Assembly: GCA_020056225.1 (NCBI GenBank)
Contig: JAGVIE010000002.1
Location: forward strand, 32,846-96,845
Direction: 5' to 3'
From: Bacteroidota bacterium
GTDB lineage: Bacteria > Bacteroidota > Ignavibacteria > UBA10030 > SZUA-254
DNA length: 64,000 nt
Below are positions 1 to 64,000 of the stretch, in pieces. Below the pieces are notes generated by a model. It was not told the DNA's origin and ran no database searches. It saw only the letters and a list, made by a program, of their open reading frames with translations. How positions within the stretch are numbered: the stretch's first letter is position 1; each line of letters begins with the position of its first letter. The position numbers and the translations under genes were made by a program.

Positions 1-2325
1 TCCTTCATTCAATGGCACCACTTCGCTTTCATGATCATCAGCATCGCTCTCTTAGGATTTGGAACAAGCGGAGTTATCCTCTCTATCTTCAGAGATAAAT
101 TACTCAGGCGCTTCCCTCTGTCATTTTCAATTTCTCTTCTCGCCTCTTCAATCTTCATGATTCTTTCTCCACAGTTAATTCGATTAATTCAATTCGAGCC
201 GTATCTAATTATAATAGATTTCAATCAAATCTGGTCGCTTCTTTTCGTTTGCGGATTGTTATTCATCCCGTTTGTATGTGGGGCATGTGCAATTGGTTTA
301 GCATTGATGCACTTTTCGGAGGAGGTACATCAAATTTATTTTGCAAATCTTTTCGGCTCAGCTATCGGCGGTGTTGTTGCTATTTGCATAATGTTTATCC
401 TCCATCCACTTAAAATGATACCCGTTGTTTCAGTAATTGCCTTCTTATCTGTAGCATTTATTTTCAGCCGAACCGAAGCTAATGCATATGTTAAAGCAAA
501 ATCTCACAAGAAGATTTGCTATACGCTGCTTGGTATCAATCTCATCATTATTGTTATTACATATTCAGTTTTCCCCATTGAGCTGAAAATGTCAGAATAC
601 AAAAGTCTATCGAAGACACAGTTGCTTCCCGATGCGAAAATTATTAAAGAGAAAATAAGTCCGATGGGTGTAATAAACGTACTTGAAAGTTCAGCGCTAA
701 GATATGCACCTAGCATGAGTCTGAATTTCACTGGTGACATTCCATCACCCCTCGGCGTGTTCATCGATGGTGAATGGACGGGGGCAATTTTCAAGAAGAC
801 AAAAGCCACAACAACCTCATTTTTAGATTATACAACTTCTGCCTTACCCTATCGATTAAAACCAAAATCAGATGTGCTTGTTATCGGCGCAGGCACCGGG
901 ACAGAAGTTCAAATAGCAATTCAACATCAAGCATCAAACATAACCGGCATCGAGTTGAATCCACAGATAATCGAGCTTCTCAGGAAAGATTTCGCCGAGA
1001 TAACCGGACAACTAAATATTCATTCGGGAGAAGCTCGATCGTTTTTAACACAAACAGATAAGAAGTTCGATGTTATTTCCATTCCATTGATGGAAGGATT
1101 CACAGCATCAGCGGCGGGAATGTATTCACTTTTTGAAAATTATTTATTTACGACTGAATCATTTGGATTGATGTTCGACCACCTGACAGATGATGGAATG
1201 CTTGCAATAACTACTTGGATTAACCATCCGCCTCGCCATGCAATGAAACTATTGACGATGTTAATCGAGACACTTCGACAAAATAACATTGAACATCCTG
1301 ATGAACATTTCGCTGGTGTAAGAAGCTGGGGATCGGCAACATTTCTTCTAAAGAAAAGTAAATTCACTGAGGATGATATCATATTACTCAAACAATTCTG
1401 CAACGCATATTCATTCGATCCAATTTACTACACCACTATCTCCAACGATGAAGTAAATCGCTTTAACCAGCTCGAACATGATTATTTCTATAATGCCGCA
1501 CTAAATATATTCCGGGGCAAAATTGATTCAATTTATCAGCAATATTTTTTCAATATCGAACCAGCGACAGACAATAAACCGTACTACTCACATTTCTTGA
1601 AGCTTGGTAATATTCCATACTTTTTAGAATTGCTTGGAAGAGATGCCCTTCCATTTATGGACTGGGGTTATCTTATTCTATTATCGACACTTATAGTTCT
1701 CGTTCTCTTGAGTGTGGTTTTCATCCTGCTTCCCCTATTCGCATTAAAACAATCGGATGATAGCAAGGGGGAGAAACTGCGTACATTCCTTTACTTCAGC
1801 GGGCTTGGCATCGGTTTCATGTTCATCGAGATTGTGATGATACAAAAATTCGTTCTCTTCCTCGGTCATCCGATGTATTCAGTCTCTGCTATAATCACGG
1901 GAATACTTTTATTTTCAGGATTGGGCAGTTTGTATTCGAAACGGATGAATGCAGAAAAATATTTCAAAATATTTGTTGGATTGATTCTCATACTTGGAAT
2001 CGTCTATAGCTTATTACTAAACGGCCTGTTTCAGTTCATGCATCATTTTCCGTTGTGGTTAAAATACATTTGCGCACTATTGCTCATCTCACCGTTAGCA
2101 TTCTTCATGGGTATGCCATTTCCAACAGGACTTGCTGCATTATCGCGAACATCCTCATCGTTGGTACCGTGGGCGTGGGGAATAAATGGATTTATGTCTG
2201 TCATCAGCACTATGCTTGCAACTTTTTTTACCATTGAGTTCGGATTTATTATGGTATTCCTTTTTGCTATATTAGCATATTCAATTGTTTTAGGTATTGG
2301 AGTAAATTTTAAAAGATTGGAATGA
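1..2325 (+). CDS. Spermidine/spermine synthase-like membrane protein (TM bundle - SAM methyltransferase-like domain - TM bundle); 5' end cut by window
   Basis: Reading frame is open to position 1 (SFIQWHHFAFMIISIALLGFGTSG...); central DVLVIGAGTGTEVQIAIQ SAM-binding motif flanked by hydrophobic segments. Confidence 0.75.
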   Translation, partial: SFIQWHHFAFMIISIALLGFGTSGVILSIFRDKLLRRFPLSFSISLLASSIFMILSPQLIRLIQFEPYLIIIDFNQIWSLLFVCGLLFIPFVCGACAIGLALMHFSEEVHQIYFANLFGSAIGGVVAICIMFILHPLKMIPVVSVIAFLSVAFIFSRTEANAYVKAKSHKKICYTLLGINLIIIVITYSVFPIELKMSEYKSLSKTQLLPDAKIIKEKISPMGVINVLESSALRYAPSMSLNFTGDIPSPLGVFIDGEWTGAIFKKTKATTTSFLDYTTSALPYRLKPKSDVLVIGAGTGTEVQIAIQHQASNITGIELNPQIIELLRKDFAEITGQLNIHSGEARSFLTQTDKKFDVISIPLMEGFTASAAGMYSLFENYLFTTESFGLMFDHLTDDGMLAITTWINHPPRHAMKLLTMLIETLRQNNIEHPDEHFAGVRSWGSATFLLKKSKFTEDDIILLKQFCNAYSFDPIYYTTISNDEVNRFNQLEHDYFYNAALNIFRGKIDSIYQQYFFNIEPATDNKPYYSHFLKLGNIPYFLELLGRDALPFMDWGYLILLSTLIVLVLLSVVFILLPLFALKQSDDSKGEKLRTFLYFSGLGIGFMFIEIVMIQKFVLFLGHPMYSVSAIITGILLFSGLGSLYSKRMNAEKYFKIFVGLILILGIVYSLLLNGLFQFMHHFPLWLKYICALLLISPLAFFMGMPFPTGLAALSRTSSSLVPWAWGINGFMSVISTMLATFFTIEFGFIMVFLFAILAYSIVLGIGVNFKRLE

Positions 2326-2462
2326 TTGAAATAATTGAAAAGATTATTGTATTCAGGATTAAAGATTGTAGATTACAGATCTTGGTGAATCGTTGCTTAT
2401 TGCCAAAGCTCTATGCTCTCAGCATTTTTATTTTTTAATTTAATATTTTGACTTTATCAATT

Positions 2463-3623
2463 ATGGAAAACAAAAATAAGTTCATCAAAGGATTAAAGCA
2501 GGCATGGCGAGATGAGATGCTTAGCGCCTGTAACTATCGAGCATTGGCTGGACGGGAAAAGAATCCGGATAAGCAAGCAATCCTCATACGCATGGCAGAA
2601 GCAGAAGAGCGACATGCTGAAACCTGGGCGAAACGATTGAGAGACCTCGGTGTTGAACCTGGGAAATTCAAACTTACAATATTCGAACGGTTACGGCAAA
2701 CAGTTATTCTAAAAAGCGATGCTACTTCTGCCGCACAAATGTTAGAAGCAGGAGAGTCTGATGCAGATAAGCTCTACAACACACTCCTCGATAACACACA
2801 AACCGAACAAGACCGCGATTCACTTTTAGAAGCCCAGAAAGAAGAACGTGCTCATAGTAAAATACTAAAAGAATTTGAGACGACACCACATCATCCGCAA
2901 AGTCGACTCGAATCAATATTAGGCAGAGAGAAGTGGCACGTCCGCGCAGGTGGATGGATTGGGCAGGCAATCTATGGCGCTAACGATGGACTTGGTGCGG
3001 TATTCGGGATTGTTTCGGGAATGGCTGGCTATGCAGGTGGAAGTGATATAGTTTTAGTAGCCGGACTTGCCGGCTCGCTTGCCAGTGCTCTTTCTATGGG
3101 TTCAGGGGCTTACCTCGCACGCAAATCTGAAAAAGAAGTATATCAGGCGGAAATCGAGCGGGAGCGAAAAGAAATCGAAGAAAATCCAGAAGAAGAACTT
3201 GAAGAACTCTCACTCTTCTATCAACTCAAAGGTTTCAGTCAGGAAGAATCGGAAAAATTGTCAAAGAAATTAATCGAGCAGCCAGAGCATATGCTGAAAA
3301 TACTCGCCAGCGAAGAGCTTGGTTTATCGGAATCTACTTTCCCAAATCCTGTTCGCGAAGCTTTTTCGGCTGGCATATCTACTGCTATCGGCGGAATGAT
3401 TCCCGTGATTCCATTTTTCTTTACAAGCGGTATGTTGGCTGTCGCTGCAAGTTTAATAATCAGCACATTAGCCCATTTTGCAATCGGTGTTTTAAAAACA
3501 ATCGTAACAGGTCGAGGTTGGTTGAGGAGCGGAGCAGAGATGACTGCCGTTGGAATCATCACTGCCGCGCTTGCATACGGACTTGGAATGTTGCTTAGCC
3601 CGGAAGGACATATTATCCCATGA
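2463..3623 (+). CDS. Rubrerythrin/ferritin-like domain fused to VIT1/CCC1 family transporter
   Basis: N-terminal ferritin-like helices (EMLSACNYRALAGRE...EAEERHAETWAKRL) followed by VIT1-type GANDGLGAVFGIVSGMAGYAGG. Confidence 0.85.
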   Translation: MENKNKFIKGLKQAWRDEMLSACNYRALAGREKNPDKQAILIRMAEAEERHAETWAKRLRDLGVEPGKFKLTIFERLRQTVILKSDATSAAQMLEAGESDADKLYNTLLDNTQTEQDRDSLLEAQKEERAHSKILKEFETTPHHPQSRLESILGREKWHVRAGGWIGQAIYGANDGLGAVFGIVSGMAGYAGGSDIVLVAGLAGSLASALSMGSGAYLARKSEKEVYQAEIERERKEIEENPEEELEELSLFYQLKGFSQEESEKLSKKLIEQPEHMLKILASEELGLSESTFPNPVREAFSAGISTAIGGMIPVIPFFFTSGMLAVAASLIISTLAHFAIGVLKTIVTGRGWLRSGAEMTAVGIITAALAYGLGMLLSPEGHIIP

Positions 3624-3663
3624 ATCAAAGAAAACTACGCATAGTAAGAATGTAACTGTATAG

Positions 3664-3873
3664 GCAGAAATTGAAAAAGTGCGGCTGGAAATAGAATGAA
3701 TGATAATCTCGTTCATCGTCAGTATGCTTGCGCATTTTCTAGTCGGCGCATCCAAAGTTGTTGTTACCGGCCGCTCGTGGCTTAAAAGCGGAACCGAAAT
3801 GACTCTTGTTGGATTGGGCGAGGCGGCAATTACATACGCGATTGGGTTGTTAATAGCTCCGGCGCTCGGGTGA
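3664..3873 (+). pseudogene. Decayed duplicate of VIT1/CCC1 gene (C-terminal remnant)
   Basis: One frame reads AEIEKVRLEIE*MIISFIVSMLAHFLVGASKVVVTGRSWLKSGTEMTLVGLGEAAITYAIGLLIAPALG*, matching AEIERERKEIEE and SLIISTLAHFAIGVLKTIVTGRGWLRSGAEMTAVG of the upstream gene. Confidence 0.75.
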
Positions 3874-3962
3874 TGAGCGTATCTGGATTCAAATAATGAA
3901 TGCGAACTTCATCGATAGATAGTTTTAATCGGTACATGTAAATAACACGAAGGTGAGCTACA

Positions 3963-5603
3963 ATGGAAGATCAATCCGACAATGTTTCAGATATAAAACT
4001 CCTGCAACAGATCAGACTGCTGGACGAACGGATTCGCCGCATTGAACAGCAACTAAATTTATCATCAGAACAAATCGTCAAGGCGGAGAATCAATCCATA
4101 CCGGCAATTACCGATTCAGAAGAGAGAGAAGAAAAACTGGAATTCCGAATCGGACAATACTGGTTTGCTAAGGTCGGCATCCTCATACTTGCAATCGGGA
4201 TCGGATTCTTACTTACGTTTCCGTATCAAAATCTACCGCCTGTACTGCCAAGTCTATTCGGTTACGGTATCACTTTAGGTTTGGCAGGTTGTTCTTACTA
4301 CTGGAGAAATTCTTACACCTTAATCTCACGGTATTTCATGGGAAGCGGCTTGCTTCTCTTCTATTATTCAACACTCCGGCTGCACTTTTTCAGCGATCAT
4401 ATCGCTGTTGAAAATATCGAGATCGAGCAATTTCTATTAGCAAGCGTCGTCCTTATTAATATGATCATCGCCATCCGCAGGAAATCAATCTACCTTGCGG
4501 GAATTAATCTTACACTTGGATATTGTACTGCATTAACAGGCGGCGATCCATACTACACATTCGTTTTCATCTCACTCCTTTCAGTATGTGCAGTCTTCCT
4601 TCAGATACGTTTCCGGTGGAGCTGGCTTGCTATTTATTCTTCAGCATTAGCATACCTGTCACACGCTATCTGGTCTCTGAACAATCCCTTCATCGGCAAT
4701 TCGCTTCAGATCGTATCGTCTCCCAATGTGCATGTGTATTTTATTTTGTTATATGGATTGATATACACGGTTGGTATTCTCATCCGCCCAAATCGAGACG
4801 AAGAAGATGCGCCTACAATAATAAGCGTAGTAGTGAACAGTGTAATCTGTTACGGTTTATATTTTCTGCTCACGCTCGCTTTACAATCATCCGACATCAC
4901 GCCGGCTCATTTCACTGCATCAATGCCATTCCTAATATTATCATCAGTTTTTTGGATGCGGGAAAAAGGAAAATACACAACATTTTTCTACGTTATGACA
5001 GGGTATCTTGCGTTAACTGTAGGAATTGTAAACTGGTTCGGATTGACTGCATCGTTGGTATGGCTGTCGTGGCAAAGCCTTCTTGTCATAATAACGGCAA
5101 TCTGGTACCGCTCGAAATACATTGTCGTCGCTAACTTTGGGATATATCTAATCATTCTCATTATGTACATGATCACCGAAGAAGCGATAGGTGTGATGGG
5201 TCTGAGCTTCGGGATTGTTGCGTTGTTAAGCGCACGGATTATGAACGCGAAACAGCACCGGCTTGAATTGAAAACCGAAGCCATGCGAAGCGCTTATCTT
5301 GCCTCAGCATTTGTTTTTTTCCCTTACGCGCTCTACCATCTTTTGCCCAGAGAATATGTAGCCCTTTCGTGGGTTGGAGTTGCTCTGATTTACTTTCTAC
5401 TTAATCTGATTTTAAAAAAACAAAAATATCGATGGATGGCTGTCTTCACTCTTCTTCTCACAGTTGGTTACGTACTTTTTATAGGTATTATCAATCTGGA
5501 GCCGACGTACCGCATTCTTTCGTTTATCGTGCTGGGTATTGTGCTTTTGATAGTCTCGATGGTGTACACGCACTTACGGTCAAAGCGTAGCGAAGAGCGA
5601 TAA
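3963..5603 (+). CDS. DUF2339-like polytopic membrane protein
   Basis: N-terminal coiled region then IGQYWFAKVGILILAIGIGFLL and many TM segments. Confidence 0.6.
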   Translation: MEDQSDNVSDIKLLQQIRLLDERIRRIEQQLNLSSEQIVKAENQSIPAITDSEEREEKLEFRIGQYWFAKVGILILAIGIGFLLTFPYQNLPPVLPSLFGYGITLGLAGCSYYWRNSYTLISRYFMGSGLLLFYYSTLRLHFFSDHIAVENIEIEQFLLASVVLINMIIAIRRKSIYLAGINLTLGYCTALTGGDPYYTFVFISLLSVCAVFLQIRFRWSWLAIYSSALAYLSHAIWSLNNPFIGNSLQIVSSPNVHVYFILLYGLIYTVGILIRPNRDEEDAPTIISVVVNSVICYGLYFLLTLALQSSDITPAHFTASMPFLILSSVFWMREKGKYTTFFYVMTGYLALTVGIVNWFGLTASLVWLSWQSLLVIITAIWYRSKYIVVANFGIYLIILIMYMITEEAIGVMGLSFGIVALLSARIMNAKQHRLELKTEAMRSAYLASAFVFFPYALYHLLPREYVALSWVGVALIYFLLNLILKKQKYRWMAVFTLLLTVGYVLFIGIINLEPTYRILSFIVLGIVLLIVSMVYTHLRSKRSEER

Positions 5604-5733
5604 TATTGGAGAATTCACTTCGATTGCCTTCCCATGCAAACACGAACGTAACAGATTAATCAAATTTCATACAAACTATTATTTATTGTGATTTATAATG
5701 ACTATCTTGTTAAGAAGGAAGAAATAAAAACAG

Positions 5734-6801
5734 ATGAAATCATTACAAATTGGCGACTTAACCATACCCATCCCACTAATACAGGGCGGAATGGGTGTCG
5801 GTATATCATTATCCGGCTTGGCAGCCGCTGTAGCAAACGAAGGTGGCGTAGGCGTGATATCGAGCGCCGGGCTGGGATTTTTATACAAAGAATCATCAAA
5901 AGATTTTTTAGAAGCGAACATACACGGGCTACGAGAGGAACTCCGTAAAGCCCGCGAGAAAACTTCCGGTGTTATCGGTGTAAACATTATGGTCGCAATG
6001 TCGAACTTTACCGATATGGTAAAAACGGCTATTGCAGAGAAAGCCGACATTATTTTCTCCGGAGCCGGACTTCCACTTAACTTGCCGGGCTTTCTGCAAA
6101 AAGACAGCATAACAAAATTAGTCCCAATTGTCTCTTCGGCACGAGCGGCAAAACTTATATGTGAGAAATGGAAAAAGAATTACGATTACCTTCCCGACGC
6201 GATTGTGGTGGAAGGTCCAAAGGCAGGTGGACATCTCGGATTTAAACTTGAACAGATAGACGATGAGAACTATAAACTCGAAAAATTAATTCCCGAAGTT
6301 GTAACCGAAGTCAAACAAATTGAAGAAAAATACAATCAACCGATACCGGTAATCGCGGCAGGCGGCATTTATACCGGTAAAGATATTTATGATATTATGC
6401 AGCTTGGCGCTTCGGGTGTGCAGATGGGAACACGCTTTGTAACTACAAATGAATGCGATGCCTCAGATGCATTCAAGCAAACTTACATTGATGCAAAAAG
6501 CGAGGATATCGAGATTATTAAAAGTCCGGTAGGAATGCCCGGACGCGCGATCATGAGTAATTTTCTTGAAAAAGTAAAGCAAGGTAAGAAACAGCCGTTG
6601 CAATGTCCGTTTCAATGCATCAAGACGTGCGAAATATCCAGCAGTCCATATTGCATAATAACCGCGCTGGTAAATGCGTTAAAAGGAAATTTTGAAAAAG
6701 GATATGCATTCGCAGGCGCGAACGCATTTAAAGCAACACATATTACTACCGTCAAAGAATTGATTCAGTCACTCCGGGATGAATTTAAAGCGAGTTCATA
6801 G
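5734..6801 (+). CDS. Nitronate monooxygenase / 2-nitropropane dioxygenase family
   Basis: IQGGMGVGISLSGLAAAVANEGGVGVISSAG; EGPKAGGHLG; IAAGGIYTGKDI...GASGVQMGTRF. Confidence 0.85.
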   Translation: MKSLQIGDLTIPIPLIQGGMGVGISLSGLAAAVANEGGVGVISSAGLGFLYKESSKDFLEANIHGLREELRKAREKTSGVIGVNIMVAMSNFTDMVKTAIAEKADIIFSGAGLPLNLPGFLQKDSITKLVPIVSSARAAKLICEKWKKNYDYLPDAIVVEGPKAGGHLGFKLEQIDDENYKLEKLIPEVVTEVKQIEEKYNQPIPVIAAGGIYTGKDIYDIMQLGASGVQMGTRFVTTNECDASDAFKQTYIDAKSEDIEIIKSPVGMPGRAIMSNFLEKVKQGKKQPLQCPFQCIKTCEISSSPYCIITALVNALKGNFEKGYAFAGANAFKATHITTVKELIQSLRDEFKASS

Positions 6802-6833
6802 GCACTCTTCACCGGAATATTTGTTATTCATGT

Positions 6834-7490
6834 ATGAACCTACCTTCCATCAAAAAAATCGATACTGATAAGCTTTATAAAATTACATTCGGTCTGGCAA
6901 TTTTTACTATTGTCTATAACATCATCGAAGGACTTGTTTCTATTTACTTCGGTTACCAGGATGAAAGCTTCACGCTTTTTGGTTTCGGTGTGGATAGTTT
7001 TATTGAAGCAATCTCCGGCCTCGGCATCGCGCACATGGTTATCCGCATTCGCTTGCAGCCCGATGCATGCAGAGATAATTATGAACGAACTGCGTTACGA
7101 ATTACCGGTGTTGCATTTTATATTCTTACAGCCGGACTTGTTGCGACAGGTATGTACAATATCTATATTGGACACAAACCGGAGTCAACATTCTGGGGAG
7201 TTGTCATCTCAGTAATTTCAATTGCAGTTATGTGGGCTTTGATATATTGGAAGCGACGGATGGGTAAAGCACTCAACTCCAATGCAATACTTGCCGATGC
7301 GGAATGTACGAGAGTATGTGTAAACATGTCGATTGTACTACTTGCCGCAAGCGTTATCTATGAGATAGCAAAGATTCCATACATCGATGCCATAGGTACA
7401 CTTGGACTTGCTTACTTTTCATTCAGGGAAGGTAGAGAGTGTTTTGAGAAAGCTAAAAACAATGAGCTTTGCTCGTGTGGACAGCACTAA
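6834..7490 (+). CDS. Cation-efflux (CDF)-like membrane protein
   Basis: TM protein with SLFGFGVDSFIEAISGL-like motif and C-terminal Cys-rich tail. Confidence 0.6.
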   Translation: MNLPSIKKIDTDKLYKITFGLAIFTIVYNIIEGLVSIYFGYQDESFTLFGFGVDSFIEAISGLGIAHMVIRIRLQPDACRDNYERTALRITGVAFYILTAGLVATGMYNIYIGHKPESTFWGVVISVISIAVMWALIYWKRRMGKALNSNAILADAECTRVCVNMSIVLLAASVIYEIAKIPYIDAIGTLGLAYFSFREGRECFEKAKNNELCSCGQH

Positions 7491-7686
7491 TTAGGACAAA
7501 CCATTAGGTCCTATTCTTTCCCTTCATCCCATAAAATTATCGCAACTCTTAATAATCTTTGCTTTACTATCCTTTATCGGCATCTTTATTTCGCCTGGTT
7601 AGTGAACTGATTTGATTTTTTCAATAATATTCTTCTTATTGAAAGCAATAAATAACAATATTATTAAACTATCGCTTGGAGGGTTT

Positions 7687-9765
7687 ATGAATAATATCTA
7701 CAAACTGATCTTTAGTTTTAGTCGGAGGGCAATAAATATCGTTCTTCTTACCACAGCCGTCGTTATCATGTCGATGTGTTATATTATGCCGGCATCATCG
7801 ACGACAAAATCTTTTGCCTATGTGTCTAATCTGATTGGCTCTAAGGTATTTGTCATCGACCTGTCAACTAATAGTATTGTTGATACAATCGACATTTTTA
7901 CATCAACTGGTGGGATGGATTTTCTTATGAGTGATATACGAATTTATAAAAATAAAGCTTTCCTAACCGTTCCGGGTGATATGTTCGATCTAATCAATCA
8001 AGTTAAAATTATTGATACCGATGTAAACACTGTTATTGATTCTATTTCAACCGATAACGCACCGTCCGGGATTGCAGTTTACAATGGCAATGTATATGTC
8101 CTGAACCGTTTCAAAAGTACAATACATGAAATAGATCCAGTAACGAACACGATACTCCGAACCATTTCTTTTTCATCAAGTTATCCTAATCCCCCAATCT
8201 TCCTCGAGATAACAAACGATAAAATATATTTACCATTTCCCGGCTCAGGTGGAAGTGCGGGTGGTGTAGAAGTTCTCAATCTTACAACGGGATCAAAAAT
8301 AAAATCAATCGGATTCGAAACGCTTGATAATTATGGTCCGATTGGTATTAAGAAAGTCGGAGCAAATAAAATATACGTTGGCGGACATCAGGATGTTGCC
8401 GTCATAGATGTTGTTTCTGATAGTATAGTCAAGACAATTCGCATCAAAGACGAGACAGCAGGATTCATCTACGCATTTACAACTTTGGGGAATAAAGTTT
8501 ACACTGCCAATGCAGAAGGAACATGCAGCGTGATAGATGCAACGGCTGATACTCTCATCAAGAAAATAATCGTAGGTTTTTGTTCCTCTTGCGCCTACTT
8601 CAATGTTGATATTGCTGCTCTTGGCAGTAAGGTATATATGTCTATACCAGGTCAAGGATTGAAAGTAATCGATGCACTAACAGATGAATTAGTCGACAGC
8701 ATTGCAACTCCCGATTATGCCGGTGCCTTTGATATTTTAGATCAAAGGTTCATCGATCTCCTTTCCATCAGTGATGTGCCGAACGATCAAGGGAAACAGG
8801 TTCAAATCATTTGGCAGAAGTTTGGCGGTGAGAATGATATCAGCAATCCGGTTAAACAATACGGAGTATGGAGGATGGATAATTCTCCGATCTCAAAATC
8901 GATTCCTACATTGAACTCCCTCGACGAGATTGCTAATACATTCAAGGAAATAAAAGCAGGCGATAGATTCAGGATTGCCGGAGAAGTTTGGACATTTGTA
9001 GGTTGGTCGCCGGTATCCGGCTTGGATAAATATTCATTGATAGTTCCAACACTTTTCGATTCGACAATCGCTTCTGGAATGTATTGGACAAAATTTAAAG
9101 TATCCGGTCATTCATCTGATTTTACTTTACAAGTTTGGTCGAATGTTGATAGTGGTTATTCTATTGATAACCTCGTGCCTCATGCACCGATTGCCTTTAG
9201 CGCCAAGGTTGTACCATTGACAGTGCAGCTGTCATGGGAACCGCCATCTGACCCTGATGTAAATTATTATGCAATCTATCGCGGTACAACTCCAGACTTC
9301 GATTATGAGAATACCCCACCGATTGCAACGACGACGGAAACATTCTATAATGATTCTGATTTAGGGAATGGATCGTTATTTTATTATGTCTTACGCGCCT
9401 ATGATTTTTCGGGTAACAAGGGAAAGACGACAAGTCTTGTCGTAGAATGGTTAGGTGTTAAAGATAATAAAGAACTTCCTAACGAATTTGCCCTGCACCA
9501 GAATTATCCAAATCCTTTCAATCCGAGTACAGTGATTAGGTACGAGCTGCCTGTCGAGAGTAAGATTACAATAAGAATTTACAACTTGCTTGGACAGATT
9601 ATAGCGACTCTTGCCGATGAGGTTGCACCCGCTGGCTACGGATCAATCGAGTGGAATCCATCAAATCTAACAAGCGGTTTATACTACTATCGTTTTGATG
9701 CGGTAAATGTAAATGATCCGAGCAACAACTTTTCACAAATGCGGAGAATGATACTCATGAAGTAA
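7687..9765 (+). CDS. Secreted YVTN-type beta-propeller + FN3-like protein with T9SS type A sorting domain
   Basis: Signal-like N-terminus, repeated VIDxxTNxxVxTI blades, C-terminal NYPNPFNPSTVIRYELP...GLYYYRF. Confidence 0.8.
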   Translation: MNNIYKLIFSFSRRAINIVLLTTAVVIMSMCYIMPASSTTKSFAYVSNLIGSKVFVIDLSTNSIVDTIDIFTSTGGMDFLMSDIRIYKNKAFLTVPGDMFDLINQVKIIDTDVNTVIDSISTDNAPSGIAVYNGNVYVLNRFKSTIHEIDPVTNTILRTISFSSSYPNPPIFLEITNDKIYLPFPGSGGSAGGVEVLNLTTGSKIKSIGFETLDNYGPIGIKKVGANKIYVGGHQDVAVIDVVSDSIVKTIRIKDETAGFIYAFTTLGNKVYTANAEGTCSVIDATADTLIKKIIVGFCSSCAYFNVDIAALGSKVYMSIPGQGLKVIDALTDELVDSIATPDYAGAFDILDQRFIDLLSISDVPNDQGKQVQIIWQKFGGENDISNPVKQYGVWRMDNSPISKSIPTLNSLDEIANTFKEIKAGDRFRIAGEVWTFVGWSPVSGLDKYSLIVPTLFDSTIASGMYWTKFKVSGHSSDFTLQVWSNVDSGYSIDNLVPHAPIAFSAKVVPLTVQLSWEPPSDPDVNYYAIYRGTTPDFDYENTPPIATTTETFYNDSDLGNGSLFYYVLRAYDFSGNKGKTTSLVVEWLGVKDNKELPNEFALHQNYPNPFNPSTVIRYELPVESKITIRIYNLLGQIIATLADEVAPAGYGSIEWNPSNLTSGLYYYRFDAVNVNDPSNNFSQMRRMILMK

Positions 9766-9789
9766 GTTAAACCGCAACCGCATTTAACG

Positions 9790-9825
9790 AAAAACCCCGA
9801 CTACAACGGTTGGGGTTTTTTGTTT
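9790..9825 (+). terminator. Rho-independent terminator after the T9SS protein
   Basis: AAAACCCC-GACTACAACGGTT-GGGGTTTT followed by T-run. Confidence 0.75.
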
Positions 9826-9945
9826 TTAGATATTGATATTCGCGGAATAGCCTCGAACTTTAGTTCGGGGTAACAATAATATTCAAAGCGAGGGTTTCAA
9901 CCCTATAACTATGTGACTAAAGTCCAAATTTATTTTTGAGTTTTT

Positions 9946-9971
9946 TAGCCCCACGATAAATCGTGGGGCTA
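9946..9971. repeat. Perfect intergenic hairpin TAGCCCCACGA-TAAA-TCGTGGGGCTA
   Basis: 11-bp perfect inverted repeat. Confidence 0.7.
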
Positions 9972-10009
9972 TTAATGTGTATCTTGGTACTATTTCGTAA
10001 TATCAGTTA

Positions 10010-10567
10010 CTAATTATTTAAAACAAGTTTTGATATTTCTGTTATCCGCGCTAAATGATGGTCATCGTGCTCGGCAACGAATAAAAATGAATCCATCATC
10101 CTCATAGGTGTCTTCAGCCGGGGATGAAGAGCCGTTCTAAAGACAATCTTCTCATCGACATTCTCAAGCATAGCTACTGTTTCTCCACGAACCGCACGGA
10201 ACGATGCGAGCAGTTCTAAGATTGGTTTTGAGTTGTGATTAGCATTGTGTGTCTTCGTGTTTTGTAAATCGGCGGGACATAATTCCTCTTTCCCGTTGAT
10301 GAAGTCATCCAACCTGCCTTGCCAAAGGGCTTCTAAGTCTATGAGGTGACCGATGTTCTCGGCAATTGACCAGGTTCCCTCATGCTTTATTGTTAAAATA
10401 TGTGGCGGCAATAATTTAATTTTCTCTTCAAGCCGTGCAGGTATTCCTCTGAGCCGCTCGACGATTGATGGAAAAATATTCTGTGCCGAGCTAAAATCGA
10501 ATTTACGTTCGAACCATTTGGTTTGGGGCATAGTTTCATTCTTTCTTAATGCCAATTGTGGAGTCAA
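10010..10567 (-). CDS. DinB-family (four-helix, metal-binding) protein
   Basis: TWSIAENIGHLIDLEALW...; FLFVAEHDDHHLARITEI His motifs. Confidence 0.75.
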   Translation of the reverse strand: MTPQLALRKNETMPQTKWFERKFDFSSAQNIFPSIVERLRGIPARLEEKIKLLPPHILTIKHEGTWSIAENIGHLIDLEALWQGRLDDFINGKEELCPADLQNTKTHNANHNSKPILELLASFRAVRGETVAMLENVDEKIVFRTALHPRLKTPMRMMDSFLFVAEHDDHHLARITEISKLVLNN

Positions 10568-10639
10568 GGGTTACTTCCAGATGCTGACATAGCCCAACGA
10601 TTTGGTGCTATTTGTGTAAAAAAAACTTGAGTGGAATTA

Positions 10640-12187
10640 CTACTTCGCAATGTCAGCAATGAACGTTGGAAAATATCTGTCTCGTAACAAGAAGCTAATC
10701 ATGAGGATACCTTTATTTCGGAAAGAAATCGAGTTGGCTTTTCTTTCATAGCTGATCATTTGAGTGTAGTCATCTCGCCAATCAAGCGAGAACTGATTGT
10801 CTGTTGACGTTACTATTGTCTCATGGTCATGAATGAAGAGTGCTTCATCATTGAGAACATGATAAAACTCCATGATCGTCTCAGATGCCCTGAAGTCGTT
10901 TGCGATGTCCTCAAACACTTTCTTGTCTCTCATAATATGGGCCATGTCTAAGCATGCGCACGCAGCAAAACCGCCAGCATTATTGTGATCCGATAGTCCT
11001 TTAAGGTTCTCAGATAGCAATTGTTCAATCTCATCCTGCAGGGAAGAGCCAATAGCTGCAATTCCAACCTCACCTTGGCGGTCACAAAGCCAAACACAAA
11101 CATTGGTCAAGAATTTTCTGAGCCGGTCTATCTCGGATAGTTTAAGCAGTGTTAGTGCAACGAACACGATTGTCACGGCGTAATTGTCGCTAAGGATCCG
11201 GTAGCATCCCTTCTGTTCGTCAATCATTCTGAGAAAAAAGGCTACCAAATCCCTGTTGCCCTTAGCTGAAGTAAGGATATAAAGCGACAACAGTTCTAAG
11301 GTATGAAGGCAAGACAAGGGATGGTAGAAAATGGCGAACACCCCCTCGTTGTCAAGCAGGTAGGGATGGGTTGTCTTGTAGTCCGAACTTGCCTTGTCAA
11401 AATGTGAGAGCACGATCTCATCAAGGTATTCTCGTATGATCTCTTTGTGCTCAGGGTACACGCCATTTTTTATCAACACTCGAACAAGTGATGCGAGAAC
11501 GAGACTTGATTCATAGTGTCTTGCCTTGTCAAACAATAATTTTGAGAAGAAGTACGATTCAAAGAATACTTGAAGCCTGTTGAGGGGGCTCGACCAATCA
11601 AGCTCCAGCCAATACTTCGAGTAGGTTTCTATGTCAAAGAAGCTGAGCGGCTCATCATTGGCAATCTGAGAATAAAACTTGAAAAACCTTCCTGCGAACT
11701 CCGGGGAGCGGTGCAGATCAAAGAAGGGGTCAATACCGATATTCAATAAATCTGTAGTAAGCTTTGGTTTTTCCCAGGTAAGTATTGGAGTAGCATTCAG
11801 CTTCTCCTTAACAAAGCGGTTGAATTCTTGAAATTCGATTGTTGCAGGAGGTTGCACAATTCCCGAAGTGACAAAGACAACCCGATATAGCAGCGAGCGG
11901 TCAAAATTCGGATGCGATAGTCTGTTTGTGACAGCTTCGAGAAGTTGTGGCTTGATCTCGGTTCTGAAACGATTAAGATTGACGTCTCCAGTCTTAATCT
12001 GAAACGAGTATTGGACTTCTCCGCTGGGTTCCTTCAGTTTTGCAATGAAATCTTTGCCGAACTCGGTTGTGCCATGAATGAGATGAATGTCATAATATCC
12101 GCACAACTCTAGGAGCTGCATAAATGGGAGGAAAAACTGAAGTTCCTTAGTTGACGTAAGATAATCGTCGATAACACTTCTTAACAT
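10640..12187 (-). CDS. Large protein with N-terminal PD-(D/E)XK nuclease-like motif; function unknown
   Basis: HGTTEFGKDFIAKL...YSFQIKTGDV resembles E-x-GKD...QxK restriction-like core; C-terminal ~350 aa helical, unrecognised. Confidence 0.5.
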   Translation of the reverse strand: MLRSVIDDYLTSTKELQFFLPFMQLLELCGYYDIHLIHGTTEFGKDFIAKLKEPSGEVQYSFQIKTGDVNLNRFRTEIKPQLLEAVTNRLSHPNFDRSLLYRVVFVTSGIVQPPATIEFQEFNRFVKEKLNATPILTWEKPKLTTDLLNIGIDPFFDLHRSPEFAGRFFKFYSQIANDEPLSFFDIETYSKYWLELDWSSPLNRLQVFFESYFFSKLLFDKARHYESSLVLASLVRVLIKNGVYPEHKEIIREYLDEIVLSHFDKASSDYKTTHPYLLDNEGVFAIFYHPLSCLHTLELLSLYILTSAKGNRDLVAFFLRMIDEQKGCYRILSDNYAVTIVFVALTLLKLSEIDRLRKFLTNVCVWLCDRQGEVGIAAIGSSLQDEIEQLLSENLKGLSDHNNAGGFAACACLDMAHIMRDKKVFEDIANDFRASETIMEFYHVLNDEALFIHDHETIVTSTDNQFSLDWRDDYTQMISYERKANSISFRNKGILMISFLLRDRYFPTFIADIAK

Positions 12188-12722
12188 AGAATTCCTTCTT
12201 CTTCCGCTCTATTATCCGGTTGTGGCGTTCCTCCTGCTCTGGAGTGAACTTTATGCTCGCAAGTTGCTTTATCATGTCGGGACCAGCAATAAACGATTGC
12301 TTTATTAACTCCCCATTCGCATCAAATCTCATCTCAGTCTTTTCAATAATGTCAAGGATCATATCAGCATTAGGTGGTTGTCCCTTAGTATTGACAACAT
12401 TACCCGTAAGTGAAGTGACAGTATCAAGAGTTCGATACATCATCCTGTGCATCTCGGTGACTCGGTGCTCAGTGAACTCATAAATGCTTTGAGTAAAAGC
12501 CCCTAAGTCATATTCCGAAATAGCGTCATGCGAAATCTCAATCGTAAACGAGATTTTGTTCAGTGGTGTAACTGCCTCTTTCTCGTTGATTTGGTAGCGG
12601 AACCCTCCAGCGTGCAAAGTTCTCACTGATCCGATTTGGTTTAAGATTGGATCGAGCGATACAATATAGGCAAGGTATTTCCGCAAAATGTCAGCTTCAA
12701 TTTCTCGGTATTTCATTATCAC
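12147..12722 (-). CDS. Hypothetical protein, overlaps the downstream nuclease-like gene
   Basis: 191-aa ORF overlapping the next gene by 41 nt; same strand. Confidence 0.6.
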   Translation of the reverse strand: MIMKYREIEADILRKYLAYIVSLDPILNQIGSVRTLHAGGFRYQINEKEAVTPLNKISFTIEISHDAISEYDLGAFTQSIYEFTEHRVTEMHRMMYRTLDTVTSLTGNVVNTKGQPPNADMILDIIEKTEMRFDANGELIKQSFIAGPDMIKQLASIKFTPEQEERHNRIIERKKKEFYVKKCYRRLSYVN

Positions 12723-13266
12723 TCTCGTACTGTAAATGACACATAATTTTGAGGAGAAACAACGTGTTAATTTCTACCGCAAAGGTGGTGTTATGTTTTT
12801 ACTTTATATATGTTTACAAATTATAACATTAAATTAGGATAACCCAAAACCACCCGTTCGTGTTCCAAACTACGGGTTGTCCAAATTCGCTATGGTTAAT
12901 TTAAACTTGCCATTACCGTAAACCCGCTTTACAATCCCATCGTCTCATAAAAGGTCAAATTTATTCACCATAAGATATAAAATAATAGTGCTTACGTCAA
13001 GTAAAAACTTCTCAATGAGTAAGAAACCTCCTATTTAATCTTCTCGCGGTATGTGAAGACACCGGGTTAAATACATATTGTATTTTGCAATCTTCTCAAA
13101 TTCAATTCCCAAAAAGAGTTAACGAATATCTCCGATTCATAGCTTCGTGGAATTGCATTATGCAATTCACGGGTCTTGAAATTATACTTTGAGCATCGAT
13201 AAAAGCCAATCTTTCATGGTATCCTATTTGCATGATATATGTTTAGTCAAACATCAAGGAGTAATT

Positions 13267-13953
13267 ATGACCAACATAATTTCAAATTTCTACCAGCGAT
13301 ATCTATCCATCGCATTAATCAGCTCGGTGTCAATTCATCTTACTATAATATTCACATATTACATTTTCAAATATTATGACACAGATGAGCCAGCCGTAAT
13401 TGTACGTTTAATACAATATGAAAAAATACCTCAGACTGGCATAATAGAGGAACCACCAGTACCTCTTCCAAATATCAGCACGACAAATATACCTGCAAAA
13501 CTGGGTATCCCTGTTCCGGTTCCGGAGACAGCGGTTTCGCCGGAACAAACCATTCTAACACAAAAAGAGTTGTCAAGTGAATCTAATTCGATTAATGAAT
13601 TTATTAAACAAGGCGGAACAATTTCAACAGAAAAACCCGACATAAAGATCGAGGACGCCGATCCACCTGATTTTGTAAAAGTCGAAGAACTTCCTGTGCC
13701 TGTAAAACTCGTTCAGCCGGACTATCTGGATCTCGCCAAACGGAGTGGGGTCGAAGGAACTGTTTGGGTGAAAATCTTGGTCAGTAAAGAAGGGAAAGCA
13801 AAAAAAGCTTTGGTAATAAAAAGCGACGCAGAGATATTTAACGACGCATCCGTTGCAGCTGCCATGCAGTGGTTGTTTACACCTGCTATGATGAACAGTG
13901 GAGCCATTGCTGTGTGGGTGACAGTACCATTTAAATTTCGACTGAATAAATAG
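13267..13953 (+). CDS. TonB-like energy transducer protein
   Basis: Single TM, Pro-rich linker, C-terminal YLDLAKRSGVEGTVWVKILVSKEGKAKKALV...WLFTPAMMNSGAIAVWVTVPFKF. Confidence 0.8.
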   Translation: MTNIISNFYQRYLSIALISSVSIHLTIIFTYYIFKYYDTDEPAVIVRLIQYEKIPQTGIIEEPPVPLPNISTTNIPAKLGIPVPVPETAVSPEQTILTQKELSSESNSINEFIKQGGTISTEKPDIKIEDADPPDFVKVEELPVPVKLVQPDYLDLAKRSGVEGTVWVKILVSKEGKAKKALVIKSDAEIFNDASVAAAMQWLFTPAMMNSGAIAVWVTVPFKFRLNK

Positions 13954-14005
13954 TGGGTATTTTGTTTCACTCTATGAGTTTAATTTAAAACCTAAGCCCA
14001 AACGT

Positions 14006-14130
14006 GGCTGACTAAAAAGTCCAAAGTTGTCATGCTGAACGAAGTGAAGCATCTTAAAACAGATCAGATTAGAAGATTCTTCGTCGTTTCGCTTCTCAGA
14101 ATGACAGTAAAAATTACTTTTTAGTCAACC
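14006..14130. repeat. MITE-like element with 15-bp terminal inverted repeats
   Basis: GGCTGACTAAAAAGT (14006-14020) and ACTTTTTAGTCAACC (14116-14130); internal palindromic GTCATGCTGAACGAAG...CTTCTCAGAATGAC. Confidence 0.6.
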
Positions 14131-14311
14131 CCTATAGGTGAGGTCTCGTTGAGCACAATCGAATTATTTCGCATTAAGATAAACAATTATCATGCTTGCA
14201 TCAAGGGAAAACTTATCATCTGTTCAACTTCGAACAAGTTCATCTCAGAAAATTGATAAACGCGCTAATTTTTCGTATGTTCAAGTCGTCAAATAAACCT
14301 TACTTCGCACA

Positions 14312-14839
14312 ATGAATTGGTATATAGAATTAGTCACCGAGTATCCTCTCGCTACCGCGATGGTGCAATTCGCAATCCTCGGTACGCTGGGAGATATTAT
14401 CTCGAAGTGGATAGTCAAACGAAAATTCTTTTTTCCGTTTGGCGTCAATACTCTCATCCTTAAAATGGCTGAGTGGGCGTTTCTTGCGGTCTGCATTAAA
14501 TACGCTTTCGTTGGTTTCCAGGGTTTCATCGATAGTCTGACCCAGCACGGCTTACTGCCAGACCTTCCCTTATTCGGGAGATCGTTCGCAGTATCCGCTT
14601 CAATGAATCTTCAGTTCGGTCCTTTCCTCGTCATCATGCACCGGATATTGGACAACACTATCGCGAGAGAAAAGAATTGGAACAACCTCGACAAAGGTTT
14701 ACTGTCGCTGGTGTGGTTCTGGATACCGGCGCATACGATTACGTTTATACTGCCGAGACCTTATCAAATCGGGCTGGCGGCAATCTGGTCGGTTGTGCTT
14801 GGAATAATTTTAGGATTTTACAACCGGGCTAAGACTTAA
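14312..14839 (+). CDS. Mpv17/PMP22-like integral membrane protein
   Basis: YPLATAMVQFAILGTLGDIISKWIVKRK and WFWIPAHTITFILPRPYQIGLAAIWSVVLGIILGF match the family pattern (GDIISQ; W-x-WP-x5-NF-x2-VP). Confidence 0.5.
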   Translation: MNWYIELVTEYPLATAMVQFAILGTLGDIISKWIVKRKFFFPFGVNTLILKMAEWAFLAVCIKYAFVGFQGFIDSLTQHGLLPDLPLFGRSFAVSASMNLQFGPFLVIMHRILDNTIAREKNWNNLDKGLLSLVWFWIPAHTITFILPRPYQIGLAAIWSVVLGIILGFYNRAKT

Positions 14840-14894
14840 GGAAGAAAATTTGGTTCGATGGGTAACCAATTACTGATTCCGTTCAGCAAATGAA

Positions 14895-14923
14895 ATGGGG
14901 CAACCGATGATCGATTGCCCCAT
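14895..14923. terminator. Hairpin between convergent genes (probable bidirectional terminator)
   Basis: ATGGGGCAA...TTGCCCCAT inverted repeat between + and - gene ends. Confidence 0.55.
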
Positions 14924-14944
14924 TTGTTTGAAGAATCATCATCC

Positions 14945-15739
14945 TTAAAAATGTAATGTAGTACTCAAGCGCAAACCTTGTTTTGTGGGAACAAGATCGC
15001 ATCCGACAATATATTGTTCCGTGCCGATCTCAAACATGTGACCCATCGTTGCGTTATTACGCTCGTTTATTTTATTTGCGGTAATCGGGGCATCGATCAT
15101 CGACCAGATACTCGACCCTACAACAAGAACTGTCCCGACAGTGAGCCATGTTGTTGATTCTGTTGTCCAGTATCCGTACGAAGCCCAGTAGTAGTCCGGA
15201 CTATACACGAATATATCTTCATAACCGGCGGCAAGTATCAATACGACGCCCGCAACGGCAGTACCTGTCATAATGGCTCCCTTCGTGTATTGACCATTGT
15301 AATATTGTCCGCCGCCCGGTAATACAAGAGAGAGAAGGAAAGCAGTTGTGGGTGATTTCACGTTTGCCATAGTAGTATTCTGAACAGGTTTGGGTTGTTC
15401 GCGTATAACGATTGATTTCTTTTCGACGGGTAGTGGGGCAACCGGCTTTTCTTCCACCGGTGGTTTCTCTTCGACTTTACTTTGTTCAGCTTTTACAATT
15501 TTCGAAATCTCGTTAAATTTGTATTTTTGAACTTTGCCCTCAAGTGTTTTTATTTTTATATAACTCTTGGGAACCTGTTCGAATATAGTACCACGAATCA
15601 TCGTTCCGTTCTTCAGGTAAACAATGTCATCATTAGCCGATTGCGCATTTACATAACACGATAGAAATAAATTCATCAAAACAAATGCGCTCAGCCAACA
15701 AAGATTTTGAACCGATCTTTTTGAAGAATACATACGCAT
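14945..15739 (-). CDS. DUF5683-like secreted/membrane protein
   Basis: Signal peptide, VYLKNGTMIRGTIFEQVP domain, then SPTTAFLLSLVLPGGGQYYNGQYTKG. Confidence 0.65.
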   Translation of the reverse strand: MRMYSSKRSVQNLCWLSAFVLMNLFLSCYVNAQSANDDIVYLKNGTMIRGTIFEQVPKSYIKIKTLEGKVQKYKFNEISKIVKAEQSKVEEKPPVEEKPVAPLPVEKKSIVIREQPKPVQNTTMANVKSPTTAFLLSLVLPGGGQYYNGQYTKGAIMTGTAVAGVVLILAAGYEDIFVYSPDYYWASYGYWTTESTTWLTVGTVLVVGSSIWSMIDAPITANKINERNNATMGHMFEIGTEQYIVGCDLVPTKQGLRLSTTLHF

Positions 15740-16040
15740 AACTCCAGATATTGTGAATGATGTTTTATTATTTAATTAGAAACAATAAAATCTCGATCTA
15801 CTTTGAGAATAAAATTCAATCACTAAAATAATACTACTGAAAAATAAGTTCGTACAATTTAATATCTTCTAATGGAGAGCAATATAAGAAAAACCGATAA
15901 ACAATCAAATGAAATGGTTGCTATGAAAGAAAAACACCGGTGAAATGGTTATTTCCCATTATTGTTTCCACAAAACAGGAAATCAGTATAGCATGATTTT
16001 TATCTAAGACAATGGATTTGATTAACAATGAATCTGAATC

Positions 16041-16937
16041 TTAGAACGGAAATTTCTGATCGTACCATTGTTTAGTCACATCCATCCAGAAGAAAAGTCC
16101 CTTCCATTTCCCGAGCGGCTCGTAATGTTTTTCGATCACTTTATCGCTCGCAACTCTCCCGTTCCGGTGTATCTCAAAATATTTCTTCCTGCACCAGCTA
16201 TCGATGCCAAGGTAATCGTAACGGCCTAAAAGTTTAAGGATATTGCCTGCCGCATACGGACCGATTCCTTTTACCGATCTGACTTCCATGAAAAGCTCGT
16301 CGGTCGGAAGAGTGCTGGTTCGCCACGACTCAATGTCAAGTTCACCATTTTCAATGCGCCGGGAGAGTTCAAGAATATACGGCGCGCGGTAACCGGCTCG
16401 GATTTCTTTTCGGAGATATTTTTCCGTAACCTCCGCAATCGCCTTAGGAGTCGGGAACATCCATCCTGAATCATCAATCTTCCATCCAAGCTTCTTACAA
16501 AGATTTCCCACCATAATTTCTGTAAACGCCCAACTGCAATTGGTGGTACAAATCATTTTGACGACATCTTCAAAAACCGACGGAGAACGCAGCAGTCTGC
16601 CGGCGCCCAGATATGGAACCCACCGGAAATGGCTATGTTTCTTTGCCTCACGGTAGAACTCCGAATAATCTTCATCCAATCTAAGGCAGGTCTTCATCTG
16701 AAGGATAATATCTTGTCTTTCCTTGAGGGATATCTTTCCAGCCGCAAAGATGTTTAATTTAGCTTTCGATGTTTGAGAGATCTCCGCTACTATCATCTTC
16801 CTGTTCGATAGCTGCAGTACACGCTTCAGATGATCGTTCTTCTTATCAACTTCGAATGGAGGCAGTGAACACCAGCCGTGGCTGTAAACCGTCCGCCAGA
16901 GGCTGAAATTATCAGGAACACCAAACGCGATCTTCAT
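16041..16937 (-). CDS. HhH-GPD superfamily DNA glycosylase
   Basis: VRSVKGIGPYAAGNILKLLGRYDYLGIDSWCRKK helix-hairpin-helix/GPD motif with catalytic-type Asp. Confidence 0.8.
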   Translation of the reverse strand: MKIAFGVPDNFSLWRTVYSHGWCSLPPFEVDKKNDHLKRVLQLSNRKMIVAEISQTSKAKLNIFAAGKISLKERQDIILQMKTCLRLDEDYSEFYREAKKHSHFRWVPYLGAGRLLRSPSVFEDVVKMICTTNCSWAFTEIMVGNLCKKLGWKIDDSGWMFPTPKAIAEVTEKYLRKEIRAGYRAPYILELSRRIENGELDIESWRTSTLPTDELFMEVRSVKGIGPYAAGNILKLLGRYDYLGIDSWCRKKYFEIHRNGRVASDKVIEKHYEPLGKWKGLFFWMDVTKQWYDQKFPF

Positions 16938-18052
16938 TCATCAGATAGTATTTGAGAGATCTGGGAGAGTAATTTTTGGTTGGTTGGAAATTTGTTGATC
17001 GCTTTAAGCAGGGTGAGCATCGCCTCTCTGGGCTTCTTGCGATGAAGTGCACGCCGCAATGCTTGATACTGATTCGTCTCGTTACCGAAGAGCAATTCTT
17101 CGCGGCGTGTTCCGGAAGCGGGAATATTGATTGCCGGAAAAATTCTTTGATCGGCAAGGTCCCGGTCAAGAACTAATTCCATATTGCCTGTTCCTTTGAA
17201 CTCCTGAAATATCAGCTCATCCATCCGGGAGTTTGTTTCTACGAGTGCTGTGGCAATTATGGTCAGTGAGCCGGCGTCTTCAAGAGCGCGTGCGGAACCG
17301 AATATTTTTTTCGGGATTTCCAGCGAACGTATATCAACACCGCCCGACATAGTCCTGCCGCTGCTTCGCTGAACGGCATTAAATGCCCTGCCCATTCTTG
17401 TCAGTGAATCGAGCAGTAGAACGACATCTTTCCCGCATTCAACTTTACGCTTCGCGTATTCCAATACGAGTCTTGCGATCCGTACATGGCTCTCCCTGTC
17501 GCTGTCGTTTGAGCTTGCAAACACTTCGCCTTTAATCGAGCGCCGCATATCGGTAACTTCCTCCGGACGCTCATCCACGAGAAGCACTATCAGATTGATC
17601 TCAGGATGATTCGTGCTTATGGCAAGGGCGAGTTGCTGCATCAACATTGTTTTGCCGGCTTTCGGCGGAGACACGATCAGCGCCCGCTGACCTTTCCCGA
17701 TCGGACATAGTAAATCTACTACTCTCATTGAAGTATCCGACTGACCGGTAGTTAAATTAATCCTCTCGTTCGGATCGATGGCAGTGTGGTGTGAAAACTC
17801 TCCAATTTTTTTCCATTTTTCCGGATGAAGCCCATTGATAGTGCGAATCGATGCGATTTCCTGCATCCCGCGGTGACCTCTTTTAATTGTACACGAAACC
17901 AAGCAAGCCTCACGCAGTCTGTATTCTGTTATCATATGGGAAGCAACACGCGGATCATCCGGCAGGCGGTCTACCTCAAGCGATAATTTTCTAAGGCTTC
18001 CCCCATGTTTACCTTCAATTTCTAATATACCTGAATAAGTGTTCTCTGTCAT
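16934..18052 (-). CDS. Short Rho-like transcription termination factor (372 aa from the ATG at 18052)
   Basis: SPPKAGKTMLMQQLA Walker A, LVDERPEEVTDMRR, LLLDSLTRMGRAFN, EFKGTGNMEL; lacks extended N-terminus and GFGFLR RNA-binding motif. Confidence 0.85.
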   Translation of the reverse strand: MTENTYSGILEIEGKHGGSLRKLSLEVDRLPDDPRVASHMITEYRLREACLVSCTIKRGHRGMQEIASIRTINGLHPEKWKKIGEFSHHTAIDPNERINLTTGQSDTSMRVVDLLCPIGKGQRALIVSPPKAGKTMLMQQLALAISTNHPEINLIVLLVDERPEEVTDMRRSIKGEVFASSNDSDRESHVRIARLVLEYAKRKVECGKDVVLLLDSLTRMGRAFNAVQRSSGRTMSGGVDIRSLEIPKKIFGSARALEDAGSLTIIATALVETNSRMDELIFQEFKGTGNMELVLDRDLADQRIFPAINIPASGTRREELLFGNETNQYQALRRALHRKKPREAMLTLLKAINKFPTNQKLLSQISQILSDE

Positions 18053-18187
18053 GCAAGATTTTGATGAAATGATGAAATGTCGATACTCAATATAGAAACT
18101 CAGCAGGTTATAATCAACACCCGACCTAACTTGAAGCTGATGAAAACTATTCTTATCTTTTGCAGTATTCATTATGACAGATCGACT

Positions 18188-19132
18188 ATGATATCCAAAA
18201 CAGGATTTGTTTATCACGATAGTTTTCTTAAGCACGATACAGGCGCCGGGCATCCTGAGCGTCCCGGGAGACTGCAATCGATTACCGATCATCTTAAGGA
18301 AATCAAACTCTGGCAGCAGCTTCAGCATATGCTCATCGATGAGGCGCCCGAAGAATGGCTATTACAAGTACACTCGTTGGAGCATATAAGATTTCTGAAG
18401 CATGCGTGTTCACAGGGGATGATGACTCTGGACGGCGGCGACACCCATGCATCCAAAGAATCATACGATATCGCTTTGCTTGCGGTAGGCGGTGTGCTCG
18501 CGGCTACCGATGCAGTCATGAACGGATTACTGCAAAATGTTTTTTGTGCAGTGCGTCCGCCCGGTCATCATGCTGAACGCGACAAAGCGATGGGATTTTG
18601 TCTTTTGAATAATATAGCAGTTGCCGCCCGCTATGCACAACTGAAATATCGCGCAGAACGTATCGCAATAATCGATTGGGACGTTCACCATGGCAACGGA
18701 ACCCAGCACATATTTTACAATGATAAATCAGTTTTATATATGAGTACACACCAGTACCCTTTTTATCCGAATACGGGAAGCAGGAGTGAACGAGGCGCAG
18801 GTGATGGAGAAGGTTATACGTTGAACATTCCAATGTTTGCAGGCGCCGGTGAAGAAGAATTTATCGAAGCATTTACAGAAGAGATCATTCCCTCACTCGA
18901 GAACTTTCGTCCGGATCTAATTTTAATTTCTGCCGGATTCGATGCACACCGCGATGACCCTTTAGCCAATCTTGAATTGACGGAGGAATCATTCGGGAAA
19001 TTGACATCGATGGTTGCAGAAACTGCAGCTAAGGTCTGTAATGGACGCATTGTTTCTATTCTTGAAGGAGGGTACAGTTTGACCGCGCTTCCCCGAAGCG
19101 TGGAAGCCCACCTCAGAGCGATGATGGCTTGA
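18188..19132 (+). CDS. Histone deacetylase/AcuC-family deacetylase
   Basis: HPERPGRL; RPPGHHAERDKAMGFCLLNNIA; DWDVHHGNGTQ. Confidence 0.9.
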   Translation: MISKTGFVYHDSFLKHDTGAGHPERPGRLQSITDHLKEIKLWQQLQHMLIDEAPEEWLLQVHSLEHIRFLKHACSQGMMTLDGGDTHASKESYDIALLAVGGVLAATDAVMNGLLQNVFCAVRPPGHHAERDKAMGFCLLNNIAVAARYAQLKYRAERIAIIDWDVHHGNGTQHIFYNDKSVLYMSTHQYPFYPNTGSRSERGAGDGEGYTLNIPMFAGAGEEEFIEAFTEEIIPSLENFRPDLILISAGFDAHRDDPLANLELTEESFGKLTSMVAETAAKVCNGRIVSILEGGYSLTALPRSVEAHLRAMMA

Positions 19133-19184
19133 CTTTCTATAACGAGTTAGGTACTATTATACTGAACAATCGAATAGGACATAG

Positions 19185-20207
19185 ATGCAAAACAGTGTAA
19201 ATAAAAGCTCTCCACGAATTTTCATTCTTACTTCTATTTCAAGAACAGCACGCGTTCTGAGCATAATCTCGGTAATTGTTATGCTAGTGTTCATCGCCCC
19301 GTTCATTTTGCATTATGTGGAAGATGCCTCGTCATATCGTTTTATTAGAACGATACTGGATGTCGACCGCACGATAATTATTACAGTGAAAGAGAACATT
19401 CCCACAAAGATAGGCGGTAAGGATATGTCCCGTTGGATCATGATAATCGGCATGTTCATCTTAAGCGGAATATTCAGTCGGATGAGTGAGCGGTTCAAGG
19501 ACCGGACGGAATATTACAGATACAAATTCAATATTGAGACGTGGAAAAAACAGATGAATCTTTCCGATAGCGCGATAATTCTAACTCCGCTAAACCAGAA
19601 ACTCGAGCAATTGAAATCGGCAAAGAAGAAAGACCGCGAACAGCTTATCAAAGAATTTATTGAAACGAAGAAAAAGTTAGATGAGATGGGAAGAGACCTC
19701 GCTTTTCTCGCAATCGATGTTGTCGATTCGACCGGAATGAAAGAGGGTGAGGAGAAAGCTATTATCGAACACGACTTTAAAGAATACAAAAGATTTGTTG
19801 AACGTGCCTTCGCCTCACATGGCAGTTTAAAAGCGGCGTGGACACCCGATGGTGTAATGAGCTGTTTTAACACTGTTGATGCGGCGGTGCGCGCGGCACG
19901 TGAAGTTATTACGGGATTAGACAGCTTCAATAAGAATATTAAAGGTATTCGCAGTGATTTCCGTGTACGATGCGGCGTGAACTCCGGTTTCGTTTATTTT
20001 GATGAATCTATTCCGTTAGAAGAGATAAGCGACAGGGTAATCGACATCGCCGGGCATATGCAAAAATACGCACTGCCAAACACTGTTTGTATAGCAAAGC
20101 CGACAATTGAACCGCTGAACGAGCGCACAGGTTTTGAACCGTCAGGAAGAATGGTTGATGGTTATGAAGTGTATGAATGGAGAAAAGCTGGCTCGGCTAC
20201 TCAATGA
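19185..20207 (+). CDS. Membrane-anchored class III nucleotidyl cyclase-like protein (probably degenerate)
   Basis: Two TM segments, then FLAIDVVDST...WTPDGVMSCF...RCGVNSGFVYF cyclase-like fold. Confidence 0.65.
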   Translation: MQNSVNKSSPRIFILTSISRTARVLSIISVIVMLVFIAPFILHYVEDASSYRFIRTILDVDRTIIITVKENIPTKIGGKDMSRWIMIIGMFILSGIFSRMSERFKDRTEYYRYKFNIETWKKQMNLSDSAIILTPLNQKLEQLKSAKKKDREQLIKEFIETKKKLDEMGRDLAFLAIDVVDSTGMKEGEEKAIIEHDFKEYKRFVERAFASHGSLKAAWTPDGVMSCFNTVDAAVRAAREVITGLDSFNKNIKGIRSDFRVRCGVNSGFVYFDESIPLEEISDRVIDIAGHMQKYALPNTVCIAKPTIEPLNERTGFEPSGRMVDGYEVYEWRKAGSATQ

Positions 20208-20346
20208 CCTCGGTCTATCAAATAGCGTAGAATCCCTGCCTGCGGCAGGTAGCCTTTCCTCAGAAAGGATTATTAGAGCCACAAACCCCGTTCGCTCTTG
20301 TAGAATGCGATTTCCCGGATGGATTGAGTTTATGTAAAAACCATTA

Positions 20347-20435
20347 AATGTCATTTCTCATCCACCTTTGGTGGATGAGAAATCTAATCTAGTTCAAAGA
20401 TTTCTCTCCCTACTTTGTCGGAATCGAAATGACAA
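20347..20435. repeat. Dispersed palindromic intergenic repeat (GTCATTTC...GAAATGAC), copy 2
   Basis: Shares AGAAATCTAATCxAG-TCAAAGATTTCTCTCCC...GTCGGAATCGAAATGACAAAA with 62716-62820. Confidence 0.65.
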
Positions 20436-20531
20436 AACCAATTTTCCCTCAGTCTGGGAAACTCCCTCCCAGCTTTAGTGTAGGTGAAAAACAAAAACGG
20501 CTCACGTTGATGCATGATCCGTTGAGATCAT

Positions 20532-20580
20532 AACTTCCCGAAAGTTCCAGAATGACAACCACAGTAACTTTCGGGAAGTT
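20532..20580 (-). terminator. 15-bp perfect inverted repeat downstream of the YD-like repeat gene
   Basis: AACTTCCCGAAAGTT ... AACTTTCGGGAAGTT just after the minus-strand stop at 20583. Confidence 0.5.
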
Positions 20581-20582
20581 GC

Positions 20583-22193
20583 CTATCTCATCAAAACCAT
20601 CTTTTTAGTCTCAACAAAATCTCCCGCAAGCAATCTGTAAAAATATACTCCACCAGGGACATTATCCGCATTCCAAGTTACGGTATATTCCCCTTGTTCT
20701 TTTTTCTCTTGGGCAAGTGTTACCAATTCTCGTCCAAGCAAGTCATATACTTTTAGCGTAATAAAGCTTTCTTTTGGTATTGAGAATGATATTTTTGTTT
20801 GTGGGTTGAACGGATTGGGATAATTCGTTGAAAGCGCAAAGCTGCCAATAACATTTGCCAGTTCGTTTACATCTGTAATAAGCATTTGCCAGGTATATGT
20901 GCTTTTTCGGTAATTCACCCACTCACTACCGCCCCAAGTCCGATAGATATATTCCGCTCGGTTGCCATTTGCATCGTAACTGTAATTGTATTTTCTAACA
21001 TTTATCCATGAACTACCGTCCCCCATCTGATAGATATTTTCCATTCGGTTTCCATTTGCATCGTAAGTATAATTGTATTTTTTGATATTCACCCAAGCAC
21101 TACCGTCCCACCTCTGAGATAACAGATCCGTTCGGTTTCCATTTGTGTCATAGGCATAAGTGTATCTGTAGTTATCCACCCATGCAATCCCGATCCACCT
21201 CTGAGATAACAGATCCGTTCGGTTTCCATTTGCGTCATAAGAATATGTGGATTTGTAATTATTCACCCACACGCTATCGTTCCACGTCTGAGATGTTTGC
21301 TCCGTTCGGTTTCCGTCTGCGTCATAAGAATATGTGGATTTGTAATTATTCACCCACACACTATCGATCCATAAATGAAGAAGAGACTCTACTAGATTTT
21401 CATTTGCATCATAGATGTTTATCCCATTCAGCGAATTCACCCACGCACTACTATCCCATATCTGATAGTACCGCTCCGTTTCGTTTCCATTCACATCGTA
21501 GGTGTAAATGGACTTATCCACATTCATCCATACACTACCGTCCCAATTCTGAGTTAGAGACTCGGTTTGATTTCCATACGCATCATATGTAAAAATGTAT
21601 TTAGAGGAATTCACCAACATGGCACCATTCCAATTTTGATATAATTGCTCCGTTTGATTTCCATTTGCATCGTAGACGGAAGTAGATCTAAAGTAATTCA
21701 CCCATGCACTACCATCCCATGTCTGGTACATATATTCGGTTTGATTTCCATTTGCATTGTAGGCGTAAAGATACTTGTAATTATTCAACCATCCACTCCC
21801 ATCCCAATCCTGATATAAATATTCGGTTCGATTTCCATTGGCATCATAAACGGCTGTGGCTTTTCCTGCCGAATCCCAAACATTTGTAAGGGTATCCCAA
21901 ACCTCCCTCACATCAGATATCTGAACATACATAGTATCTGATAAAATCTTAGAGAGCTTGGCTTCTCTTCTAATGATTTGTTCTGGAGGATTTAAACCTT
22001 CCTCATCTTGAAACAATTCTTCATCATCTTTTCCGGTAAGATGTGGACACTGTTTCGATCCAACTTCCATCATCTTTTCTTGTATATATTTAGGGATAAG
22101 ATGAAGGTTATCCTTTTTCTGTGAGGACGCAGATGCAGTTAACACAATTAGAAGCGCGGTGATTGTGGTAAACAATATAGCAATATTCTTCAT
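20583..22193 (-). CDS. Secreted YD-like repeat protein with T9SS sorting domain
   Basis: Signal peptide, 11 tandem YDANGNRTE...WDGSxWVN repeats, C-terminal NYPNPFNPQTKISFSIP...GVYFYRL. Confidence 0.85.
   Translation of the reverse strand: MKNIAILFTTITALLIVLTASASSQKKDNLHLIPKYIQEKMMEVGSKQCPHLTGKDDEELFQDEEGLNPPEQIIRREAKLSKILSDTMYVQISDVREVWDTLTNVWDSAGKATAVYDANGNRTEYLYQDWDGSGWLNNYKYLYAYNANGNQTEYMYQTWDGSAWVNYFRSTSVYDANGNQTEQLYQNWNGAMLVNSSKYIFTYDAYGNQTESLTQNWDGSVWMNVDKSIYTYDVNGNETERYYQIWDSSAWVNSLNGINIYDANENLVESLLHLWIDSVWVNNYKSTYSYDADGNRTEQTSQTWNDSVWVNNYKSTYSYDANGNRTDLLSQRWIGIAWVDNYRYTYAYDTNGNRTDLLSQRWDGSAWVNIKKYNYTYDANGNRMENIYQMGDGSSWINVRKYNYSYDANGNRAEYIYRTWGGSEWVNYRKSTYTWQMLITDVNELANVIGSFALSTNYPNPFNPQTKISFSIPKESFITLKVYDLLGRELVTLAQEKKEQGEYTVTWNADNVPGGVYFYRLLAGDFVETKKMVLMR
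20892..21848 (-). repeat. Coding tandem repeat, 11 units of 87 bp (29 aa)
   Basis: Translated repeats align without indels from YDANGNRTEYLYQDWDGSGWLNNYKYLYA onward. Confidence 0.85.
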
Positions 22194-22258
22194 AAATTCC
22201 TCACCTATTTGTGATGCAATGATTGTACAAAATTAAAAAGTTTATTAATAAAAATTAT

Positions 22259-23752
22259 TTAGGATGACACGAGCCGCCAGGTTGTTCCGTCTTTTTTGTC
22301 TTCAATAATAATTCCAAGCTTCGCCAAGCCATCTCGAATTTTATCCGACATTGTCCAGAGCTTCTGTGCACGGGCTTCGGCTCGAAGTTCGATGATGAAC
22401 TGAATCAGATCGTTCTCGCTCGCACCTTCTAACGATTGCGCTTCAACATGCGCAGGTATAACGCCCAGCACCACACCGCCCAGCACGTTAAATAACGCAT
22501 CTGCTTCCTGCAAAATCTTTATCTCGGCTTTACCGCCTGCAAGAATCGTGTTCACTTCGCGGCTAAGATCGAACAAAATCCCGATAGCTTGCGGCGTGTT
22601 GAAATCGTCATCCATCGCATCGAGAAATGCTTTTTTAAATCCCACCAAATCAACGAAAATTGAATCTTGAGACTTGAAACTTGAATCCTTCATTTCGCTC
22701 CCCTTAACTTCTAATTTTCTTAACTTCCCAACTTCCTCTCTCAGATTCCTTACCGTATTTAATAACTTTTCCAATCCCTTGGACGCACCTTCTAAGGCTT
22801 CATCTGTGAAATCGAGTGTGCTTCTGTAATGACTCTGGAGAATGAAGAAACGCACAACAAGCGGCGAGTACTTTTTGAACGCATCTTTCAAATTTATGAC
22901 ATTGCCAAGCGACTTACCCATCTTTTGTCCGCCGACCGTGACCATGTTGTTGTGAATCCAGTACTTCACAAATTGTTTTCCGGTCGCGCATTCGCTCTGT
23001 GCGATCTCGCACTCATGATGGGGGAATTGATTTTCCATTCCGCCGCCGTGTATATCGAAAGTTTCTCCCAGATATTTCATCGACATCGCGGAACATTCAA
23101 GATGCCAGCCGGGGAAACCCATTTCCCATGGACTTTGCCACTGCATGATGTGAGATGCTTCCGCTTTTTTCCATAAAGCGAAATCGGCGGGATGTTTCTT
23201 TTCCGGATTCACGCCAACACGAGCGCCGGCTTCCATTTCATCGATCGGACGATGAGAAAGCTTGCCATATTCTTTGAATTTTGTTACATCAAAATAAACC
23301 GAGCCGTTCTTCTCATACGCAAATCCCTGCTCAATGAGTTTTTGAACGATTGCGATTTGTTCGATGATGTGTCCGGTCGCCCGCGGTGAAATATCCGGAC
23401 GAACCACATCGAGCGCATCCATATCATCGAAGTAACTGCGGGTATACATCTCAACAACCTGCATAGGATGGATACGGTCTTTCCTGGACTGTTTCTCGAT
23501 TTTATCTTCACCCTCATCGGCATCGTCGGTAAGATGGCCGACATCCGTGATATTCTGTACATACAGGGTTTTATAGCCGAGATAGCGAAGGTAACGGACG
23601 ATCACATCAAAAGAGACGTAGCTCTTGGCATGACCGATGTGTGAGTGTCCGTAGACCGTTGGTCCGCAAACATAAATCCCAACTCTGCCTTCAACAAGCG
23701 GTTTGAATTCATCTTTCCGTCGTGTGAGTGTGTTGTAGATTTTGAGGGGCAT
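22259..23752 (-). CDS. cysS: Cysteinyl-tRNA synthetase
   Basis: [50 protein letters not shown]. Confidence 0.97.
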
Positions 23753-23758
23753 TTTAAC

Positions 23759-23989
23759 TCATAAACTAAAATTAGCATGAATAGGAACTGTGATCTCACC
23801 ATTCTTTTTTGAACTTCTCTTTTTGAAGTTCAATATTGAAAATCCCACAATTTTCTTTGTCTTTGGATTGATGCGAATAAAAAATTCATCTGAAATCTCA
23901 TTTGAGATAGCCTTAACAGGTTTTCCAATTGAAATATCAAGCACATCTCCGACCTGATCGTAAGTAAAGTTTAACTTCTTCGTTTTCAT
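23759..23989 (-). CDS. DUF2283-like small protein
   Basis: MKTKKLNFTYDQVGDVLDISIGKPVKAIS...EISDEFFIRINPKTKKIVGFSIL. Confidence 0.7.
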   Translation of the reverse strand: MKTKKLNFTYDQVGDVLDISIGKPVKAISNEISDEFFIRINPKTKKIVGFSILNFKKRSSKKNGEITVPIHANFSL

Positions 23990-24287
23990 AATTCATCTCC
24001 GGCTTTTATATAATCTGTTACGTAGGCAGTAACTAGAAAATTCCTTCTATTGGTTTTAACAACTACAAGCAAATATTTACCCCCTAATATAGCCGGATAA
24101 TATCTGTAATACAATCGAACAGATTTATCCGTTATACTCATCTTAATTAAATCCGGACTGACAAGCGTCTCTTTAACCTCATCCTGTAAATCTAAGAGTT
24201 CAGGATGTTGTTGGCATACATGCTGCCATCGTTCCTTTGGAATTTCGATTACCCGTCCAAAACATCCTGAATACTAACTGTTTTCAT
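23986..24287 (-). pseudogene. Frameshifted small gene upstream of DUF2283 (RelE/DUF4258-like)
   Basis: MKTVSIQDVLDG then +1 frame RVIEIPKERWQHVCQQHPELLDLQDEVKETLVSPDLIKMSITDKSVRLYYRYYPAILGGKYLLVVVKTNRRNFLVTAYVTDYIKAGDEL*; 302 nt, one short of 101 codons; stop overlaps the next ATG. Confidence 0.65.
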
Positions 24288-24345
24288 ATTAATATTCCAT
24301 TTTAATCATTGCGAATTATCTAACTACCGTCATATCCATAGAATC

Positions 24346-26469
24346 CTATTTCGATATTCCACATTGATTTAAAATATACGCATAATCGAAGGCAATTTCC
24401 TTCAGCCGCTCATATCTGCCCGATGCGCCGCCATGCCCCGCACCCATATTAACCTTGAGCAAGACGATGTTGTTGTCTGTTTTCGTTGCCCTGAGTTTGG
24501 CTGCCCACTTCGTTCCTTCCCAATAATTGACGCGCGGATCGTTGAATCCAACCTTCACAAGGATATTCGGATAGTTTACTGCTTTCACATTCACGTAGGG
24601 ATCGTACGATTTCATATAATCGTAATAGACCTTCTCGTTCGGATTGCCCCACTCGAGATATTCCTGTGCTGTGTACATGAGACCGGCATCGAGCATAGTA
24701 TTCAGCGCATCGACGAATGGAACCGATGCAATCACCGCTTTGAATAAATCGGGACGCATTGTTGTTACCGCACCCATCAACAAACCACCTGCACTTCCTC
24801 CTGAAATAGTCAGCTTTTCTTCGCTTGTATATTTTTGTTTGATGAGATATTCAGCACATGCTATGAAATCGGTAAAAGTATTTTTCTTATTCAACAATTT
24901 ACCGTTATCGTACCACTCACGCCCCATATCGCCGCCGCCGCGAACGTGCGCTAATGCCACTATCATTCCGCGATCAAGGTAACTCACCCGGCTCGAACTG
25001 AACGTCGGCTGTGTAGGAGACCCGTACGCACCATAGCCGGACATATGAAGAGGTGCGGCACCGTCTTTTATAACGCCCTTTTTATAAACCAGCGAGATAG
25101 GAACCTCTGTCCCATCATCAGCTTTAGCAAAAATTCTTTCCGACTGATACTGTGAAGGATCATAACCGCCAAGAACTTCCTGTTGTTTAATAAGTTTTCT
25201 CTCCTTAGTCTCCAGATTATAATCAAAGATAGATGCAGGTTGAGTTAACGATTGATAGCTGAAGCGGAAAATATTTGTATCGAATACTCTATTAACGTTA
25301 GCATAAGCAGTGTACACCGGATCGGGGAATTCTATAAAATGACCTCTATCATTACGCAGGTCTACAACTCTCATTTTCTGTAAACCTCTATCACGCTCAT
25401 ATACAATCATGTGATTGGCGAAGAAATCTGCGCCTTCGAGTGTGACATTTTTCCGCCATGGAATTATCTCTTCCCAATTATTTTCATTCGGATCTGCGAT
25501 TGGGGCACGCACAAGCATGAATGTCGTCGCATCTTTATTCGTGCGTATGTAAAAGTAATCTCCCCATTGATCTACGCTGTATTCATGATCGGGCTGTCGC
25601 GGAATAATCACTTTAAACTCCGCAGTCGGGTCTGATGCGTTGATATACCGCCACTCAGTGGAATTAAAAGCATTCGATCCCATAAATATATACTTGTTGT
25701 TTCTTGTACGATCAATTCCAACCGTGTACAACGCATCTTTTTCTTCATATACTAACCGGTCTTCGGAAGATTTTGTACCCAGAGTATGACGATAAACTCT
25801 GTACGGTCGTTTCGCCGAATCTTCTACAGTGTAGAAGATCGTTTTATTATCCATCGCCCATGTAAGGCTTTGCGTGTTCTCAACCCGATCGCTTAGAATA
25901 TTGCCATCCGTCAAATTCTTCACATTGAGTATGTAATTTTCGGAACCGTTGGTATCGACTGAGAATGCAAGGAGATTTCCATCCGTACTGATATCCATCT
26001 GCGCTGTACGATAGAAGCGATAGCCTTTCGACATTTCATTCTGATCAAAATATATTTCTTCATTTGCATCGGTACTGCCTTTTTTTCGGCAGAAGATGGG
26101 ATATTGCTTCCCTTTCTCGGTCCGCGTATAATAAAAGTATTCCCCATCGCGGTACGGCGGATCCTGATCCGTTTCCTTTATACGCCGTATCATTTCGTTG
26201 TAAAGCGTTTCCTGAAACGCTTCCGTAGGCTTCATGGTCGCATCTGTATAGGAGTTCTCCGCTTTCAAATATTCGATAACCTCGGGATTGGTCCGGCTCT
26301 CATCTCTAAGCCAATAGTAATTATCGGCCCGAACATCTCCGTGAAGTGTATCGTACTTCGGGACGATCTTTGGAACGGGTGGCTGTTGAGTCCATCCATA
26401 ACTGAAAAGATTAAAAGTTAGAAAGATTGAAAAGATTATTTTATTTAAGTTTTTCATATAGAATCCCAT
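24346..26469 (-). CDS. S9A prolyl oligopeptidase family peptidase (secreted)
   Basis: YYWLRDESR; GGSAGGLLMGAV; HVRGGGDMGREWY; GAGHGGASGRYE. Confidence 0.93.
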   Translation of the reverse strand: MGFYMKNLNKIIFSIFLTFNLFSYGWTQQPPVPKIVPKYDTLHGDVRADNYYWLRDESRTNPEVIEYLKAENSYTDATMKPTEAFQETLYNEMIRRIKETDQDPPYRDGEYFYYTRTEKGKQYPIFCRKKGSTDANEEIYFDQNEMSKGYRFYRTAQMDISTDGNLLAFSVDTNGSENYILNVKNLTDGNILSDRVENTQSLTWAMDNKTIFYTVEDSAKRPYRVYRHTLGTKSSEDRLVYEEKDALYTVGIDRTRNNKYIFMGSNAFNSTEWRYINASDPTAEFKVIIPRQPDHEYSVDQWGDYFYIRTNKDATTFMLVRAPIADPNENNWEEIIPWRKNVTLEGADFFANHMIVYERDRGLQKMRVVDLRNDRGHFIEFPDPVYTAYANVNRVFDTNIFRFSYQSLTQPASIFDYNLETKERKLIKQQEVLGGYDPSQYQSERIFAKADDGTEVPISLVYKKGVIKDGAAPLHMSGYGAYGSPTQPTFSSSRVSYLDRGMIVALAHVRGGGDMGREWYDNGKLLNKKNTFTDFIACAEYLIKQKYTSEEKLTISGGSAGGLLMGAVTTMRPDLFKAVIASVPFVDALNTMLDAGLMYTAQEYLEWGNPNEKVYYDYMKSYDPYVNVKAVNYPNILVKVGFNDPRVNYWEGTKWAAKLRATKTDNNIVLLKVNMGAGHGGASGRYERLKEIAFDYAYILNQCGISK

Positions 26470-26535
26470 AATTGATTATATAAATTATTAAAATTTCAAA
26501 AAAAATACTCAATGCTCTTGGCTCTCCGCTCTTAA

Positions 26536-28242
26536 CTATTTTATACCCATCAACTCTCTCGCACTTTCCAGCCCGCTCTTTGTTACTTCCTCGCCGCTCA
26601 TCAGTTTAGCAACTTCTTCAACCCGTGCTTCGATAGCCAGCTTGCGGATCGTAGTGACGGCGCGTTGTTTGTCTTCCGTCTTTTCTACGACAAAATGTAT
26701 ATCAGCAAAACCTGCAATTTGCGGAAGATGCGTAATGGCAATGACTTGATGGAACTGCGATAGTTTTTTCAAACTTTGCCCGACTGCCTGAGCAATCCTG
26801 CCGCTAACGCCGACATCTATTTCATCGAAGATGAGAAGCGGCAATCTGTCGGATTTTGCAAGAATCATTTTCATCGCGAGCATGATGCGGGAGATTTCAC
26901 CACCCGATGCAACCTTTGCCAACGGCTTTGGGTCTTCTCCGACATTCGTTGAAATATGAAATTCCACAAAATCCATTCCCTCCGGCGTTGCCGTCAGGTA
27001 TTCTTTTCCGAGCTTGATAATAGCATCGTCTTTATTTTGCGCGGGAGATGTCGTGATAACAGTTTCAAATAGTGCGTTCGGAATCCCCAGTTCTCCCAAA
27101 GCCATTATGATCGATTTACCGGCTTTCTTTCCGACTTCATGGCGTTTGATTGAAAGCCGTTGGGCAATTTCGGAAACTATTTTCCGTTCCGCTTCGAAGC
27201 GCTTCACGAGCGACGAGATTTCGGTTTGGAAATTATTTGCTAGCTCAAATTCACGACCGATATTTTCTCTGAGTGTGATTACTGCTTCAAGCGAGCCGCC
27301 GTATTTCTTCTTGAGAAGTGCGATATTGCCGAGACGGTTCCGGATTCCTTCGAGCCGCTCTGGATTGAATTCTATTTTCGAATTATATTGCTGAATAAAT
27401 TTTGCCAGCTCATCTATAATGGCGGCGGCAGAGTTTGCCTCGTTCCTCGGTTCGCCGAATGACGTATCGATAGCGGCAAGATTCTCAAGTTCGTTCCTCG
27501 CCAGGATAATCCGGTCGTGAACCGCATTGTCACCTTCGTACAGCATCTGGTATAACCGCTCGGTCGCGCTGAAGAGTTTTTCGGCATTCTCTAAAATCCG
27601 CAGTTCATTTTCCAATTCATCTTCTTCACCTGCATGCGGACTTACGGCATCAATTTCTTTTATCTGGAATTCATACAATGACCGCCGCTCCATCAACTGT
27701 TGTTCTTTTGCTTTCAACTCTTTAAGTTCGTTGAGAATTTGGTGCGTCTTGTGGTATGCCCGACTGAATTCATTAACTAATCCTTCCAACCGCCCGTAAT
27801 CATCAAGCAAGTCGATGTGTGTTTCGGTTCTCAGTAAAGATTGATGCTCATGTTGGCCATGGAGATCGACGAGCAAATCGCCTGCTTCCTTCAATAATGA
27901 AGTCGTAACAGGTGAATCGTTTATGAATGAACGGCTTTGTCCTTTGATAGAAACTTCGCGTCGTACAATAAGTTCATCTGAAAAATCGATCTCATTTTTT
28001 TCCAAAAGCTTTTTTAATTTTTGATTTCCCGCAGTATCAAACAGACCCTCAACAACGGCTTTCTCCGCACCCTTCCTTACAGAATCGGTATCGGCGCGCT
28101 CACCAAGCACCAAACTCAGCGCATCAATGATGATTGACTTACCAGCACCCGTTTCACCGGTGATGATGTTCAGTCCGCGCTCGAATTCCACATTGAGTTC
28201 TTCGATGAGCGCATAGTTTTTTATTAATAGGGTTTTAAGCAT
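26536..28242 (-). CDS. recN: DNA repair protein RecN
   Basis: LIKNYALIEELNVEFERGLNIITGETGAGKSIIIDAL; LASGGEISRIMLAMK; IFDEIDVGVSG. Confidence 0.95.
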   Translation of the reverse strand: MLKTLLIKNYALIEELNVEFERGLNIITGETGAGKSIIIDALSLVLGERADTDSVRKGAEKAVVEGLFDTAGNQKLKKLLEKNEIDFSDELIVRREVSIKGQSRSFINDSPVTTSLLKEAGDLLVDLHGQHEHQSLLRTETHIDLLDDYGRLEGLVNEFSRAYHKTHQILNELKELKAKEQQLMERRSLYEFQIKEIDAVSPHAGEEDELENELRILENAEKLFSATERLYQMLYEGDNAVHDRIILARNELENLAAIDTSFGEPRNEANSAAAIIDELAKFIQQYNSKIEFNPERLEGIRNRLGNIALLKKKYGGSLEAVITLRENIGREFELANNFQTEISSLVKRFEAERKIVSEIAQRLSIKRHEVGKKAGKSIIMALGELGIPNALFETVITTSPAQNKDDAIIKLGKEYLTATPEGMDFVEFHISTNVGEDPKPLAKVASGGEISRIMLAMKMILAKSDRLPLLIFDEIDVGVSGRIAQAVGQSLKKLSQFHQVIAITHLPQIAGFADIHFVVEKTEDKQRAVTTIRKLAIEARVEEVAKLMSGEEVTKSGLESARELMGIK

Positions 28243-28436
28243 AGAATACGATTGTTATGTCCGACCCGCAGTCGGATGACTTAGCTGAATCATGAAATCC
28301 ATCTACGAGATGGACTCTACACTGTATTAATTGTTATCAATTTAATGAATTTTCTTGAAAATTCAAGAAAGTAGTAAGGTTGATTTTCTAAAGATTTTTG
28401 GTATATTTCTACACGTTTGAAATGCAGAAAACCTGA

Positions 28437-28482
28437 TAGCCGCAAGTCTTCAGCTTGCGTGCAGAGATGCCATGAACGCAGA
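28437..28482 (+). repeat. Dispersed intergenic repeat (TAGCCGCAAG...GAACGCAGA), copy A
   Basis: Near-identical to 29366-29410. Confidence 0.7.
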
Positions 28483-28602
28483 ATTTAAGTCTGTCGACGA
28501 CTCGACTAGTCGAATAGCATCCATTGACTAAAAAAATAAATTATCTTGAAAAACTACATTAACATAATCTATATAAAATAAAAATAGGAGGATAAAAACA
28601 TT

Positions 28603-29340
28603 ATGGCCATCCGAATAAATTCTGCTTATAGAGTAATGAAAATTATGGAGAGTGCTTCGAAATTAGTCAGCGAACCGACAATCGAGGTATGGCAAAAAAT
28701 ACTTAACATTTCTAATGATGATGAGCTTTCATCCGCATATAAGGTCCTCGAAAAATTAAACCTACTCAGGGCTGAGATAATTGCAATTTCGGAGGGCATG
28801 AAGCGTGTAAATATTGATACCAATACTTATGAACGCGCGATCAAGAGTGTTGAGGGAGTACTGCGTCCACAGATATTATACCAAAACTGGGCTAATATTC
28901 GCGGAGCCCTTTCTCATGATGTATTAAACTTATTAAATATATGCTCACAACTATTACCTGACGAAGAAGAAATGATCTCAGAGGATGATCTTAATACTAT
29001 CAAGAGTGGGATCGAAAATTTCCGAAATTCTCTTTCAAAGAGTGAATATTCATCCGACGTAAAGGTGTTTGTAGTCAACCAGCTAAAGCTTATTGAGGAA
29101 GCTTTAAGTAATTATCATATAATAGGAGTAAAAGCGTTTAGTACTGCTTACTATAAAGCCTACGTAGACCTTATTAAAGACGCTTCAAAATTACAAAACG
29201 ATGACGGCAAAAGAGCAATTGATAAGATTAAAGGCGTATGGAAAAAAATTGTTGAGACCTCTGATAAAGCCAATAAGTATCAACATCTTTTATCAAATGG
29301 TATTAAATTACTCGAAATGGGAAAAGATATCTTCATTTGA
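28603..29340 (+). CDS. Hypothetical helical protein
   Basis: 245-aa ORF with AGGAGG-like RBS (aaataggaggataaaaaca); no recognised motif. Confidence 0.7.
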   Translation: MAIRINSAYRVMKIMESASKLVSEPTIEVWQKILNISNDDELSSAYKVLEKLNLLRAEIIAISEGMKRVNIDTNTYERAIKSVEGVLRPQILYQNWANIRGALSHDVLNLLNICSQLLPDEEEMISEDDLNTIKSGIENFRNSLSKSEYSSDVKVFVVNQLKLIEEALSNYHIIGVKAFSTAYYKAYVDLIKDASKLQNDDGKRAIDKIKGVWKKIVETSDKANKYQHLLSNGIKLLEMGKDIFI

Positions 29341-29365
29341 ACAATTTGATAGGTTTTCAATCTAG

Positions 29366-29459
29366 TAGCCACAAGCTTCAGCTTGCGTGCAAAGATACCA
29401 CGAACGCAGACATTCCGCCACAGGCGGATGAGCCTCTGGCTCAAAAGTCTGCGGCTACA
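29366..29459 (+). repeat. Dispersed intergenic repeat, copy B (fuller copy, ends TGCGGCTACA)
   Basis: TAGCCACAAGCTTCAGCTTGCGTGCAAAGATACCACGAACGCAGA...AAGTCTGCGGCTACA; ends inversely repeated. Confidence 0.7.
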
Positions 29460-30213
29460 GCTCAAAAAACTTTATATCCGGCAAATCTTTAAGGATGCCG
29501 TGATAGTACGCCATCCTGAAAAATTCGGTGAGATATGACGAAGCATTATCATCAAGATCGTAGCTGAATTGCAATAAGGGAAATTGCGATTCAACCGCTG
29601 AATCTTCATTCAACATTGCAGCGCCTTTTTTGCCCATTTCGATAAGCGATTTTATTTCTTCCTTTATCAACGCATCTTCACGCGCGACCCAAATCCCGTG
29701 GACATACGGTAAATCCGTAATATCCATCCACTCATCGACGAGATCCATTTTATTTGTTCTATCTTTCAGATTAAACGCTTCATCTCCGACAGCCAAAAAA
29801 GCATCTGCTTGCTGAAGTCCGGCTTCTACACCTTGTATGATAGGAATGATTTTTGGTTTTATATCGAATTTCTCAGATAGCACAATACTGGCAAGTACAA
29901 TTTCCGAAACGTTTTCCGGATGAACTGCAATAGTATTAATCCGGGCTAAATTCTCATTAAAGAAAAGCATAATCGCGCCGCTCTCACCTTCCGAGACTGC
30001 ACCAACCTCCGGCACGATACGGTACATTGAATAATCTTTAGCATAATCTATCGGAGACAAGAAAGCTCCGTCAAGATTTTTTTGACGGAGCTTTATCGCA
30101 AGTTGTGCGGATGAGTCTTCAACAGCTAAGAACAGCGGATGCTCTCGCCCCTTGAAGCCGCTGAACAACGGCTGCGCATAGAGATGCGAGATAACCCCAA
30201 TACGTTTTGCCAC
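29455..30213 (-). CDS. mqnA: Chorismate dehydratase / MqnA-family menaquinone biosynthesis protein
   Basis: RIGVISHLYAQPL...DGAFLSPIDYAKDYSMYRIVPEVGAVSEGESGAIMLF. Confidence 0.75.
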   Translation of the reverse strand: MAKRIGVISHLYAQPLFSGFKGREHPLFLAVEDSSAQLAIKLRQKNLDGAFLSPIDYAKDYSMYRIVPEVGAVSEGESGAIMLFFNENLARINTIAVHPENVSEIVLASIVLSEKFDIKPKIIPIIQGVEAGLQQADAFLAVGDEAFNLKDRTNKMDLVDEWMDITDLPYVHGIWVAREDALIKEEIKSLIEMGKKGAAMLNEDSAVESQFPLLQFSYDLDDNASSYLTEFFRMAYYHGILKDLPDIKFFEL

Positions 30214-30218
30214 AAAAT

Positions 30219-30563
30219 TTAGTCGCCCGATGTTTTCTGGCGGATTTGTTTCGCGGCAAGCTCGCGCAGATAGTACATCTTTGATCGGCGTACATTGCCT
30301 TCTTTCATTATATCGATCTTCGCAACTCGCGGTGAATGTAGCGGGAATATACGCTCAACCCCGACACCGTTAGAAATCTTACGCACAGTGAACGTAGCGC
30401 GCAATCCATCGCCGTGCCGTCCGATGACCACACCCTGAAATTGCTGGATGCGCTCTTTGTCACCTTCGATAACGCGAACATGAACGTTAATCGTATCGCC
30501 TGCGCGAAATTGCGGAAGATCGGTCTTCATCTGTGTTGCTTCGACCAGCTTCATTTTTTCCAT
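30219..30563 (-). CDS. rplS: 50S ribosomal protein L19
   Basis: [33 protein letters not shown]; conserved operon position. Confidence 0.97.
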
Positions 30564-30581
30564 TATAGTTTTTCCTTATTA

Positions 30582-31256
30582 TTATGATATCAGATTCTTA
30601 CGACGAACACGTGTACGCTCTAATCGTTCTTCGCGCCGCCAACGTTCTATTTTTTTATGATCACCGGAGAGTAGCACTTCCGGTACTTTCAATCCCGTAT
30701 ATTCTGCCGGCTTCGTGTAGTACGGGCAATCGAGCAAACCATCTTGAAATGAATCGGTCAGCATCGATTCGCTGTCGCCCAAAACTCCGGGAAGCAGTCT
30801 TATAAGTGCATCCACGACGATAAGTGCGGCAAGCTCGCCGCCGGTCAGAACATAATCACCTATCGATATTTCCTTTGTTACAAGTTTCTGACGGACACGC
30901 TCGTCTATTCCCTTATAGTGTCCGCACAACAATATTAAATTCTTATTCAGTGACAGTTGATTGGCAGTCTTTTGATTAAAAAGATCGCCGTCAGCAGTCA
31001 GGTAAATCACTTCATCGTATGTTCGCTTTTGTTGAAGCGATTCTATACACTCGAAGATCGGTTCGGGTTTCAGGATCATTCCCGCGCCGCCGCCGTACGG
31101 CGTGTCGTCAATCGTCTTGTGTTTATCGTGAGCATACTTTCTCAAATCGTGCGCACGGATTGAAACTAATTTCTTCTTCTTTGCCTGCCGGATAATACTT
31201 TCGTTAAGCGGACTGCGGAGCAACTTTGGAAATCCGGTAATAATATCTATGCGCAT
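30582..31256 (-). CDS. trmD: tRNA (guanine-N1)-methyltransferase
   Basis: [48 protein letters not shown]. Confidence 0.97.
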
Positions 31257-31262
31257 ATCCGA

Positions 31263-31772
31263 CTACTCTTCTATCAATCCTTCGATTACCGTTACGATAA
31301 TCTTATGTTTTCCCGTGTCAACAACCTTTATAAAATCTTTTACCGCGGGAATCAAAAATTGTTTTCCATCCTTTTCAACAACCCATACATCCTGTGCGGG
31401 TAATTTATAAACATCGGCTAATTTACCGATATAATTATCAGTCTCCGACCAGACTTCATACCCGATAATATCGTGTATAAAATACGATCCTTTTGGCGGA
31501 AACGCTACATTCTGCTCATCGACATAAAGGAATTTACCAGCGTTTTTTTCAGCCGATGTTCTGTCATTCACATCCTGCAATTTCACTAAAGCCGGATTTC
31601 TATTGAAGACAATTTCTTCGATGACAGCCGGGACAGCAGTGTTTTCCGAAATTCCGATAAATATATTCCGCAGTTTGTTCAACCGCGGTGCTGAATGCGT
31701 GAGCAATTGAACTTTAACGAATCCTTTGATGCCAAAGCATCCGACAATTTTTGCTACAGCGAAGAGGTTCAC
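31263..31772 (-). CDS. rimM: Ribosome maturation factor RimM
   Basis: AKIVGCFGIKGFVKVQLLTHSAPRL; PAVKDFIKVVDTGKHKIIV. Confidence 0.93.
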   Translation of the reverse strand: MNLFAVAKIVGCFGIKGFVKVQLLTHSAPRLNKLRNIFIGISENTAVPAVIEEIVFNRNPALVKLQDVNDRTSAEKNAGKFLYVDEQNVAFPPKGSYFIHDIIGYEVWSETDNYIGKLADVYKLPAQDVWVVEKDGKQFLIPAVKDFIKVVDTGKHKIIVTVIEGLIEE

Positions 31773-31855
31773 TATTCTAACAGTGCAAAAGGAATATCTA
31801 AATTATTACTTCTCTTCGACAGCAGGTCAATAATATTTTATCTGTCGAAGCTCAG

Positions 31856-32086
31856 CTAATCAATTACTTCGAGGGAAACTTTCTTTCCCATTTTCTTGCC
31901 GACTGCAGCAACCAGTGTACGCAACGCAAAAGCTGTTCTACCTCTCTTGCCGATAACCTTACCTATATCAGGCTGCGCAACTTTCAATTTCAGGATGAGT
32001 TTATCATCCCTTTTTTCTTCATCGATAACCACTAAATCGGGTTGATCGACAAGCTGCTTGGCGATGTATTCGACGAAATCTTTCAT
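31856..32086 (-). CDS. khpA: KH-domain RNA-binding protein (KhpA-type)
   Basis: GKVIGKRGRTAFALRTLVAAVGKKMGKKVSLEVID. Confidence 0.9.
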   Translation of the reverse strand: MKDFVEYIAKQLVDQPDLVVIDEEKRDDKLILKLKVAQPDIGKVIGKRGRTAFALRTLVAAVGKKMGKKVSLEVID

Positions 32087-32227
32087 GCGTCCTCCATTCG
32101 TACGTTAACACCATCGAATCTCTACGAAGCATCACTAAAATTCGCAATCGTATCTGTGAGATTCCCCATGCCGTCAATTGCGGAATGGTTGCAGTTATGA
32201 GTTAGCGAATAACTATTATTATTCTAT

Positions 32228-32677
32228 TTACGATACCTGTTCGGCAGTAGCTTCAACCGGAGCGGGAGTTGTTGGCACCGGCGTCGCTTCAGCTGTCCGC
32301 TTTTTCTTTTTCGCGGCTTTCCGGCGAGCTTTTCGCTCTACTTCACGACCCAATTTTTCAACCTGCAGCCCCTGCCATTTTTCAAGTTCTGCCGTTATAG
32401 TGGCTTCATCAGAACCTTTCTTCACCAATCTCCATTTCAGCCATAAACCCTTGCGCTGCAGAAGACTGCGTACTGTATCAGTCGGCTGTGCACCATTCTT
32501 CAACCACGTGAAGAGGCGCGCCTCATTGCATGTGATTCCGATAGGGTTTAGCAATGGATTATATTGCCCGATGGCTTCGATGAACTTACCACTGCGTGCT
32601 GCGCGAGAATCGGCAGCCACAATTTTATAGATCGGCTGCTTCTTCTTCCCAATCCGCCGCAATCTTAATTTTACCAA
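32228..32677 (-). CDS. rpsP: 30S ribosomal protein S16
   Basis: MVKLRLRRIGKKKQPIYKIVAADSRAARSGKFIEAIGQYNP. Confidence 0.97.
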   Translation of the reverse strand: MVKLRLRRIGKKKQPIYKIVAADSRAARSGKFIEAIGQYNPLLNPIGITCNEARLFTWLKNGAQPTDTVRSLLQRKGLWLKWRLVKKGSDEATITAELEKWQGLQVEKLGREVERKARRKAAKKKKRTAEATPVPTTPAPVEATAEQVS

Positions 32678-32719
32678 TGTTACTACTCCTTTATTAGATA
32701 TTATTTACTTTTAGATTTC

Positions 32720-34045
32720 TTAGTTTGCTAATTTCATTCCCTGAAACATTCTTGGCATCTTGCCTTTGGAAAAAGTCTTCATCATCTTTTGCATTTCACC
32801 GAACTGCTTAAGCATCTTATTGACTTCCTGAATTGAAGTGCCGCTTCCAATCGCTATCCGGCGGCGGCGGGTGCCGTTAATGATCTGAGGTTTTACCCGT
32901 TCTTCTTTCGTCATCGATTGGATGATCGCTTCTACACGGGTAAGCGCTTTATCATCAACCGCAGAATTCACCGGCAAACGATTCATACCGGGGATCATGC
33001 TAAGAAGCTGTTGTACCGAGCCCATCTTTTTTATTTCGTGCAGTTGATCTAAAAAATCCTCGAATGTAAACTGAGATTTACGTAATTTTTCCTCAAGTTT
33101 CTGAACTTTCTGTTCGTCGTATTGAGTCTGAGCTTTTTCAACGAAAGTGACGATATCGCCCATACCTAATATTCTTGTAGCCATCCTGTCGGGATGAAAC
33201 ACTTCAAGCGCATCGAGCTTTTCGCCGATGCCGACAAACTTGATAGGTTTGTTGACCACTGACCGAATTGAGATTGCCGCGCCGCCGCGCGTGTCGCCGT
33301 CGAGCTTTGTTAGAACAACGCCATCAAAATCCAGCTTGTCGTGAAATGCTTTCGCGGTATTCACCGCATCCTGACCCGTCATTGAATCGACAACGAAGAG
33401 AATTTCATTCGGTGTAACTTTCTCTTTGATGGTTTCTACTTCCCGCATCATTTCTTCATCGATATGCAGACGACCAGCAGTATCGATTATGACGACATCT
33501 CTAACAGCTTTTCGCACTTTCTCAATCGATCCATGAGCAATTTCTATCGCACTCTTGCCGCGTTCGGCTATCACCGGAACCTGAATCTGTTTCCCCAACA
33601 TCTCCAGTTGATCGATTGCCGCCGGTCGATGAACATCTGCCGCAACAAGTATCGGGAATTTTCCTTTACTCTTTAAATAATAAGCAAGCTTCGCGCAAAA
33701 TGTTGTTTTACCAGATCCTTGCAAACCTGCAACCATGATTACGGTTGGGGGCAGCGGTGAATATTTTATCTCTGCTTGCGTGGAACCCATTAACTTCACA
33801 AGCTCATCGAAGATAATTTTAACGATAAGCTGACCCGGGGTTAGGCTTGTTAAAACTTCCTGGCCAACGGATCGCTTCTGAACATCATCAATAAACTGTT
33901 TGACAACCTTGTAATTCACATCGGCATCGAGTAAAACACGACGAACTTCGCGAAGCGATTCGCTGATGTTCGCTTCGGTGATCTTTCCCTGACCACGAAG
34001 TTTCTTGAATACCGTTTCTAATTTTTGGGTTAAGTCTTCAAACAT
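32720..34045 (-). CDS. ffh: Signal recognition particle protein Ffh
   Basis: GLQGSGKTTFCAKLA; DTAGRLHIDEEMM; Met-rich C-terminus. Confidence 0.97.
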   Translation of the reverse strand: MFEDLTQKLETVFKKLRGQGKITEANISESLREVRRVLLDADVNYKVVKQFIDDVQKRSVGQEVLTSLTPGQLIVKIIFDELVKLMGSTQAEIKYSPLPPTVIMVAGLQGSGKTTFCAKLAYYLKSKGKFPILVAADVHRPAAIDQLEMLGKQIQVPVIAERGKSAIEIAHGSIEKVRKAVRDVVIIDTAGRLHIDEEMMREVETIKEKVTPNEILFVVDSMTGQDAVNTAKAFHDKLDFDGVVLTKLDGDTRGGAAISIRSVVNKPIKFVGIGEKLDALEVFHPDRMATRILGMGDIVTFVEKAQTQYDEQKVQKLEEKLRKSQFTFEDFLDQLHEIKKMGSVQQLLSMIPGMNRLPVNSAVDDKALTRVEAIIQSMTKEERVKPQIINGTRRRRIAIGSGTSIQEVNKMLKQFGEMQKMMKTFSKGKMPRMFQGMKLAN

Positions 34046-34082
34046 TATAATGAAAGATAGTAAAAAACTGCAAGAACGAGAT

Positions 34083-34126
34083 AAAAAACGCCATCCCGCC
34101 CAAATTCAACAATTGCGGGATCGGCG
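34083..34126 (-). terminator. Strong intrinsic terminator on the minus strand upstream of ffh
   Basis: CGCCGATCCCGC-(loop)-GCGGGATGGCG followed by T6 (minus strand). Confidence 0.75.
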
Positions 34127-34245
34127 TAATATTTTAAAAACGATATAAATTTAACGAAAAAATAGGATGGAAGCAAGGAGAACCAATATCTATCCCCAGG
34201 TGCAATCCGTTCTCCTGAACTTGCATGATCCTGTGGTACTGTCCG
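34083..34245 (-). ncRNA. Candidate structured small RNA between nucleotidyltransferase gene and ffh
   Basis: Nested stems CAGG/TGCAA/GTTC with GAAC/TTGCA/CCTG (34197-34233), alternative GGAGAAC-GTTCTCC pairing, ends at the terminator. Confidence 0.35.
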
Positions 34246-34309
34246 CACCCAACAGCCAAAACATTTCAACTATATGACGAACAAAAATAATTCATCCGGA
34301 GGAAATAAA

Positions 34310-35074
34310 TTACCAGATCATATCCTCCCAATTCGCTGCCAACTGTGTTCGTCTGGCTAATGTGGCAATATCGAGTTTCTCTTGAATCGTTAATTCATCA
34401 GAGATTATATTGTGTAAATTTACCGGGTCGCAAACTTGCTTTTTAACAAAAATATCTTCCAGATAAAGGAAAATCTCCAGTATATTATCGCTCAGATTCC
34501 TTTTTTTTCGATTCGCCAGAACATCTAATATGGTTAACTCTAAATAGAATGATGGAAATATAACTCTATTAACATTGCGCCAGATTTTAATCGCTTGAAT
34601 TTCTTCAGTAAATCCCGAACCGCCAATTATTTCATTATGCAGAATGGTATTAGTTTTAATAGATGTCTTGTGTATATTACAATACAAATCGTGCATTCCA
34701 GAATTTGATATCAACCTTCTGGCAAGCAATATATCCATAAATATCCCTGAATGATTTACTCCGATCGATAAGTTGCGCTGAATGGGTCCAATTAATTTTG
34801 AATCGAGGTAAGAATAAAGATTCTCATACAGATCTTTCATGCCGTCGCAAGTATGCGCATCGAGCAAAATCAAAAGATCAATATCAGTCGAGCCTTCAAC
34901 ACCGGTTCCTTTTGCGTAAGATCCTGCAAAGGTAATATCTATCAATGTTTCGCCAGCCCAACCGCGCAGAGTTGGCATGAACTTTCGGGCGGTCTGATAT
35001 GCCTGCAAGTTTGCACCGGTTTCTTTCCGGTGTTTCGATATAATAGATTGTAGATATTGATCAGCTTTAGACAT
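34310..35074 (-). CDS. Nucleotidyltransferase of CD-NTase/OAS-like type
   Basis: FAGSYAKGTGVEGSTDIDLLILL (GS...DxD) plus third Asp in SGIFMDILLARR. Confidence 0.65.
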   Translation of the reverse strand: MSKADQYLQSIISKHRKETGANLQAYQTARKFMPTLRGWAGETLIDITFAGSYAKGTGVEGSTDIDLLILLDAHTCDGMKDLYENLYSYLDSKLIGPIQRNLSIGVNHSGIFMDILLARRLISNSGMHDLYCNIHKTSIKTNTILHNEIIGGSGFTEEIQAIKIWRNVNRVIFPSFYLELTILDVLANRKKRNLSDNILEIFLYLEDIFVKKQVCDPVNLHNIISDELTIQEKLDIATLARRTQLAANWEDMIW

Positions 35075-35077
35075 TCG

Positions 35078-35530
35078 TTACTTTGGTAATTTCCCGATTA
35101 ATTTCCAGATGGAACGATGCAAACGATGGAAAAATGCTGTCGGCTCCGCAAACATCAATATACACTCACCTGCCACAACACTAATACCGTTCTCTTCACA
35201 AAACTCCACCGATATCTTCGATTGAGAACCCTGCTGCATCCACACACGCTTAATTCCTGCAGCAGCGGCATCCTGCACAACTTGCTCGGTTTGAGCAGGC
35301 GGGACAACGATAATCAAACCATCAACGGGTTCGGGTAAAGCTTTTAAACTCGGATAGCAGAGTTCTTCACCAATACGATCCGCCTTCGGATTAACAGGCA
35401 GGATTTTATACCCTTTTGCCGATAGCTCTCTGAATATTACATTACCGAATTTTTTATCGTTGCGGGATACACCCACTATGGCAAGGGTGCTCTGGGAAAG
35501 GAAGGTTTCTATTAAAGACTTACTTGTCAT
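35078..35530 (-). CDS. CoA-binding domain protein (YccU-like)
   Basis: LAIVGVSRNDKKFGNVIFRELSAKGYKILPVNPKAD; WMQQGSQS. Confidence 0.9.
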   Translation of the reverse strand: MTSKSLIETFLSQSTLAIVGVSRNDKKFGNVIFRELSAKGYKILPVNPKADRIGEELCYPSLKALPEPVDGLIIVVPPAQTEQVVQDAAAAGIKRVWMQQGSQSKISVEFCEENGISVVAGECILMFAEPTAFFHRLHRSIWKLIGKLPK

Positions 35531-35531
35531 T

Positions 35532-36398
35532 CTATGTTATACCAAAATGTTTGTGAACACTTTTTAGATCGTTAATTGCTTCTTTGATATTCTTGTCTTT
35601 TGTAAACTCAATAAAGAGATGTCCATCAATCAATATTTTGGGATTGATATTCAGTTTAAAAATCTCTTTATAGACTTCCCTTTTTGAGGACTCATCTGCA
35701 TTATTATTCTTTCTAATATTCTTCAAGTATGAAAACCAGTTCGACAAAATTATGAACGGATACGCAAACATCAAAATAAAAAGCGCTGAATTTTTTACAC
35801 GCGTGAATTGAATATGTTTGATGCTAAATCCTGCCAGCTTCGCCAGGAGACGAAGTTTTTGAATCCCGATTAAAAAAACATGCCCGAAATAGAATTCATC
35901 GGAAATATCTTTTTCGTTCATCCAGACTGAATCAAATTCATTCGGCGGCATTAAGGAAGGAAACCTCTCGCTCTCCGAGAGGAAGTAACTTAGCCGCGAC
36001 CGTAGATTTGAGTAGTTTGGTGTGGTGATGATTAACGAACCGTTCTTCTTGAGGATTCTGTTGAATTCCTTCAAAGCTTTGAATTGATCTGAAAAATGTT
36101 CAATCCCTTCTTGACAGATAACAAAATCTGCATAATCATCATTCAAGGGAACACCTTCCAGCACGTTAGCACGACTGCACGTTAGATCTTCAAGCTGAAA
36201 ATATTCCGGGAAAAGATCGAAAGCTACCGGCGTTCCTCCCAACTTCTTCACAATCCTTGAGGTTACCCCGTTACCCGCAGGAAAATCCACAACAAGTTTA
36301 TTTTTAATCCGTTCTTTATTTTTAATCAAATACTTTTTTACATGATATTTGATGCTTAAAGGATTATTTTCGTAAGCGGTATCTTTCGCGGAAAACAT
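35532..36398 (-). CDS. Class I SAM-dependent methyltransferase
   Basis: VVDFPAGNGVTSRIVKKLG; DFVICQEGIEHFSDQFKALKEFNRILKKNGSLIITTPN. Confidence 0.8.
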   Translation of the reverse strand: MFSAKDTAYENNPLSIKYHVKKYLIKNKERIKNKLVVDFPAGNGVTSRIVKKLGGTPVAFDLFPEYFQLEDLTCSRANVLEGVPLNDDYADFVICQEGIEHFSDQFKALKEFNRILKKNGSLIITTPNYSNLRSRLSYFLSESERFPSLMPPNEFDSVWMNEKDISDEFYFGHVFLIGIQKLRLLAKLAGFSIKHIQFTRVKNSALFILMFAYPFIILSNWFSYLKNIRKNNNADESSKREVYKEIFKLNINPKILIDGHLFIEFTKDKNIKEAINDLKSVHKHFGIT

Positions 36399-36439
36399 GC
36401 GGGTGTTCTTCGTTTATTGTACTTTAGCTTGTTTTCAAC

Positions 36440-37747
36440 TTATAAATTATCCAATGCTTTCGCGAGATCACGAATTATATCGGCTGGCTTTTCCAATCCA
36501 ATCGATAGTCGAATCCCTCCCGGGTCTAAACCGCTATTCATTTGCTCTACCAGTGGAATAGCCGAATGCGTCATTGAACTTGGATGTTCTATTAAAGTGC
36601 GGATATGCCCAAGACTAACAGCAAGGGTAATTGAATAAGCATTCTTCGCAACATAATTTATAAACTTAGCGCCTCTTTTATGCTGAATTTGCGGCGTCTT
36701 GCCCTTGAGTGTAAAGTATAGAATACTACCCGGCGCAAATTTACCATCATAATCGCGCATTTGTTTCTGCGCTAATTCATATTGTGGAAATGATTTAAGC
36801 CCGGGATAACTTACAAATTTAACCCGCGGATCACTCTGAAGAAAAGTTGAAATCGCATGGGCGCTTATCATTTGCTGTCTCATGCGCACAGACAAACTCG
36901 GCAATCCATAAACCAGAAGGGGCCATGCGCTTTTTGCGGCAAGAGCGCCTCCAAAATCTTTCCTATATAATAGAAGAATATCATAGCTCCAGTTAGGACC
37001 GATCACAACACCGCCCATATCGGTTCCGAAACCGCATATATTTTTAGTTAATGAGGCAATCACAAAATCCACACCAAACTCAAGAGGTCTCTGGCAATAC
37101 GGACTTGCAAACGTGTTATCTATGACAACGTATATTTTTCTGGTCTTGGGTCTTTTTTTATTCGCCTCCTTAACCATACGGACGACAGCCGCAATATCGA
37201 TAAGCTCAAGTGTGGGATTAACCGGCGTCTCGAAATAAATGACGCGTGTGTGGGACGTGATAAGCTTTTTAATATTTCGGGGATCCTTCATATCCACAAA
37301 CTTCGTGCTGATCTGGTAGCGTGGATACCAATTTGTCAGTAGCGAGTATGTGCAGCCGTACAAAATATTATGGGCAATGATCTCATCACCAACACCGGTA
37401 ACTGCGCCCAATGCCGCGGCAACGGCTGCCATGCCGGTAGAGAACGTTACAGCGATATCCCCTTTTTCAGCGGCGGCGAGATTTTCTTCGAGAACTTCTT
37501 TGTTAGGTTCGCCAAGCCGGTCATAAATATAAATCGGCGCTCTTGATTTGACGGCTTGCTGACCGGTATGATGTGCAAATTCGGCAAAGCCCAGCGCACC
37601 GCGACGCGTCGATTCAAGACGGAATGTGCATGACGAAGAAATTGGCGGAACTACGTGATGACTAAAGTCCCATTTCTTTGTAAGCGATTTACCGTGTATT
37701 AATCCTGTTTCAAGGGAATAAGGAAGTTTGTTTTTTTTATTTTTCAT
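36440..37747 (-). CDS. Cys/Met metabolism PLP-dependent enzyme (cystathionine gamma-synthase/methionine gamma-lyase family)
   Basis: TFSTGMAAVAAALGAV; VVIDNTFASPYCQRPLEFGVDFVIASLTKNICGFGTDMGG. Confidence 0.88.
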   Translation of the reverse strand: MKNKKNKLPYSLETGLIHGKSLTKKWDFSHHVVPPISSSCTFRLESTRRGALGFAEFAHHTGQQAVKSRAPIYIYDRLGEPNKEVLEENLAAAEKGDIAVTFSTGMAAVAAALGAVTGVGDEIIAHNILYGCTYSLLTNWYPRYQISTKFVDMKDPRNIKKLITSHTRVIYFETPVNPTLELIDIAAVVRMVKEANKKRPKTRKIYVVIDNTFASPYCQRPLEFGVDFVIASLTKNICGFGTDMGGVVIGPNWSYDILLLYRKDFGGALAAKSAWPLLVYGLPSLSVRMRQQMISAHAISTFLQSDPRVKFVSYPGLKSFPQYELAQKQMRDYDGKFAPGSILYFTLKGKTPQIQHKRGAKFINYVAKNAYSITLAVSLGHIRTLIEHPSSMTHSAIPLVEQMNSGLDPGGIRLSIGLEKPADIIRDLAKALDNL

Positions 37748-38745
37748 TGTTTTATCTCCATCAAATTATTTATCATCACATCATGATTATTAAAGAGAAT
37801 ATTATGCTCCTTGAACAGCAATCTTGTTTGGACGCAAGTACGCTGGTATGAGCGCAGCAAATTGAGGATGGATGCACTCGACCATAATCGTTTAAAATCG
37901 TAATTATTTTCTCTCAGGTCGCCGCATTCTTTACACCGGGTACTGCACATATATACTTTTCCATCTTCGGCGATGTATGCGAACGATTTTCCTGCAAGAC
38001 AGCAGTGAATCCAGCGGGGATGTTCCGAATGGGAAAAATCGAAACCATTATCGCCGACCGAATACGGAATATATTTCACACATTGCGGAGAAAAATACAT
38101 ATCGTTCGGGACAAGATATTTCATATCCGATATACTCCCGATGAATTCATCTAATGAATGAGAAAACCCGTCTCCTACCGCTACTTCTGGTATAGATTTA
38201 TCGAAAGAGAGATGACAATATAAACCCTGGGCATTACAACGAAAAGCATAATCCAGATAATATCCAAGTTTCCTTAAGTTCGGCTGGTCGATTTTAACAC
38301 TGAAATGTATTTCAAATTTTTTCTCTCTCAACAACTTGACAGCTCCTTCCAGCTTGAGGTAGCTTGGAGTTTGCTTGAAACGCATCTCGCCATCTTCATC
38401 GATACAACCATCGATTGTTAAACGAAATACGCGCGATCCGAATTGATGAAATTGTTCTGCAAGATTAGCGGTGAGTTGATCGGGTTTAACTTCAACAATC
38501 GTCTTTAATCCCAATGTGTTGCCATAACTGACGATCTTATGAAGATCGGTTCTGGAAGTGATATCTGGGCCTGTGAAAACAACAATCGGTTTCGCGAAAC
38601 GTGCAATACTATCGAGTATCAGCAGGCATTCGTGTTGAGATAGGACAGCATTCTGCATTCCTGACAGATCACCGGCAGATGTCAATTGCCAGATGATTAG
38701 ACGAGGGCGATATTCATAATGTGTTTCTTCTACACCTATATACAT
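37744..38745 (-). CDS. Radical-SAM/SPASM-like protein lacking the CxxxCxxC cluster motif
   Basis: PRLIIWQLTSAGDLSGMQNAVLSQHECLLILDSIARFAKPIVVFTGPDITSRTDL aligns to rSAM start but without the three Cys; C-terminal CCLAGKSFAYIAEDGKVYMCSTRCKECGDLREN retained. Confidence 0.6.
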   Translation of the reverse strand: MYIGVEETHYEYRPRLIIWQLTSAGDLSGMQNAVLSQHECLLILDSIARFAKPIVVFTGPDITSRTDLHKIVSYGNTLGLKTIVEVKPDQLTANLAEQFHQFGSRVFRLTIDGCIDEDGEMRFKQTPSYLKLEGAVKLLREKKFEIHFSVKIDQPNLRKLGYYLDYAFRCNAQGLYCHLSFDKSIPEVAVGDGFSHSLDEFIGSISDMKYLVPNDMYFSPQCVKYIPYSVGDNGFDFSHSEHPRWIHCCLAGKSFAYIAEDGKVYMCSTRCKECGDLRENNYDFKRLWSSASILNLLRSYQRTCVQTRLLFKEHNILFNNHDVMINNLMEIKQ

Positions 38746-38907
38746 GAAATTCTCCGATAGAGTACATTTTAAATATCGGTCTGTTCGTTTATTATTAAGT
38801 TACACAAAGAACATCTGCATCAGTTTAATGCGTATGCCTGATATCAGCTTAATTCAATAAATAATAATGCCTTTTTCAACCAACCAAATTGGGTTTTCGG
38901 AATTCGA

Positions 38908-39165
38908 TTAAGTTTTAAAGCCATCATGGATCTGATCCAGTACTTCAAATTTCGATTTCATTAGCAGTTTTGCCTCCTCAAGAAGGCGAATTGATTTTTC
39001 TCTTTGGAGAATTAACTCATTCAATATCGCCTTGACGTCGGGATAATCACATTCATCGCGCAACGCATCATATTGAAGTATAGCTTCCTTCTCACGCAGA
39101 GTTGCAATCTCCATTGCGGTACAGAATTCCTTACATCCATGCGCACATTTCACATCCTGTTTCAT
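38908..39165 (-). CDS. Small rubrerythrin/ferritin-like helical protein
   Basis: EIATLREKEAILQYDALRDECDYPDVKAILNELILQREKSI. Confidence 0.5.
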   Translation of the reverse strand: MKQDVKCAHGCKEFCTAMEIATLREKEAILQYDALRDECDYPDVKAILNELILQREKSIRLLEEAKLLMKSKFEVLDQIHDGFKT

Positions 39166-39176
39166 AAAATCCTCGA

Positions 39177-39734
39177 TTATGCTATTGGTGTTGCTGCCTC
39201 GATAACTAATTTTTCACCACGTTCGAGTGCTTCCTGATTGATTTTTAATAGATGATGATAACGCTCGGGAAATACTTTCGGCAATGCCTTAACTACCGAA
39301 CTGATGCTCACGACCTGGCAAACGCTTAAAAAAGCGCCGAGCATTACCATATTGCGTACCTTCAGATTATTCAACTTAAGTACTTCCGATTCGATGTCTA
39401 CAGGGGCTACTGTAATATCGGTGCGTGTGGGCGGCACGACAATATTACCGCTATCGTATATAAGAAGACCGTTGGGCTTTATTGATTTTTCAAATTTATC
39501 GACAGATGGTTGGTTCATAGCAACTAATGCGTCGAATTTAGAAACGATCGGAGAACTAATTCTCTTGTCGGATACTATGACAATGCAGTTTGCTGTTCCG
39601 CCGCGCATCTCCGGACCGTAGGACGGCATCCACGATACTTCTTTACCTTCAACCACACCGGAATAAGCCAATGTCATTCCCATAGAAAGAATTCCTTGTC
39701 CTCCAAATCCTGCAAATATTATTTCATGCGTCAT
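39177..39734 (-). CDS. 2-oxoacid:ferredoxin oxidoreductase gamma subunit
   Basis: IIFAGFGGQGILSMGMTLAYSGVVEGKEVSWMPSYGPEMRGGTANC. Confidence 0.93.
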   Translation of the reverse strand: MTHEIIFAGFGGQGILSMGMTLAYSGVVEGKEVSWMPSYGPEMRGGTANCIVIVSDKRISSPIVSKFDALVAMNQPSVDKFEKSIKPNGLLIYDSGNIVVPPTRTDITVAPVDIESEVLKLNNLKVRNMVMLGAFLSVCQVVSISSVVKALPKVFPERYHHLLKINQEALERGEKLVIEAATPIA

Positions 39735-40561
39735 TACTTGCTCTCCTTTATTTCTGTTGTGGCTGCGGGTGGGATAGGTTTCTTCTCGACTAATTTACCA
39801 TCTACCTTTAAATCACCCGGCGGGTAAAATGGGAACATTTTTTCCTCAATCCATTTGTTCGATTGAAGCGGAGTCATCTTCCACCCCGAAGGACAATTCG
39901 ATACGACTTCAATCAGGCATGTTCCTTTTTTCTCTTGCTGATATTTGAACGCTTTTTCTACAGCTTTTTTAAAATGACGCACCGTGGTCGGTGTGTGGAC
40001 CGAATGTCTCGTAACGTAGTATGTTCCGGGTAACATTGCGATTATCTCTGTAATTTTAAACGGGTGACCCTGTGTGTGTACTTCTCTTCCTTCAGGTGTT
40101 GTGCTTGTTTTCATTCCAACAATTGAAGTAGGAGCCATTTGTCCGCCGGTCATTCCATAGATGCCGTTGTTGATGAAAACGATAAGAAAATTTTCACCGC
40201 GATTGCAAGCGTGCATGGTTTCGGCGGTTCCGATTGCGGCAAGATCACCGTCACCTTGATATGTGAAAACAATCTTATCGGGAAGCACTCTTTTAACGCC
40301 AGTGGCAACAGCCGTTGCGCGCCCATGAGCCGCTTCCTGCATATCTATATTCATATAATTATACGCGATCACAGAACAGCCAACCGGAGCTACACCGATA
40401 GTTTTATCCTGAATACCCATTTCTTCTATAACATCCATAAGAACTTTATGAACGACGCCGTGACCGCAGCCCGGGCAATAATGCATCCGGGTTTCAGTCA
40501 GCGTGCTGGGTTTTTCCCAAACTACTTCCATCCCGTTTATTGGTTCTTGTGTTCCATTCAT
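39734..40561 (-). CDS. 2-oxoacid:ferredoxin oxidoreductase beta subunit (TPP-binding)
   Basis: YCPGCGHGVVHKVL; YQGDGDLAAIGTAETMHACNRGENFLIVFINNGIYGMTGGQMAPT. Confidence 0.95.
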   Translation of the reverse strand: MNGTQEPINGMEVVWEKPSTLTETRMHYCPGCGHGVVHKVLMDVIEEMGIQDKTIGVAPVGCSVIAYNYMNIDMQEAAHGRATAVATGVKRVLPDKIVFTYQGDGDLAAIGTAETMHACNRGENFLIVFINNGIYGMTGGQMAPTSIVGMKTSTTPEGREVHTQGHPFKITEIIAMLPGTYYVTRHSVHTPTTVRHFKKAVEKAFKYQQEKKGTCLIEVVSNCPSGWKMTPLQSNKWIEEKMFPFYPPGDLKVDGKLVEKKPIPPAATTEIKESK

Positions 40562-40562
40562 A

Positions 40563-41669
40563 TTACACCTTTTCCTTAATCAATTTCTCAGAAGATTTTT
40601 TCGGCTGAGTCTTATTCATTAATTTCTTGAGAGATGTTAATGTATCTTCAGGTGTCGGAATGATGCCGCCCATTCTGCCATAAAAATCAACGGGTATTTT
40701 ACCGTTCACCCCGAGTCTAACATCTTCAACCATCTGACCGGCGTTCATCTCTACAACAAGAATGCCGCGCACCTGATCCGCCAATTTGCTTACCATCTCG
40801 TAAGGGTATGGATAAAGAGAAATTGGACGTAACAAACCAACCTTTATTCCTTGCTGGCGCGCTATTTCAATTACCCTTTGGCATATCCTGGCAGAAAGTC
40901 CGTATGCAACTAAAAGATATTCTGCATCATCTGTCGATATCAATTCGTATCGTACTTCATTCTTTTCGATCTGACGGTACTTTTCTTGAAGATGGATATT
41001 GATTTTTTCCATGTCTTCGGACTGCAGATGAAGTGAAGTGATAACGTTGGGCGGACGGTTAGCTGTCTTGCCGGTTGTAGCCCACGGCTTTGATATTTTA
41101 CGCTGTTTAGGATCGTAGTCGGGAAAAATAACTTTTTCCATCATCTGCCCGAGTGCGCCATCAGCCAGTATTAAAACCGGATTTCTGTATTTATCGGCAA
41201 GATCAAAACCGAGATAAACATAATCAGCCATCTCTTGTACGCTTGCTGGAGCTAATACTATTAAATGATAATCTCCGTGTCCGCCGCCTTTAACTGATTG
41301 GAAGTAATCACCTTGTGACGGCTGGATTGTTCCCAACCCGGGACCACCGCGGTTAATGTTTATCAGCAAGCAAGGCAGTTCGGCGCAGGCTATATACGAT
41401 AGTCCTTCCTGCATTAGACTGATTCCGGGACTTGACGAAGACGTCATCACGCGCGCACCGGCACCAGCCGCACCATAAACCATATTGATTGCAGCGACTT
41501 CACTCTCCACCTGCATAACAACCATGCCACGTTTGCGTCCTTGATCTGCGAGATATTCGATAACCTCAGATTGCGGTGTGATAGGATAACCAAAATAAGC
41601 ATCGCACCCGGCAAGTATTGCTGCCTCAGCTGCCGCTTCATTACCCTCCATTAATAGAACTTCACTCAT
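40563..41669 (-). CDS. 2-oxoacid:ferredoxin oxidoreductase alpha subunit
   Basis: MEGNEAAAEAAILAGCDAYFGYPITPQSEVIEYLA; TSSSSPGISLMQEGLSYIACAELPCLLININRGGPGLG. Confidence 0.95.
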   Translation of the reverse strand: MSEVLLMEGNEAAAEAAILAGCDAYFGYPITPQSEVIEYLADQGRKRGMVVMQVESEVAAINMVYGAAGAGARVMTSSSSPGISLMQEGLSYIACAELPCLLININRGGPGLGTIQPSQGDYFQSVKGGGHGDYHLIVLAPASVQEMADYVYLGFDLADKYRNPVLILADGALGQMMEKVIFPDYDPKQRKISKPWATTGKTANRPPNVITSLHLQSEDMEKINIHLQEKYRQIEKNEVRYELISTDDAEYLLVAYGLSARICQRVIEIARQQGIKVGLLRPISLYPYPYEMVSKLADQVRGILVVEMNAGQMVEDVRLGVNGKIPVDFYGRMGGIIPTPEDTLTSLKKLMNKTQPKKSSEKLIKEKV

Positions 41670-41983
41670 ATGTCCAATCTCCCTTCCCCGGCTGGAACAT
41701 CCGGATTATCAACCATAATTTTAATATCATGCTTTACATTCGTAATCGTTGCAATTGGATCTTTCTTTTTCCCCGCTCTGTATACAGTAATAACTGCATC
41801 CGGACATACTAATGCACAATTAATGCAGCCGGTACAATTATCCTGAATAAGAACGGCGTAGTGATATCCTTTTGTATTTATTTCCTTCGACATCGCGAGA
41901 CTATCCTGGGGACATGCTTCGATACAAAGCTCGCACCCCTTACATGTCTCGACATCGATCTTAACGGTTCCACGTACTGCCAT
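41666..41983 (-). CDS. 4Fe-4S ferredoxin-type subunit of 2-oxoacid oxidoreductase
   Basis: CKGCELCIEACP and CTGCINCALVCP. Confidence 0.95.
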   Translation of the reverse strand: MAVRGTVKIDVETCKGCELCIEACPQDSLAMSKEINTKGYHYAVLIQDNCTGCINCALVCPDAVITVYRAGKKKDPIATITNVKHDIKIMVDNPDVPAGEGRLDI

Positions 41984-42062
41984 GTTTTTTCCTCAATTAT
42001 TTATTCAGTTAATACATTTTCTATGGTTAATTGCTCTTAATACTTTTCAAGACCATCAGTTT

Positions 42063-44315
42063 TTATTCGTGCCGTTGGGCATCCTGAACAGCCATCGCTG
42101 TAATATTGACGATATCCGTTACATCATTCCCCGGTATGAGCAGATAAACCGGTTTTCTTATACCCATCAATATCGGTCCAACCGCAGTAGCACCACCCAG
42201 ACGAGCTAACAATTTATATGCGATATTCGCCGACGTCAGGTCGGGACAAATTAGAACATTCGCTCCGCCTTTTAGTGTACTAAACGGATAGATTTCATTT
42301 ACGATATCCGGCACTACGGCTGTATCGGCTTGCATCTCGCCATCGATTATCAGACTGGGCAATTTCTTTTTTACAATTTCAACAGCCGATTTTACTTTAT
42401 CGGTAAGTGGATGATGTGTACTGCCGAAGTTACTGAACGAAAGCATCGCGATTCTCGGCTCGACATCATATTGCCGTACTTTTTCTGCCGTAAGCATTGC
42501 GATCTGTGCAAGTTGTTCTGCTGTCGGCTCGATATTCACTGTTGCATCGGCAATAAAGATGATCTCGTTTTTGAAAATCATCATATAAAGTCCCGCGACA
42601 ATATCCATATCATCACGGTGCCCGATAATCTGTAACGCAGGCTTGACGGTTTCTGGGTAATTCTGAGTCAATCCGGAGATTAAACCATCCGCATCACCCT
42701 CGCGCACCATCATCATGCCGTAATAATTCTCTATCTTGAGTAATCTTTCGGCATCGAAATGAGTCGTGCCTCTGCGTTTCCGGTTTTCATAAAACTTCGC
42801 TACATAGTCTCGATACTTTGGCGACTCAACCGGATTTATTATTTCGATACCATCCAGCTCACCGCCCAGTTCTTTAATCTTATGCTCGATAACTTTAACA
42901 TCCCCCAATAGGATTGGATGAGCAATTTTCTCATCAAGAATAATTTGCGCCGCACGGAGAATTTTAGATTCTTCGCCTTCCGGAAACACAATTTTTTTCG
43001 GTGATCGTTGTGCTTTATGTATAAAAACACGCATTACTTCGCGTGATTTGCCGAGGCGTGCCTCAAGTGAATCCCTATATGCTTCAAAATCTTTTATCTG
43101 GACACGAGCCACGCCGGTTTCCATCGCTGTTTTGGCAACTGCCGGGGCTTCCCACAATAGAACACGAGGATCAAGAGGTTTCGGAATGATATAATCTTTC
43201 CCGAATCCGAGTTTCTTTCCGCCGTATGCACGTATCACAGAATCCGGCACATCTTCCTTCGCAAGTTTAGCAAGCGCCATTGATGCGGCAACTTTCATCT
43301 TGTCGTTAATTTGGGTTGCGCGAACATCCAATGCGCCGCGGAAGATAAACGGAAATCCAAGAACATTGTTGACCTGGTTCGGATAATCCGAGCGACCAGT
43401 ACCCATAATAACATCATCCCGCGCAGCGACCGCGTCAGGATATGTAATTTCCGGATCAGGATTAGCCATCGCAAAGACGATGGGTTTATCAGCCATTGAC
43501 CGAACCATTTCCTTTGTTACAAGGTCTTTCACAGATACACCACAAAAAACATCCGCTCCTTTCATTGCATCACTGAGCGTTCGATCCTCAGTATCAACGG
43601 CAAAATATTCTTTGTATTTATTCATTCCTTCCTTCCTGCCCTTGTAAACAACCCCCTTCGTGTCCACAAGCCGGATATTATTTCGGTTCGCACCAAGGGT
43701 TTCATAATATTTTGCACAGGCAATACCTGCGGCACCTGCTCCACTAAACACTATTTTTACCTCATTTATTTTCTTACCGCAGAGCTCAAGTGCATTTATT
43801 AATCCCGCACCGCTTATGATTGCTGTTCCATGCTGATCATCGTGAAAAACAGGTATGTTCATTATTTTTTTCAGTTCTTCTTCGATCTCGAAACACTCAG
43901 GCGCTTTAATGTCTTCAAGATTAATGCCTCCAAATGTCGGCTCTAAAAGTTTTACCGCCTTAATTATCTCTTTCGGATCATGGGAATCTATTTCGATATC
44001 GAATACATCAATATCGGCAAATTTCTTAAAGAGAACGCCCTTCCCCTCCATAACGGGCTTACCTGCCAATGCGCCGATATCACCGAGACCTAACACGGCA
44101 GTACCGTTGCTTATCACCGCGACTAAATTTCCTTTTGCAGTATAGAGAAAAGCGTCTTCGGGATTCTTTTCGATTTCAAGACAAGGATCTGCAACACCCG
44201 GTGAATATGCAAGCGAGAGATCGCGTTGGGTTGCACACGGTTTCGTTGGAATAACTTCTATTTTTCCCCGACGGCCCTGCGAGTGATAATCTAGTGCGTC
44301 TTGTTTGCGTATCAT
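42063..44315 (-). CDS. maeB: NADP-dependent malic enzyme with C-terminal phosphotransacetylase-like domain
   Basis: [33 protein letters not shown]-terminal PTA-like [17 protein letters not shown]. Confidence 0.93.
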
Positions 44316-44420
44316 GATTCTAACCTTCCTGTTAGTTTTGAAGATTTCTTCTTATGTTCAAGTGTACTATTGTAACGCTCTTACTTCAAACAACGTATCG
44401 GCAACATCATAATAATTTTG

Positions 44421-45755
44421 TTATCGGATTGCCTTTCCGGTGTTCATGTAAAACGACGGCGATAAATAATTTTGTTCAAAGGCATATTGTTCCAATTGTT
44501 CACGAAATTCCGGATGTGAAATATTAATCAGCGCTTTAACACGCTGACCGAGATTCTTACCGTGAAGATAAGCGATCCCGTATTCCGTAACGATGTAATG
44601 AACATCGGCTCGGGTTGTGACAACACCCGCGCCGGATTTTAGCATGGGTACGATTCGTGATATTGTATTGTTCTTCGTAGTCGATGGAAGAGCGATTATT
44701 GGTTTACCTCCTTTTGAGCGAGCGGCGCCGCGTATGAAATCGAGCTGACCGCCAAAACCGCTGTAAATTTTCGAGCCGATAGAATCGGAGCAAACCTGTC
44801 CGGTAATATCTATTTCAATAGCCGAATTAATCGCCACCATTTTTTCATTTCTCGATACTATAAACGGATCGTTCGTATAATCGGCAGGGTGAATCTCGAA
44901 ATAAGGATTATTGTCAACATAAGAATAAAGCTGCCGCGATCCGAAAATAAACGTTGCAATAATCTTACCGGGATGCAATGTTTTTTTTGCGTTTGTTATT
45001 ATTCCTGAATCGATCAGCTTTACAATACCATCCGACACCATTTCAGTGTGAATACCAAGATCTCGCTTGTTCGTCAACGATTGAAGCACAGCGTCCGGAA
45101 TTCCGCCGATGCCCAATTGTAATGTTGAATTGTCTTCCACTAACTCTGCAATGTATTGCCCGATCCGATATTCAATTTCTGATGGAGGATCTTTGGATAA
45201 TTCGGGTAATTCATTCGAATATTCGACTAACCGATGAACCCTCGATACATGTATGAAGGAATCACCGAGCGTTCTGGGCATTCTTTCATTAACTTGTGCA
45301 ATCACGAGCTTCGCACTCTCAGCGGCGGCTTTGGTCGCAAGGCATTCGACCCCATAGCTCATGAATCCATGTTCATCGGGTGGAGACACCTGAATAATCG
45401 CAACATCAAGAGGTATAAGTTTTTGAGTGAATAAAGATGGAATCTCAAAGAGAAATATCGGCACATAATCAGATCGTCCCTCGTTGATTGCCTTGCGATC
45501 TGCCGGTCCTACGAATAACGAGTTGTGCCGAAAGTGTTCCTCCATGCCTGGTTTCGACAGCGGATCGTCTCCAATCAAGAGAACATGGTTTACTTCAACA
45601 TGATTTAGTTCGTCTTTACGCGCCGCAAGCGGTTCTATTAAAATAAACGGTGTGGCAGCATTACCGCTGATAAAAATCTTATCCTCAGATTTAACATGAG
45701 ATACCGCTTCTTCCGGAGTTGTAAGTTTTTGTTTATATTGTGTAACCCAGTTCAT
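44421..45755 (-). CDS. Acetyl-CoA hydrolase/CoA-transferase family protein
   Basis: LQLGIGGIPDAVLQSLTNKRDLGIHTEMVSDG; VTEYGIAYLHGKNL. Confidence 0.9.
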   Translation of the reverse strand: MNWVTQYKQKLTTPEEAVSHVKSEDKIFISGNAATPFILIEPLAARKDELNHVEVNHVLLIGDDPLSKPGMEEHFRHNSLFVGPADRKAINEGRSDYVPIFLFEIPSLFTQKLIPLDVAIIQVSPPDEHGFMSYGVECLATKAAAESAKLVIAQVNERMPRTLGDSFIHVSRVHRLVEYSNELPELSKDPPSEIEYRIGQYIAELVEDNSTLQLGIGGIPDAVLQSLTNKRDLGIHTEMVSDGIVKLIDSGIITNAKKTLHPGKIIATFIFGSRQLYSYVDNNPYFEIHPADYTNDPFIVSRNEKMVAINSAIEIDITGQVCSDSIGSKIYSGFGGQLDFIRGAARSKGGKPIIALPSTTKNNTISRIVPMLKSGAGVVTTRADVHYIVTEYGIAYLHGKNLGQRVKALINISHPEFREQLEQYAFEQNYLSPSFYMNTGKAIR

Positions 45756-45775
45756 AGTTCACAGTGCGAGATTTT

Positions 45776-46897
45776 TTACTCAGTTAACATTGTTTGAATA
45801 TCAATCGGCTTAATGCCGAATCTTCGGGCGATCACATCGTTAGTGCAAGCTCCATCGAAAGTGCAAACTCCGCGAGCGAGTCCGATATTATCACGTAGTG
45901 TTTGATTTATACCTTTTTGTACAACCTCCGTCAAGTACGGCAACAAAGCGTTTGTTAAACCATATGTAGCAGTGCGCGCGACGTTAGCCGGCATGTTGGG
46001 TACGCAATAATGGATTACATTATGAACTACATAGGTCGGATTTTCCAATGTAGTAGGCCTGCTCGTCTCAATGCATCCTCCCTGATCGATTGAGACATCG
46101 ACAATAATTGAGCCGGGTTTCATTTTCTTAACCATCTCTTCAGTTATCACATGAGGTGCGCGTTCTGCTTTAATAAGAACGGCACCGATGAGAACATCGG
46201 CATAATGCAATGCTTTTTGAATATTGTATTCATTAGCTATAGCCGTTGCGATCCGATAATTGAATTGATTCGCAAGCGCGCGAAGTCTGCTGTAATCTTT
46301 ATCCAAAACAATCACCTCTGCACCTAAGCCCAAAGCGATCCGGGTAGCGGCTCTGCCAACTGTTCCAGCGCCGAGAATAAGAACTGTTGCCGGGGGTATT
46401 CCCGTAATTCCACCCATTACTATACCCCTTCCGTTGGCGTTGCTTTCTAGGTATCGTGCCGCCGCTTGTATTGCCATTTGTCCTGCAATCTCACTCATCA
46501 CGAGGAGGATGGGAAGATCACCGTACTGGTCTTCCATAAGTTCAAATGCTACTGCGCAAATCTTTTTCTCGAGTAAGAGATTCACAGTTTCTGTTCTGGC
46601 GATCGCAAGATGAAGAGCTGAAAATAATGTCTGTGACTCTGTTAGTCTCTGACAATCCTCGACAGTGGGCGGTGATACTTTTAATACGACCTCTGAACGA
46701 CCAAAGATCTCATCCGTTGAGTAGACAATCTTGCCGCCGACATTTTCATATTCTTCGTTTGAAAAATGCGCCGCAATTCCTGCATCTTTCTCGATGAATA
46801 CCTGGCATCCGCTGCTGACAAGCGATTGGACACCAGCAGGAGTTAGTCCGACTCTTCTTTCCCTGGAAGGATCTTCCCTTGGTATACCTATGTTCAT
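45776..46897 (-). CDS. ald: Alanine dehydrogenase
   Basis: MNIGIPREDPSRERRVGLTPAGV; VLILGAGTVGRAATRIALGLGAEVIVLD; VDVSIDQGGCIETSRPTT. Confidence 0.88.
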   Translation of the reverse strand: MNIGIPREDPSRERRVGLTPAGVQSLVSSGCQVFIEKDAGIAAHFSNEEYENVGGKIVYSTDEIFGRSEVVLKVSPPTVEDCQRLTESQTLFSALHLAIARTETVNLLLEKKICAVAFELMEDQYGDLPILLVMSEIAGQMAIQAAARYLESNANGRGIVMGGITGIPPATVLILGAGTVGRAATRIALGLGAEVIVLDKDYSRLRALANQFNYRIATAIANEYNIQKALHYADVLIGAVLIKAERAPHVITEEMVKKMKPGSIIVDVSIDQGGCIETSRPTTLENPTYVVHNVIHYCVPNMPANVARTATYGLTNALLPYLTEVVQKGINQTLRDNIGLARGVCTFDGACTNDVIARRFGIKPIDIQTMLTE

Positions 46898-46964
46898 AAT
46901 TCAATCTATGATTATTTAACACAATGATTACATGAAAAAGCGGAAGCTCTGATCACCCAAAAAA

Positions 46965-46980
46965 GTCAATTTGCGTGCCA
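46965..46980 (-). promoter_or_regulatory. Sigma54-like promoter upstream of ald (TGGCAC-GCAAA-TTGAC)
   Basis: Minus strand CTGGCACGCAAATTGACTTTTT ~70 nt upstream of ald start. Confidence 0.5.
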
Positions 46981-47094
46981 GAGGATAAAGCTATACAAAT
47001 AAAATTTAATAAAGAAATTTTGAAAAATCGTCGAAATACTCTCATATCTGAGAATATTCTATCAGACGCTTGTCACAGGTGATAACCTGTTTTC

Positions 47095-48342
47095 TCACAC
47101 CCAACCCCGAAGTTTACACGACTCAGCAACCCGCGCGACTCCGACTATCATTGCAGCTAATCTCGGATGGACTTTCTTTTCCCTGATTGCTTCCTGTACC
47201 GAATGATATGCCTTGGTTAATTTAAGATCGAGCCGCTGATGCACAACATCTTCATCCCAGAAGAACGAATAACTGTCCTGAACCATTTCAAAATAAGAAA
47301 CCGTTACTCCACCGGCGCTCCCAAGAATATCCGGAATAACATGAACCCGATTTTTATAAAGTATCTCATCCGCTTCCGGTGTTGTTGGACCGTTTGCAAG
47401 CTCACACACAATTTTTGCTTTTATTCTCGATGCATTTCTATCACTGATGGAATTCTCAAGCGCAGCCGGATATAGTACCTCCACATTGGCTTCAAGAACT
47501 TCATCGTGATGAATTGGCGTTGACCCCGGGAATCCGACCACAGAACCCGTTGTCAATTTATACGTAACAAGTTCTTTGGGATTGAATCCTTTGGAATTAT
47601 AAATCGCTCCGCGTGAATCGCTTACTGCAATAAGCATTCCGCCGCCGAGTAATTCCTGATGGAGAAGTGCCGCCCGCTGACCCGCAGTACCGAAACCTTG
47701 AATCGCATATTTTCCTTTCGGGTTGACACCAAGAATTTTACATGCCTCACGAACAGTCACTACTCCGCCTCTTGCTGTTGCATCTCGTCTGCCTTCGGTA
47801 CCTCCCATCTGGAGCGGTTTATCTGTCAGTACTCCGGGTTGATGCCGATGAACGATCGTCTCATATTCATCCATCATCCAAACCATTGTTTGGGGATTTG
47901 TGTAAACATCGGGTGCGGGAATATCTTTGTCGATTCCCAGATGTTCGAACACACCACGTATGTAACCACGTGATAAATTTTCTAATTCTCTTAAGGACAT
48001 GGATTTAGGGTCGCATACAACGCCGCCTTTCCCGCCGCCAAGCGGAAGATCTACTACCGCAGTCTTCCAAGTCATCCAGCATGCAAGCGCACGAATCGTA
48101 TCGACTGTCTCATCAGGATGAAACCGGATGCCGCCTTTTGCCGGACCGCGAGACGTGTTGTATTGAATTCGCCAGGCATGAAATATATTTATATTCCCGT
48201 TATCCATCCTTACAGGAATTGTAAATTTAAATTCTCTCTGGGGCCATGTAAGAAGATCGATGGTAGCTTTATCAAGATTTAATATCTTTGCCGCTTCCAT
48301 TATCTGTTCCTGTGCAACATGAAAAGAATTGTATGATTCCAT
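47095..48342 (-). CDS. Glu/Leu/Phe/Val dehydrogenase (RocG/GudB-type glutamate dehydrogenase)
   Basis: GPAKGGIRFHPDETVDTIRALACWMTWKTAVVDLPLGGGKGGVVCDP. Confidence 0.93.
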   Translation of the reverse strand: MESYNSFHVAQEQIMEAAKILNLDKATIDLLTWPQREFKFTIPVRMDNGNINIFHAWRIQYNTSRGPAKGGIRFHPDETVDTIRALACWMTWKTAVVDLPLGGGKGGVVCDPKSMSLRELENLSRGYIRGVFEHLGIDKDIPAPDVYTNPQTMVWMMDEYETIVHRHQPGVLTDKPLQMGGTEGRRDATARGGVVTVREACKILGVNPKGKYAIQGFGTAGQRAALLHQELLGGGMLIAVSDSRGAIYNSKGFNPKELVTYKLTTGSVVGFPGSTPIHHDEVLEANVEVLYPAALENSISDRNASRIKAKIVCELANGPTTPEADEILYKNRVHVIPDILGSAGGVTVSYFEMVQDSYSFFWDEDVVHQRLDLKLTKAYHSVQEAIREKKVHPRLAAMIVGVARVAESCKLRGWV

Positions 48343-48354
48343 AACTTTAACCTT

Positions 48355-48552
48355 TTACTTTTTTGATTGATCTTCATTAGGTGAATTTTTGCCATGCAGC
48401 ATATCCAGCACTATTCTATACCAACAATGCTTGCATGTCAGGGCACGGTCGACTCCCAATAATACTTTCTCCCATGGACTTAACTCCTGACCACAGTGCG
48501 GACATACATCAAAAACTTTCTGCTGGTGCTCGCCGGTTGATTTCTTACTCAT
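48355..48552 (-). CDS. Small zinc-ribbon protein
   Basis: VCPHCGQ...LTCKHCWY; overlaps the upstream PPDK-like gene by 8 nt. Confidence 0.7.
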   Translation of the reverse strand: MSKKSTGEHQQKVFDVCPHCGQELSPWEKVLLGVDRALTCKHCWYRIVLDMLHGKNSPNEDQSKK

Positions 48553-51500
48553 AATCCACCTCGGGTTTTAAAATAACTCCATTCGATTGTTGTCCATTTA
48601 TTTTTACTACGATTGGCTTCTCAAAACGAAGATGTTTAGTAAAGGCCATCGCCTCTACAGGTTTTTGTTTTAATAACCACTCCCAATCTAGATATCCTTG
48701 TTGGTTCTGGGGATTGACCGTGAAATACCCTATCATGAAAGAGGTAATATTCTGGAAGAAATGAGAACCCTGCGAAGGCGTAACAATCATATCTTTCATG
48801 CCTGCTTCGACGATGACTCTGGCGCCGGCGATTTGTTCCCAGTTTACGGGTATGCCAAGCCAAGGATCCAGCGTTCCCCAACGCCCGATTCCTATCAGAA
48901 GATATGGCAGATGTTCAGAAATCAACTGAGCATTTATCATACTCACTTCCCTTGCGACATCACGGCTTTTTGAGCGTTCGAACAAATTATAGTCAACAAC
49001 AACAACGTCATATATATCATCGATGACTCCGTTGCCCAATACCTGATTACTCTGGCATATCAATTGAGATTCATCGATACTCTCAATCTTTAACTGTTCA
49101 GGTTCACGATGAACAACGAGGGGACGCATTTGAAGCAATCCGAACTCTCTATTGTTTCCATTTTTTTGAAGCATGCTAACAGCAAATTCGATTTCAACTG
49201 GTGTTCCCATACCCCATGTCCCCATATCTAATAACAGCTCGAGTATCTGTGGTAGAGGAAACAATTTACCAATTAATATCGGTGCGAAGGTAACAACCCT
49301 TGCACCCTGTCTGCCAAGACCTTCTGAAAGAGAATCACTCTCGGCTGAATAAGTTGAACCGACATATCGTAGGGGTCCATCCTGTTCCGCAACATCCAAT
49401 GAGAGTGATTTGATCAGCATGTCATGTGTCTCAAATCCGAAATCAGATGTAGCGTTAAGCTGCAGTGCGAAAAATTCGTGCTGTGTAGTGCCGAGAGCTT
49501 CTTTCACGGAATAAAATTGAATAATGTCTTGAGGATATTTAGGACAGAAGCGGATCGTATTACCGCCGTCGACAACTGTTTTTCCCAAACCAAGAGCGAC
49601 CGATACGGTTCCATCGGTTGATTTTTGAGGCGAGAGAGGATAAAAATTATACGATTTTGCCACGCCCGATATATCCGGATAGAATCTGTCACCGTAAGGT
49701 GTTCCTACAAGCTTTTGGACTATCACTGCCATTTTTTCTTCTTCGAGTCTATACGAAGTGATCTTGATGTAATCTTTAGCGCTTTTATAAAACGTGGATG
49801 CGTAGACACGCTTAATACTGTTCAGGAGATCGTTCAATCGTACAAGCTGATTGTAATGATTATTCGGAATCATGTACGTCTCATACACACCGGCGAACGG
49901 ATGATATTGAGAATCTTCCAACAAACTGGACGAACGAACGGCAAGCGGTGTACGTATTATATCCAGGAAAGCGGCAAGCTCACCCAAAATGTCTTCGGGG
50001 AACCTTGGAGCTTCAAGAAATTTCCTGGTAATTTCCCGATCATCGTTACAACTGAATGCAAAGTCGCGCAGATCATTTTCATCTAGGAACTGATCGAATA
50101 CATCGGTTCCGATCACGACTGCGGCTGGAACAGATATCGTGATTCCTTCGAATCTATCGCGCACATTGTAATCATTGATGAGTGTATTAACAAAACCCAG
50201 ACCTCTGGCTTTTCCTCCCAACGAACCGCCGCCGATACGAGCAACGCTTGTATCGGGATCGAAGGACTCCTTAACGAAATCTGTTATTATGCCGCGCTGA
50301 CGGATCGTTCGATAATTTTTCAACGAATCTATTAGATCATGCCGAAGATCTCCGATTGTAGAATAATCGGATACCTTGCGGGGTCTCAACTGATGAGCGA
50401 GCCAAAATTCTGTCCTCGCTTTCAACCAATTTGAAAAATGATTTCGCTCTCCGTGGAATTTCAGGCTTTCTTCAGGAACTGTTTTAATTTGTTCTTCCAA
50501 ACTTTTCAAATCGTTCGCCCTGCCAACCTCGATTCCCTCGGGGGTGCGGAATATAAAATCTCCGAAGCTGAAATACTTGTTCATGAACTGGCGCAATTCA
50601 TTCAACAACAAAGGTGAATCCTTTACCACAAATGCCGCGCCTACCTCATGCGCTGGCTTTTCATTTTCACCAACATTCGATAGAAGTAATATCGGAAGGT
50701 CCGGTTGCTCTTCTTTGATAGTCCGGGCAAGCTTTATTCCTGCCTGATGATCCTGCGCGCCATTATGCGGGAAATCGACATCCGATATAACACCAAGCAT
50801 ATAATCTTTATATTTTTGATAGTAATCGGAAGCTTCTTCGTACGTTGAGCAGAGAAGAATCTTCGGGCGGGCACGCATTCTAAGAAACTTATGGGTTTGA
50901 TTTATACCTTCCGATATCAATCGCTGTGATTGCTTGAGTATCTCAGTGTAGATAAGCGGGAGAAAAGATGAATAATATCGGATATTATCTTCAACTACGA
51001 TAATCGTTTGAATACCGACGATGCTCGTATCGTGCTCGACGTTTATATGATCTTCCAAATACTTTATTATCGCGATGATGATGCGGAAATCCCCCTGCCA
51101 AATAAAAATTTTATCGAAGACCGAAGTATCCTGATGAATCAGCAGGTATTTTAACTCGCGGTTGTCATGAGCCAGAAGAACAACCGGAATTCTTAAACCG
51201 GACTCGCGTACTAATCTTGCAAAATCGATCGCGTGCATATCATCGATATGGAGAGTAGTGACAATCAGATCAAAGCGACCCTCTTCTTTGGCAAGCGCGA
51301 TTGCCTCATGACCGCTGGAGACGCGCGTCAATTCCGGGGTATGACTTAAGTTGAATCCTTCATACTCATGACGGATAAGTTCATAGAGTCGGCCATCTTC
51401 TTCGAAGAGATACAAATCATAAAGGCTGGATACAAGTAGAACATCGCTGATCCGAAGACGCATGAGATTTTGAAATCCCTGAAACCGGTTTCCATATCCA

Positions 51501-51556
51501 TGCTCTACCCATAGAGCGTCAAGCGGATTAACTCGATCATCAAAATTGCTCTTCAT
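48545..51556 (-). CDS. Receiver-receiver-PPDK/PEP-synthase ATP-grasp fusion protein, paralog 1
   Basis: Degenerate REC (res ~35-165), REC with IIVVEDN...GVISDVDFPHNG...FVVKDSP, then RIGGGSLGGKARGLGF...PLAVRSSSLLEDSQYHPFAGVYETY...EIEFAV. Confidence 0.8.
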   Translation of the reverse strand: MKSNFDDRVNPLDALWVEHGYGNRFQGFQNLMRLRISDVLLVSSLYDLYLFEEDGRLYELIRHEYEGFNLSHTPELTRVSSGHEAIALAKEEGRFDLIVTTLHIDDMHAIDFARLVRESGLRIPVVLLAHDNRELKYLLIHQDTSVFDKIFIWQGDFRIIIAIIKYLEDHINVEHDTSIVGIQTIIVVEDNIRYYSSFLPLIYTEILKQSQRLISEGINQTHKFLRMRARPKILLCSTYEEASDYYQKYKDYMLGVISDVDFPHNGAQDHQAGIKLARTIKEEQPDLPILLLSNVGENEKPAHEVGAAFVVKDSPLLLNELRQFMNKYFSFGDFIFRTPEGIEVGRANDLKSLEEQIKTVPEESLKFHGERNHFSNWLKARTEFWLAHQLRPRKVSDYSTIGDLRHDLIDSLKNYRTIRQRGIITDFVKESFDPDTSVARIGGGSLGGKARGLGFVNTLINDYNVRDRFEGITISVPAAVVIGTDVFDQFLDENDLRDFAFSCNDDREITRKFLEAPRFPEDILGELAAFLDIIRTPLAVRSSSLLEDSQYHPFAGVYETYMIPNNHYNQLVRLNDLLNSIKRVYASTFYKSAKDYIKITSYRLEEEKMAVIVQKLVGTPYGDRFYPDISGVAKSYNFYPLSPQKSTDGTVSVALGLGKTVVDGGNTIRFCPKYPQDIIQFYSVKEALGTTQHEFFALQLNATSDFGFETHDMLIKSLSLDVAEQDGPLRYVGSTYSAESDSLSEGLGRQGARVVTFAPILIGKLFPLPQILELLLDMGTWGMGTPVEIEFAVSMLQKNGNNREFGLLQMRPLVVHREPEQLKIESIDESQLICQSNQVLGNGVIDDIYDVVVVDYNLFERSKSRDVAREVSMINAQLISEHLPYLLIGIGRWGTLDPWLGIPVNWEQIAGARVIVEAGMKDMIVTPSQGSHFFQNITSFMIGYFTVNPQNQQGYLDWEWLLKQKPVEAMAFTKHLRFEKPIVVKINGQQSNGVILKPEVDYE

Positions 51557-51720
51557 TCGTTTCTTCCGGTTTATGTAGAGTTATCTAATTAATGATATCA
51601 GCGCTTATTAAGAATTCCAGATGCCCTTATGGTGTACACTCATAAATCAGCGTCGCGCTTTATTTACAAATCCCACTGAATCTATGAAGATTACTTGAAG
51701 AAGGGGCGGAAGCGAACAAA

Positions 51721-52098
51721 CTAACAACTCGATTTTTTCAGTTTGTCTAACTCCTCTTTTGTATATTTGATGAATTTATTTTTCTTATCGACAATGATTA
51801 TTTTGGGCTTCGGCGGTTTCGCCGAAATCTGAAACGTCATTATTATCACTTCATCGCCCTTCTTGATAAGATGAGCAGCCGCACCATTCATGCAAATCAT
51901 TCCTGAATTTTTCCTGCCCTTGATAACATACGTTTCCAATCTGTTACCGTTAATATTATCAACCACTAACACTTTTTCATATTCTGCAATATCAGCTTTC
52001 TTCATCAGTGCTTCATCAATGGTAATCGAACCAACATACTTCAAGTTGGCGCTTGTTACTATGGCATTGTGTATTTTTGATTTTAAGTAGATTCGCAT
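51721..52098 (-). CDS. panD: Aspartate 1-decarboxylase-like protein
   Basis: KSKIHNAIVTSANLKYVGSITIDEALM (pro-enzyme G-S site), CMNGAAAHLIKKGDEVIIM. Confidence 0.85.
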   Translation of the reverse strand: MRIYLKSKIHNAIVTSANLKYVGSITIDEALMKKADIAEYEKVLVVDNINGNRLETYVIKGRKNSGMICMNGAAAHLIKKGDEVIIMTFQISAKPPKPKIIIVDKKNKFIKYTKEELDKLKKSSC

Positions 52099-52243
52099 TA
52101 TTTCTCTAGAATGTTATGATAAAAATATACAGAAAAATGAATGGAAGAGCAAAATAACGTGTCAATATTTGAAAAATAAGATTCGCGGAATACTTTATCC
52201 GGTAAATAGCTAAAAAATGCAATAAGGGGAAGGAATTAAAAGA

Positions 52244-52273
52244 AATAGAGACGGATTTTCACCCGTCTCTATT
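52244..52273 (-). terminator. Hairpin downstream of gdhA copy (52299-53660)
   Basis: AATAGAGACGG-(attttcac)-CCGTCTCTATT inverted repeat. Confidence 0.65.
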
Positions 52274-52298
52274 ATTATAGATAATGAAGGTTTATTGA

Positions 52299-53660
52299 TT
52301 AAACAACGCCTTGATCCATCATAGCGTCAGCAACTTTTAGGAAGCCGCCGATATTAGCGCCGTTGACATAATTACCAGGCGTACCGAAGCGTTCTGCAAC
52401 CGTAACACAAGTCTTATGAATGCTCTTCATAATATTGTGTAAACGGGTGTCAACTTCTTCACGCGTCCAAGATAACCGCATGCTGTTCTGTGACATCTCA
52501 AGTCCTGAAGTAGCAACACCACCGGCGTTGGCAGCTTTACCCGGTCCGTATAGAACCTTAGCATTCAAGAATATATTGACTCCATCGATCGTGGTGGGCA
52601 TGTTTGCACCTTCACTAATGCAATACACACCATTTTTCACCAGATTCTGTGCATCTTTGCCGTTGATTTCATTTTGAGTGGCGCTCGGGAATGCGCAGTC
52701 TGCTTTATGATTCCACAATGGATTTGAATCTTCTTTTCCGGTAAGAGGAGTGTAGACCGCTGTCTTATATTTATCGACATACTCTTTTATTCTTCCGCGG
52801 CGAATATTCTTTAACTCCATTACAAACGCTAGCTTCTCGGGAGTAATTCCTGCTTCATCATAAATGTATCCGGTCGAATCTGATAGTGTAATCGCTTTAC
52901 CTCCAAGCTGACTAATTTTCTCAACCGTGTACTGAGCAACGTTACCGCTGCCTGATACTAAGCATTTTTTTCCTTCGAGTGTCTGTTTACGAGTACCTAA
53001 CATCTCTGCCGCAAAATAAACTGCACCGTATCCAGTAGCTTCCGGACGAATGAGCGAGCCGCCCCAATTTAATCCTTTGCCTGTTAGAACGCCAGTGAAT
53101 TCGTTTCTGAGTTTCTTGTATTGTCCGAACATGAAACCAATTTCTCTTCCGCCGACACCGATATCTCCTGCCGGTACGTCGGTATTCGGACCTATATGGC
53201 GCTGTAGTTCACTCATGAATGCCTGGCAGAAACGCATGACATCGATATCACTCTTCCCTTTGGGATCAAAATCAGAACCGCCTTTGCCTCCGCCCATTGG
53301 CAATGTGGTTAAGCTGTTTTTGAATACTTGCTCGAACGCCAGGAATTTTAGAATTCCGAGGTTAACCGAAGGATGGAAACGCAAGCCGCCCTTGTAAGGA
53401 CCGATGGCGCTATTCATCTCAATACGGAATCCGCGATTGACTTGAGTGTCGCCCTTACTGTCGACCCATGGAACTCGAAACATAAGTACGCGTTCGGGTT
53501 CAATGACACGCTCGAGAATTTTTGCTGTACGATATTCAGGGTGCCGCTCAAACACGAGGGCAAGCGATTCGGCAACTTCCTGAACTGCCTGGTGAAATTC
53601 GGGTTCTGCTGGATTTTTTGCTTTTACTCCTGCCAGCAGCTCTTTTACATAATCAGACAT
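52299..53660 (-). CDS. gdhA: NADP-type glutamate dehydrogenase, copy 1
   Basis: IGPYKGGLRFHPSVNLGILKFLAFEQVFKNSLTTLPMGGGKGGSDFDPKGKSD. Confidence 0.95.
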   Translation of the reverse strand: MSDYVKELLAGVKAKNPAEPEFHQAVQEVAESLALVFERHPEYRTAKILERVIEPERVLMFRVPWVDSKGDTQVNRGFRIEMNSAIGPYKGGLRFHPSVNLGILKFLAFEQVFKNSLTTLPMGGGKGGSDFDPKGKSDIDVMRFCQAFMSELQRHIGPNTDVPAGDIGVGGREIGFMFGQYKKLRNEFTGVLTGKGLNWGGSLIRPEATGYGAVYFAAEMLGTRKQTLEGKKCLVSGSGNVAQYTVEKISQLGGKAITLSDSTGYIYDEAGITPEKLAFVMELKNIRRGRIKEYVDKYKTAVYTPLTGKEDSNPLWNHKADCAFPSATQNEINGKDAQNLVKNGVYCISEGANMPTTIDGVNIFLNAKVLYGPGKAANAGGVATSGLEMSQNSMRLSWTREEVDTRLHNIMKSIHKTCVTVAERFGTPGNYVNGANIGGFLKVADAMMDQGVV

Positions 53661-53801
53661 ATAAATCTCCTAAATAATTTGGTTGTGGTGGTTAATTAAT
53701 TTATTAAATGCTGGATTAGAATTTAATTTAGAAATTTTCTTAAGTATTAAGGAAATTAAAAATGAATTTATCGATCAACTATATCTCAATAATCAACATT
53801 A

Positions 53802-56783
53802 TCATCTACCGGGTTTTAATATTATTCCTTTGTTCTTATGTCCGTTTATCTTCACCGTGATTGGAGCTTCAAAATGCAAATGCCGCGTAAATTGCAGTTC
53901 TTCTACGGCTTGTTGCTCTCTTAACCAATTCCAATCAATAAAACCCATCTGAATAAACGAATTTACTGTAAAATATCCAATTCTGAACGAAGTAATATTC
54001 TGGAAGAAATGCGATCCCTGAGAAGGTGTAACATTGATATCCTGGAAACACGCTTCAACAATTGTTGCCGCCCCGGCTATTTGATCCCACGTTACCGGGA
54101 TTCCAAGCCATGGGTCCAGACTTCCCCAACGTCCAACACCGAGTAATAAATATGGTTTTTCCTGTGCAACCAATTTTGCATTGAGCTGGCTGACCTCGAA
54201 TGCAGTATCAGCGCTTTTTGAGCGGTCGAATTTTTCTATATCGATGACAATAATATCGTGTATATTTTTCGCAGTTCCGTTACCCAACACCATCGAACTT
54301 TGGCAGATGATATCCTTCTGATCGACATCATCAACAACAAGTTCTTCCAACTCACGGCTTAGAACCATAGGGCGGATTTGCAGCATGGCGAATTCCTTCG
54401 GCTTCGCAGGCGGTATATCCATGTTTGCGGCAAATTCAATTTCTACTTGTGTTCCCATTCCCCATGTTCCCATCCTGAGCATTACTTCCAATATTTCAGG
54501 CAACGGATAGATTTTATGTTTGAGGATCGGCGCGAACGTTACTACTCTCTTCCCGCTTCGCGATATTCCATCATAGACAGTATCGTTCTCCGCAGAATAA
54601 GTAGACCCGACATAAAATAAGGTTTGATCTTCTTCAGCTTTGCTCATATCGGATTTTTCAACAAACTTTTCCGGCGTAATATGCCCGTCATCTGCGAGAC
54701 CGTACTCAAGGTTCAGCGCATAAAAGTCCTGCTGTGCATTTTTGAGAGTTTCGTTTGTAGTAAAAAATTGCATGAGATGGCGGGGATATTTCGAACAAAA
54801 ACGCACTGTGTTGCCGCCATCGACAACGGTCTTGCCTAATCCGAGAGCAACAAGAACAATTCCATCTGTTGACGCCTGTGGCGGGACAGGATAAAAATTA
54901 TACGATTTAGCAACGCCTGAAAAGTCAGGATAAAATCTTCCGTGATGTTCGGCTCCGACCATTCGCTGTATGATGACCGCCATTTTCTCTTCCTCGAGGC
55001 GGTAAGCAGTTGCCTTCATATAATCTTTGACCTTGTTTGAAAACGTTGATGCGAAGACCAATTTGATACTCTGTAGCAATTCACGAAGCCTTATCGAATC
55101 GTCGGGATTATTGTTCGGAATCATGAATGTCTGATAGACGCCGGCGAACGGCTGATACTGTGAGTCTTCCAGCAGGCTCGATGAACGCACCGCAAGCGGT
55201 TCATGAATGATATCCAAAAACTGGACAAGTTTTGCTATAACATCCTCGGGGAATTTCAATGCGCCAAGAAATTTTTTCTTAACTTCATCATCATTTATCT
55301 CATGAAGTGCGAAATTCTCAAGATCATTTTCCTGCATGAACCAATCGAAAACATCCGTGGCGATAACTACGGCAGATGGCACCGATATTTCAACATCCTT
55401 GAACTTATCTCTTAAATTATAGTTGCTGATGAGCGAGTTGATAAAACCAAGGCCGCGCGCTTTCCCTCCCAGCGAACCGCCGCCAATTCTGGCAAAACTA
55501 TTTTTCGGATCGAAAGTTTCAGGGTTAAACTCTGTTATGATTCCGCGCTGTTGAAGTTCACGGTATAATCTGAGTGAACTGAGTAATTCCTGCCGTAAAT
55601 CCTCAATTGAAACGAAATCGGTTACCTTTCTGGGACGAAGCCGATGCGCTAGCCAGAATTCAGTTCTCGCTTTCAGCCAAACAGAAAAATGATTTCGTTC
55701 GGCATGGTATAAAATGCTCTCTTCGGGTACGATCTGCAACTGCTCTTCAAGCGTTTTGAGATCATTTGCGCGTCCGACCTGTCTGCCATCCGGAACTCTA
55801 AATACAAAATCACCAAAGCCGAAGTTGCTCATCATGAACTTCCGCAATCTGCTGAGAAGGCGCGGAGATCCCTTCAGTAAAAAGAATGCGCCAATCTGTT
55901 TGGCTTTTTCTTCAATTTCCGCATTACTTGTTTGAAGAACTATGGGAATATCGGCGTGTTTGTTTTTGACATTCTTTGCAAATGTAAATCCCGCCTCTGG
56001 ATCCCGTTCACCATCGCGCATGAACGATACATCGGAAATAATTCCCAAAACAAAATCCTGGTATTTTTCAAAATAATACCATGCTTCTTCATAGGTTGTG
56101 CAAAGTAATATTTTGGGTCTTGCTCTCATACGTAAGAGCCGGTGAGATACGTTCACTCCTTCTAAGATTAAACGCTTGGATTGATTATGGATTTCAGTGT
56201 AGATTAGCGGAAGGTAAGATGAATAAAATTTTATGTTGTCTTCAACAAGAATGATGGATTGCACGCCGACACTCAGCGTATCATTTTCAACATTCAGCCT
56301 GTCTTCAAGATATTTTATTATGCCGATCAGCAAACGATAATCACCTTGCCAGATGAATATTTTTTCGAAAACCGATGTATCATAATTTTCGATCAGCTCC
56401 TTCATTTCGTTATTATCGTATGCGAGAACGACTATAGGTGTCTTCAAGCCGGCTTCACGAACTGCTTTCGCGAATTTCGTTACGTGCATATCCTCGATGT
56501 GAAGCGTGGTGATGATAAGATCGAAGTGTTCTTCCACTGCTGCAAGCTCTATTGCTTCAATTCCGCTGGTAACGTGAGTGATCTCTGGCGGGTGACTTAG
56601 ATTAAGCACCTGAAATTCCTGCCGGATAAGCTCATACAATCGACCGTCCTCCTCGAAAAGATAACTATCATACAGACTGGAAACGAGAAGGATATCCCGG
56701 ATTTTAAAACGCATCAATTTCTGGAAGGTCTTGATGCGGCTTCCGTAAACATCTTCTATCTTCAGGTGATCGATTTTAGTCAT
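53802..56783 (-). CDS. Receiver-receiver-PPDK/PEP-synthase ATP-grasp fusion protein, paralog 2
   Basis: Same architecture as 48545-51556: IILVEDN...GIISDVSFMRDG...FLLKGSP; RIGGGSLGGKARGLGF; LAVRSSSLLEDSQYQPFAGVYQTF. Confidence 0.8.
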   Translation of the reverse strand: MTKIDHLKIEDVYGSRIKTFQKLMRFKIRDILLVSSLYDSYLFEEDGRLYELIRQEFQVLNLSHPPEITHVTSGIEAIELAAVEEHFDLIITTLHIEDMHVTKFAKAVREAGLKTPIVVLAYDNNEMKELIENYDTSVFEKIFIWQGDYRLLIGIIKYLEDRLNVENDTLSVGVQSIILVEDNIKFYSSYLPLIYTEIHNQSKRLILEGVNVSHRLLRMRARPKILLCTTYEEAWYYFEKYQDFVLGIISDVSFMRDGERDPEAGFTFAKNVKNKHADIPIVLQTSNAEIEEKAKQIGAFFLLKGSPRLLSRLRKFMMSNFGFGDFVFRVPDGRQVGRANDLKTLEEQLQIVPEESILYHAERNHFSVWLKARTEFWLAHRLRPRKVTDFVSIEDLRQELLSSLRLYRELQQRGIITEFNPETFDPKNSFARIGGGSLGGKARGLGFINSLISNYNLRDKFKDVEISVPSAVVIATDVFDWFMQENDLENFALHEINDDEVKKKFLGALKFPEDVIAKLVQFLDIIHEPLAVRSSSLLEDSQYQPFAGVYQTFMIPNNNPDDSIRLRELLQSIKLVFASTFSNKVKDYMKATAYRLEEEKMAVIIQRMVGAEHHGRFYPDFSGVAKSYNFYPVPPQASTDGIVLVALGLGKTVVDGGNTVRFCSKYPRHLMQFFTTNETLKNAQQDFYALNLEYGLADDGHITPEKFVEKSDMSKAEEDQTLFYVGSTYSAENDTVYDGISRSGKRVVTFAPILKHKIYPLPEILEVMLRMGTWGMGTQVEIEFAANMDIPPAKPKEFAMLQIRPMVLSRELEELVVDDVDQKDIICQSSMVLGNGTAKNIHDIIVIDIEKFDRSKSADTAFEVSQLNAKLVAQEKPYLLLGVGRWGSLDPWLGIPVTWDQIAGAATIVEACFQDINVTPSQGSHFFQNITSFRIGYFTVNSFIQMGFIDWNWLREQQAVEELQFTRHLHFEAPITVKINGHKNKGIILKPGR

Positions 56784-56951
56784 TGATTGACAGGCAGTAT
56801 AGCAAAAACTTGAATTGTTATTAGATAATAATCAAACTTTTATTCATGTTGAATTGAATCGAAAAACAAAAGGCGCATCTCTGAACGATAAATATTCTAT
56901 ACGAAAGAAATACGCCTACTATTAAAAAACGATTTATCACAGTATTGAAAC

Positions 56952-58292
56952 TTATACTAACCCTTGATCCATCATGGCATCGGCAACTTTCAGGAATCCG
57001 GCAATATTGGCGCCGTTCACATAGTTGCCCGGAGTACAGTATTTCTCAGCTTTATCAAGACATGCTTCGTGTATCTTCGTCATGATCTGATGAAGACGAT
57101 TATCAACTTCTTCTTTGGGCCACGGCAACCGCATACTATTCTGGCTCATCTCCAGTCCTGATGTTGCTACACCGCCGGCATTGGATGCTTTCCCTGGAGC
57201 ATAGAGAATCTTTGCCTCGTGGAACACTTTGACACCCGGAATAGTCGTCGGCATGTTTGCACCTTCGCATACGCAGATACAGCCGTTCTTCACAAGTTCT
57301 TTCGCGTCGTTTTCATCTAACTCGTTTTGAGTTGCGCACGGCAAGGCGACATCTGCTTTCACTCCCCATGCTCTCTTGCCGAGGTAGAACGGGACTTTGA
57401 ATTTATCCGCGTAGAGTTTCACTTCATCTCGCGCGCTTGCCCGCATCTCCAACATAAAATCGATTTTCTCTCCTTTTATTCCGTCCTTATCATGGATGAA
57501 TCCATCAGGACCGGAAAGAGTAACAACTTTTCCGCCAAGCTCCGAAATTTTGAGAGCCGCGCCCCATGCAACATTACCAAAGCCGGAGACTACAACCGTC
57601 TTGCCGTCAAAGGATTGGTTACGGGTTTTCAACATCTCCTGAGCAAAATAAACAGCGCCGAATCCTGTCGCTTCCGGACGTATAAGCGATCCGCCCCAAT
57701 TCAATCCTTTACCGGTTAACACACCGGTGAATTCTTTTGTTAGTCGTTTAAACTGACCGTATAAAAAACCAATCTCGCGTCCGCCAACACCAATATCGCC
57801 GGCAGGTACATCGATATCCGCACCGATGTGTCGATACAACTCAGTCATGAAACTCTGACAGAAGCGCATAACCTCAAGATCGCTTTTTCCTTTTGGATCG
57901 AAATCGGAGCCGCCCTTACCGCCGCCCATAGGCAACGATGTAAGACTGTTTTTAAAAACTTGTTCGAAAGCAAGAAATTTTAATATGCTAAGTGTAACCG
58001 ACGGGTGAAAACGTAGGCCTCCTTTATATGGTCCTATCGCGCTATTCATCTGAATACGGAAACCTCTATTGATATGGAATTCACCACGATCATCCATCCA
58101 GGGAACTCTGAACATAACTACGCGTTCCGGTTCCACCATTCGTTCAATAATTTTTGCCGACCGATACTCAGGATGTTTTTGAAGAACAAGCTCAAGCGAC
58201 TCTAGTACTTCTTCTACCGCCTGATGGAATTCAACTTCACCTGCATTTTTTGCTTTCACTTGGGCAATCAAATTTTTTACATACTCTGACAT
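56952..58292 (-). CDS. gdhA: NADP-type glutamate dehydrogenase, copy 2
   Basis: IGPYKGGLRFHPSVTLSILKFLAFEQVFKNSLTSLPMGGGKGGSDFDPKGKSD. Confidence 0.95.
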   Translation of the reverse strand: MSEYVKNLIAQVKAKNAGEVEFHQAVEEVLESLELVLQKHPEYRSAKIIERMVEPERVVMFRVPWMDDRGEFHINRGFRIQMNSAIGPYKGGLRFHPSVTLSILKFLAFEQVFKNSLTSLPMGGGKGGSDFDPKGKSDLEVMRFCQSFMTELYRHIGADIDVPAGDIGVGGREIGFLYGQFKRLTKEFTGVLTGKGLNWGGSLIRPEATGFGAVYFAQEMLKTRNQSFDGKTVVVSGFGNVAWGAALKISELGGKVVTLSGPDGFIHDKDGIKGEKIDFMLEMRASARDEVKLYADKFKVPFYLGKRAWGVKADVALPCATQNELDENDAKELVKNGCICVCEGANMPTTIPGVKVFHEAKILYAPGKASNAGGVATSGLEMSQNSMRLPWPKEEVDNRLHQIMTKIHEACLDKAEKYCTPGNYVNGANIAGFLKVADAMMDQGLV

Positions 58293-58386
58293 GTTTTCCT
58301 CATATAATCTATTATAATTAAAATGTTTTCCACGGAAGTTCTGTCGTCAATTGCTGGTCAGAACCTCCAAAATCTCTATAGAAAAA

Positions 58387-58402
58387 GTCAATTTTTATGC
58401 CA
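58387..58402 (-). promoter_or_regulatory. Sigma54-like promoter upstream of distal gdhA (TGGCAT-AAAAA-TTGAC)
   Basis: Minus strand TCTGGCATAAAAATTGACTTTTT ~95 nt upstream of the gdhA start; matches the motif upstream of ald. Confidence 0.5.
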
Positions 58403-58567
58403 GATGAAAAACATTCCTTCTCATGGGAAAAGGGTGATTTTCTGTATCATATAAGTTAGATATCTCACTATTGATAAACCGGATGAAGCCGGATTTCACT
58501 AATGATAAACAAATTTCAGAGAAATTGTTATATTGTAAAAACAGATTTTTCTATTCTATCGTACAAG

Positions 58568-59182
58568 ATGAAACAGAAACTCACAACATACACTGAACCC
58601 GAACGAACGTTGCTGGAAAATGCACGCGAAGGCAACCACAAAGCATTTGCCGAGATCGTACGCCGTTATGAAAATCTTGTCTATAGTTTTGCATTCAAAG
58701 TTTGCCGGAATAAAGATAAAGCATCGGAGACTTTGCAGGATACATTCGTTAACGTTTACAGAAAACTTGATCAGTTTGACCACCGGTCCAAGTTCACTAC
58801 GTGGTTATACAGTATAGTCACTAATAATTGTCTGATGAAAAACCGCCGGACAAAATTAGCGGAAGCATCTGTATCCTTTACTGAAGTTCAATTACCTCAC
58901 GATGACTTTGAAGAACATTCGCATCATAATAAATCCATTCACGAATGGAAAAGCACTCCCCTTGACCGCGTAATGAATTCTGAATTAAAAGATTTGCTCG
59001 ACGGTTCGATCCAGAAACTACCGATGGATCATCGCGTCGTTTTTGTTCTTCGGGATATTGAGGGCAGATCAGCGGAAGAAACTGCAAAAATTTTAAAACT
59101 CACAGTTCCGGCTGTTAAATCCCGGCTACGCAGAGCGCGCGTGTTTCTTAGAGAACAACTCAATGAGTATATGACATCATGA
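58568..59182 (+). CDS. ECF-type RNA polymerase sigma factor
   Basis: Region 2 FAEIVRRYENLVYSFAFKVCRNKDKASETLQDTFVNVYRKLDQF; region 4 LPMDHRVVFVLRDIEGRSAEETAKILKLTVPAVKSRLRRAR. Confidence 0.92.
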   Translation: MKQKLTTYTEPERTLLENAREGNHKAFAEIVRRYENLVYSFAFKVCRNKDKASETLQDTFVNVYRKLDQFDHRSKFTTWLYSIVTNNCLMKNRRTKLAEASVSFTEVQLPHDDFEEHSHHNKSIHEWKSTPLDRVMNSELKDLLDGSIQKLPMDHRVVFVLRDIEGRSAEETAKILKLTVPAVKSRLRRARVFLREQLNEYMTS

Positions 59183-59415
59183 AAAAGAAAACCATTAGTT
59201 GTAAAAAAGTTTACACGCATATCTGCGATAACCTCGATAAAGATTTGAATTCCCCTGTGTGCCGTGAAATTAAACGTCATCTGGATAGCTGTCCGAATTG
59301 TGTAACATATTTAGACAGCTTGAAAAAAACTATCATCCTTTTCCGTGATTATCCAAACCCGAAAGCGCCAAAGAGTGTCCGTAGACGTATTTTTGCTAAA
59401 GTTCATTTCAAATAG
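59179..59415 (+). CDS. Small zinc-finger anti-sigma factor-like protein without TM segment
   Basis: CREIKRHLDSCPNCVTYLDSL (H-x3-C-x2-C), start overlaps sigma factor stop. Confidence 0.75.
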   Translation: MKKKTISCKKVYTHICDNLDKDLNSPVCREIKRHLDSCPNCVTYLDSLKKTIILFRDYPNPKAPKSVRRRIFAKVHFK

Positions 59416-59518
59416 GTGTTATTTTAAATGACAGCAACTGGGAATAGTTTGAATCATTCTAAAGTTTTGTGCATCATACCGATTGAAAACTGTTTAACAT
59501 AACAACAAGGATAATATT

Positions 59519-59740
59519 ATGACTAAAAATATGGGTTCGGCAGATAAGACTATCAGAATAATCCTTGCGTTACTATTCGGAATCCTGTACTTTACTGAAA
59601 CAGTAACCGGCACACCTGGATTTATTCTGCTCATCCTCGGCATCATTTTCCTGCTGACGAGCTTTGTCAGCTTTTGCCCGTTATACACACCGTTCAAGAG
59701 CTCGACGATCAAAGGAAGCAAATCAAAAGAAGCAAAATAA
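59519..59740 (+). CDS. DUF2892-like inner membrane protein
   Basis: MGSADKTIRIILALLFGILYFTETVTG...FVSFCPLYTPF. Confidence 0.75.
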   Translation: MTKNMGSADKTIRIILALLFGILYFTETVTGTPGFILLILGIIFLLTSFVSFCPLYTPFKSSTIKGSKSKEAK

Positions 59741-59762
59741 TTTTTAAAAGGAAATTAAGAAC

Positions 59763-60203
59763 ATGGCAACTAAAGAAGCAATCATCAAACAAGTACAGGG
59801 AATAACATTAGTGGCAAAATCGGAAACCAACCATTGGGTAGTTATGGATGGCAGCGATAAATTCGGCGGCAGTCTGGCTGGCTCAAGCCCGAAGGAACTT
59901 CTGATGTTCGCGCTCGGCGGCTGCACGGCAATGGATGTTATACCGATCCTCGCAAAACGAAAAGCGCCGGTTGAAAACCTGGAAATAAAAATTAGCGGTA
60001 ACGTTCGTGAAGAGCACCCGCAGATATTCACCGAACTTCATGTGGAATACATTTTCTACGGCAATGGAATCATTAAGGAAGATGTTGAGCGGGCGATTGA
60101 GCTATCCACAACAAAGTATTGCGCTGTATCGGCGATGCTGAGACCGGGTGTTAATATTACGCACTCGTATCGAATAGAACCTGTAGCTGATAAAGCAAAA
60201 TAG
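59763..60203 (+). CDS. OsmC family protein
   Basis: GSSPKELLMFALGGCTAMDVIPILAKRKAPVENLEIKISG; KYCAVSAML. Confidence 0.88.
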   Translation: MATKEAIIKQVQGITLVAKSETNHWVVMDGSDKFGGSLAGSSPKELLMFALGGCTAMDVIPILAKRKAPVENLEIKISGNVREEHPQIFTELHVEYIFYGNGIIKEDVERAIELSTTKYCAVSAMLRPGVNITHSYRIEPVADKAK

Positions 60204-60227
60204 AATTGAAATAAAATAGGGACTAGA

Positions 60228-61592
60228 TTGAATACTGCGACAATTCTAATTGTTGATGACGAACAATCACAGCGATCTGTTCTTTCCGGTTATTTGCGCA
60301 AAAAAAAATATTTGACATTCGAAGCATCATCTGCAGATGATGCAGTAAATCAAATCAAAAAGAAATCGATAGACATCGTTCTTACCGATCTCAAAATGCC
60401 AGGCAAATCCGGCTATGACCTCTTAAAAGAGATCAATTCATTTTCTCCGGAAACTACGGTTGTGATAATGACCGCCTTCGGTACCATAGAAGATGCAGTT
60501 CGTGCAATGCGTGATGGCGCATACGATTACCTCACAAAACCAATCGACCTGGAAGAATTAGATTTACTCATCAATCGCATTGTTGAGCGACATCGCCTGC
60601 TTTCAGAGAATCGCCTGTTGAAAGAACAACTGTCCGAGCGATTTTCTTTCTCAACAATTATTTCACAATCGCCGGAAATGGAAAGAGTTCTGAATACTAC
60701 CGGGCGCGTCGCTAACAGCAAAGCTTCGATACTCATCCGTGGTGAAAGCGGAACCGGTAAAGAACTCATCGCAAAGGCGATCCATTATAACAGCCCGCGT
60801 AAAGAAAAACCTTTTATTGCCGTTAACTGTGCCGCTCTGAACGAAAATCTTTTCGAGAGTGAACTTTTCGGTCATGAAAAAGGCGCATTCACCGGCGCAG
60901 ATAAGCAACGCCGAGGCCGATTCGAAATGGCTGATGGTGGAACACTCTTCCTCGATGAAATCGGAGATGTCCCTCTATCAATACAAGTTAAATTATTGCG
61001 TGTGTTACAAGAGCAACAATTTGAACGTGTCGGGGGTATAGAAACAATACAGGTGGACGTGCGGTTGCTTGCCGCGACAAATAAAAATCTGGAACAAATG
61101 ATCAAGGACGGTACTTTCAGAGAAGATTTATTCTATCGTCTAAACGTGGTCACCATAGATATTCCTCCGCTTAGAGAGCGAAGGACAGACATTCCCATAT
61201 TGATAGAATACAACTTGAAGCGGTTCGGTGAGAATCAGAATAAAAAAAATCTCTCGTTCTCAAAAGAAGCGTGGGATATTCTAGTCCGCTATGATTTTCC
61301 CGGAAATATCCGTGAGTTGGAAAACATTGTTCAGCGTGCAGTTATACTCACACGCAGCGACAGTATAACAACGAACGAACTTCCGCAGGTTGTGAAGGAA
61401 TTCAAGCATGAGAATGAAATAAAATCCTCGCCGGCATCAGAATTCTTACCCGATCTGGTTGAAAAATTAGAGAAAGAATTAATATTTGAATCGTTACGAA
61501 CCTCAAATGGGAATCAATCTAAAGCCGCCGACAAGCTGGGGATCTCCGAACGAAATCTAAGGTACCGCCTAAAAAAATGGGGTGTGAAGTAA
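60228..61592 (+). CDS. NtrC-family sigma54-dependent response regulator
   Basis: REC domain (VDDEQSQ...VLTDLKMPGKSG), GESGTGKELIAKAIH, GAFTGA, C-terminal Fis-type HTH. Confidence 0.95.
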   Translation: MNTATILIVDDEQSQRSVLSGYLRKKKYLTFEASSADDAVNQIKKKSIDIVLTDLKMPGKSGYDLLKEINSFSPETTVVIMTAFGTIEDAVRAMRDGAYDYLTKPIDLEELDLLINRIVERHRLLSENRLLKEQLSERFSFSTIISQSPEMERVLNTTGRVANSKASILIRGESGTGKELIAKAIHYNSPRKEKPFIAVNCAALNENLFESELFGHEKGAFTGADKQRRGRFEMADGGTLFLDEIGDVPLSIQVKLLRVLQEQQFERVGGIETIQVDVRLLAATNKNLEQMIKDGTFREDLFYRLNVVTIDIPPLRERRTDIPILIEYNLKRFGENQNKKNLSFSKEAWDILVRYDFPGNIRELENIVQRAVILTRSDSITTNELPQVVKEFKHENEIKSSPASEFLPDLVEKLEKELIFESLRTSNGNQSKAADKLGISERNLRYRLKKWGVK

Positions 61593-61740
61593 TATAATTT
61601 TGTGCGTTATTGGTATTTGAACGCTTGTTCTTACACGCTCTGAGTCGGAATGCTCAGAGCTTTAGTACCGAAAGAGAATTTTGGAGCGAGATTATTTTTG
61701 CTGAACTGTCCGTGTTGAGTGGCGGGTTAACTTGCGATAG

Positions 61741-62637
61741 TTATTTGAAAATTTCTCTTCTTGTTTTTTCAATTATACTTGAACTAACCCAATAAATATC
61801 ACTCTTCTGGTTTAAATCATTATATCGACTAAAAAAAATAAATTTCCCATCGGGAGATAATGAAGGACAAGTTTCATCATATTCAGAAGTATTAATTAAT
61901 TTTCCTAACTTTATAGGTTCTGTCCATTTATCAAGTCTGTCTCTGAATGTTATGTATATGTCACCTTTACCATTAAAAAGGATAAAACTTTCATCTTTTG
62001 AAACATAAGGATGTATGCCAAATGGTAATCCCACATTCTCTGTTTTCTTATATTGATTGTCAATAATTTGCGACCTGAAAATTTTAAACACCGCTAAATT
62101 GGTGTAATACATTGTATTATTATTTGTAAATGTCGCCCAAAAAACGGGAGTATCGTTAACAGGAGATTCTAATAATTTGGGGGCTGACCATTTTGTTTTT
62201 TCTTTTATTGAGAACCAAAGTCGAGAAGTATCTTTTACATCTGAAGCGAAATAAAGTTTTTGTCCGTTGGGAGTATAAAATGCTTCAAATTCCCAACTAC
62301 TATCACCTCTTAAATTAGCTGTTTCCGGAATCGACCAATGCCCATCGTCTAGTTTTTTCATTACCATTAATCCTTTTGCGGGCTTCTCAGCAGTAAAAAA
62401 CAGTTCATCATAATTTGGTGAGATGGATAAGCCGTATTCATACCTGTCGGGAATAGAAATTATCCCTTTTGCAAATATTTTTGGAATTGAATCGGGAGGA
62501 TTTCCGAATATAGTGCTATCAGAAATAGATACATTATTCTGGGCATGACCAATTAGTGTGCATACACACATAAGAAGAAATGAGCTAATTATTGTTTTCA
62601 TATAATACTTTCTATTTTTAATTTTTGCTGTTCGCAT
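61741..62637 (-). CDS. Secreted PD40/TolB-like beta-propeller protein
   Basis: Signal peptide; repeated SPNYDELFFTAEKP, TPNGQKLYFASD, SPDGKFIFFSRYND. Confidence 0.75.
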   Translation of the reverse strand: MRTAKIKNRKYYMKTIISSFLLMCVCTLIGHAQNNVSISDSTIFGNPPDSIPKIFAKGIISIPDRYEYGLSISPNYDELFFTAEKPAKGLMVMKKLDDGHWSIPETANLRGDSSWEFEAFYTPNGQKLYFASDVKDTSRLWFSIKEKTKWSAPKLLESPVNDTPVFWATFTNNNTMYYTNLAVFKIFRSQIIDNQYKKTENVGLPFGIHPYVSKDESFILFNGKGDIYITFRDRLDKWTEPIKLGKLINTSEYDETCPSLSPDGKFIFFSRYNDLNQKSDIYWVSSSIIEKTRREIFK

Positions 62638-62701
62638 TAAGCGCTTGTCTAAAAAGTTGGTTTATGGTGGTAGCTGCAATCTTTGCCGAAGGCATCGAGA
62701 C

Positions 62702-62832
62702 TGTGTAAAAACCTTTGAATGTCATTTCGAAGGATCCCGCACAAAGAGCGGGAGACTGAGAAATCTAATCAAGATCAAAGATTTCTCTCCCGACTTCGTC
62801 GGAATCGAAATGACAAAAACACTTTTTACACA
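62702..62832. repeat. Dispersed palindromic intergenic element, copy 3, with TGTGTAAAAA/TTTTTACACA ends
   Basis: Shares core with 20347-20435; 10-bp terminal inverted repeats. Confidence 0.65.
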
Positions 62833-62928
62833 AACTCCATCCCATTGGGACAGGTTGCGTTAGTTCAATGTTTTCGCAGACATAAAGTCTGCGGCTACCC
62901 GGAAATTTTCTTTTTAGTCAGCCCCTGT

Positions 62929-63366
62929 TTATTTATTATTTAAAAAAACCTTAAGACGGTTATTGATGAAATAGTCCCAGCCAGCAATACAGCTCTCTCT
63001 TTTGAATTCAGGAATATCCTCTGGAAAATCTTCCAGAACATCGACCGTGAGCCGTAATTTTGTAAGGTTATTTTGTTTGAATAATTCAAAATTAGCTGTT
63101 GATTTGCCGGGATAATCTTTAAATACCCAGCTATACTTTATCATTTTCAATGGCTGAACTTCTGTCACTTTCCACTGATGCAGGAAATTTCTATCATTAC
63201 TTTGAACGTTGAATTGAGTCTCAAATCCGACTTCAGGTTTAAATGCAGGAATGTTTTCAAAATACCATTGGCGCATTTGACCAATTTCAGTAATGGAATT
63301 CCAAACAGATTCAATAGATGAATTGAAGAGTTGTTCTACAATAATTGGTTCGTCGGTTGTTTTCAT
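62929..63366 (-). CDS. SRPBCC/AHSA1-like protein
   Basis: EQLFNSSIESVWNSITEIGQMRQWYFENIPAFKPEVGFETQF. Confidence 0.8.
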   Translation of the reverse strand: MKTTDEPIIVEQLFNSSIESVWNSITEIGQMRQWYFENIPAFKPEVGFETQFNVQSNDRNFLHQWKVTEVQPLKMIKYSWVFKDYPGKSTANFELFKQNNLTKLRLTVDVLEDFPEDIPEFKRESCIAGWDYFINNRLKVFLNNK

Positions 63367-63431
63367 GGTACCTCAATAATTTATCAATGCTCCTAGAGTT
63401 TATCCCGCCATTTTCTGACGGTATCAGCTTT

Positions 63432-63453
63432 AGCGCCTGGTTAGGCGGGCGCT
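63432..63453. repeat. attC-like hairpin AGCGCC-TGGTTAGGCG-GGCGCT
   Basis: Perfect 6-bp inverted repeat whose loop contains GTTAGGC (GTTRRRY core-like). Confidence 0.35.
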
Positions 63454-63477
63454 CACCAAGAGTTAAGGTGTATTGAT

Positions 63478-63910
63478 TCATTCCTCGAAAACTATCTGCG
63501 AACGTGGAGTCAAATACCATCGTCCACGATACTCGACATCGACATATGATACACCTCCAAGGAACACTGATAAACCTATCCGAAATCTAGTGCTATCGGG
63601 ACGGACATTGATATATTCTCGTCCCCAATATCCATCCTTGTACAAGCTAATTGAATCACCTGCCGCATGCGCATAAATGTCTTCTCCTTTTTCATCTTGG
63701 CATTTATAGCTTTTAATCGAAGAAGTTTCAATACCATTATTGTCATACGTAACAGTTATATAACTGATACAAGTCGCACCATCGATTGGATTATTACCTT
63801 GACATGTTCCATTTGCTACAACTTCTTTTGCTAAATGCAAAGTGTCATTTTCTATCGTATAGTAGTTATAACCCCCATATACATCACCTTCCTCATAGTT
63901 AATGTGATCT
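63478..63910 (-). pseudogene. Hypothetical protein, 5' truncated by the IS element
   Basis: Coding frame (...DHINYEEGDVYGGYNYYTIENDTLHLAKEVV...) runs into the IS terminal repeat at 63911. Confidence 0.6.
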
Positions 63911-64000
63911 TGTCCCGATTTTCTGGACAACAAGTTAAGACAAAAAATTATTTAATTCAAATTGCACCGGTGATTGATAACCGATAGCAGAATGTCTCCG
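63911..64000 (-). mobile_element. IS3-family insertion sequence, right end and 3' end of transposase OrfB (stop at 63935)
   Basis: Minus strand RRHSAIGYQSPVQFELNNFLS* is the typical IS3 OrfB C-terminus; end begins TGTCCCGATTTTCTGGACA. Confidence 0.8.

Follow-up and report, generated by a model that had tools for sequence, protein, structure and literature searches.

Receiver-fused ATP-grasp proteins with a distinct tail domain are encoded beside glutamate dehydrogenase genes in several bacterial phyla

In PPDK and PEP synthase, an ATP-grasp domain (PF01326), whose catalytic residues are Lys, Arg and those of D/E-x-E-F and LQ-x-R, works with a swivel and a PEP/pyruvate barrel. Rifampin phosphotransferase (Rph) shares this type of ATP-grasp domain and carries its catalytic His on a swivel. 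In PleD and PorX, receivers gate an enzymatic output, GGDEF or PglZ. GlnE and GlnD, which are Pol-beta nucleotidyltransferases, control glutamine synthetase and PII. Glutamate dehydrogenase (GDH) joins carbon and nitrogen metabolism, and its covalent control in bacteria is poorly understood as compared to that of glutamine synthetase. Fusions of receivers with PPDK-type modules (REC-PPDK) are already known, since two surveys mention them (PMC5847659, PMC4395418), the latter associating Asp-less receivers with PPDK effectors. The proteins studied here probably represent the same kind of fusion as the REC-PPDK of PMC4395418. The survey passages on REC-PPDK mention neither a missing barrel nor a tail domain, a link to GDH or further architectures. 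In the searchable literature, we found neither a study dealing with the family or its linkage to GDH nor an account of the features reported below: absence of the barrel, tail, pairing with GDH, nucleotidyltransferase and other architectures.

The window, that is the whole 64,000-nucleotide stretch of DNA analysed, encodes two paralogues of about 1000 residues, RRG1 and RRG2. They are read from open frames of 1003 and 993 aa on the minus strand, at the place given in the initial annotation, and all the motifs quoted there were found in them. The two proteins are 61% identical, have an identical domain order (Table 1) and are the only genes of the RRG type in the genome, which is 3.5 Mb in size and Ignavibacteriales-like, its closest named relatives being Ignavibacteriales/Ignavibacteriae MAGs. 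Searches against Pfam returned PPDK_N (PF01326, E 1e-37 to 1e-38). Receivers (Response_reg) matched weakly, near the cut-off, and DUF5752 also gave a weak match. An AlphaFold model of RRG2 was obtained with a pLDDT of 81 and a pTM of 0.60. In a fold search, the best match of this model was rifampin phosphotransferase (5hv2, E 6e-10), followed by tandem-receiver proteins such as PleD, and by PorX. Residue conservation was counted over 108 relatives having the same architecture (type a, see below).

Table 1. Positions of the RRG genes, their domains and neighbouring genes in the window, and of related loci elsewhere
Feature	Position	Strand	Remark
GDH_A, hexameric NADP-type glutamate dehydrogenase	56952-58292	-	immediately precedes RRG2 (gap 168 bp)
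RRG2, 993 aa	53802-56783	-	pseudo-REC / REC / linker / PPDK-type ATP-grasp / tail
RRG2 first receiver, Asp-less, ~residues 28-150	56334-56702	-	
RRG2 second receiver, complete, ~residues 173-325	55809-56267	-	
RRG2 phospho-Asp D251 of second receiver	~56031-56033	-	
RRG2 DUF5752-like linker, ~residues 331-425	55509-55793	-	weak Pfam match
RRG2 PPDK_N ATP-grasp, ~residues 430-810	54354-55496	-	
RRG2 tail domain, ~residues 815-993	53805-54341	-	
RRG2 invariant His925 in tail	54009-54011	-	
GDH_B, second hexameric NADP-type glutamate dehydrogenase	52299-53660	-	
GDH_A and GDH_B residues 40 and 42 (His40/Glu42)	genes 56952-58292, 52299-53660		
panD, aspartate 1-decarboxylase	51721-52098	-	between GDH_B and RRG1
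RRG1, 1003 aa	48545-51556	-	pseudo-REC / REC / linker / PPDK-type ATP-grasp / tail
RRG1 first receiver, Asp-less	51083-51451	-	
RRG1 second receiver, complete	50558-51016	-	
RRG1 PPDK_N ATP-grasp	49106-50245	-	
RRG1 tail domain	48548-49093	-	
RRG1 invariant His932 in tail	48761-48763	-	
GDH_C, archaeal-type glutamate dehydrogenase	47095-48342	-	directly downstream of RRG1
Type-c loci	L022-L025, L141, L144-L148, L205-L214		usual cluster GDH_C-like / 580-aa form / type c
Kinase/NarL-type regulator genes in GDH-RRG clusters	L063:9539, L080:3460-5159, L219:7322-9397, L220:10422-11858		

The PPDK-type ATP-grasp recognized in the initial annotation was confirmed both by the PF01326 match and by six catalytic residues. 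K441, R533, E781, E783, Q802 and R804 (RRG2 numbering) are each present in 108/108 relatives. We take them to match, by motif, Lys22, Arg92, Asp321, Glu323, Gln335 and Arg337 of Clostridium symbiosum PPDK, the mapping being based on the Pfam match and on the motifs. Unlike PPDK and PEP synthase, RRG proteins combine this domain with a new tail and N-terminal receivers. The suspected absence of the phospho-His swivel and of the PEP barrel also held, Pfam detecting neither the PEP-utilizers swivel (PF00391) nor the PEP/pyruvate TIM barrel (PF02896) in RRG1 or RRG2. Indeed, the tail, with only ~180 residues, leaves no room for a PEP/pyruvate barrel. NCBIfam PEP synthase models matched the N-terminal ATP-grasp part alone, far under their cut-off. 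A complete PPDK of 918 aa, with the swivel motif GGMTSHAA, is encoded elsewhere in the genome. A complete PPDK/PEPS domain set was sought in the RRG proteins by Pfam and fold search and was absent. That they are conventional PEP synthases or PPDKs, as the PPDK_N domain taken by itself would indicate, is therefore barely conceivable, because this reading fails on domain content and the genome already has its PPDK. This suggests that database genes likely named 'PEP synthase' may be something else.

Another possibility is that the ATP-grasp domain acts with a swivel carried by another protein. Split PPDK-like enzymes, of which phenylphosphate synthase is one, provide a precedent. However, a swivel family search of the genome matched only the complete PPDK and PtsI, no swivel gene constantly adjoins RRG, and RRG proteins have an invariant His in their own tail. 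A split dikinase is therefore improbable.

The tail was modelled alone with 60 relatives (AlphaFold), giving a pLDDT of 94 and a pTM of 0.91, which shows that it is a separate domain. It has no known relative in Pfam, among PDB sequences, among PDB folds (best E 0.05, probability 0.23) or in a viral fold library. The initial annotation had noted a conserved tail common to both proteins, and its motif, S-x-G-x-H-F-F, is invariant well beyond them: the His is retained across relatives to ~21% identity and in all three architectures described below. Fourteen tail columns are invariant down to 21% identity, including N868, R885, D890, E910, S921, G923 and H925; in the wider set, D890 is Glu in 4 of the 108 type-a proteins. 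From the pattern of conservation, these residues look like an active or ligand site standing in for the swivel and the barrel.

The similarity of S-x-G-x-H to GGxTSH raises the alternative that the tail derives from a swivel by strong divergence, RRG being a PPDK or rifampin phosphotransferase relative in unusual order. The whole-model fold match to rifampin phosphotransferase goes in the same direction, though presumably via the ATP-grasp domain, where the sequence match also lies. However, profile comparison of the tail with swivels gave a probability of 0.2%, as compared to 97% for the PPDK and PtsI swivels used as a positive control, and a PDB search with the confident tail model matched neither a swivel nor any other fold. 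We therefore rejected the tail as a swivel domain and consider this origin highly improbable; RRG has no counterpart of the Rph swivel with its catalytic His.

At the N-terminal side, the two receivers differ in their residues, as the initial annotation had indicated. The first, described as degenerate, is Asp-less throughout the 108 relatives: at the phospho-Asp site, Asp was found in 0/108 and T93 in 87, the rest having N, W, A or S. In addition, Ser-Ser occupies the acidic pair and Trp replaces Lys in 108/108. The domain is thus an Asp-less receiver (ALR) by its residues and a receiver by its modelled fold. The second receiver has a long insertion behind its first strand and keeps the phosphorylation residues expected of it, E181, D182, D251, S/T285 and K304, in 107-108 of the 108 relatives. 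The receiver half resembles PleD and PorX in fold and in being joined to an enzyme output that it would gate, but the output is an ATP-grasp domain instead of GGDEF or PglZ.

A possible origin of the signal was seen in four genomes (L063/L217, L080, L219 and L220), where genes for a soluble PAS-HisKA_3 histidine kinase and a NarL-type regulator are located between RRG2 and GDH_B. There, the kinase start lies within ~20 bp of the RRG2 stop, the two genes nearly overlapping. The abutting kinase is therefore a candidate for phosphorylating the second receiver. In the 64-kb window, no histidine kinase gene adjoins RRG1 or RRG2.

To describe the family, named genomes were scanned with an alignment of the tail, which gave at least 594 matching stretches. 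Among the matches listed, 78 loci were kept. They come from Ignavibacteria, Acidobacteria, KSB1, Calditrichaceae, Latescibacterota, Eisenbacteria, Krumholzibacteriia, Thermoleophilia, Myxococcales and one Alphaproteobacteria MAG, among others, with taxon labels that can be misassigned for metagenome bins. Beyond the class, sampled genomes of the phylum had the tail in two cases only. The ATP-grasp domain and the tail are common to three architectures. Type a is that of RRG1 and RRG2, with receivers. Type b (~580 aa) consists of the ATP-grasp domain and the tail, without receivers. Type c (~780-1170 aa) has an N-terminal extension, of which the ~330 N-terminal residues match no Pfam family, and in 18/22 cases a Pol-beta nucleotidyltransferase motif (GS...SDIDLL) C-terminal of the tail, the form with the nucleotidyltransferase having ~1060 aa. 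A defence-system library gave a weak match to the type-c nucleotidyltransferase only and none to RRG1 or RRG2. Type c recalls GlnE and GlnD in having such a nucleotidyltransferase beside a nitrogen-assimilation enzyme; this is a resemblance only, and RRG1 and RRG2, unlike GlnE and GlnD, lack the domain. Two relatives of ~777 aa (L142:9598-11934 and L143:7799-10129) have neither a nucleotidyltransferase nor a GDH neighbour. The former adjoins an HDOD protein and the latter an unknown gene that has DXP synthase on its far side.

GDH is the sole constant neighbour of RRG. The survey of linkage to gdh proposed in the initial annotation was strongly positive: for type a, among the matches listed, the gene immediately upstream, on the same strand, encodes GDH in 44 of the 65 full-length named-genome loci with context, and 27/39 loci of the same order show this arrangement, the two sets sharing organisms. 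The GDH-linked named loci belong to Ignavibacteria, Acidobacteria, KSB1, Calditrichaceae, Thermoleophilia, Krumholzibacteriia and others, with a median gap of ~110 bp. About a third of the type-a loci among the matches listed have no GDH immediately upstream. Type b likewise adjoins GDH, its gene following either a GDH_C-like gene or a cluster of GDH and RRG. Type c is GDH-clustered in 18 of the 22 loci with context, in most cases with a GDH_C-like gene. RRG is next to GDH in two further loci from another, Flavobacteriales-like order. The suggestion that Bacteroides gdh loci carry an RRG gene was a guess which a literature search did not bear out.

RRG subclades correspond to GDH subtypes. On the RRG tree, the subtype of the neighbouring GDH requires 5 label changes as compared to 19.9 in shuffles, none of 500 being as low. 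At least three loci (L030, L102, L137) combine a GDH_A with an RRG that does not belong to the main GDH_A clade, and the pairing thus seems to have re-formed. Hexameric GDH (GDH_A/B) is present in 27/27 of the RRG-positive Ignavibacteriales genomes compared but in only 6/19 RRG-negative ones (Fisher p 2.7e-7, shared ancestry being ignored). GDH does not need RRG, since these six genomes have the hexameric enzyme without it. Overall, the GDH link of the RRG family is well supported by gene context. We also compared GDH sequences, including that of E. coli GdhA. Residues H40/E42 (KHPEY) are found in 63/67 RRG-linked and 3/15 unlinked enzymes and are lacking in the Flavobacteriales-like pairs. 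They were rejected as a mark of RRG linkage, because the contrast follows phylogeny, and the comparison yielded no GDH residue with a clear relation to this linkage.

Because relatives across several phyla adjoin gdh, RRG1 and RRG2 probably control or modify GDH instead of making PEP. The broader reading of the initial annotation, a phosphorylation-gated ATP-grasp enzyme or regulator and not a PEP synthase, is a predicted function with which every test agrees; it is supported by the lack of swivel and barrel, the PPDK encoded elsewhere, the intact second receiver and ATP-grasp residues and the kinase abutting RRG2. In its specific form, RRG as a dikinase-like, ATP-grasp-based protein that is gated by a phosphorelay and regulates the paired GDH, most likely by modifying it, we regard the prediction as having about an even chance. 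The histidine kinase would phosphorylate the second receiver, with the Asp-less first receiver as a docking or dimer partner, and the phosphorylated receiver would switch the PPDK-type ATP-grasp domain. The latter would use ATP as the donor of a phosphoryl or pyrophosphoryl group, for which the tail would provide the acceptor site. AMP-forming chemistry and a role of H925, likely as phospho-acceptor or catalytic base, are inferred from the family of the ATP-grasp domain. The tail may then pass the group to the partner GDH, or dock on it, and thereby change its activity, GDH being the presumed physical target.

The main rival is a metabolic role near glutamate, in which the ATP-grasp domain and the tail would convert a GDH substrate or product (glutamate, 2-oxoglutarate or ammonia) into a small molecule, with a flux gated by the receivers. 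The full conservation of the ATP-grasp catalytic residues, the active-site-like set of invariant polar residues in the tail (N868, R885, D890, E910, S921, H925) and a window neighbourhood of amino-acid catabolism (alanine dehydrogenase, 2-oxoacid:ferredoxin oxidoreductase, malic enzyme) are in its favour. However, the GDH paralogues are matched by one RRG paralogue each, an arrangement that a shared downstream metabolite would not call for and that argues for protein-specific action, and the constant neighbours are GDH alone. We therefore hold the metabolic role to be possible but unlikely. The paralogue pairing, together with the signalling and nucleotidyltransferase parts found around a constant core, favours a protein target.

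Action on GDH would give particular interest to RRG, a widespread family travelling with GDH over several phyla, with two-component input and a tail without relative in the libraries searched. More tentatively, RRG may be an undescribed family of GDH-dedicated modifying enzymes. These would switch GDH covalently by means of an AMP-forming ATP-grasp domain under receiver control and a new-fold catalytic-His domain, in some lineages together with a nucleotidyltransferase. If true, this would be the GDH counterpart of the control of glutamine synthetase by GlnE and GlnD.

Finally, the gene order of the window was considered. On the minus strand, GDH_A, RRG2, GDH_B, panD, RRG1, GDH_C and an alanine dehydrogenase gene are co-directional, with gaps of 141-202 bp. 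GDH_B is of the type that partners RRG1 in relatives; in the window, the two are separated by panD, which is not a constant neighbour among relatives. A terminator-like hairpin with a 13 bp stem and a T-rich tail is located behind GDH_B (52273-52244, minus strand). GDH_A-RRG2-GDH_B may form one transcript and panD-RRG1-GDH_C another, a weak reading because the count of terminator-like pattern matches is close to chance. Beside the three GDH genes, positions 39734-46897 encode a 2-oxoacid:ferredoxin oxidoreductase, a malic enzyme-phosphotransacetylase fusion, an acetyl-CoA hydrolase/transferase and the alanine dehydrogenase, a cluster that looks like one for amino-acid fermentation.
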